Below, in pieces: positions 1 through 35,064 of a stretch of 35,064 nucleotides of DNA. Where the stretch lies: positions 1 to 35,064 of the forward strand of contig PWHN01000033.1 in the NCBI GenBank assembly GCA_003554945.1. Direction: 5' to 3'. The notes beneath the pieces were generated by a model. The model was given only the letters and a program-made list of their open reading frames with translations. It had not been told where the DNA came from and searched no databases. The translations under genes were made by a program, and so were the position numbers. The stretch's first letter is position 1, and the number at the start of each line of letters is the position of its first letter. Source of the DNA: a bacterium. GTDB taxonomy: Bacteria > T1Sed10-126.

Positions 1-726
1 ATAGGTGTTAAAGTTGAAGAATTGTATGTCGCTCAGCCGAACACGGGCGAAGAGGCGCTGGAGATTACTGAAAAACTGGTCCGCAGTGGCACGCTCGACA
101 TTGTTGTTATTGACTCGGTAGCCGCCCTGGTCCCCAAGGCTGAAATTGAGGGTGAAATGGGGGATGCCCACGTTGGCCTGCAGGCTCGCTTGATGAGCCA
201 GGCGCTGCGTAAACTTTCCGGGGCGATCAGCAAATCGCACACGGCCTGCGTCTTTCTTAACCAGATCCGGGAGAAAATTGGAGTCATGTATGGTAATCCC
301 GAGACAACCCCGGGAGGCCGGGCGCTCAAATTTTATTCTTCGCTGCGGCTGGACATTCGCAAGCGCGATGTGCTGAAAGATGGTTCGGAGTCGCGGGGAA
401 TCCGTGTTCGTGTCCGTTGTGTGAAAAATAAGGTAGCCTCACCTTTTCAGCAGGCTAAGTTTGATATTATTTACGGCTCGGGGATTTCTAAAATTGGTTG
501 TATCCTGGATGCCGCCATAGAAGAAGGCGTCGTCGAACGGCGGGGTAGCTGGTACAGTTATGGCGACCTGCAGCTTGCTCAAGGCCGTGAAAACTCGATT
601 AATTTTCTTGAGGACAATCAGGAAGTTTTGGAAGAAATTGAAACAGAAGTGAAAAAAGAGCTTGGCATGCTGGATGACGAGTCAGAGACCGAGGAGGCAG
701 AGGAAGAAGAGGCCGAAGAAGATTGA
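1..726 (+). CDS. recA: RecA recombinase, C-terminal part (5' end outside the window)
   Basis: RecA forms ATP-dependent filaments on single-stranded DNA for homologous recombination and SOS induction. The open frame runs in from base 1, so the N-terminal domain and Walker A are missing. Visible are the [11 protein letters not shown] segment, the Walker B strand ending in VVIDSVAAL, the loop L1 region with EGEMGD, the [22 protein letters not shown] segment that includes loop L2, and the C-terminal domain. The protein ends in a very acidic tail rich in Glu and Asp, as in other RecA proteins where the tail tunes DNA binding. recX starts 6 bases after the stop, the usual recA-recX arrangement, so both are probably cotranscribed. 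Identity is clear; only the 5' end is unseen. Confidence 0.98.
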
Positions 727-732
727 TCAAAA

Positions 733-1347
733 ATGGGAAGGGTTAGAGAGATCCACCGGCGCCGGGGAGGCCGTCGGGAGATAGAACTGGACGGCGGTGA
801 ACGCCTCTGCTGGCCGGCTCCCGTGGTTAGTGAGGTCGACGTTGAGTCAGGGGAGGAAGTTAGCATCAGCAAGTTAAAGCAGCGTCTGCAGCAGGCGGCG
901 GCGAATATATTTCCCGCCAAAGCTCGTGAATACCTGGCCCAGTATGAACAGACCAGTCACCGGTTCCGTGAGCATTTTGAACGCAAGGGCTATCCAACTC
1001 AACTTATAAATTCATTAATTCCCACTCTGAGGGAGGAGGGCTACCTCGACGACGAACGCTGCGCGCGAGCTCACGTTGAAAGACGGTTGCGAAACAAGCC
1101 GCGCGGTCGCCGGAAGATAATCGCCGAGTTATGTGAAAAGGGGGTTGACCGGGAGCTGGCACGCTCTGTTGTTGAGGCGCAGGTCGATGCAGAGACTGAA
1201 CGCCGTCTGGCCCGCCGTTACTGCGAGGACAACAAGGGCCTCAGCAAACGAAAACTGGCGGGGCGTCTGCAGACTCGCGGTTTCCCTCCACACTTAATAC
1301 GCGAGCTTTTAAATGAATATTCTGGAGATGACGGGAATAAAATTTAA
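733..1347 (+). CDS. recX: RecX, regulator of RecA
   Basis: RecX binds and caps RecA filaments and limits their extension. The 204-residue product is within the usual range. It has an N-terminal strand-rich extension (about residues 1-55) followed by the helical repeats of the family, recognised by the segments FREHFERKGYP, EEGYLDDERCARAHV, RGRRKIIAELCEKGV and SKRKLAGRLQTRGFPPHLI. It follows recA by 6 bases. The ATG at 733 is preceded only by the purine-rich end of recA, so translation may depend on coupling to recA. It converges on the methyltransferase gene with only 19 bases between the two stop codons, and no obvious hairpin terminator is seen there. Confidence 0.93.
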   Translation: MGRVREIHRRRGGRREIELDGGERLCWPAPVVSEVDVESGEEVSISKLKQRLQQAAANIFPAKAREYLAQYEQTSHRFREHFERKGYPTQLINSLIPTLREEGYLDDERCARAHVERRLRNKPRGRRKIIAELCEKGVDRELARSVVEAQVDAETERRLARRYCEDNKGLSKRKLAGRLQTRGFPPHLIRELLNEYSGDDGNKI

Positions 1348-1366
1348 TTTTGATTTTGTAAGAAAA

Positions 1367-1942
1367 TCAGGTCTGGTCTTTTGTCGCTACGTAGACCCAG
1401 GCGGGGAAGATGTTCAGCAAGACGCGGTGTAGTTCGACCGGTCCAAATACATTCTCGATATTTTCCTTGTAATCTTGTGAGTATTGGAATTGGATGTAAC
1501 TGCCCCCGGCCCGCAGGGTTTCATAAGTTGTGGCGATTATTTCTTCTGATAAATCGTCGGGAAGGGTAGTTAACGGTAGCCCGCTTACAACGTAGTCCAG
1601 TCCCTCAATGTCTCGCTCGGCACATATTTCATCCAGTTCGGCAGCGCTGCGATTTAATACCTCGATTGCCTGTCCCTTCTCGTGCTTTTCGTATCGTTCG
1701 CTGAGCTCTTTACAGAAAGACTCTACAATCTCAATCAAGAGCAGGTTAGAGTCGGGGTGCATACGATCTACAATCGGACCGGTCAAAGCACCGTCTCCGG
1801 GACCGAGCTCCGCTATATCCCGCGGTTCCGAGAAATCTATCTGATCGGCTATCGTTCGCGCAAGAAAGCGTGAACTGGGAAAAATAGTCGAAAGCTCACG
1901 GGGATTTTTTAAAGCCGTCTTTATCCATTTGAATAATCTCAT
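1367..1942 (-). CDS. class I SAM-dependent methyltransferase, phospholipid N-methyltransferase (PmtA)-like
   Basis: The fold and motifs are those of a Rossmann SAM-dependent methyltransferase. The SAM-binding motif I reads IAELGPGDGALT, and the later segment VVSGLPLTTLP matches the position where PmtA and KsgA-like enzymes carry their catalytic loop. The N-terminal segment with KNPRELSTIFPSSRFLAR resembles bacterial phospholipid N-methyltransferases, which methylate phosphatidylethanolamine at the membrane. The ATG at 1942 gives 191 residues and fits the family N-terminus. A GTG at 1984 would add 14 residues and cannot be excluded. The substrate is inference: an rRNA or small-molecule substrate remains possible. 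It is downstream of, and on the same strand as, the radical SAM gene, with 204 bases between. Confidence 0.75.
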   Translation of the reverse strand: MRLFKWIKTALKNPRELSTIFPSSRFLARTIADQIDFSEPRDIAELGPGDGALTGPIVDRMHPDSNLLLIEIVESFCKELSERYEKHEKGQAIEVLNRSAAELDEICAERDIEGLDYVVSGLPLTTLPDDLSEEIIATTYETLRAGGSYIQFQYSQDYKENIENVFGPVELHRVLLNIFPAWVYVATKDQT

Positions 1943-2146
1943 AATGTAGTATTTTACGGGACCCGCCCGTTTTTGACAAGTCACTTGTTATCGCCTTAAA
2001 AATTTTCTCACTATCTCAGACAAAAGCAGTCGATTTTATAAAATTATTTGTCCGCGCTCCTGTTCAAGCTCAAGGGAGGCAATACTGAAACAGTTGATAA
2101 AAGCTCTGTTTTTTCAGCGGGTGAGGTGGCGTTAGTTTGCTCGCAG

Positions 2147-3019
2147 CTATTTGCCTGTTAATTCCCGGCGGAGTTCGTGTTTAGTTTTAGACCACCGGGG
2201 GGCCAGTAGCAGCGAATCTGGAGCCTCGGCCATTAACCTTTGGACGACTACGTCTTCGGGCAGTATTTCAAGAGCTGCTTGCAAGATGCCGCGGTAGGTT
2301 TCATAAGCTATGGGTTGATAGTCACCGCTCTGGTATTGGGCAGCAAGCGGAGTTTCGGTCAGAACCTGTAGCTGATGAAACTTGACCCCATCCACTCCCA
2401 GATTGGTTATTTTTTCAACCGTCTCCAGCATCATCGAACGATCCTCGCCGGGCAGCCCAAATATCAGGTGCATGCAGAGGTTTAATGCGGAGTGCTTCTG
2501 GATTCTGTCTACTGTCCGACGATAGGCGGCAAAATCATGGCCCCGATTTATTCGTTTCAGAGTTTCATCGTGAGCGGTCTGCTGGCCAATTTCGATCCAG
2601 ACTTCGCTGCCTGAGCGGGCAAACCCGGCCAGTAAATCGATGACTTCCTCCGAAAGACAGTCCGGTCTGGTGCCGACGCAGAGACCTATAACACCCGGGG
2701 AAAGCAATGCCCGGCTGTAAAGCCTCCGCAATTGTCCAATCTCAGCATAAGTGCTGGTATAGGCCTGAAAATAAGCAAAAAAAGTGTCTATATCACGCCG
2801 GGAAAACATTCGTCGGCCGGCTGCAAGTTGTTTTTCCAACGAGTCATTAGACGATATAAAATAAGGCTTAAAAGCATCGTTACGACAATATATACAGCCT
2901 CCCTCGGTTCTATCATCTTTTCGGTTTGGACAGGTAAAGCCGGCATCCAGCGGTAACTTATATACTTTACAGCCAAACTTTTGGCGGACGTAATCGCTAA
3001 AACTAAGGAAATCTGACAT
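2147..3019 (-). CDS. radical SAM protein of the TIGR01212 / YhcC family
   Basis: Counting from the ATG at 3019 the product has 290 residues, normal for this family. The cluster cysteines are C30, C42 and C45 (C-x11-C-x2-C), within the family signature LDAGFTCPNRK...GGCIYC. Further conserved stretches are GVIGLCVGTRPDCL, EVWIEIGQQTAHDETLKRINRGHD and MHLIFGLPGE. The family is widespread; its reaction is not firmly known to me, although tRNA-modification roles have been discussed for homologues. A GTG three codons upstream (3028) is an alternative start. Neither start has a strong ribosome binding site. The gene lies downstream of gltB on the same strand but is separated from it by about 360 bases of repeat-containing DNA, so it probably has its own promoter. 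Confidence 0.88.
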   Translation of the reverse strand: MSDFLSFSDYVRQKFGCKVYKLPLDAGFTCPNRKDDRTEGGCIYCRNDAFKPYFISSNDSLEKQLAAGRRMFSRRDIDTFFAYFQAYTSTYAEIGQLRRLYSRALLSPGVIGLCVGTRPDCLSEEVIDLLAGFARSGSEVWIEIGQQTAHDETLKRINRGHDFAAYRRTVDRIQKHSALNLCMHLIFGLPGEDRSMMLETVEKITNLGVDGVKFHQLQVLTETPLAAQYQSGDYQPIAYETYRGILQAALEILPEDVVVQRLMAEAPDSLLLAPRWSKTKHELRRELTGK

Positions 3020-3383
3020 AATATTCACGTGTTTTAAAAAGTAAAATTAACTGTCCAGCGCTCCCCCGCGGAACTGTGGGAACGTATGCCGTTCCGGGGC
3101 TTGACGCCCAATCTACGTTTATAGTTTTTCGTTTCCAGTTTATAGTTTTCATTTTCTGCCAATAACCCGTAACCGCAACAAGTTTTTAAGTCTTAAACGA
3201 TAACCGTTTAAAATACAAGATGGATTCCGGCTCGGGGGCCGGAATGACGAGCAATTCAGATGGATTCCGCCTCGCGATTTTCCGGCTCTATTCGGGAGGT
3301 GCTTGTTCGAACTGACGTGCTGAAGTCGGTGAAATATAGTCATCTGATTTTATCCGTGTTAAACTGTGTCCTATATTGAGGAC
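3020..3383. other. intergenic region with a dispersed repeat copy
   Basis: No gene is seen here. The left part has a small hairpin (GGAACG, 5-base loop, CGTTCC near 3078-3094). From about 3121 the DNA is an AT-rich, low-complexity string of GTTTCCAGTTTATAG-like words that leads into the palindromic repeat annotated separately at 3173-3285. The gltB stop lies at the right edge. I do not see a U-tract terminator for gltB. Confidence 0.6.
3173..3285 (+). repeat. dispersed palindromic repeat, copy A
   Basis: The core at 3219-3249 reads GATGGATTCCGGC, a short loop, then GCCGGAATGACG. ATTCCGGC (3224-3231) and GCCGGAAT (3238-3245) form a perfect 8-bp stem around a 6-base loop. The 77 bases 3173-3249 align without gaps to 18900-18976 with 7 differences by my count. 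A partial second unit (GATGGATTCCGCC) follows at about 3259. This resembles the short intergenic palindromes common in many bacterial genomes; function unknown. Confidence 0.85.
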
Positions 3384-6300
3384 CTAATAGGCTTGTTCGA
3401 TGACTTCTCCCGGGTCAACGCTGAACTCAAATTCCGGTTCTGGACCCTTTTCAGGGACGACTTTAAGGAAATGTTTTTCCGGTTTTTGGCGCAGTTCTTC
3501 CAGCAGATCACGTTTGTGGGGTACCTGGCCTTCAACCGTCTCCAGCGCGAGCGTCAGCAACTCGTTGATTTCGGTTGAATCAGCCGCCTGCAGTTCGGCG
3601 ATTTTGACCCGTTCGCCGAGTCGTCTCTGTAGAGCCGATTGGTCGAGTCCGAGCTCTTCGTTCAACCGGACGTAGACGACCCCGCCGGTCATACCGGTGC
3701 ATAGATCATCGCCAGGATCACCGAGCACAAGTCCGCGTCCGGAGGTCATGTATTCGAAGGCAAAACCCTTCAGGTTGGCGCGGCTGTTAATCAGTGAGCG
3801 TTCGTCGGCCACGGGTACAGTTATTTCCCCGAGGTGGATGAGATCGGCCCCCGAACAGCGGACACCAAACCGCGAGTCGGCGTATTTACCCGCTACCACC
3901 AGCACGCCGCCGGTAGCTCCATAAGCAGCAGATTTGCCGACGCTGCCATCGAGGTGGGTCCCCATGTTGTTTTCGCCGGGCAGCACCACCACCCGACCGC
4001 CGCTCATACTTTTGGCTGTGCCGTCCTGGGCACCTCCTTTTATAATTACCTCGACTCCTTCCTCGTTGAAAGCTGCAAGGCCGTTGCCGGGTATACATTC
4101 ATCGCCGGGCTGCACTGTTATTTGTTTAAACTCATTTTTAGAATTGTCAGCTTGTCTCCGGTGTCTGGCCAGCACGCCGGAAAGCCCGGTGCCGACGGCT
4201 CGGTCGGTGTTTTTTAATTCAGTTACAAAGCGTATTTTTTTATTAGCTTTCGAGCGCCGTTTTTTTAGCTCCCGGCGTAGAGTTTCACCTTGATCTACGG
4301 AAATTGATGTCTGCAGACGGTCCTTGATTATTTCGTTCTCTTCCGGCGGCTGAAAGTGATTGACGGGTTCCAGTAGTGGCGATAGATCCAGCCCGCTGCC
4401 CGCTGTTTCCGTTGGATTTAGCAGTTCCGTTTTTCCCTGTAAATCTGTAAACCTTTTAACTCCCAACCTGCCAACCTGGTGAGCAAGATGCTGTCGCATA
4501 CTGCCAAAAAAATTAACTAAACGGTTAATTGACTTCGTGAGCTGACGGGACTGGAAGGCGCGCACACCGTTTTTTTGCGCCTCTTCGTCGCTATTGAAGG
4601 GACTGGTTATGCCGCGCGGACAGCGGTTAGTGTAGCACTGACCGCAGTATATACAGCCAACTACAATCATGGGGAGAGTCCCAAATCCAACACGATCAGC
4701 ACCAAGCACACCCATTTTCAAAATGTCGTCAACCGACTGGAAACCGCCTTCAACTCGCAGTTCCAATCGTCCGCGCAGGCCGCTGCGGCAGAGAGCCCGG
4801 TGTGCTTCGTTAAGAGCAATTTCGGCGGGGAAACCAACGCGGCGTATGGCGTGCCGCCGCGCTGCCCCGGTGCTGCCTTCAAAGCCACCGATTGTTATCG
4901 AGTCCGGGTGACCTTCCTTTCCTAACCCGGTAACAATTGGAGCCAGGTTTGGAATAGCCGGCACCTTAACATCAACTTTGACTTCTGGATTTAACACCCG
5001 CAGCTCATTTATTACCGTTGGTATGAGATCTTCGATGCTGTAGAAGTCATGGTTGTTGGAGGGACTGATCAGGTCGATAAACGGCGGCGTGTGACGGGTT
5101 TGAGCAATGTGTGGATTTACCTTTGCCCCCTTGAGCAGCCCACCCTCTCCCGGTTTTGCCCCTTGACCTATTTTAATCTGTATTTCGCTTGTGTTGGCCA
5201 GCAAATCGGCGTTAATGCCAAAGCGACCGGAGGCAAGCTGTTGAGCACGATATGGACCGGTGTAGGAGCGTAGGTGAGCTGGCTCGCCGCCTTCGCCATT
5301 GACGACGAGAATTTCCAGCTCGCGTCCCGCCTCGGCGTAGGCAGTAAAGGGGATAACGTTGGTGGAACCGTAGGACATGGCGGCGAAGTAAAAGGGGGCG
5401 CTGGATTCAGCAACGCTAATTTCGCCTTTGTTCTGCTTGCTGGGTGCTTTTTTTAGTTCCAGACAATGTCTTATTCCTGTGGGATTCTGCTGGCGGTGTT
5501 CGCGCAGAGCCTCCTCATAGGCTGAGTAGTCAGCGCCGTTTGAGGCCGTGTTTTCCAGGTGTTTGCGGACCGGTGCCGGCCAGGGTGATGGTGTTGAAAA
5601 TTTGTTGGTTGAATTTTCGGCGAATTGACGCTCCCTCTCTTTCTCTTCGTTCGCCAGTTGTTCGAGAGTTAGACCTGCTTCTGAACTACCCAGGTAGCCG
5701 TCGAGACCCAGTAATTCTTCCACCTCGGTGCTCAGGCCGATGGAACTAAAAATTCTACCATAGCCCTCTATTTCGTGGATCCCCATTGTTGAGATCACTT
5801 TTTTCATGCCTTTTTTAAGCGCTTTTAGACAGTTATGAAGGCGGTCCATTTGCTCGTTTGCGGCGGCCTCTTCGCCGGCGCTTGCAAGTGCTAACTGCTC
5901 AATTTCAGCCGGATAGATAAGTTCAGCTCCTAATCCGTAAGCAAGCATTAAATCGTGCAAGTTGCGCAGCCGTCTCGACTCGAACAAAACCGCTGTCTTA
6001 TTTAAGTCTCCACTCTGGCGGAGTCCTTTTTTTATTGTGGCCAGAGCCAGCAAAGGGTCGAGCAGTCCCTTCTTATCGGTTAGAACTCCATGATCGTGAA
6101 GGTGGAGGACAGTAAAAGCATCCGCACTTGATGCTTTTTCTTCAATACGTTTTAGCGCCTGTGCTTGCGTTTCTCCGCTCTTTTTCCCCGCAAATACCTT
6201 CTTGAGAGGAACACCCTCCTCATTAAGTTCAGCGAACAATTCCTGGATTTGTCCGGCAAAGATAAGTGGTGAGGGAAACTCCCAGCAGGGACCCTCACGA

Positions 6301-7895
6301 GTTTGGCTCAGGCTTCCGCGGTCGCCAAAGCGGACGCGCAGACTGAAGGGACGGCTCTCTCTTTCGGAATCTAGCGCAGGATTGGTAATGACGGCGACCG
6401 ACTCGAGACAGTAGTCGGCGAGAAGCCGCTCAGGTTTCTCGCCTGCCGCCGGAAGGACGGCGAGATTATAACCAACAGAGCCCAGGGGTTCCTCGCCAGT
6501 TTGAGACATTTTATTAATCGTGTCGATGTCATCTGCATTGAATCCCAGGACTCGCCTGTAATCTTCGGATTGACGTTCCTGGACGGGAGAACTGATATCC
6601 GGAAGTGGAAAACGCTTATAGCTTTCCTCAAACTGTCTGGTTTCAGCGGGGAAAATATTCTCCAGGTCACGTTCGTATTTATCCAGCAGCTCAGAACGGG
6701 GCAGAACTCGTGGCCCGGCCAGGTCAAGCTGGACAAATTCGCCGCCCGCTACCGGCCGTGGAGGCCGCCGGTTTGATTTAAAGTTGACAGCACCTCGTTC
6801 GCTGGTGGCGTAAAATTCTTTTTCTGTCTCGCCAAACCAGACTGGTCTTAAAGCCAGGGCGTCCGAGGCAATTAATGCTTCATCGCCGTGGCGTGCAATA
6901 ATTCCCGCCGGTCCCTGCCCAAGGTTGCCAAAGGGGGCTTTAAGTCGGCTCTGTAATTTTTTCTCCCTCTGGTTCAATTCGTCTATTTCAGCGTCGACGA
7001 GTGGAAAAATCATCCGATAAGCTGTAGCCAGTGTGCAGTCTGTTTGTGAGATGAGATATTGCAGGATACGGTCGACAACCATGGTGTCGCTGGCGTTTTT
7101 TGGAAGCGGAATGCCAAGCGCGTCGGCTCTTTCAATCAGGCGATCAATTGTATTTATCTCACCGTTGTGAACCATGGTGCCATAGGGATGTGCCAGTCGG
7201 AAGTCGGGCTCAGTGTTCGTTGACATGCGTATATGGCCGATGGCCAGGTGGGTTTTGTATTGTGAGTTATGTAGTTCCGGGTAATACTGCTGCAACGTTT
7301 TTCCCGTGCCCATGACCTTGTAAACAAGCGAGCTGGCGCTCAGGCTGACCACGTGAACGCCGTCCATTTCACGCTCAATATCGACCCGGGCCTCAAATAA
7401 CTTCTTAGTCGCTCGGCGGGGATTTTTAATTAATAAACCGATTCTGACAATTTTTGGTTCCTTTGCTGCAGCTGCCGGTCCCAGATACTGCGGACGGGTG
7501 GGAACAAAACGGTCGTAAAGCACCTCCAGTTCCTGATGGACCAGATGATTTTTAATCTGGTCGATTGCTTCATCAGGGCCGTTTTGGTCGAGGAAGAATA
7601 CACCAAGAGCAAGACTGCCGGCCAGTTTCTCATTTAGCCCGGCGGCTGCCAGATCCCGTTTGCAGACGTACTCAGGGATGTCGGTGAGGACACCTGCGCC
7701 GTCGCCGTCGGTTCCCCAATCGGTCTGAATACTACCGCCTCGCTGCTGCAGGCGCGCCATGCTGTCCAGGGTTCGCTGGAGTACTCCGTAAGTGCCGCCA
7801 CCACCACCGAGATTGCGTTTTCGGAAACGGGCAACAATTCCACAGGCGTCATGTTCGCCGTTCAAAATTGAGGTTGAATGTTTATGTTTTTTCAT
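3384..7895 (-). CDS. gltB: glutamate synthase large subunit
   Basis: The 1503-residue product makes glutamate from glutamine and 2-oxoglutarate. Domain order is normal: class II glutamine amidotransferase (about 18-400, nucleophile C18 in GEHDACGI after a 17-residue propeptide), central domain (about 450-720), FMN-binding synthase domain (about 800-1180, with KPGEGGLLKGAKVNPHIA and GGFEGSTGAARRHAI), and a C-terminal GXGXG beta-helix (about 1260-1450). The iron-sulfur cysteines C1081, C1087 and C1092 have the standard C-x5-C-x4-C spacing; an extra C1084 lies between them. No gltD is adjacent, so the electron donor (a distant GltD or ferredoxin) is unknown. The ATG at 7895 has an AAGGTGA ribosome binding site, and a strong promoter lies about 180 bases upstream. 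Confidence 0.97.
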   Translation of the reverse strand: MKKHKHSTSILNGEHDACGIVARFRKRNLGGGGGTYGVLQRTLDSMARLQQRGGSIQTDWGTDGDGAGVLTDIPEYVCKRDLAAAGLNEKLAGSLALGVFFLDQNGPDEAIDQIKNHLVHQELEVLYDRFVPTRPQYLGPAAAAKEPKIVRIGLLIKNPRRATKKLFEARVDIEREMDGVHVVSLSASSLVYKVMGTGKTLQQYYPELHNSQYKTHLAIGHIRMSTNTEPDFRLAHPYGTMVHNGEINTIDRLIERADALGIPLPKNASDTMVVDRILQYLISQTDCTLATAYRMIFPLVDAEIDELNQREKKLQSRLKAPFGNLGQGPAGIIARHGDEALIASDALALRPVWFGETEKEFYATSERGAVNFKSNRRPPRPVAGGEFVQLDLAGPRVLPRSELLDKYERDLENIFPAETRQFEESYKRFPLPDISSPVQERQSEDYRRVLGFNADDIDTINKMSQTGEEPLGSVGYNLAVLPAAGEKPERLLADYCLESVAVITNPALDSERESRPFSLRVRFGDRGSLSQTREGPCWEFPSPLIFAGQIQELFAELNEEGVPLKKVFAGKKSGETQAQALKRIEEKASSADAFTVLHLHDHGVLTDKKGLLDPLLALATIKKGLRQSGDLNKTAVLFESRRLRNLHDLMLAYGLGAELIYPAEIEQLALASAGEEAAANEQMDRLHNCLKALKKGMKKVISTMGIHEIEGYGRIFSSIGLSTEVEELLGLDGYLGSSEAGLTLEQLANEEKERERQFAENSTNKFSTPSPWPAPVRKHLENTASNGADYSAYEEALREHRQQNPTGIRHCLELKKAPSKQNKGEISVAESSAPFYFAAMSYGSTNVIPFTAYAEAGRELEILVVNGEGGEPAHLRSYTGPYRAQQLASGRFGINADLLANTSEIQIKIGQGAKPGEGGLLKGAKVNPHIAQTRHTPPFIDLISPSNNHDFYSIEDLIPTVINELRVLNPEVKVDVKVPAIPNLAPIVTGLGKEGHPDSITIGGFEGSTGAARRHAIRRVGFPAEIALNEAHRALCRSGLRGRLELRVEGGFQSVDDILKMGVLGADRVGFGTLPMIVVGCIYCGQCYTNRCPRGITSPFNSDEEAQKNGVRAFQSRQLTKSINRLVNFFGSMRQHLAHQVGRLGVKRFTDLQGKTELLNPTETAGSGLDLSPLLEPVNHFQPPEENEIIKDRLQTSISVDQGETLRRELKKRRSKANKKIRFVTELKNTDRAVGTGLSGVLARHRRQADNSKNEFKQITVQPGDECIPGNGLAAFNEEGVEVIIKGGAQDGTAKSMSGGRVVVLPGENNMGTHLDGSVGKSAAYGATGGVLVVAGKYADSRFGVRCSGADLIHLGEITVPVADERSLINSRANLKGFAFEYMTSGRGLVLGDPGDDLCTGMTGGVVYVRLNEELGLDQSALQRRLGERVKIAELQAADSTEINELLTLALETVEGQVPHKRDLLEELRQKPEKHFLKVVPEKGPEPEFEFSVDPGEVIEQAY

Positions 7896-8075
7896 GCTAT
7901 CACCTTGCTATTTGGGTAATGGGCTCTCCATTCAATGAAAAAGTGGAGGGTTGCTGGTAATGAAAAAAAATCGATTTTTTTGCAGATATAATATTGTGTG
8001 CCACAGAACTAAAATAACCAAATGTGTCATTAATTCTTTATTTTCTGACCGATTGTATTTTTTTATTAAGTTTTT

Positions 8076-8104
8076 ATTATCGGTCATCCATAAATAATTG
8101 TCAA
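8076..8104 (-). promoter_or_regulatory. sigma-70 type promoter of gltB
   Basis: Read on the minus strand, a consensus TTGACA (-35, 8104-8099) is followed after exactly 17 bases by GATAAT (-10, 8081-8076), which matches the consensus at five of six positions. It points at gltB and would give a leader of about 170-180 bases. This is the best promoter match I found in the window. Confidence 0.75.
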
Positions 8105-8127
8105 GAACAAAAGAAAGTCCAGTCCCA

Positions 8128-8172
8128 AAAAAAGCCCTCCAGCGCTTTCTTTTCAAGGGGGAGGGCTTTTTT
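8128..8172. terminator. bidirectional intrinsic terminator hairpin
   Basis: The arms AAAAAAGCCCTCC (8128-8140) and GGAGGGCTTTTTT (8160-8172) are perfectly complementary over 13 bp around a 19-base loop. The GC-rich inner stem and the T run at the 3' side on both strands are what a two-way Rho-independent terminator needs. It is unusual in lying between two divergent genes, upstream of the gltB promoter, where it could act as an insulator or, on the plus strand, as an attenuator. Confidence 0.75.
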
Positions 8173-8305
8173 GGGGGAGGCTCAATAATACATGATAAGA
8201 AATTTTTGGACGAATTCTCTGCCCGATAAAGCCGGAAATTATGATAAAATTTAGGTGTTGGTTTTTCTTGCTGAGGAGTCTTTTATACTAAGCGTGGAGG
8301 TAAGA

Positions 8306-9433
8306 ATGGCTTTTGTTCAGGAGTTTAAACGAGCCGAATTATCGGGCGGAGCCCGGGAACCCGTGCATCGGGATCCCTGTCTGCACATCCGCCGTGAAGT
8401 CAAGGGAGCGCTCAAGGGCTGGTCTCCATTTTATCAGCCGCTGCCTTCGCCCCGGCTGGTGCTTGCTCCCTACATAGGGTGTGTTTCTCGCTGTCAGTTC
8501 TGTTTTTTACGCAGTTTTCCTGGTTTGCACCGGCTGGGAACTGAAGAAATGATTATCACCGTATATTCCAACTATCCCGAGCATTTTCGAGCGCGCTTGA
8601 GTAATCTCTGTCTGGTGCCTCCGGTTGTTCTATCTCCTTTTACCGACCCCTTTCAGCCAATAAACGATCGCTATGGTCTGGCCGAAAAATTGACTCAGAT
8701 ATGTGTTCTCAACAACCTGCCGCTTGAGATTTTGACCCGTTACCATGTTCCGGACGAAGTTCTGGCGATGATGGAGTATCTTCCGCACGCCCGGGTGCAA
8801 ATCAGCGTTGATCCATTGAACCGTGAAGGGGAAGTCCCCTACTGGTTGGAACGGTTGGATGTTCTGGAACGGGTGCGTCGGCTGGGGATTAACGGCGTTC
8901 TGCGCCTGGATCCGCTTGCACCGGGCGGGGAGCTGCTGTTTGAACGACTGGAAACGATTGTAAAAGAAGCTGCCGAACGTGACATTCCTCATCTTGTAGC
9001 CAGGTTTCTGCAGGCCCCTTCAGCGTTGCATGAACAGTATGTAATTCCTCACGAAGACTGTTATGAAGCTGTCCCAGAACGGGCCGGCTGGTGGCAGGTG
9101 CGACCTGCGGTTCGCCACCGGGTTCTCTGTGTGCTGGCCGATATCTGTGAAACTTACGGTCTCAGCATGGGAGTGCTGGGTGATTCGTCTCTGCAGGACA
9201 GATTCGGCAGTTTCGCACGCCCCTATTCCGATTACTTGCCGCTCAGTTATCGCAATTCAACGGGAGAATCTTTTCACCCCGTCGAGGGCTGTCGGGACGA
9301 TTGTCATCGCTGCTCGGAAAATTACTGCGGCATCGAAGACCTTGTAAAAAAACCCTGGCGAAGTGAACGATTCAAAGATACTTTCTGGCGTGAAAATGGT
9401 TTCCAACGTTTACAGGGTGAGTTGCTTCAGTGA
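8306..9433 (+). CDS. SplB-like radical SAM protein
   Basis: From the ATG at 8306, placed 5 bases after a GGAGG ribosome binding site, the product has 375 residues. The cluster motif C59-x3-C63-x2-C66 (GCVSRCQFCFLR) follows an RLVLAPYIGC strand, as in the COG1533 group that includes spore photoproduct lyase. PFTDPFQPIN and LEILTRYHVPDEVL also fit that group. A second Cys-rich patch near the C-terminus (CRDDCHRCSENYC) may bind another cluster or metal. An upstream in-frame GTG at 8255 lacks a good binding site. The stop overlaps the dnaG start by 4 bases, so translation is probably coupled. The group contains DNA-repair and uncharacterised enzymes; I do not claim photoproduct lyase activity. 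Confidence 0.8.
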   Translation: MAFVQEFKRAELSGGAREPVHRDPCLHIRREVKGALKGWSPFYQPLPSPRLVLAPYIGCVSRCQFCFLRSFPGLHRLGTEEMIITVYSNYPEHFRARLSNLCLVPPVVLSPFTDPFQPINDRYGLAEKLTQICVLNNLPLEILTRYHVPDEVLAMMEYLPHARVQISVDPLNREGEVPYWLERLDVLERVRRLGINGVLRLDPLAPGGELLFERLETIVKEAAERDIPHLVARFLQAPSALHEQYVIPHEDCYEAVPERAGWWQVRPAVRHRVLCVLADICETYGLSMGVLGDSSLQDRFGSFARPYSDYLPLSYRNSTGESFHPVEGCRDDCHRCSENYCGIEDLVKKPWRSERFKDTFWRENGFQRLQGELLQ

Positions 9434-11199
9434 GTGTTGAACGGGACTGGGAACAGGCCAAGGAACAGATACGTGACCGGCTGGACATATCTGAAGTTGT
9501 GCGGGACTACGTTCGGCTGGAGCAGAAAGGGAAACGTTACTGGGCGCTCTGTCCGTTTCACAACGAGGATACCCCTTCCTTCGCAGTAACTCCCGAGATG
9601 GGAATTTTTAAATGTTTCGGCTGTGGGAAAGGCGGTGACGTCTTCTCCTTCGTCATGGAGATGGAGAATTGCGAGTTTCCGGAAGCAATGCGCCAGCTTG
9701 CCGATCGTGCCGGCGTGAAACTGCCCACGAGTGGTGGTGACGAGGAGGGAAGAAGCCGTCGTCAACAGCTCTTTGAATTAAACCGGTATGCGGCTGATAA
9801 ATATCAGTACGCATTCAACTCTGATGTCGGTAAGAAGGCAAAAAAATATATGCTTGACCGGGGTTTTAGCTCCTCAACGCTGGAAGAGTTTGAAATTGGC
9901 TATGCCCCGCCGGGCTGGGACAATTTACTACGGGCTTTAAAGCGAGACGACAAGGACATGGAGAAAGCTCACCAGCTTGGGCTAATAAGCGTTAGTAATG
10001 ACAATGCTTTTGATATGTTTAGAGATCGGGTTATTTTTCCGATTCATGACCTGTCACATCGGGTTGTTGGTTTTGGTGGACGTGCTCTGGATACCTCCGA
10101 TGACACGCCAAAATATCTTAATACGCCGGAAACACCCGTTTTTTCAAAGAGTAACCTCCTTTACGGGCTCTATCAGGCACGTTCCCGAATCAGGGAAGAG
10201 GAAAGCTGTCTGGTTATGGAGGGCTATACCGATGTAATGCGCTGTCACGAGGAAGGGATTGAAAACGCTGTTGCCGCGCTTGGCACGGCCCTGACAGCCT
10301 CGCAGGTGCAGTTGCTGAAGCGTTATATTGATGACCTGATACTCGTTTACGACGGCGATGAGGCGGGCAAACAAGCGGCTCGCCGTGGGGGCGAGGTGGC
10401 CCTGGACAACGGTGTCCGCCCCCGGGTTGTTATTCTGCCCGAGGGCAGTGATCCCGCTGATATTCTTGCTGAATCTCGCGAGAGGTTTTGCGATCTGCTG
10501 GATAACGCTCGCCCGTTTTTGCACGTCTTATACGATTGGCTCTGCGAGGAAAATGATCTTCAGACGGCGGCCGGTAAAGAAAAAATACTTGCAGCTTTAC
10601 TTCCCCTGGTTGATAAACTGCCCGGACAACTGCAGCAAGAAGAGGCTATAAAGTGGCTGGCAACCCGGATGGGAGCCGATGAAGCCTTTCTTTTTCAACA
10701 GTTGTCGTCGCTGAAACGGGGACAGAATAAAAAATTGCGTCGGCGATTGCAGGAACAGAGCGGTCAGACGCTGGAAGAGATATTTTTTGTAAGCCTTGCC
10801 CGTCATCCGGAAAAGTTTGAAGACGCAATAAATAAAATTTCAAAAAAGGACTTTTCCTCTAAACGTAGTAATGTAATAGTAGGGGCGCTTTTTGAGATAA
10901 AAAATCGGGGCGAGGAGTTCTCACCTCAGAGGTGGCTGAAGTCGACACCGGCGGAGTATCACTCTTATCTTGCCGGATTGCTTAGTAATGACGAAACGGC
11001 GGAATTTGTCGCTGATATTGATCCCCTTGAAGTTGCGACAATGGTTAAAAACAAATCGTTTCGCCGCGAGCGCTCTGAACTTGCACGAGCTTTGAGCAAG
11101 CAGGACAAGGAAAGCGATCCCGGGAGCCTTGATGAGGCCAAGAAAGCGCTCCTCGAACAGACTATTGAGATGAAGCGTCAGGAAGAACAGGATAACTAA
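9430..11199 (+). CDS. dnaG: DNA primase
   Basis: DnaG makes RNA primers for replication together with the DnaB helicase. The 589-residue protein has the N-terminal CHC2 zinc-binding domain with C41, H44, C62 and C65 (CPFHNEDTPSF...IFKCFGCGKGGDVFSF). The RNA polymerase core follows with the Toprim motifs VMEGYTDVMRCHEEG and LVYDGDEAGKQAARRGG, then a helical helicase-interaction region. The start is a GTG inside the stop of the preceding gene (GTGA overlap). rpoD follows 24 bases later. The dnaG-rpoD pair is the classic macromolecular-synthesis arrangement, here led by a radical SAM gene instead of rpsU. Confidence 0.97.
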   Translation: MSVERDWEQAKEQIRDRLDISEVVRDYVRLEQKGKRYWALCPFHNEDTPSFAVTPEMGIFKCFGCGKGGDVFSFVMEMENCEFPEAMRQLADRAGVKLPTSGGDEEGRSRRQQLFELNRYAADKYQYAFNSDVGKKAKKYMLDRGFSSSTLEEFEIGYAPPGWDNLLRALKRDDKDMEKAHQLGLISVSNDNAFDMFRDRVIFPIHDLSHRVVGFGGRALDTSDDTPKYLNTPETPVFSKSNLLYGLYQARSRIREEESCLVMEGYTDVMRCHEEGIENAVAALGTALTASQVQLLKRYIDDLILVYDGDEAGKQAARRGGEVALDNGVRPRVVILPEGSDPADILAESRERFCDLLDNARPFLHVLYDWLCEENDLQTAAGKEKILAALLPLVDKLPGQLQQEEAIKWLATRMGADEAFLFQQLSSLKRGQNKKLRRRLQEQSGQTLEEIFFVSLARHPEKFEDAINKISKKDFSSKRSNVIVGALFEIKNRGEEFSPQRWLKSTPAEYHSYLAGLLSNDETAEFVADIDPLEVATMVKNKSFRRERSELARALSKQDKESDPGSLDEAKKALLEQTIEMKRQEEQDN

Positions 11200-11223
11200 C
11201 CGAAAACAGGAGGGTCGCTGCCC

Positions 11224-12972
11224 ATGCAGCTAGTAAAAGAAAAAGTTTGTGAACTCGAAGGTATGGATGAAGTTCTGGAAATTGCTGAAAATAAGGGAAA
11301 TATAACTTATTCAGAGCTCAACGAAATTTTACCCGATGAGTCCACCGAAACCGACCATGTCGACGATATAATTACTTTCCTTAGAGACCAGGGGATAGAG
11401 ATAATTTCCGATGATACCGGCTATGAATTCCCCGACGAGCTTGGACTACTGCAGCGGGATGAGGATGAAATCGAAGATGGTCTGACCGACCCGGTCCGGC
11501 TCTACCTTAAAGAAATTGGTAACCACGAGTTGCTCTCCTCCGAAGAAGAAGTTCACATTTCAAAACAGATTGAGCTCGGTAAGCGTCGGGTCATGGAGGC
11601 TGTGCTGGGAACCTCTTACGCAGCTCGCGAGTATATAAACCTGGCCAGGCGTGTACTGGATCGCGAAATAAGTTTGAAAAAACTGGTCCAGGTCAAAAAA
11701 ACTCAGCGGTTGGAGGAGGACGACGTAGAATACTGGTTTGACAAAATTGAAACGGCTCGTAACAGGATCATACAGTATCGGTCTCGGCTTGACAAAAATT
11801 ACGAACAGTTGACGGAGTCCGAGGACTCATCGTCTAAGCGTGATCTTGTTGAGAAACAGCGTCAACTCCAGAGTAAACTATACGACGCTTTTGAGGAGTT
11901 GGAAATAAACAAGGACCTGGTCTTTCGCTGGGCCGGTGACATACGGGAGACCGTGGAAGCGTTGGAAGAGTTGAAAAGCTTTGAACAAAAGGTCAAAAAG
12001 CGCTTGAATCGCAGTCCCAATCAATTGCTTGAGCTTTATAACCGTATCCGTGACGACCAGGAGGCACGCCGCAAGTGGGCCGAAGGCAGCAAGTATCGCT
12101 GGCAGAACATCAGTCGCTTTGCTCAGCGGCTTATTCGACTGGCCAAAGCGGCAGAAGAAAAACTGGAACGATTTAATCTCCACGAACGTGACCTGCGCAA
12201 GGCTTATCACAAGATTGAGCTCGCCGAAAACAAGATGCGCAAATACCATAACAAGATGGTTAGTGCTAATCTGCGGCTGGTCGTCAGCATCGCTAAACGG
12301 TATACCAATCGCGGTCTCTCTTTCCTTGATTTGATCCAGGAGGGTAATATTGGTCTGACTAAAGCTGTTGATAAGTTTGAATACCGCAAAGGCTTTAAGT
12401 TTTCCACCTACGCCACCTGGTGGATTCGCCAGGCTATTACCCGTTCGATTGCCGACCAGTCTCGGACTATTCGTGTTCCCGTCCACATGGTTGAGCAGAT
12501 CAACAAGGTTCTTCGGGTTGCTCGTGAGCTTGTCCAGGAGAACAATCGTGAGCCTCAGCCCGCTGAGATTGCCGAGGCTCTTAACTGGGACGAGGAGCGG
12601 GTCAAGAATATCCTCAAGATTTCCCAGGACCCAATTTCACTCGAAACCCCTATTGGCGATGACGGTGAGAGTAGTCTTGGTGACTTTGTTGAGGATAAAA
12701 AACTCGAGTCGCCGATGAAAAATACCTCTGATGAACTCCTCCAGGAACAGCTCGAGGAGGTTCTCAAAAGTATTGACTGGCGTGAGGAGCAGGTTATTCG
12801 TCTCCGTTTTGGCCTCGACGACGGCTACGAACGCACCCTCGAAGAGGTGGGTAACATGTTTAAAGTCACCCGCGAACGTATTCGCCAGATTGAGAACAAG
12901 GCGCTCGATAAGCTTCGCCACCCCTCGCGCAGTAAGATCTTGCATGACTTTGTCTCTGAAGAAACCGAGTGA
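11224..12972 (+). CDS. rpoD: primary RNA polymerase sigma factor (RpoD / sigma-70)
   Basis: The protein of 582 residues directs housekeeping transcription. Region 1.1 is at the N-terminus (about 1-75). Region 1.2 begins at [12 protein letters not shown] charged, coiled-coil-rich non-conserved insert spans about 150-320. Region 2 is highly conserved ([45 protein letters not shown]), region 3 begins near [15 protein letters not shown], and region 4 ends with the helix-turn-helix [20 protein letters not shown]. The ATG at 11224 is preceded by AGGAGG at 11208-11213. The two best promoters I see in the window have GATAAT as their -10 element, consistent with a normal sigma-70 specificity. The 3' end is overlapped by 29 bases by the next gene. 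Confidence 0.98.
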
Positions 12973-15900
12973 ATCTAAAGCAGCAGACAAGTATTTACTC
13001 ACCGTATTAGTTTTATTTTGCTTCCTCTTCCCTGGTCCGCTCACGGCCGGTGAGCGCAGTGTACACTTCACCGAGGAGTGGTCTCTTAATTTTGACGAAG
13101 AGATTTTTTCCTCTCCCGCTTACGGTAACGGCCTGCTCGTATTTGGAACTGAAGCGGTCAATGAGGGCGAAGTCGTTGCTGTTGATGCTAATGATGGGGA
13201 AGTGGTCTGGAAATTTAATACCAAAGAGATGGTCCGCTCTTCACCCGCTATAGTTGGCGATAGCATCTTTATCGGCAGCGAAACTCATGGCGTCCCCGAT
13301 GACCCTACCGGCCGCGGCACCCTGCATGCTTTGAATCTTTCCGACGGTTCCCTGGCCTGGCAACAGCAGTTTGATCACCTGGGATTTGCTTCCCCTTACC
13401 CCTGGCGCGAACTCCTCTTTTATACCGCCGGTGTAGTTAAGGCGTTTGATCCTGCCGGCGGTGAAACGGTCTGGAGCTATGATCCACCCGGAGACGCTAC
13501 TTCCTCGCCGGTAGTTGCTGACGGGATTCTTTACTTTGGCACTTCGGACCCCAGTTACGTGATTGCTCTCGACGCTGAAAACGGGTCGCTGAAATGGAAG
13601 ACTCCGGTGGAATATTTTGTTGAATCCTCCCCCGCCGTTTACGAGGACGTCCTTTACATCGGCGACTGGCAGCGCACTTTTTACGCTCTCGACGCTCGCA
13701 CGGGCGAGCTTCTCTGGCAGGACAAATACGAGCATCCCGAGTCTCCCACCGGTATATTGTCCTCGCCCCTCGCCGCCTCCGGACTTGTCTTCTATGGGAA
13801 TTTCGACGGTCGTGCCGTAGCTCGCCGGGCGGATGACGGCACTAAAGTCTGGCAGCATAAGTTTGATCATCCCTGGCACAGCTCTCCTGCTCTTGCTGAA
13901 GCTGATGATCTCCTGTTCTGGCCCAATTACGGCAAACGTTACACCGCTGACCCACCCGCTTACCTGTATGCTTTTGATCCGGAGACAGGCGATGAGCTGG
14001 GTCGGGTTGAAACGAGAACAAATGTTTCCGCATCTCCACTGGTAAAAGATGGTCGTGTTTATGTTGCTACTTCTGAAGGCGGTCGCGGAGGTCAGGGGGC
14101 TCTCAAAGCATTTTCTTATCGGGTTTTGGAGAAAAAAGAGTTAGATCTGCACGGCGCGGCTGAATTTCCGGCCCGTAATTTACAGTTGACGGACGAAAAG
14201 TTGATTATCAGCGGGCCGCACGGCTTACGAGTTGCCCCCCTTGACGGCGATACCACTTACTGGCAGTTTAAACCGAAATACGGCGAAGTAAGTTATTTTG
14301 CTGCCACTGATCAGGATCTGCTTATGGGTAGCTACGATGGTCGGGTCCGGCTTTTTGATCTGGAAACCGGCGAAAAAAGGGGGTCGCAGAAACTGCTTGC
14401 CGGCCCTCTGCGGCAGGAACCGTTATTTTATGCCGACCTGATATTTTTTGTTCAAGAGCGGGGCCAGTTACTTGCCGTCCGTCGTCTGAGCGGTGAGCTG
14501 GTCTGGGAACGTGAACTCGATTATTCCCCTCGTGGTCTTGCCCGCTTTGATGACCAAGGGGTCTACGTAACCCGGGAGGGGTTGTTCTGTTATTTTGATC
14601 TCTCTACCGGGCAGGATGAGCGCTGTCTCGAAGCCTACGATGGTTACAGCGGTCTAACCGCGTACGATGATCTGCTCTACCTTCACGGCGGTAGGAAATT
14701 TTACGCAGCTGATCCGGAGACTGAAGAGTCTCCGTGGTCTTATCAGCACAACTTTGGTCTGGCGGCGGAGCCTTTAATTACAGAAGAACGCATCTATTTT
14801 AGCGACTGGGCCGGCTATGTGCACGCTCTTGATCGAAAAACGGGTGAACAGCTCTGGCGCCGGTTTATCGGTCGCGCCGCCCGCGCTCAACCGCAAATTA
14901 GAGGCAATCTTCTCTGGCTGGCAAATCTTTCAGGTGAGGTTTATGCGCTGGATAGAGCTGCCGGCGAAAAAATTTACAGCTTTACAATCGATGCTTCCCT
15001 GACTGATCTTCAACTGCTTGACGGTCGAAAAATCTTGCTCGCCGCTGTCGGCAGGGAAACCCGTGGTTACCGCTATTATCCCGGCTGGCCCGGCTACGCC
15101 GGTCGCGGAAGCGAGCAACTGCAGCGCTCCTCTTCTCCCGGACGACCTGAAGACAGTCTCGCTGTACTGCAGCCGGATACGGTCGCTTTTGCGCCACTTG
15201 CCTCGGGGCGTCATCTCTTTATTTTTGACGGGACAGATATTCTTGCCTACCGGGTGCTGAAACGTCCGGCGGAGACTACGTTTTTTCTCGGTAACCGCCG
15301 CCGAACCGGCAATTTTGCCGCTCCTAGTTCCGGTTGGAGGTTGGAGAAAATGTGGCGGCGTGATCCTGGCGAAAAACCCGTGCGCCAGCCGCTCCTGACA
15401 CCGGAGTTACTTATTGTGGGAACACCCGATGCGCTTATTGCTTACTGCCGGACCGGCGGCCGGGAGGTCTGGCGCTGGCGTCCTAATTATGACCTTAGTG
15501 ATTATATCCTCTCGCCACAGCAGGAGTTGATTTACGTGACCCTTGCCAGTGGAGAAATAGGGGAGGTCAGTTTTGACTTCGGATTTCAGACGCTGCTCTA
15601 TTCGGGCACCAGGAAAAATCCACAGTTTTATTCGACCGATGAATTTTTAATTGCTGTCTCCGGTCAGGGTAAAATTACCACCTGGGATATTACCGGTCGC
15701 GCGCCGTGGGCGGCCCGCCCGCGAGAATATTCTGATCGTTCGGGAGACAGCAACTCAATTAATTCGGCCAAGCCGGTCCGCCAGTCGGAGGTTGTCGATG
15801 ATGATTCGATACTGAGATACGGTCGAGGACGCCTGTTCAAATTTACCACTGCTGTAGAAAATCACCGGGTGCCGGACGCAGCCGCTGCGGCGGAAAGCTT

Positions 15901-16375
15901 TTTCTATCCTGATCTTTCGGAGTCCGGTGAGCCGCTAATTCGTGAGTTTGATCTCAGGGATGGTTCGACTCGAAACAAATTTTCTCTACCGGTGCAAGCC
16001 GAAGAATACCGGCTGGCTGTCGATGAAAAGCGTCTCTACGTATTCCTCAATCTTAAGGCCCCTCCCCGTTTTCTGGTTTATTCTCGGGACGACGGTGAAA
16101 AACTCTGGAGCGACGAGCAGCGTGATTTTCAACCCGCCGGTCTTCCTGTCCTGCACGGTGAAACACTTCTTCAGCAGGGGGTAGACCGTCATCTCCAGGC
16201 CCGGCTTTACTACCGCAAGGCATCAACCGGCGAAGTGCTCGACGATTACCTGCTGAAGGATGAGGTTCATGAGCCACTGCCCGGCTTTTCTCCCACACTT
16301 GCGCCGCCTTACCTTTATATCCCAACCGCCGATAACCACCTCCGCTCTTACGAACTAAAACCCGCTCCCAACTAA
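12944..16375 (+). CDS. large secreted PQQ-like beta-propeller repeat protein
   Basis: Starting at the ATG at 12944, inside the end of rpoD, the product has 1143 residues. A signal peptide is visible (a Lys-containing stretch, then [13 protein letters not shown], and likely cleavage after LTAG). The rest consists of repeats of about 40 residues with the PQQ/WD40-like pattern ALDxxTGxxxW, for example [57 protein letters not shown] and [16 protein letters not shown] count at least sixteen, enough for two or three propellers. No catalytic residues of a quinoprotein dehydrogenase are evident, so a binding or scaffold role outside the cytoplasm is more likely than an enzyme. The overlap with rpoD suggests it can be expressed with it. 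Confidence 0.85.
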
Positions 16376-16484
16376 AATTCCACCCAAAAAATGCTTCAAC
16401 AAATATCCGTCTCAACTAAATCCACCTCACATCACTCGCTTTCTCCCCACACACCCCCCAAAAATTAACATTTATAATCCACCG
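16374..16484 (+). terminator. possible Rho-utilisation (rut) region
   Basis: Directly after the propeller stop codon the RNA-like strand has only about three G residues in 110 bases while C makes up roughly a third, including a run of six Cs. No hairpin with a U run is present after this long transcript. A C-rich, G-poor, unstructured stretch of this size is the classic character of a Rho loading site. This is a compositional argument only. Confidence 0.45.
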
Positions 16485-16513
16485 ATATAGTTAAGATAAA
16501 ACTTAACTATATC
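16484..16513. promoter_or_regulatory. inverted repeat, operator-like site 1
   Basis: GATATAGTTAAG (16484-16495) and CTTAACTATATC (16502-16513) form a perfect 12-bp inverted repeat with a 6-base spacer. It is AT-rich and is not followed by a simple T run, so it looks more like a protein binding site than a terminator. The left half recurs exactly at 16626. Confidence 0.6.
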
Positions 16514-16625
16514 AGAAAAAAATATATTTTATCAGTTTGATGAGCAATCGTCTTCATACAGAAAAGCCCACAATTAAGATATAAAAAGTGATTTTTTCAG
16601 TAATTTATCCGCTGATGAGGTAAGT

Positions 16626-16650
16626 GATATAGTTAAGTTACAACTTAATC
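16626..16650. promoter_or_regulatory. inverted repeat, operator-like site 2
   Basis: The same 12 bases GATATAGTTAAG (16626-16637) are followed, again after exactly 6 bases, by CTTAA. Only the inner 5 bp of the right half are kept compared with site 1. The site ends 14 bases before a TATAAT at 16665-16670, so a bound protein would cover the -35 position of that promoter. Its centre lies about 140 bases from site 1. Confidence 0.55.
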
Positions 16651-16824
16651 AAATTACGTTTGTTTATAATTATTAACCTTATAAAAATTTGAATTTTGTA
16701 GATTGTGGGAACTTCGTTTTATTTGTAGGGTTTGCTTCGTATAATTTGGGTAGATAAATGAGCAGTTACTAAGAATAAGCCTGTGACTTTTAGCAAGCCT
16801 AATAGCAAAGGAGCAGTGATTGTA

Positions 16825-18162
16825 ATGAGTAAAGATTTTAGCGCCTGGTTTGAGTGTGCGCGGGGGTGTGGGGTTAAATACGAATTGGACGAGATAGTTT
16901 ACGAATGTGAGGAGTGTGGAGGACTGCTTGAGGTGAGTCATGACCTTGACGCACTGTCGACGCGGTCGCCGGAAGAGTGGAAACAACTTTTTGATCAGCG
17001 GTTGGGGTCACTTGAAAAGATCAATCGGAGCGGTATCTGGGCCAAGCGTGAGTGGGTGCTACCCGGGGTGGAGGAAGAAAACATAGTAACTTTGGGCGAA
17101 GGTTGGACGCAGTTGCTGGAGCCCGCCCGATACGCCGCCGAGCTGGGGTTGAATGATCTGCACGTAAAACTCTGTGGCAACAGCCACTCCGGTTCCTTCA
17201 AGGATCTGGGGATGACCGTGCTTGTCAGCCAGGTTCAGCAAATGATTGCCGACGGCGTTGACGTGCCAGCGGTTGCCTGCGCGTCGACCGGTGATACTTC
17301 GGCCGCCCTGGCAGCCTACTGTGCCGCCGCAGGACTGCAGGCGATAGTTATACTGCCGAAAGGCAAGATTTCCCTGGCCCAGCTTATTCAGCCGATCTCC
17401 AACGACGCCCTGACCCTGGCCCTGGATACCGATTTTGACGGCTGTATGCGGATTGTAAGCCGTCTCTGCAAAGAGGAAAACATCTACCTGGCCAACTCGA
17501 TGAACTCCTTGAGGATCGAGGGCCAGAAGACAATCAGCTATGAACTGGCCCAGGAGTTTAACTGGGAGCCAATTGACAATATTGTCATACCCGGCGGCAA
17601 CCTGGGCAACGTTTCCGCCCTGGGTAAAGGTTTTCGAGAACTACGTCGGGTCGGTTTAATTGACTGGTCGCCGCGTATTATCTGTGCCCAGGCGGCTCGC
17701 GCTAATCCGCTTTACGACAGTTATCAGAATGATTTTAAAGATTTTGAACCGCGAAAAGCGAAGACGACCCAGGCTTCGGCTATCCAGATTGGTGACCCGG
17801 TAAGTATTAACAAAGCGGTCGACGTGCTGGAAGAATTTGACGGGATTGTTGAACAGGCAAGCGAAGACGAGCTGGCTAACGCAGCCGCGCGAGCGGACCG
17901 TGCCGGTCTGTTTAATTGCCCGCACACCGGTGTGGCGCTGGCGGCACTGGAGAAGCAGGTCGAGGCCGGAGTGATTGAGCCGGACGAGCGGACGGTTGTC
18001 ATTTCTACAGCCAACGGCCTGAAGTTTGCCGACTTTAAGGTCGGTTATCACCGGCGAGAACTGGATGACGTCGAGCCCCGGTATTTGAACGAGCCGGTTG
18101 ATTGTCCGGACGATTACGAGGTAGTGCGTGAGCGCATGTTTGCCGAATTAGAGAAGCGTTAG
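16825..18162 (+). CDS. thrC: threonine synthase, plant-like type
   Basis: A PLP enzyme that converts O-phosphohomoserine to threonine. The 445-residue protein has an N-terminal zinc-ribbon-like segment (C11, C15, C28, C31). The PLP lysine is K126 in HSGSFKDLGMTVLVSQV. This stretch, together with CASTGDTSAALAAYCAAAGLQ, TDFDGCM, IYLANSMNSLRIEGQKT, VIPGGNLGNV, SAIQIGDPVSI and FNCPHTGVALAALE, closely resembles the plant chloroplast threonine synthase as I remember it. The ATG at 16825 follows AAAGGAG by 11 bases; longer in-frame starts lack a site. The gene stands alone, without hom or thrB nearby, behind the operator-like region. It converges on a metallopeptidase gene. Confidence 0.93.
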   Translation: MSKDFSAWFECARGCGVKYELDEIVYECEECGGLLEVSHDLDALSTRSPEEWKQLFDQRLGSLEKINRSGIWAKREWVLPGVEEENIVTLGEGWTQLLEPARYAAELGLNDLHVKLCGNSHSGSFKDLGMTVLVSQVQQMIADGVDVPAVACASTGDTSAALAAYCAAAGLQAIVILPKGKISLAQLIQPISNDALTLALDTDFDGCMRIVSRLCKEENIYLANSMNSLRIEGQKTISYELAQEFNWEPIDNIVIPGGNLGNVSALGKGFRELRRVGLIDWSPRIICAQAARANPLYDSYQNDFKDFEPRKAKTTQASAIQIGDPVSINKAVDVLEEFDGIVEQASEDELANAAARADRAGLFNCPHTGVALAALEKQVEAGVIEPDERTVVISTANGLKFADFKVGYHRRELDDVEPRYLNEPVDCPDDYEVVRERMFAELEKR

Positions 18163-18167
18163 CCCGA

Positions 18168-18317
18168 ATAATTCACGACAACCCCACTGTCGTGAATTAT
18201 CCGTCCGCAGGACACCCCGCTCCCCAGCCCTTTACACGGAAAGAGCTGGGGGGCTGGGTGGGTTAACCCCGCCCATTTGACGAATGGGTAGCCTATGCAT
18301 AGGGTTCATGCATAGGC
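18168..18317. terminator. cluster of hairpins between convergent genes
   Basis: Four palindromes follow one another between the threonine synthase stop and the metallopeptidase stop. They are 18168-18200 (13-bp perfect stem ATAATTCACGACA, 7-base loop); 18222-18251 (CCCCAGC..CTTT with one mismatch, 6-base loop); about 18272-18288 (CCCATT/AATGGG, 5-base loop); and 18291-18317 (GCCTATGCAT/ATGCATAGGC, 7-base loop). None has a clear T run, so a role as a two-way stop or as RNA 3'-end protection is inferred from position. Confidence 0.6.
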
Positions 18318-18321
18318 CGGG

Positions 18322-18687
18322 TTAGTAACCGCGCTGGCGGATTTCTTCCTCGGACATACCCAGGTAGTGTCCGACTTCGTGGACGATGGTTTTGCGCACC
18401 TGCTCCTTTAATTTTTCTTCCCGTTCTTTTTCAGGACCGGTGTATTGTCGTAATATTGGGCGCCGGTAAATCTCAATTCGTGTCGGTTGAGTGGTTGGGC
18501 GGTTGCTCTGGGTGGACGAGTAGTTTCGGCCTGTGAATAGACCGCGGACACCGCAGCCGAACTTTTCCTTGATAGGTGGGGGAGGTTCTTCGCGCACGTA
18601 AATCGCTATTCCTGCCTCCTCGAGCAGTTCTACTACCCAGTCCGGCAATTGTTCACAGGCCTCTTCGACCAGCTGATCAAAATTCAA
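18322..18687 (-). CDS. small zincin-like metallopeptidase family protein (PF06262 type)
   Basis: The C-terminal half holds the zinc protease motif HEVGHYLGMSEEEI, in which the two histidines and the glutamate of HExxH are intact. The N-terminal FDQLVEEACEQLP matches the usual start of this family of about 120-residue proteins. I prefer the TTG at 18687 (121 residues) because AGGTGA lies 8 bases before it and the family begins at this point; a GTG at 18699 overlaps that AGGTGA. Family members are predicted cytoplasmic metalloproteases of unknown substrate. The gene converges on threonine synthase across a hairpin cluster. Confidence 0.82.
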   Translation of the reverse strand: MNFDQLVEEACEQLPDWVVELLEEAGIAIYVREEPPPPIKEKFGCGVRGLFTGRNYSSTQSNRPTTQPTRIEIYRRPILRQYTGPEKEREEKLKEQVRKTIVHEVGHYLGMSEEEIRQRGY

Positions 18688-19074
18688 AGCTTGCTTCACC
18701 TGACCAATATTTGATAGAATTTTTGGGCAATGTTTTCAAATAGGACACGTATGATTATAAATCAAGAGCAGCCGGAAGCAAATCAGAATTTTCCAACGGT
18801 CGTTATTGCGGACTACGATCCGCAATCCATTTTAAGTTCTTAGTTTCCAGTTTGTAGTTTAAAGTTTCCAGTTATAGGTTCTGACCCGTAACTCGAAACC
18901 CGCAACCAGCTTTTGAGTCTTGAACGATAACCGTTTAAAATTAAAGATGGATTCCGGCTCGTGGGCCGGAATGACGTCAAATTAAAGATGGATTCCGGGT
19001 TGCTTGTCCAGAATGACGAGTATTGGTAGCAAGGTTTTCAAACAGAGCGAAAAAGAAAGGCGAGGTGAGAGGTC
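18688..19074. other. intergenic region with repeat copy B
   Basis: No gene is seen in about 390 bases. From about 18836 there is the same low-complexity GTTTCCAGTTT-like string as at 3121, then the dispersed palindromic repeat (18900-19020). A purine-rich stretch with GAGGTGAGAGG just before 19075 is the ribosome binding site of the nitroreductase. Confidence 0.6.
18900..19020 (+). repeat. dispersed palindromic repeat, copy B (double unit)
   Basis: Unit B1 (18946-18976) is GATGGATTCCGGC, a loop, GCCGGAATGACG. Unit B2 (18987-19020) starts with the same GATGGATTCCGG and ends with AGAATGACGAG. The leading bases match copy A over 77 bases with 7 differences by my count. It lies upstream of the nitroreductase gene in the same direction as copy C downstream of it. 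Confidence 0.85.
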
Positions 19075-19590
19075 ATGGAGACAATGGAGGCGATAAAAGG
19101 GAGACGCAGTATTCGCAGTTACAGTTCTGAGCCGATAAATGATGAGCAGATTGAGCTGTTGATTGAAGCGGCGATGTATGCGCCCTCGGCGGGGAACGAG
19201 CAGCCCTGGGAGTTCATAATTATTGACAACCGGGAGATGCTGGACAGAATCGCCGCTGAACACGAACATGCGAAGATGGTAGGTGAAGCTCCCGTGGCCG
19301 TGCTGATTTGCGGTGTGATGGAACGAGTAAAGCACGGTGAAATGTGGGTGCAGGACTGTGCGGCCGCGACGCAGAACTTTATGCTGGCCGCCCATGACCA
19401 GGGATTGGGCACCTGCTGGATTGGCGTCTACCCGCGTCCTGAGCGGGAGGAGCTATTTTATGAAATGCTCGATCTGCCCGAGGACGTGGTTCCATTTTCG
19501 TTAATTTCTCTCGGGCAGCCGGCCGCGGACTATCCTGAAGTGGATCGATTCAAACCGGAGAGAATTCACAAAAATAGCTGGCCCGGGTAA
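19075..19590 (+). CDS. nitroreductase family FMN-dependent oxidoreductase
   Basis: The single-domain protein of 171 residues has the FMN-binding start GRRSIRSYSSEPI, the PSAGNEQPWEFIII segment, and DQGLGTCWIGVYP near the C-terminal part, all typical of compact nitroreductase-like flavoproteins. These reduce nitro compounds, quinones or flavins with NAD(P)H in the cytoplasm; the real substrate cannot be told from sequence. A strong purine-rich ribosome binding site precedes the ATG. The gene stands alone and is bracketed by two direct copies of a dispersed repeat, so it might have moved or be able to be lost by recombination (inference). Confidence 0.9.
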   Translation: METMEAIKGRRSIRSYSSEPINDEQIELLIEAAMYAPSAGNEQPWEFIIIDNREMLDRIAAEHEHAKMVGEAPVAVLICGVMERVKHGEMWVQDCAAATQNFMLAAHDQGLGTCWIGVYPRPEREELFYEMLDLPEDVVPFSLISLGQPAADYPEVDRFKPERIHKNSWPG

Positions 19591-19611
19591 CCGATGTTAA
19601 ATCAAGAGCGT

Positions 19612-19676
19612 TAAGATGGATTCCGGCTCGGGGGCCGGAATGACGTCAAATTCAAGATGGATTTTGGCTCGGCGGC
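19612..19676 (+). repeat. dispersed palindromic repeat, copy C
   Basis: Unit C1 (19615-19645) is GATGGATTCCGGC, loop, GCCGGAATGACG, differing from B1 at one loop position by my reading. It is followed by TCAAATTCAAGATGGATT, as B1 is followed by TCAAATTAAAGATGGATT. The second unit C2 (from 19656) has decayed. It forms a direct repeat with copy B around the nitroreductase gene. Confidence 0.85.
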
Positions 19677-19723
19677 TGGGTTTCTCGTAGAGGTGAGTGC
19701 GCAAGCAGGCGGAAGTTCACGAT

Positions 19724-19759
19724 GGGGGGATAGGGCGTTGGGGCGAGGGGGCGAAGGGG
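19724..19759 (+). other. potential G-quadruplex motif
   Basis: Five G runs of 6, 3, 4, 5 and 4 bases lie within 36 bases, separated by spacers of 3 to 4 bases (19724-29, 19733-35, 19740-43, 19747-51, 19756-59). This meets the usual four-run G3+ with loops of 1-7 rule. It is on the coding strand about 185 bases before the J-domain gene. Confidence 0.55.
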
Positions 19760-19941
19760 TGAGCGGGCGGAAAGGCGGCAAACCGTAATCGGAGATCAGT
19801 TGTCGGTAACATTGGTAGAGCGTGAAAAGAATATGAGGGGATTAAGAGATGAGAAGATTAGGGGAAGGCAAGTGCGGGAAACCGTAAATAAGGCAAGGTC
19901 AAGTTTTTCCCTCACCTACTCGCAGTTTTAGGGGGCCGAGG

Positions 19942-20796
19942 ATGCGAGAGAAAACACATTACGATCGTCTGGAGATACCTTTTGGTGCGCCGGAATCGGC
20001 AATAAGGCGCGCCTACCGGCGCAAGGCCCGCGAATATCATCCCGACCATCACTCGCCGTCAAAACGGGAGGAAGTCAGGGAAAAATTTGAAAAGGTGAAG
20101 CAGGCTTACAATATCCTTATCGATCCGCAGAAACGGGCTCTATACGACCGCGACCTCGCCCACGATGGTTCTGTCCCCCTTCGAAATGAGGAGTTCTGGC
20201 AGTTCTGGCGACAATATTTATCCGACTATTCAACTTCGCGCGAAAAACTTTCCTATCACGAGAAAATGGTCATGGATTCTTTTGAGGAGGACTGGCTGGA
20301 AGAAAATTACGGAGGAACGGCAAAGGACCGCTACCGGTTTCGAAAGCACCTGAACTTTGGCAAAATTCAGCTTGCCCAGGACAACATTGAACAGGCCTAC
20401 CGCGAGTTTATCCGGGCCGACACCATCTGCGAGAAAAATATTTTGTCCAAATTTTACGTCGGCTATACGTTAGAACTCAAAGGTAAAATCCGTGAAGCTC
20501 TAAAAAGATACCGATTTGCTGTCAACATAGGTCTTTCCCGGCCGGACCGGCACGTAAACAAATGTTTGCGGATCAGGCGTCGGATGGTGGAGCTTTATGA
20601 AAAGTTAGGCGATAGAGGGAAGGCGCGGCAGGCGGAGCAGGTAATCGAGCAGTTAGAACGGTGCCGCTCAGGATTTGAGCAGTATCTCGATTCCGATCTC
20701 GAGGCTGAAGTTTCTTCCACCAGGGGCCGCCGATTTTTGAAGTGGCTGGCCAGTTTTTTTGTCAGCCAAATGAAAAAGCTCGCTCAGGAGCTGTAA
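19942..20796 (+). CDS. J-domain protein with C-terminal TPR-like helical region
   Basis: The first 70 residues are a J domain with the essential HPD motif at residues 33-35 and the closing helix NILIDPQKRALYDRD. J domains stimulate the ATPase of DnaK-type Hsp70 chaperones. The remaining part lacks the Gly/Phe region and the zinc-finger cysteines of DnaJ. From about 135 to 240 it looks like tetratricopeptide helices (LAQDNIEQAYREFIRADTI, KFYVGYTLELKGKIREALKRY), and it ends in the aromatic, basic helix FLKWLASFFVSQMKKLA, which could touch the membrane. It is therefore a specialised co-chaperone rather than DnaJ; its client is unknown. The 284-residue frame starts at an ATG after a GAGG. Confidence 0.85.
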   Translation: MREKTHYDRLEIPFGAPESAIRRAYRRKAREYHPDHHSPSKREEVREKFEKVKQAYNILIDPQKRALYDRDLAHDGSVPLRNEEFWQFWRQYLSDYSTSREKLSYHEKMVMDSFEEDWLEENYGGTAKDRYRFRKHLNFGKIQLAQDNIEQAYREFIRADTICEKNILSKFYVGYTLELKGKIREALKRYRFAVNIGLSRPDRHVNKCLRIRRRMVELYEKLGDRGKARQAEQVIEQLERCRSGFEQYLDSDLEAEVSSTRGRRFLKWLASFFVSQMKKLAQEL

Positions 20797-21110
20797 TAAT
20801 GGATTAATTATTCACCTATGATAAAATTTTCAGATTATAGAAAGGGCTCTATTGAAATCCTTGCAGAAGATGGGCCACTCAAAGGTGTTGGGACTCATTC
20901 TTGATTGGCCTCCGCCCAATCTCCGAGGTATATCTGGCAATAATCAGATCCTCCAGGATCTATTGCCAGCTATAAATCCGTCAAACACCTTTGAGTAGCC
21001 TAATTAACGTTTATAGATAGCCACATTAAACTGGTAAGTGCAACTTTAGTGATAGTAAAAAGGATTTTAACAGAGCCATAGAAATTGAAATCAAGTGAAG
21101 GTGGCCAAAG
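20797..21110. other. intergenic region upstream of moaC
   Basis: No gene is seen in 314 bases. Most of it is the structured repeat at 20845-21002. The rest is AT-rich, and GAAGGTGG about 8 bases before the moaC ATG is the ribosome binding site. I see no clear promoter. Confidence 0.6.
20845..21002. repeat. structured repeat E1 with three-way-junction potential
   Basis: The arms 20873-20889 and 20984-21000 are 17-base inverted repeats (GGCCACTCAAAGGTGTT and AACACCTTTGAGTAGCC) with one mismatch. Inside lie a small hairpin GATTGG/CCAATC (20903-20921) and a long hairpin 20929-20974, whose outer 13-bp stem has one mismatch and whose inner stem is AGATCC/GGATCT. This gives a closed three-way junction. 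Bases 20886-20965 are identical to 34985-35064. It could be a structured RNA, a regulatory element or a small non-autonomous mobile element. It lacks the conserved T-loop of a tRNA. Confidence 0.8.
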
Positions 21111-21605
21111 ATGGCAGACTTAACACATATTGACGACGAGGGTCGGGTTAGCATGGTGGATATAACTGACAAGTCCAGCAGTCGCAGGGAAGCCCGTGCC
21201 CGTGCACTTGTTAAGTTTCCACCGGGTGTATTGAGCGAGATACTCGAGCAGGGGTTAGAAAAAGGAGATCTTTTCGCCGTGGCTCGGGTGGCCGGTATTC
21301 AGGCGGCCAAGCAGACCCCCCAGCAGATTCCGCTGGGCCATCCGATAGACCTCTCACACGTAGAAGTTGAGATTTTTCCCAAAGCGGAAGAAAATTTATT
21401 GAAAATTGAAGTGACCGCCCGGACCCGGGACGCTACCGGAGTCGAGATGGAGGCGTTGAATGGAGCTGCAACCGCCGCATTAACTATTTATGACATGTGC
21501 AAGGCGACGGCCAAAGAAATAGAGATAGAGTCCGTCAAACTTCTTAATAAATCCGGCGGTGCCAGTGGTGACTGGCGGGCGCCGGATGTGGAGGAAAGTC
21601 AATGA
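21111..21605 (+). CDS. moaC: cyclic pyranopterin monophosphate synthase MoaC
   Basis: MoaC makes cyclic pyranopterin monophosphate, the first stable intermediate of molybdopterin (tungstopterin) biosynthesis, after MoaA. The 164 residues fit the family. By my alignment from memory the numbering matches E. coli MoaC: K51, H77, E112, E114, D128 and K131 are all present (KGDLFAVARVAGIQAAK, IPLGHPI, TGVEMEALNGAATAALTIYDMCKA, LLNKSGG). The usual Cys before H77 (LCHP) is Gly here. No other moa or moe gene is nearby. The stop overlaps the next start in ATGA, so the S55-like protein is probably translated along with it. A three-way-junction repeat lies directly upstream. Confidence 0.94.
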   Translation: MADLTHIDDEGRVSMVDITDKSSSRREARARALVKFPPGVLSEILEQGLEKGDLFAVARVAGIQAAKQTPQQIPLGHPIDLSHVEVEIFPKAEENLLKIEVTARTRDATGVEMEALNGAATAALTIYDMCKATAKEIEIESVKLLNKSGGASGDWRAPDVEESQ

Positions 21606-23269
21606 AAAACAGGAAGATAATTCTTTTTGCAACTGTTCTTATTATTTTATTATCAGCTGCTGTACCCGGTTATACCGCACCAACAGAAATTATGGAAGAG
21701 CAAGATCTTGAGGTCGGTGCATCAGGCTACGGGCTGACGGTTTTTGAAGGCGATAGCCCGGACACGTTTGCGGTCGAAGTGCTGGGTGTGTTAGAGAATA
21801 TAATGCCCGGCCAGGATTTAATTCTAATTCGAGCGGAAAGTCCAATCATAGAGCAGACGCAGGTTCTTTCCGGGATGAGCGGCAGTCCAATTTACGTGGA
21901 GGATAAGTTAATTGGTGCTCTCGGTTACGCCTGGGCTTTCCAAAAGGAAGCAATAGCCGGGGTAACGCCTGCTCGGGATCTGCTGGCTGCGCACCGAGGT
22001 CGTAATCTTGCCCGGGGAGACGATGGGCTTTCACAAATCGCCTCGCCCGTAATTGCGGCCGGTTTTAACGAACGGGTTCTTGCTCCGATTGAGGAGATTT
22101 TTAAACAGTATGACGCTGCCGTTGATTTTGTCAGCGGAGGCAGTTTATCATCCGGCGAGATGGTCGCTCCGTCGGAGGTCAACCTGAAATCAGGTTCAGC
22201 AGTTGGAGTCCAGCTCGTCCGCGGTGATCTCAACCTCTCTTCTATTGGGACTGTAACCGAAGTGGAAGATGACCGTGTTTTTGCTTTTGGGCACCCCTTT
22301 ATGGGTGAGGGCGAGGTAGAGTTTCCCATGACAGCAGCCAGCGTTCAGACGCTTATGCCCAGTTTGCAGTCCTCTTTTAAGATAGCGACCACAAAAGAAC
22401 CGGTGGGTTCCGTGGTCGAGGATCGTCTCGGTGGCATTGTTGGTCAGTTAGGAAGAGAGGCCGAGATGCTTCCTATGCGGGTGCGTGTGGAAAATCCGGC
22501 CGAACAATATCATGAAGAATATAATGTCGAAGTTGTCCAGAACCAGTATCTTTCGCCCTCACTAATAAATCTTGTCGCCGCCAATTTTGCTCTCGACAAG
22601 CTCAGCCAGATGGGGATTAATTTGCTGGAAACGAGCATTAACCTTGAGCTGGCGGACGCGCCGGATCTGGAAATGCAGCGTTTGTATTCAGCCCAGATGT
22701 CTTATGACCCGCTGGCTTTTTTGCCCGTCTCGCGGATATGGATGAATCCATTTGAGACGCCGAAAGTGGAGGGGGTTGACGTGCGGATGACCCTTTACCC
22801 CGGTGAACGTGAGGCAATAATCGAAGAGTTGTGGACGGAACCAGGGACTCCCCGAGCCGGCGAACAGCTATCTGTTTATGTAAAGATCAACCCTTATCGG
22901 GGCCCGAAGTTTGTAGAGGAGTTTAAATTTAAAATACCGGAAGATGTAGAAGGGCGGGTGGAGATAGCGGCGATGCCGGCCGATAGATTAGTTGGTGAGC
23001 TGCCTGCCCCATATTCTTTAGAGCAGCTCGTGGAAGTTATGAATGAGACACGGACCCAGGACGAACTGGCTGTCTTGCTCCGTTATCCAGGCACAGAGCT
23101 ACAGATGGAGGGAGTATCGTTGAAAGAAGTTCCAGGGTCACTATTAGCTCCCTTGATGGAGAGCCGAGCCGGGGCACCATCAGTTCGTTCCCCCTCAATT
23201 AAAAATCTTCGAGAATTAGATAAATTTTTGCTGGGAAGCAGAACTCTACAGTTAGACGTTAAAAATTAG
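21602..23269 (+). CDS. secreted SpoIVB-peptidase-S55-like protein
   Basis: The 555-residue protein begins with a signal peptide (KNRKIILFATVLIILLSAAVPGYTA). The segment VLSGMSGSPIYVEDKLIGAL holds the GxSGSP motif of the S55 serine peptidases with S94, and SSIGTVTEVEDDRVFAFGHPF carries the partner histidine motif with H231. In SpoIVB of Bacillus the GH motif comes before GMSGSP; here the order is reversed. Similar proteins are annotated as S55 domain proteins in non-sporulating bacteria. The C-terminal half (about 330-555) has no motif I recognise. Export outside the cytoplasm is likely; the substrate is unknown. The start overlaps moaC by 4 bases. No other sporulation gene is in the window. 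Confidence 0.8.
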   Translation: MKNRKIILFATVLIILLSAAVPGYTAPTEIMEEQDLEVGASGYGLTVFEGDSPDTFAVEVLGVLENIMPGQDLILIRAESPIIEQTQVLSGMSGSPIYVEDKLIGALGYAWAFQKEAIAGVTPARDLLAAHRGRNLARGDDGLSQIASPVIAAGFNERVLAPIEEIFKQYDAAVDFVSGGSLSSGEMVAPSEVNLKSGSAVGVQLVRGDLNLSSIGTVTEVEDDRVFAFGHPFMGEGEVEFPMTAASVQTLMPSLQSSFKIATTKEPVGSVVEDRLGGIVGQLGREAEMLPMRVRVENPAEQYHEEYNVEVVQNQYLSPSLINLVAANFALDKLSQMGINLLETSINLELADAPDLEMQRLYSAQMSYDPLAFLPVSRIWMNPFETPKVEGVDVRMTLYPGEREAIIEELWTEPGTPRAGEQLSVYVKINPYRGPKFVEEFKFKIPEDVEGRVEIAAMPADRLVGELPAPYSLEQLVEVMNETRTQDELAVLLRYPGTELQMEGVSLKEVPGSLLAPLMESRAGAPSVRSPSIKNLRELDKFLLGSRTLQLDVKN

Positions 23270-23291
23270 CTCGATTAATTCATTTTGGTAT

Positions 23292-23350
23292 TTGTTTAGC
23301 GTGGTCCTGACGAAATATCCAGTGTTTCGTGATCCTTGAGCGCCAAACAA
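23292..23350. repeat. imperfect inverted repeat with nested hairpin
   Basis: TTGTTTAGCG (23292-23301) pairs with CGCCAAACAA (23341-23350) with one mismatch. Inside, ACGAAA (23310-23315) pairs with TTTCGT (23325-23330). It sits just after the S55-like gene and before the next secreted propeller gene, and has no T run. It could end or stabilise the upstream transcript, or be a regulatory site. Confidence 0.45.
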
Positions 23351-23417
23351 TTACTAATTTTGATCAAATCATGGAGAGCAGTTACAAATTATAAATTATG
23401 TGCGTGAGGAGATTTTT

Positions 23418-25754
23418 ATGAAGAAAAGTATTTTTGTGCTGAGTTTATTATTGCTGACGATTTCATCTTTATCTCATCTCAGGTCGGCAACCACGAAGTT
23501 CTGGCAGCTTGACCAGCCGGAAGAACTTATGGAAGGTAAATTTAAGGGAACCGGTCTAACCAGTGATGGTATGGTCAAACCGACCATGAACGCGCGTCGG
23601 GATACGCTGCCGGTGAACTTGATCTGGGAGGTAGCGTCCAACGATTACGGTGTGCTTGCGGGAACTTCGCGTCCTGCGGCTCTCTACTGGCTTGAGGAGA
23701 ATGGGAGCGTGGAAAAAATTATTAAACGAGACGGGGTGGGCTTTACGGCGGTGACCGCTTCCGAAGGTAAGTTATTTGCCGGATTTACTCCCGGGGGAGA
23801 AGTATACGCGGGGCGCCAGGGAGATGAGATAGAGGAGATAGTTTCCCTTGATGCAAGCTTTGTTCTAACTCTTGCTGCTGACGGTGAAGGCGGTGTTTAT
23901 GCAGGCACGGGAGACCCCGGGAAGATTTATCAAATTTCTGTAGACGGGACGGCAGAGCTTGTGGCTCGTCTCGAAGATCACTCGGTTATGAGTCTGACGC
24001 TGATGGGGGATCACATTTACGCGGGAACGGATCAGGGCAGTCTTTACCGACAGCACCTGAATTCTGAAGAGAAGAGCCCAACGCCACTTTATAATTTTCC
24101 TGAGCGAGAAATTCGATCGCTTGACTCGGACGGAGAGCGTCTATATCTGGGAGTTAATATGTTTGAAAGCGGCACCGGTCAGTTGGCTTCGCTCTCAGCC
24201 CCCGCAGGTTTGCCGGATCAGATACCACAGGAATTATTACAGCAGCAAGAGATGGAAGCGCCGCCAGAGTTTGAAGAGCTGCCTCTGGACCCGGAAGAAG
24301 TGGAGATCATCCCACCTGGTGAGCTGCCTGAGGAGGGGTTAGAGATTCCCGACGTATTCCCGGAGGAGGAAGAGCTTGCACCGGAGGAGATTGAAAGCCC
24401 GGAGGCTTCCCCGGAAGAAGAGCCGAACGAAGCACAGGCGATAGAGTTTGACATCCGTCGGGCGCTTGAACGCGACGGTGATGAAGCTGCGGAAAAAATG
24501 TTTGGAGACCGGGTGGGAACGATACTGGTTGAGTTTAAACCGCCCGACGAGATGACGCTTTTATTTGAATCAAGAGAGATGACTACTTTTGATCTATTAT
24601 CGACCGAGGACGGAATCTACCTTGCCACCGGAGGCGAGGGGAAAGTTTACAACGTAAAAGACCCTGGTGAGAAGGAACTCTATTTTTCGACCGAGCAGTC
24701 CCAGGTGACGAGCCTTGTGAGTGATAAGCAGGGCGAGCTTGAAAGGCTGAGCACTGCTAACAGTGCGGTAATCTTCCAGAGGCAGCCGTTTGAGGCTGAA
24801 AAACCACGTTATCTTTCACCGGTTTTTGACGCTCGTTTGCTATCCCGCTGGGGACAGTTTAAAACTTATCACCGGGGAGCGGTTGAATACAGGACACGTT
24901 CTGGCTTGACGGACAAACCTGACAATAACTGGAGCAAATGGTCGGACTGGCAGGCAGAAATTCCATTTGAAATAGAATCACCAGCGGCCCGGTTTGTTCA
25001 ATTTGAGGCCCGTTTTAATCGTCCGGATGATTTGTTAAGACGGGTTGAAATTGCCCGGCGAGCCTCCAACCAGCCACCACAAATTGAAAAATTTGCCGTC
25101 TCCCCCGACCCTCGACGTGAGATAATATTTGATGACGCGCGCTCTCGTGGTGATCTGCGTCCCGGCGGCGGAGATGCTCTCGCCCGGTTAATACGGGCCG
25201 GTCGCCAGGACAGTGAGGAGCGTATGCGTGTGCTGGAATGGGAAGCGGTGGACCTGGATAACGATCAACTCAGCTACTACCTCTACTACCGCCCGATGGG
25301 AGCCAAAAACTGGATTTCTATGGCTGATTCAAAGGAACTTGCTGAAGAGAGCGAGTATGTCTGGGATCCCCGGCAGTTCGCCGACGGACTTTATGAGTTC
25401 AAACTTCTGGTTACTGATGAGCTTTCCAACCCCCCCGACGAGACGAAAAGCACCAGCCGGGTTATTGGCCCGGTGGTTGTTGACAACTCTCCTCCTGTCA
25501 TAAGCAACTTCAGTCAGGAAGGGGCTCAAATTAGTTTTGAAGCGTCAGATCCAACCAGTCGTATAGTGACTGCCTATTATCGTTGTGACGGAGGAAGCTG
25601 GCGTCGTCTGCGGACGGTGGACGGGCTGCTTGATTCACGTGACGAAGAGTTTAAATTTACTCTGCAAGAACCAGAACAAGAGTCAGAAGTGATAGAACTT
25701 CTAATAGTTGATTCCAGCGGTAATCGACGTCTTCGAAAGTATTTTCTCGACTGA
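23418..25754 (+). CDS. secreted beta-propeller protein with acidic Pro/Glu linker
   Basis: The ATG at 23418 follows GAGGAG and gives 778 residues. It starts with a signal peptide (MKKSIFVLSLLLLTISSL). Residues of about 60-260 show propeller-like blades (GVLAGTSRPAALYWL, GVYAGTGDPGKIYQI, HIYAGTDQGSLYR). An extremely acidic, proline-rich stretch follows (roughly 275-345), then another blade-like segment (DGIYLATGGEGKVYNV). The C-terminal part has KWSDWQAEIPF and beta-sandwich-like segments such as DGLYEFKLLVTDELSNPP and VVVDNSPPVI, like fibronectin or cadherin-type domains. No enzyme motif is visible. It may be a surface or periplasmic binding protein. It follows the S55-like gene by 148 bases and may belong to the same unit. 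Confidence 0.75.
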   Translation: MKKSIFVLSLLLLTISSLSHLRSATTKFWQLDQPEELMEGKFKGTGLTSDGMVKPTMNARRDTLPVNLIWEVASNDYGVLAGTSRPAALYWLEENGSVEKIIKRDGVGFTAVTASEGKLFAGFTPGGEVYAGRQGDEIEEIVSLDASFVLTLAADGEGGVYAGTGDPGKIYQISVDGTAELVARLEDHSVMSLTLMGDHIYAGTDQGSLYRQHLNSEEKSPTPLYNFPEREIRSLDSDGERLYLGVNMFESGTGQLASLSAPAGLPDQIPQELLQQQEMEAPPEFEELPLDPEEVEIIPPGELPEEGLEIPDVFPEEEELAPEEIESPEASPEEEPNEAQAIEFDIRRALERDGDEAAEKMFGDRVGTILVEFKPPDEMTLLFESREMTTFDLLSTEDGIYLATGGEGKVYNVKDPGEKELYFSTEQSQVTSLVSDKQGELERLSTANSAVIFQRQPFEAEKPRYLSPVFDARLLSRWGQFKTYHRGAVEYRTRSGLTDKPDNNWSKWSDWQAEIPFEIESPAARFVQFEARFNRPDDLLRRVEIARRASNQPPQIEKFAVSPDPRREIIFDDARSRGDLRPGGGDALARLIRAGRQDSEERMRVLEWEAVDLDNDQLSYYLYYRPMGAKNWISMADSKELAEESEYVWDPRQFADGLYEFKLLVTDELSNPPDETKSTSRVIGPVVVDNSPPVISNFSQEGAQISFEASDPTSRIVTAYYRCDGGSWRRLRTVDGLLDSRDEEFKFTLQEPEQESEVIELLIVDSSGNRRLRKYFLD

Positions 25755-26130
25755 ATAGTATTGTAGGCGCTGCGCGGGCTGCATAGAGCCTCCCAAAGGC
25801 ATTATGACCAGGCGCTTGAACTATATCCTCCCTGGCTACTTTCCCTGTACAGATCGGGCACATCCTACACAGTGTTAATTATCTCCCCAATCTCTATATA
25901 CTCCATGCAGAGACAGCAAAATTGACAAAATTGATTACGGAGAGAGGCCCGTTTTGACGAAATCGTTAATAGATTTTGTTAATCCAAGTTTTGTATTGAT
26001 TTTGGTCTGGATTTATAATAATCTGTTTACACTAAAGTGTTGATAAAAATACTATTTATGAGAGTTTTGCTTGACAGCTCTAACACTTTAGGGTTTTGAA
26101 AATCATGGAAATAAATGGGGGCTTACAATA
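25755..26130. other. intergenic region upstream of the HD-GYP gene
   Basis: No gene is seen in 376 bases. Around 25794-25806 there is a small hairpin (GCCT/AGGC). A TATAAT lies at 26014-26019 with only a weak TTGTAT 17 bases upstream. A perfect 10-bp inverted repeat, CTAAAGTGTT (26032-26041) and AACACTTTAG (26082-26091), lies just downstream of it and before the coding region. The ribosome binding site of the next gene is weak. Confidence 0.5.
26032..26091. promoter_or_regulatory. spaced inverted repeat before the HD-GYP gene
   Basis: CTAAAGTGTT and AACACTTTAG are perfectly complementary, 40 bases apart, and end 39 bases before the GTG start. The spacing is too wide for a single dimer site but would suit two half-sites bound by an oligomer, or an RNA stem in the leader that hides the start region. 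Confidence 0.45.
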
Positions 26131-28875
26131 GTGCGCTACTATAAAGTTTTAATACCAACCCTGCAAGTCTACCGACTTCGCCAGGTTGAGCCCGGGATGA
26201 TGCTAGGTCGTACTGTTTTCACACCGGACGGCAGGGTTCTGGCTGAAGGGGATACTATTCTTACCGCTGATTTAATTCGTCAGTTTAAAAATTTTAAAGT
26301 GAGAAAGACTGTTGTGCGTGAGGAGCAGGAACACTGGATTTCCGAGCGCGAAGAGGAAAAATTACCCGGTGGAGCTGAGGTGATTGAAAGCGAGCAGTTC
26401 AGTGAAGCCGCAGACCAAATAGTGGAGACCGTTCGCAACACCAACTCAATAAACAAAATGCGCCAGGTGGCGGAATATCTCGCACAGACGGCTGTAGAAC
26501 AGGAAAAAGGCGGTGAAGCAGAAGAACTGAATGAAATTATTGATCGCTCCTATGAGCTGGAAGAAGAGATAGAGGAACTGATGGGAGAGCTGGAAACAGT
26601 GGAAGATCCTGTTGCCCGGGATAAGATCATGGAGGCGCTGGAGAGCACTATTTCTGAGGTTGAAGAGACTTTTTTAGAGATTTCCGCGCCTGACTCGTTG
26701 CTTCGTTCCAGTCTTGATGCGTTGAATAAAAAAGAAAACATTCGCAGCTCAATCACTGCTTTTTTACGAGAAAATCAGGAGGTTGCTGACAGTAACTCCG
26801 AGACGTCAGAAGCTGAAAATTTAAGTAAAGAAGATCTTGACGACGAGTGTTCTTACATTGTGGAGGAGATAGAGGCCGGAAGAATTGTAAACGCTGTGGA
26901 CCAGCTTCAGAAATACTCTGGTGATTCCGAAGTAGTCGAGGACCTGGAAGAGCTTAAGGAGCGTTTGCGAAGTGAATCGGCGGAAAAGGAGAGTCTGAAA
27001 AAGGAGCTCAGTGTTGAAACTTCAGACATTCAATGGAGAACGGAGTTGCTTTCTGTAATTGACGGTGGAAGTGAGCCTAAGCGTAAAAAATTGGAGGCGG
27101 CTCCCCTCTCCCAGGATTTTGTCAGCAAAACGCTTTCTTTCTGTGAGGAGCGTCAAGAAAATCGTCACCGTCTGTGGGAGGCGGGTAATAAGGCGACCAA
27201 CAATCAGTTAGAACAGAGTGGTAGTTTAACTAAATTTGTTGAAATAACCCAAAAGACGTCGTTTCAGCGAGCCATGCAATACGGAGGAGAAAACGGATCA
27301 ACCGGCGGTGGAATGACCGATGAAGAAGTGAAAGAAGTGCTGACCGGAATAGAGACGGACGATTTGCAGGATAGCGCGAAACGACTGCTTGAAGTGGCGG
27401 AAAGGGAGAACACGGACGCTTCCCTTGCGGCCCGCTTAAAATTGGCTCAAAAATCTTCAGATGATCTGGAAACCGAAGCGCGTGAACTGGAGCGAATAGT
27501 TGAAGATGAAGTCGACGCCACGGATATTCGTGAGAAGTTGCTGTCTGCGATCAAAGGGAAACGGGAGTTAGAAGAAGAGTCGCTTGAGCGTATTCCGGTT
27601 TCCAAAGAAGTAAGCGAAGAGCTGGTAGATTTTAGCCACCGCCGCCGCCGCCATCAAAGCCGGCTGCTGGATGCGGCGGAAGAATTAAGTGGTCGCTCGG
27701 AGGCCGACCTGAAGAGAAAGCAAGCGACGGCAGTGAAAACAAAAGAGAAAGAAAGTGAAGCTGTAGAAGAGTCGCGGGAGAAAGCTGTCGGTGACTCTGA
27801 AATGACTGAAAAATCAGAAGCCGATGAATACTGGGAGTCCCTGCACCGGGTTGACGACGAGGAACTGCAAACCGCTCTGAAAGAAGGAGACGAATACGAT
27901 GTCGCTGATTTGACCGGCTTGGATCCACAGACGGTGCGGACCGCCCGCCAGGTTTTTGTCCGTCCGCCAGCTCGTGATCGCCGCTTGAAGAGTATTACTG
28001 ATGCGTCATTGAAAATCATAAATTCAGCCCTCTACGAGCGTAAACTAGAACAGGCGGATGTTTCCAATTTGATTGGTCAGACAGGCGAGCTTCTGGAAAA
28101 TTTTTCCGGTCCTGTGGAGCTGCTTAGACAACCCCCCTCGGAGGAACAATTTCTTCTTACTCATGCGGTGAATACTTTCATTTTCTCCCTCTTTCTGGCA
28201 AATCAGCTCGGATTGACTGACGCCGAGATGGAAACTTTGACCACTGCAGCCTTGCTTCAGGACCTGGGGATGACGGAAATCCCGTCTGCTCTGTGGGTAA
28301 AAGAGGGCTCTTTGACCAATCGCGGTTGGGGAGAGGTAAGAAAACACCCAAGCTGGTCTTCGCAGGTGATTGCAGATGCTGCCGGAGACTTTGTCGAAGA
28401 GGAGGAAGCAAAAACTGAAGATGAAGAAGATGGGGGAGTAGCCGAATTGATCTTGCAGCATCACGAGCGGCTGGACGGTTCCGGTTATCCGCGTGGCATT
28501 GAAGGGGAAGAACAACACTCGCTTGCTCCTGTGCTTGCCATTGCCGACGCTTATACAGCTCTGCTTGAACCGCGTCCTCATAGGGGACCGACTACCCCGG
28601 ATAAAGCTCTTTTGCGTCTGTTAAAAAATAAGCGTCAGTTTAGCCGTTCAATATGCAAACAAATTCTTGTCGGTATTGGATTTTATCCAAATTCGGTTGT
28701 AATTTTGCTTTCCAATGGTAGTCTGGCCCAGGTTGAGGAGCAGAATCAGGGGCGGCCGCTGTCCCCCGTTGTTCGCGTATTAACAGATGAAAATCGCCGT
28801 CGCCTGGATCAACCAGAGCGGTTAAATATAGATGAAACTGACGGTGTGAAAGTCAAACAAATAGTTAAGTTGTGA
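26131..28875 (+). CDS. HD-GYP domain protein with long helical insert and altered HD motif
   Basis: The 914-residue product has a short N-terminal module (VYRLRQVEPGMMLGRTVFTPDGRVL) often found before HD-GYP domains. A very acidic, helix-rich middle (about 80-600) follows, and then a C-terminal HD-GYP domain (about 665-850). HD-GYP proteins hydrolyse cyclic di-GMP. H678, the HHE motif (H777, H778, E779) and DGSGYP are present, but the HD pair reads QD (Q710, D711 in LLQDLGMTEIP), so a metal ligand is lost. The middle contains a duplication with an offset of 164 residues (306-352 and 470-516). An acidic insert (about 755-770) interrupts the domain. The GTG start has only a weak ribosome binding site. 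Loss of catalysis is inference; it may bind c-di-GMP instead. Confidence 0.82.
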   Translation: MRYYKVLIPTLQVYRLRQVEPGMMLGRTVFTPDGRVLAEGDTILTADLIRQFKNFKVRKTVVREEQEHWISEREEEKLPGGAEVIESEQFSEAADQIVETVRNTNSINKMRQVAEYLAQTAVEQEKGGEAEELNEIIDRSYELEEEIEELMGELETVEDPVARDKIMEALESTISEVEETFLEISAPDSLLRSSLDALNKKENIRSSITAFLRENQEVADSNSETSEAENLSKEDLDDECSYIVEEIEAGRIVNAVDQLQKYSGDSEVVEDLEELKERLRSESAEKESLKKELSVETSDIQWRTELLSVIDGGSEPKRKKLEAAPLSQDFVSKTLSFCEERQENRHRLWEAGNKATNNQLEQSGSLTKFVEITQKTSFQRAMQYGGENGSTGGGMTDEEVKEVLTGIETDDLQDSAKRLLEVAERENTDASLAARLKLAQKSSDDLETEARELERIVEDEVDATDIREKLLSAIKGKRELEEESLERIPVSKEVSEELVDFSHRRRRHQSRLLDAAEELSGRSEADLKRKQATAVKTKEKESEAVEESREKAVGDSEMTEKSEADEYWESLHRVDDEELQTALKEGDEYDVADLTGLDPQTVRTARQVFVRPPARDRRLKSITDASLKIINSALYERKLEQADVSNLIGQTGELLENFSGPVELLRQPPSEEQFLLTHAVNTFIFSLFLANQLGLTDAEMETLTTAALLQDLGMTEIPSALWVKEGSLTNRGWGEVRKHPSWSSQVIADAAGDFVEEEEAKTEDEEDGGVAELILQHHERLDGSGYPRGIEGEEQHSLAPVLAIADAYTALLEPRPHRGPTTPDKALLRLLKNKRQFSRSICKQILVGIGFYPNSVVILLSNGSLAQVEEQNQGRPLSPVVRVLTDENRRRLDQPERLNIDETDGVKVKQIVKL

Positions 28876-28928
28876 AGTTGGCGGCGTTGAAAAATTACGT
28901 TGTTTTCCTTAAGCGGTAGCTCGCCTGG

Positions 28929-29495
28929 CTAATGGTGTTCCTCTTCTTCGCTATCGTCCCGTTCGTCCTCGCCTCTATATTCAGCCAGCTGAGTTATAGT
29001 TTCCCTTTCAAAGGTCTCTTCAATTACAACTCGCGTACCTACCCCCACCTTTTCATAGAGCTCTTCGACGTGTTCGTTCAGCATCCGCACACAGCCGTCT
29101 GAGGCCGGCTGCCTGATTTTATCAGGCTCTGTTGTCCCGTGGATGCCGTAGCTGGGTTTGTTTATACCAAGCCACCTGGTGCCGATTGGGTTATCTTCAT
29201 CGCCGGGAGCCACCGCCGGTTCGTCGCTTGGAGTATACCAGGGGTGCTTTAACTGGTTGATGATCTCAAATTCTCCTGTTGGAGTGGGAGCGGTGTCGTA
29301 GCCCGTAGATATAGGATAGCTTTCGATGTATTCACCGTTTGAAAAGGCATATAGACGGTAAGTTTCAAGTTCTACGTAGATTTCGTCAACTTCCACTGTA
29401 GGTCCGGCCGGCTCTTCTCCTATTTGGGCATTCGCGCCAGAAATAACTATTACCCCCACTATGACTGCTAACACTATTATCTTTTTGTTGCTCAC
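28929..29495 (-). CDS. secreted L,D-transpeptidase (YkuD domain)
   Basis: The 188-residue protein has a signal peptide (KKIIVLAVIVGVIVISGANA) and one YkuD domain. The catalytic residues stand out: H119 in YGIHGTTEPDKI and C135 in ASDGCVRMLNEHVEEL. Upstream, YPISTGYDTAPTPTGEFEI is the usual lead-in. Such enzymes form 3-3 crosslinks in peptidoglycan or attach proteins to it. The GTG at 29495 is preceded by AAGGAAGG. The C-terminus is a His-ended acidic tail. It converges on the HD-GYP gene with 53 bases between and no hairpin terminator that I can see. Confidence 0.92.
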   Translation of the reverse strand: MSNKKIIVLAVIVGVIVISGANAQIGEEPAGPTVEVDEIYVELETYRLYAFSNGEYIESYPISTGYDTAPTPTGEFEIINQLKHPWYTPSDEPAVAPGDEDNPIGTRWLGINKPSYGIHGTTEPDKIRQPASDGCVRMLNEHVEELYEKVGVGTRVVIEETFERETITQLAEYRGEDERDDSEEEEHH

Positions 29496-29615
29496 GCTTA
29501 TCCTTCCTTTCCAATCAAGTTGTTGTTCTTACGTTTAATTAATCGACTAAAAACAGCGCGCGTATTAGCATAAATATTCTTCTACCGGCTGAAGTTTAAA
29601 CCGAATTCAAAAGTC

Positions 29616-29644
29616 TTGCGCTTTCGGGTTCACTTCGCGATAAT
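29616..29644 (+). promoter_or_regulatory. candidate promoter of the hemerythrin-peroxiredoxin unit
   Basis: TTGCGC (29616-29621) and GATAAT (29639-29644) are 17 bases apart. The -10 element is the same as that of the gltB promoter; the -35 keeps only the TTG. It lies 111 bases upstream of the bacteriohemerythrin ATG in a region with no gene. Confidence 0.45.
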
Positions 29645-29755
29645 GTAAAAGCACTAGAAGAAAGAGGCTTTCTGCGTGTGGCAAAAAGTGATGTGTAAAA
29701 GACGACAAATTATTCCGGGAGAGAAACAAAAATTTTTGATAGGAGGTAAGTTAAA

Positions 29756-30163
29756 ATGGCGTTGATAGACTGGAGTGACGAAATGTCGGTGGGAGTCAAA
29801 GAAATCGACGCGCAGCACCAGAAACTTGTAAAACTCATAAACGAGCTGAATGAAGCGATGAGCGAAGGCAAGAGTAAACAAGTTCTGGGTGATATTCTTG
29901 ATGAGCTAATTGAATATACGGACACACATTTTTCAACCGAAGAAAACTATATGAGTGAGTTTGATTTTGATGGGCTGGAGGAACATAAACGTGCTCACGC
30001 GGGTTTTGTTAAAAAAGTAACGGATTTTCAGTCAAAATTTGAAGAGGGGAAATTACTGCTTTCAGTCAAGGTTATGAATTTCCTCAAGGACTGGCTGACT
30101 GATCATATTGCCGGTATGGATCAGAAATACAGTGAATGTTTTCTGGAACACGGCTTAAGTTGA
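29756..30163 (+). CDS. bacteriohemerythrin
   Basis: This 135-residue protein binds O2 at a non-heme di-iron site. All seven ligands of the family are in place: H21, H58, E62, H77, H81, H117 and D122. It starts with MALIDWSDEMSVGVKEIDAQHQKLV, a standard beginning, and is a single free domain without a chemotaxis or sensor fusion. AGGAGG lies 9 bases before the ATG. The peroxiredoxin gene follows after 31 bases, so the pair probably handles oxygen and peroxide in an organism that lives mostly without air. Likely roles are O2 scavenging, delivery or sensing. Confidence 0.95.
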   Translation: MALIDWSDEMSVGVKEIDAQHQKLVKLINELNEAMSEGKSKQVLGDILDELIEYTDTHFSTEENYMSEFDFDGLEEHKRAHAGFVKKVTDFQSKFEEGKLLLSVKVMNFLKDWLTDHIAGMDQKYSECFLEHGLS

Positions 30164-30194
30164 CAATTTGAAATCAAACAGGAGGAAGTAATTT

Positions 30195-30836
30195 ATGGCT
30201 AAAGACAAAGTAACTATACGAACCATTGGCTCAACTTTCCCAAAAACTGAAGTAAAAACCAGTTGCGGTAAACTTACGCTTCCCGATGAATATGAAGGAC
30301 AGTGGTTTGTGCTTTTCAGTCACCCGGCCGATTATACTCCGGTCTGTACGAGCGAACTGATTTCTTTCGCCAACCGGCGTGAGGAATTTAACAGGTTAAA
30401 CTGTGAATTAATCGGGCTTTCTTTAGACGAGGCGCATATCCACGAGGAGTGGCTTGCTGACATGGAGGAGAAGTTTGAGGTTAACCTTGATTTTCCGGTT
30501 ATTGCCGACGAGGAAGCGGAGCTGGCCCGCCGGCTGGGGTTGATACATCAGAGTGAAGAGGCCAGGACTGAGCGGGCGACTATAATTGTTGATCCCGAGG
30601 GAACTATCCGGTTGATAGATTTTTATCCAATAGAAATTGGCCGTCGAGTCGGTGAGGTTTTACGGGCTCTGGACGCCCTGCAGGTTTCCGATGAAAATGA
30701 TGTTACTCTGCCCGCAAACTGGCCTGACAACGAACTTATTGGCGATGACGTTATGGTCGACCCTGATGAGGCAAGGGAGCGCGACTCCAAGCGTCAATTG
30801 CACGGCGACTGGTGGTTCTGTCACCGGCAGTTGTAA
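30195..30836 (+). CDS. peroxiredoxin (Prx6 / AhpC-TSA type)
   Basis: A thiol peroxidase that reduces hydrogen peroxide and organic peroxides. The 213-residue protein has the peroxidatic cysteine C51 in SHPADYTPVCTSEL, the segment LIGLSLDEAHIHEEWL, the FPVIADEEAELARRLGL motif, and a long C-terminal extension ending in DWWFCHRQL with C209, as in archaeal-type Prx6 enzymes where C-terminal cysteines can resolve the disulfide. AGGAGG precedes the ATG by 9 bases. It is in one unit with bacteriohemerythrin and converges on iorB. Confidence 0.95.
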   Translation: MAKDKVTIRTIGSTFPKTEVKTSCGKLTLPDEYEGQWFVLFSHPADYTPVCTSELISFANRREEFNRLNCELIGLSLDEAHIHEEWLADMEEKFEVNLDFPVIADEEAELARRLGLIHQSEEARTERATIIVDPEGTIRLIDFYPIEIGRRVGEVLRALDALQVSDENDVTLPANWPDNELIGDDVMVDPDEARERDSKRQLHGDWWFCHRQL

Positions 30837-30875
30837 ACTCGAAGTCGGCGCTTATTTACTTCGTTTCTAATCACT

Positions 30876-31454
30876 TCAAGAGGCAGCCAGTTGTTGCCCC
30901 TTCTTAAACAGGGCCAGGTTCTTTTTTACAATTTCCCTGCCATGTTTTGAGAACTGCTTTTTTAGAGCCTCGAGGATGCTTTCCTCTCTAAGTTTTAAAT
31001 AGGGACTGGAGGCACCAAGCAGGACTATGTTAGCGCCTTTACGAAGCTTACCCTGTTTTGCAATTTTTTGTGCATCAACGGCGAGTTTCCGGGGGAGCTT
31101 ATTCATTTCTTTTTGCCACTGTTTTGTCTCGGGATAGTTCGGAATGTTTTTTACCTCGGAGGAGGCGCTAATGAACATACCATTTTCGTTCAGCCAGGGC
31201 AGATAGCGCAGACCTTCTATCGGTTCCAGCGATAGGATAACATCAGCTCTCCCCCGGGGAATAAGGCTGGAGGCGGGCTGCTGGTCGTTGAACCTGAAGT
31301 GAGAGACAACAGCGCCTCCCCGCTGCGCCATCCCGTGAACCTCGGATTGTTTTATATGCAGACCTTCTGCCAGCGCTGTTTGGCCCAGAATTGTTGATAG
31401 AGTCAGGATACCCTGTCCTCCGACGCCGGCGAGGATAAGATTTAACTTATTCAT
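30876..31454 (-). CDS. iorB: indolepyruvate:ferredoxin oxidoreductase, beta subunit
   Basis: The beta (gamma-domain type) subunit works with IorA to convert aryl pyruvates to aryl-acetyl-CoA with reduction of ferredoxin. From the ATG at 31454 it has 192 residues. Family marks are LILAGVGGQGILTLSTILG at the N-terminus and IKQSEVHGMAQRGGAVVSHFRF. The ATG overlaps the iorA stop (ATGA), indicating coupled translation; four codons further upstream a longer start exists but lies inside iorA without a site. It is the last gene of the minus-strand operon and converges on the peroxiredoxin gene with 39 bases between. Confidence 0.95.
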   Translation of the reverse strand: MNKLNLILAGVGGQGILTLSTILGQTALAEGLHIKQSEVHGMAQRGGAVVSHFRFNDQQPASSLIPRGRADVILSLEPIEGLRYLPWLNENGMFISASSEVKNIPNYPETKQWQKEMNKLPRKLAVDAQKIAKQGKLRKGANIVLLGASSPYLKLREESILEALKKQFSKHGREIVKKNLALFKKGQQLAAS

Positions 31455-33019
31455 ATTTGCACACAAGGACGGCGTACAATCAAGACCGATACCCCCTTGT
31501 GCTCAACCTCCTCTTTTAGCACAGCAAGATTTTTATCTTTCTCAGTGCTGAGTGGTTTTAAAACGTGCAGGTGCTGTTTCTCGACACCCAGTCCCAGACA
31601 GATATCTTCCAATCCAACTTCGGCCAGCGAAGCCTGACCGCCAGTCATTGCCGTCGTGGCGTTGTCCAGTATAAGTACGGTTATTGGTGAGTTTTCGTAA
31701 ATTGCGTCGAGCAGGCCGGTCAGCCCGGAGTGAGTAAAAGTGGAATCGCCAATAACAGCGAGCGCCGGATGGAGTCCAGCATCGGCCGCTCCTTTAGCCA
31801 TTGTTATGGAGGCTCCCATGTCCACGCAGGTGTGGATTGCCTCGTAAGGCGGAAGAAAACCGAGAGTGTAACAGCCAATGTCTGAAAAAGCGCGTGCGTT
31901 TTCATTGGTCTCCAGAATTTCACCTAAAAAATCAAAGCTGTCGGCGTGGGGGCAGCCGGGACAGAGCCGGGGAGGACGTCCGGGTAAATCTTGTGGTTTA
32001 GAAAAATGGGCAGTTGTCTGTAGCCCTAAAGCCTCGGCGGTGGAGTCCGGGGTTAACTCGCCATCCCGGGGCAGAGTACCGTCTAACCGGCCACAAATTT
32101 TAAGACGGTCACCTCGGGCGTCCCGGAGAAATTCTTCCAGGAACGGTTGCCCGTCTTCTAACACAACTATTTCTTCAAAATTATCAGCAAATTTAAGTAT
32201 TTTTCGTTTTGGTGTCGGGTAAAATGAAATATGCAGGCAGGGGATATCCAGTTCTGTTTGAGAGTATTCTGAGAAATAAGAATACCCGATGCCGGCGGCA
32301 ATCACACCCCGTTTGCCGGCCACAGTCCCATGAATTTTGTTCAAATCGGATTGTTCACTAAACTGTTCGAGTTTCTCGCTTTTGTCCAGCAGGTTGCGAT
32401 AATTGTTGCGGGCATTCAAAGGGATGAGCGTGTAGCGGTTGTGCTCCGTTTCTGGGTCAAGTTCGTTCTCAGGACGTGGTTCAAGTAGCTCGACATCCGC
32501 CCGGGAGTGGGCCAGTCTGGTCGTTAGTCTGATAATCACCGGTAATTCAAACCGCTCGGACAGGTCAAAGGCGCGTCTGGTCAACTCATAAGCCTGCTGC
32601 TGGTCAGCCGGTTCAAATAGTGGAACGCGGGCAAATTTTGCGTAGAAACGGGTGTCCTGCTCGTTCTGGCTGGAGTGCATTGAGGGGTCGTCGGCGACGG
32701 CCAGCACAAGTCCGCCGTTAACGCCGGTTATTGCAGAATTTACAAATGGATCGGCAGCAACATTAAGTCCGACATGCTTCATGCTTACCAGCGCCCGCCG
32801 GCCGCTATAAACAGCACCAAGTGCAGCTTCGAGGGCTGTTTTTTCGTTACTGCTCCATTTACGATGTACGTTCCTGATTTTTGCCTGCTTGTTATCCATG
32901 ACATATTCCATAATCTCGGTGGAGGGGGTTCCGGGGTAGGAGTAAGCACCGGAGACACCAGCGTCCAGCGCTCCCTGTGCTATGGCTTCGTCACCCAGCA
33001 GTAGTTTTCTTTTCTGCAT
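31451..33019 (-). CDS. iorA: indolepyruvate:ferredoxin oxidoreductase, alpha subunit lacking the C-terminal ferredoxin domain
   Basis: The TPP-dependent subunit of the aryl-pyruvate oxidoreductase. The 522-residue product has the pyrimidine-binding half (LLLGDEAIAQGALDAGVSG, AYSYPGTPSTEIME, GLNVAADPF), the CPGCPH motif in the middle, and the TPP/Mg segment AVIGDSTFTHSGLTGLLDAI with ILDNATTAMTGGQ. It ends at VLIVRRPCVQI. Usual IorA proteins continue from this RPC point with a domain that binds two 4Fe-4S clusters; that domain is absent. The stop overlaps iorB in ATGA and the frame shows no sign of a shift, so the short form looks natural. It follows the ACT protein gene by 3 bases. Confidence 0.93.
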   Translation of the reverse strand: MQKRKLLLGDEAIAQGALDAGVSGAYSYPGTPSTEIMEYVMDNKQAKIRNVHRKWSSNEKTALEAALGAVYSGRRALVSMKHVGLNVAADPFVNSAITGVNGGLVLAVADDPSMHSSQNEQDTRFYAKFARVPLFEPADQQQAYELTRRAFDLSERFELPVIIRLTTRLAHSRADVELLEPRPENELDPETEHNRYTLIPLNARNNYRNLLDKSEKLEQFSEQSDLNKIHGTVAGKRGVIAAGIGYSYFSEYSQTELDIPCLHISFYPTPKRKILKFADNFEEIVVLEDGQPFLEEFLRDARGDRLKICGRLDGTLPRDGELTPDSTAEALGLQTTAHFSKPQDLPGRPPRLCPGCPHADSFDFLGEILETNENARAFSDIGCYTLGFLPPYEAIHTCVDMGASITMAKGAADAGLHPALAVIGDSTFTHSGLTGLLDAIYENSPITVLILDNATTAMTGGQASLAEVGLEDICLGLGVEKQHLHVLKPLSTEKDKNLAVLKEEVEHKGVSVLIVRRPCVQI

Positions 33020-33022
33020 AAT

Positions 33023-33454
33023 TTAAAGGGACAGAACTTCTTCGTTGGAAAGAACGTTAAAACCCTGCCCATTAAGTATTTCAGCGGCTTTTTCTATCTC
33101 TTCAAAACGGAAGATAATGACAGCGGCGTCACCAGATTTTTCAACAAACGCATACATATATTCAACATTAATACCGTCCCGTTCAAGGGCGGCAAGCACG
33201 CGTCCCAGACCGCCCGGTTTGTCGGGGACTTCAACCGCTATTACGTCAGTCAATGAATAGGTAAATTCTTTATCGGCAAGTACCTTTTGTGCCCTCTCTG
33301 GCTGGTCAACAATCATCCGAAGAATACCAAAATCGCTTGTGTCGGCTAGCGACAGGGCCCGAATATTAACGTTTGCCTCGCCGAGATAGCTGACCACGCT
33401 GTTTAAACGACCGGCCCTATTTTCAAGAAAAATGCTTATTTGTTTAACCTTCAT
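33023..33454 (-). CDS. tandem ACT domain protein
   Basis: The 143 residues form two ACT domains, one beginning QISIFLENRAGRLNSVVSYL and the second VIAVEVPDKPGGLGRVLAAL. ACT domains bind amino acids and regulate enzymes. Such small ACT proteins are commonly encoded next to paaK and ior genes, where they probably sense aromatic or branched amino acids. The gene sits between paaK (94 bases upstream) and iorA (3 bases downstream). GAGGT precedes the ATG. Confidence 0.9.
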   Translation of the reverse strand: MKVKQISIFLENRAGRLNSVVSYLGEANVNIRALSLADTSDFGILRMIVDQPERAQKVLADKEFTYSLTDVIAVEVPDKPGGLGRVLAALERDGINVEYMYAFVEKSGDAAVIIFRFEEIEKAAEILNGQGFNVLSNEEVLSL

Positions 33455-33548
33455 ATTTATCTACCTCACGTCTATTTTGGAATTAGCTGCTGTCAGCTGT
33501 AAACTAAAATGTTGTAAAAATTTAAGACTTATCTTGTCCGGCAAAAAA

Positions 33549-34844
33549 TTAACGACGATCAATTACCCGCTGTGCTTTTCCCTGGTGACGCTTGAGCGAG
33601 CGTGGCTCAACCAGGGAGATTTTGGCGCGTAAGTTCAGGGTTTCGCTGACCGCGCGGGCAATTTTATCCTTTAGCGCCTGCAGCTCTTTAACCTCATCGG
33701 AGAATATTTCACGGCTAACTTCTACCTTGATCTCCAGCTCGTCCAATGTTCCTTCACGTTCGACGATAATCTGGTAATGGGGTTCAGTCTCTTCAATATC
33801 CAGCAGAACGCTTTCGATCTGAGAGGGGAAGACGTTAACTCCTCGTACGATAAGCATGTCATCGGTTCGTCCGCTAACCCGTTCCATTTTTACCAGAGTT
33901 CGACCGCAGTCACATTTTTCACGCCACAGCCGGGTGATATCCCTGGTTCGGTAGCGGATCAAGGGCAGGGTTTCTTTGGTGAAACAGGTGACAACAAGCT
34001 CGCCCTTCTCATCTTCGGGCAGAGCCTCTCCGGTTTGCGGATCAATAATTTCCGGATAAAAATGATCTTCAAAGACATGCAGACCGTCTTTGGCCAGACA
34101 CTCGCTGGAAACACCCGGACCAATAATTTCACTCAAACCGTAAATATCAAGGGCGTCCAGATTCATTCTTTTTTCGATAGATTTCCGCATGCTGTCCGAC
34201 CACGGTTCAGCTCCGAAAAAGCCGGCTTTGAGGGGAAGATCATGAAAATCAATTCCCTCCTCACTGGCTGTTTCCAGCAACTGCAGTGCGTAGGTCGGAG
34301 TGCAGCAGATAAGTGTTGTGCCAAAATCGTTAATTATCTGAAGTTGTTTTCTGGAGTTCCCGCTGGAGATGGGAATAACAGTTGCGCCCAGTTCTTCGCC
34401 ACCGTAATGCATCCCCAGCCCGCCGGTGAACAGGCCGTAGCCATAGGCCACCTGGATAATGTCGTCGGGGCAGGCACCGCCACAGACAAGGGTCCTTGCG
34501 GCAGTATGTGACCAGAGTTTGATATCGTTTTTAGTGTATCCAACAACGGTAGGTTGACCGGTTGTGCCTGAAGAGGCATGCACTCGAACGACATCGCGTA
34601 AATCGGTCGCAAACAATCCATAAGGGTAGTTGTCGCGGAAGTCGTCTTTTTCAGTCAAAGGCAGGCTGCTGATTTGTTCAATAGAGTCCACTGCTTCAGG
34701 CTCGATACCCTGTTGGTCAAATTTTTCACGATAAAAGGGAACTTTTTCATAAACATAGTTGACTACTTTCGAGAGCCGTTTGGACTGTAGTTCTCGCAGC
34801 TGCTCGGGTACAGATGTTTCTATTTCCGGTTCAAAAAAATCCAT
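33549..34844 (-). CDS. paaK: phenylacetate-CoA ligase (arylacetate-CoA ligase)
   Basis: An AMP-forming ligase of the PaaK family that joins arylacetate and CoA, or works in reverse during fermentation. The 431 residues match the family. Visible are the N-terminal [20 protein letters not shown], the AMP-binding loop [34 protein letters not shown], and the C-terminal hinge with [29 protein letters not shown] stands 6 bases before the ATG. It is the first gene of the operon paaK - ACT - iorA - iorB, in which IOR makes arylacetyl-CoA from aryl pyruvates. Which direction the ligase runs is not decidable from sequence. Confidence 0.95.
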
Positions 34845-34884
34845 GATAATCTCCTGTCAGGTTTTGAATTTATTTTGATAGAAA

Positions 34885-34913
34885 AGTTTAGTTGAGGAAT
34901 AAAAAATTTGCAA
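34885..34913 (-). promoter_or_regulatory. weak candidate promoter of the paaK operon
   Basis: On the minus strand TTGCAA (34913-34908) and TAAACT (34890-34885) are 17 bases apart, each matching four of six consensus positions. It lies about 40 bases before the paaK start. The match is poor and could be chance. Confidence 0.3.
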
Positions 34914-34943
34914 CAAATTTCTCTTCCGCAGCGAGGAGGAGAC

Positions 34944-35064
34944 GGCTCTGTTGAAATCCTTGTTAAAGACGGGCTACTCAAAGATGTTGGGACTCATTCT
35001 TGATTGGCCTCCGCCCAATCTCCGAGGTATATCTGGCAATAATCAGATCCTCCAGGATCTATTG
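34944..35064. repeat. structured repeat E2, cut by the window end
   Basis: The 121 bases align without gaps to 20845-20965. The last 80 bases (34985-35064) are identical to E1, while the first 41 differ at 7 positions by my count. The left arm GGCTACTCAAAGATGTT (34972-34988) is the counterpart of the E1 arm; its partner lies beyond the window. It sits upstream of the paaK operon. Confidence 0.85.

Follow-up and report, generated by a model that had tools for sequence, protein, structure and literature searches.

Introduction

The bcr1-bcr18 repeats of the Bacillus cereus group (PMC3446304, PMC6542083) are, like the element reported here, MITE-like intergenic repeats of 100-400 bp, and bcr1 occurs in high copy number. 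Many bcr copies are transcribed, and bcr10 and bcr18 are predicted conserved structured RNAs. The bcr repeats differ from our element in being lineage-specific and in that the mobility of bcr1 is tied to a TTTAT motif, and they are not known to have a core RNA common to unrelated shells or CsrA-like paired loops. In combining mobility with RNA structure, our element works like some of the bcr elements. The repeats of Borrelia plasmids (PMC2674063) are likewise intergenic, retain RNA-type stems through compensatory changes and are possibly MITEs, but they are simple stem-loops confined to Borrelia plasmids, and their mobility is not shown in that study.

A second point of comparison is with RNAs of the CsrA system. 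The CsrB/CsrC and RsmX/Y/Z RNAs (PMC7652899, PMC4383904) share with the element several GGA hairpin loops, a CAGGAUG-type motif and paired sites. Unlike the element, they are gammaproteobacterial single-locus sRNAs with many loops, are not mobile and have no conserved three-way junction. The CsrB repeat is CAGGA(U/A/C)G, the CsrA SELEX consensus is RUACARGGAUGU, with ligands that favour 6-nt loops and short stems, and the structural CsrA ligand is an ANGGAN hexaloop (PMC7652899); CsrA sites are usually paired (PMC4383904). The flagellin (hag) mRNA leader, which carries two CsrA sites, resembles the element in its C[ANGGAN]G and C[NGGAN]G loops, both of which are seen in the host genome, but it is a cis-regulatory mRNA leader, is not mobile and has no three-way junction. 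Among open-licence papers searched, the Rfam 12 paper alone was returned as mentioning both CsrA and miniature inverted-repeat elements, which is weak evidence of absence.

Results

The window analysed here is a stretch of 35,064 nucleotides, contig 111 of a 2.2-Mb bacterial genome in 121 contigs. The initial annotation described a repeat upstream of moaC that ended at 21002 and was enclosed by 17-base terminal inverted repeats. Comparison of the copies with their own flanks extended the element to 21077, so that it spans 20845-21077 (Table 1), and the 17-base repeats proved to be an internal stem, P1. The ends are GGCTCTRTTGAAATCC...GGATTTYAACAGAGCC, an imperfect terminal inverted repeat of ~18 bp, and they are bordered by an 8-bp target-site duplication (ATAGAAAG/ATAGAAAT). 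The same length was obtained over 17 elements, in which identity between the bases bordering the two ends was highest at exactly 8 bp (73% vs 31% in the control) and 31-42% at all other duplication lengths tried. The sequence GGCTCTRTTGAAATC, together with its reverse complement at the opposite end of copies, was found at 76 sites, as compared with 7 for the reversed control pattern. As a MITE would, the element measures 233 bp, contains no transposase gene and has a core present in ~60 dispersed intergenic copies. From its terminal inverted repeats and 8-bp target duplications, the moaC-upstream repeat is identified as a short mobile DNA element, a MITE. The second copy that had been noticed at the right end of the window is real and has exactly 80 consecutive bases in common with the first (from 20886 and 34985); its right limit is set by the end of the contig and not by biology.

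Table 1. Positions of the element, its second copy and its predicted RNA in the window
Feature	Coordinates	Strand	Remarks
Whole 233-bp MITE copy in family A shell	20845..21077	.	ends common to compared copies; length and target duplication; letters checked
Target-site duplication, left copy, 8 bp, ATAGAAAG	20837..20844	.	7/8 identical to right copy
Target-site duplication, right copy, 8 bp, ATAGAAAT	21078..21085	.	
Left terminal inverted repeat GGCTCTATTGAAATCCTT	20845..20862	.	
Right terminal inverted repeat AAGGATTTTAACAGAGCC	21060..21077	.	
Second MITE copy	34944..35064	.	94% over 121 bases; ends at contig end
Partial RNA of second copy	35064-34980	minus	R3 52.5 bits, truncated match
Structured RNA core, entire P1 stem included	20871..21002, read 21002 to 20871	minus	R1 match 20871-21002; R3 match 20992-20880, 94.2 bits
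Conserved junction strand CGGAUUUAUA: CGG, AUU bulge, P3 start	20971..20980	minus	near-invariant in 9 families and distant homologues
P3 apical loop UGGAG, GGA motif	20951..20955	minus	
Conserved junction strand UAUACCUCGGAG: P3 end, P2 start	20921..20932	minus	
P2 apical loop CGGAG, GGA motif	20910..20914	minus	
Conserved junction strand AGAAUGA, links P2 to P1	20895..20901	minus	

Copies of the core were located with a covariance model (R1), a second core model (R2) and a later model (R3). The 2.2-Mb genome holds 60 core loci with R1 and 63 with R2, about 60 copies instead of the two seen before, and these counts are lower bounds because many contigs, including that of the window at its right end, stop inside copies. 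The copies form nine families, A-I. The sequences of the stems P1, P2 and P3 are unrelated between families, and the junctions (CGGAUUUAUA / UAUACCUCGGAG / AGAAUGA) are near-invariant across all nine.

The families are housed in several unrelated MITE shells. One shell has GGCTCTRTTGAAATCC ends and 8-bp target duplications, and a shell related to it has GGCTTTGTAGAGATC ends and an exact 8-bp duplication, GAAGAAAA, around one copy (L074). Another has CTAAAGTTTTGC ends and is flanked by duplications that measure ~7 bp on visual inspection (for example TAAATTA around L095), and a further shell has TTCCGC ends. Shells without the core are present as well, one of them with an exact 8-bp duplication. 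Their existence suggests that the core is probably cargo and not needed for movement, and the idea that the core is required for transposition is not supported; the core-less shells may be products of deletion after insertion. Transposases of the IS6 and IS1595 families, searched for as possible mobilisers with the same ends, are absent from the genome and are thus ruled out.

Copies are nested within one another, and P2 hairpins have been swapped between families. In family A copies, P2 is replaced exactly by a longer, mobile-looking hairpin, CCGAGCACTCAAT...ATTGAGTGCTCGG (L017 1369-1589, L018 1369-1589, L019 1369-1581, and L020). Because of such exchange between copies, the families are not independent samples. 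In family C copies, a relative of this hairpin was observed to surround the core in its entirety (L072 left flank).

The core corresponds to a predicted RNA of ~110-130 nt. In minus-strand order, P1 leads into GG, whose pairing partner CC lies on the opposite side of P3, then into an AUU bulge of 3 nt and P3 itself; the 3′ strand of P3 bears a GNUU bulge of 4 nt, and P3 is capped by an apical loop. After P3 come UC/GA, a GGA/NA internal loop, P2 with its apical loop, and AUGA, which leads back to P1. The three-way-junction fold recognised earlier was borne out, with a free energy of −58 kcal/mol, a z score of −5.1 and none of 200 shuffles as good. Covariation in the three stems was strong and well beyond the controls, with 196 double-change cells as compared with 65 ± 6 in shuffled and at most 80 in slid controls. 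When distant homologues were added, the values were 297, 87 ± 7 and at most 93, respectively; this alignment was fitted to the model, and model-free MAFFT alignments agree on the covariation. The C-G pair that closes the apical loop of P2 is invariant in a 17-sequence set. With overwhelming covariation in all three stems, the interior is, by comparative sequence analysis, a structured RNA. The initial annotation had proposed either a structured non-coding RNA or a small non-autonomous mobile element. Both parts of that proposal hold at once, since MITE shells enclose a covarying RNA, and the two findings that would have spoken against it, a lack of further copies and a lack of covariation, were looked for and did not materialise. 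Its boundaries, its reading of the inverted repeats, its strand and the tie to moaC that it implied are not supported.

Rfam 15 gave no match at curated score in the window or in the copies of its own genome, and no match for the distant loci at E up to 1. The lack of an Rfam match indicates that the element is not a member of the CsrB or RsmY families. The RNA family, with near-constant junctions and saturated stems, is new to Rfam.

Several observations point to the minus strand as the relevant folded strand. The C-A mismatch noted in the E1 arm is real, and when read on the minus strand it becomes a G-U wobble. When the non-Watson-Crick pairs of P1 are read on the plus strand, there are 27 A-C and 7 G-U events (p 0.0008), and the A-C excess corresponds to G-U wobbles on the minus strand. 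The minus strand folds better than the plus strand in 36 of 45 copies. Among loci whose flanking genes (taken as ORFs) are co-directional, the distant carriers included, the minus-strand RNA is antisense to both genes at 20 and sense at 6 (p 0.009). The G-U asymmetry, the better fold and the antisense bias together argue that the minus strand is under structural constraint, and the structured RNA is probably read from it. No promoter- or terminator-like site was recognised near the element.

R2 was applied to 386 genomes, including that of the window, and matches were found in 4 of the 385 others, which are called other lineages here in the sense that their kinship to the host is no closer than the domain. 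R2 detected five loci in G284 (six with R3), five in G068, and one each in G176 and G124. The best E-values in these carriers ranged from 5e-7 to 7e-18, although covariance-model E-values are rough. The junction is kept in all of these homologues, and the copies of G284 have a MITE-like shell with quite different ends. One G284 copy was observed, in antisense orientation, in a gap of ~500 bases between ftsW-like and murG-like genes (L121 1331-1859), an unusual site for a mobile element. No copy was found in G001, the sole other member of the host's family examined, and the phyla of G284 and G176 yielded no homologues besides those of G284 and G176 themselves. A pattern scan of GTDB contigs gave one match, a family C copy on a 5-kb contig labelled Thermoplasmata (PWHR01000048.1, 1658-1769 minus; L112). 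This contig encodes ExbD- and TonB-like proteins and is therefore probably bacterial, a relative of the host genome that was misbinned. A virus-borne origin was considered and rejected: the pattern hits tested from four IMG/VR scans had no covariance-model match and look like chance, and phage and plasmid records contained no similar DNA.

Both hairpins of the RNA end in short loops with GGA at the center, C[NGGAN]G or C[ANGGAN]G, and the loops are mostly closed by a C-G pair. With apical loops assigned from model-based columns, 55 of 56 distinct RNAs carry GGA in one or both apical loops, and 30 carry it in both. GGA is absent from the P2 loops of families H, I and part of D, and from the P3 loops of family C. 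Among 13 family representatives, identity at the GGA loop positions is 68-100%, as compared with 32-54% at most flanking loop positions and 40-45% in the stems; conservation of the junction is at least as high as that of the loops. The motif CAGGAUG occurs exactly in families D, E and H, and both hairpins of G284 present C[AUGGAU]G. Thus, in sequence both hairpin loops look like CsrA docking sites, although the loops here are mostly 5 nt and the stems long, as compared with the 6-nt loops and short stems of the SELEX ligands.

The host genome encodes CsrA, and its csrA lies between fliW and flagellin genes, the latter two named from sequence. The flagellin leader contains the hairpins UCGAAUC[AAGGAC]GAUUCGA and ACUCC[AGGAG]GGAGU, whose loops are of the same types as those of the element, and the locus therefore provides an internal reference for CsrA sites in the host lineage. 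GGA hairpins were observed in this region (L113 1810-1840, 2264-2305) both after csrA, as AGUCAGC[AAGGAU]GCUGGCU, and in the flagellin leader, and the leader pair is partly kept in G001. Any association between CsrA and the GGA loops is drawn from five carrier genomes. CsrA is encoded by the window's own genome (G000), by G284 and by G068. The search for CsrA gave no hit in G124 (100% complete), and the one RNA of that genome, with GGA in neither loop, is the exception to the 55 of 56; nor did it give a hit in G176 (81% complete), though the RNA of that genome carries GGA loops.

Discussion

The explanation that we favour for the element is that it carries an RNA that mimics the target hairpins of CsrA and serves as a decoy or a recruiter of the protein. 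The form, conservation and pairing of the GGA loops, along with the presence of csrA in the host, led us to propose this role, to which we give an even chance. The MITE would be moved in trans by a transposase, and its cargo, the structured RNA, would be transcribed from the minus strand. The two GGA hairpins would then be offered to a CsrA dimer in imitation of CsrA targets such as the host flagellin leader, making the RNA a CsrA decoy, or, alternatively, CsrA would be brought to the transcripts containing the RNA. As a CsrA ligand, the element would work like CsrB or RsmY. The few copies in which P2 has been swapped for unrelated long hairpins count against a CsrA role, as do the families with GGA missing from one loop, the 5-nt loops and long stems, the GGA loops of G176 in a genome with no CsrA hit, and the failure to recognise a promoter- or terminator-like site nearby. 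Were CsrA bound, mobile elements would be seen to spread decoys of a global regulator, and bacteria that have FliW, the protein antagonist of CsrA, would possess an RNA antagonist as well. The wider proposal, that transposon-borne RNAs across unrelated MITE shells and lineages constitute a class of selfish or domesticated mobile CsrA sponges, is a tentative one, with a prospect short of even. One genome holds ~60 amplified copies of the RNA family, which is also met in other lineages within different mobile shells. As a compact three-way junction with a pair of candidate protein sites, the RNA lends itself to structural work.

Alternatively, the same MITE-borne RNA might serve a partner other than CsrA. 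The GGA loops would then contribute to the recognition of another RNA-binding protein or a ribosome/RNase factor, or to a catalytic or ligand-binding junction. A junction no less conserved than the loops, and one that is kept in G124 without GGA loops, indicates that some of the constraint does not depend on GGA and fits this possibility. What this possibility leaves without account is that, in genomes with CsrA, both loops converge on the form of a CsrA site, an exact one in families D, E and H and in G284. We regard a different partner as possible, but lean against it.

One could also envision that the structure works as single-stranded DNA, with the folded strand recognized by a recombinase or transposase, and that it has no RNA function. 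G-T is the mildest mismatch in DNA hairpins too, so the strand asymmetry of P1 is compatible with a DNA hairpin, and both this asymmetry and the better minus fold could in principle come from single-stranded DNA. The exact exchange of P2 hairpins and the nesting of copies show, in addition, that the core is recombinogenic. On the other hand, the core sits in a number of unrelated shells whose target duplications are ordinary, and target duplications also border shells that lack the core. In addition, bulges and loops show RNA-like conservation, and orientation is biased relative to genes. A DNA-only role is, therefore, unlikely in our view.

A still less probable reading, and a disfavoured one, is that the core is the neutral palindromic interior of a MITE, in which the stems last because the copies are young or gene-converted. 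P2 modules swapped between families do show that hairpins can be inherited whole, and many copies are degenerate or nested, but in nine families and distant lineages the junction and the loop GGA are kept while changes in the stems have reached saturation, and drift would not preserve unpaired residues. Finally, apart from the upstream position, nothing favors the implied tie to moaC as a cis-acting riboswitch or leader, which is scarcely credible given ~60 copies beside varied genes, an RNA strand mostly antisense to its neighbors and no Rfam match, and which as a general role is refuted by the distribution of the copies.

Other repeats were observed beside the copies. A second dispersed repeat, CCCTCTCCCCTGGAGGGAGAGGG...GGGTGAGGGGGA, adjoins several of them (L019, L035, L050 and L057; contigs C47, C57 and C62) and seems to be an unrelated family of intergenic repeats. 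A third such family is suggested by palindromic stretches that surround GGCCGGAATGAC and GGGTCAAGCAACGTCATGCCGG and recur beside several loci (L086 flank, L113 850-930).
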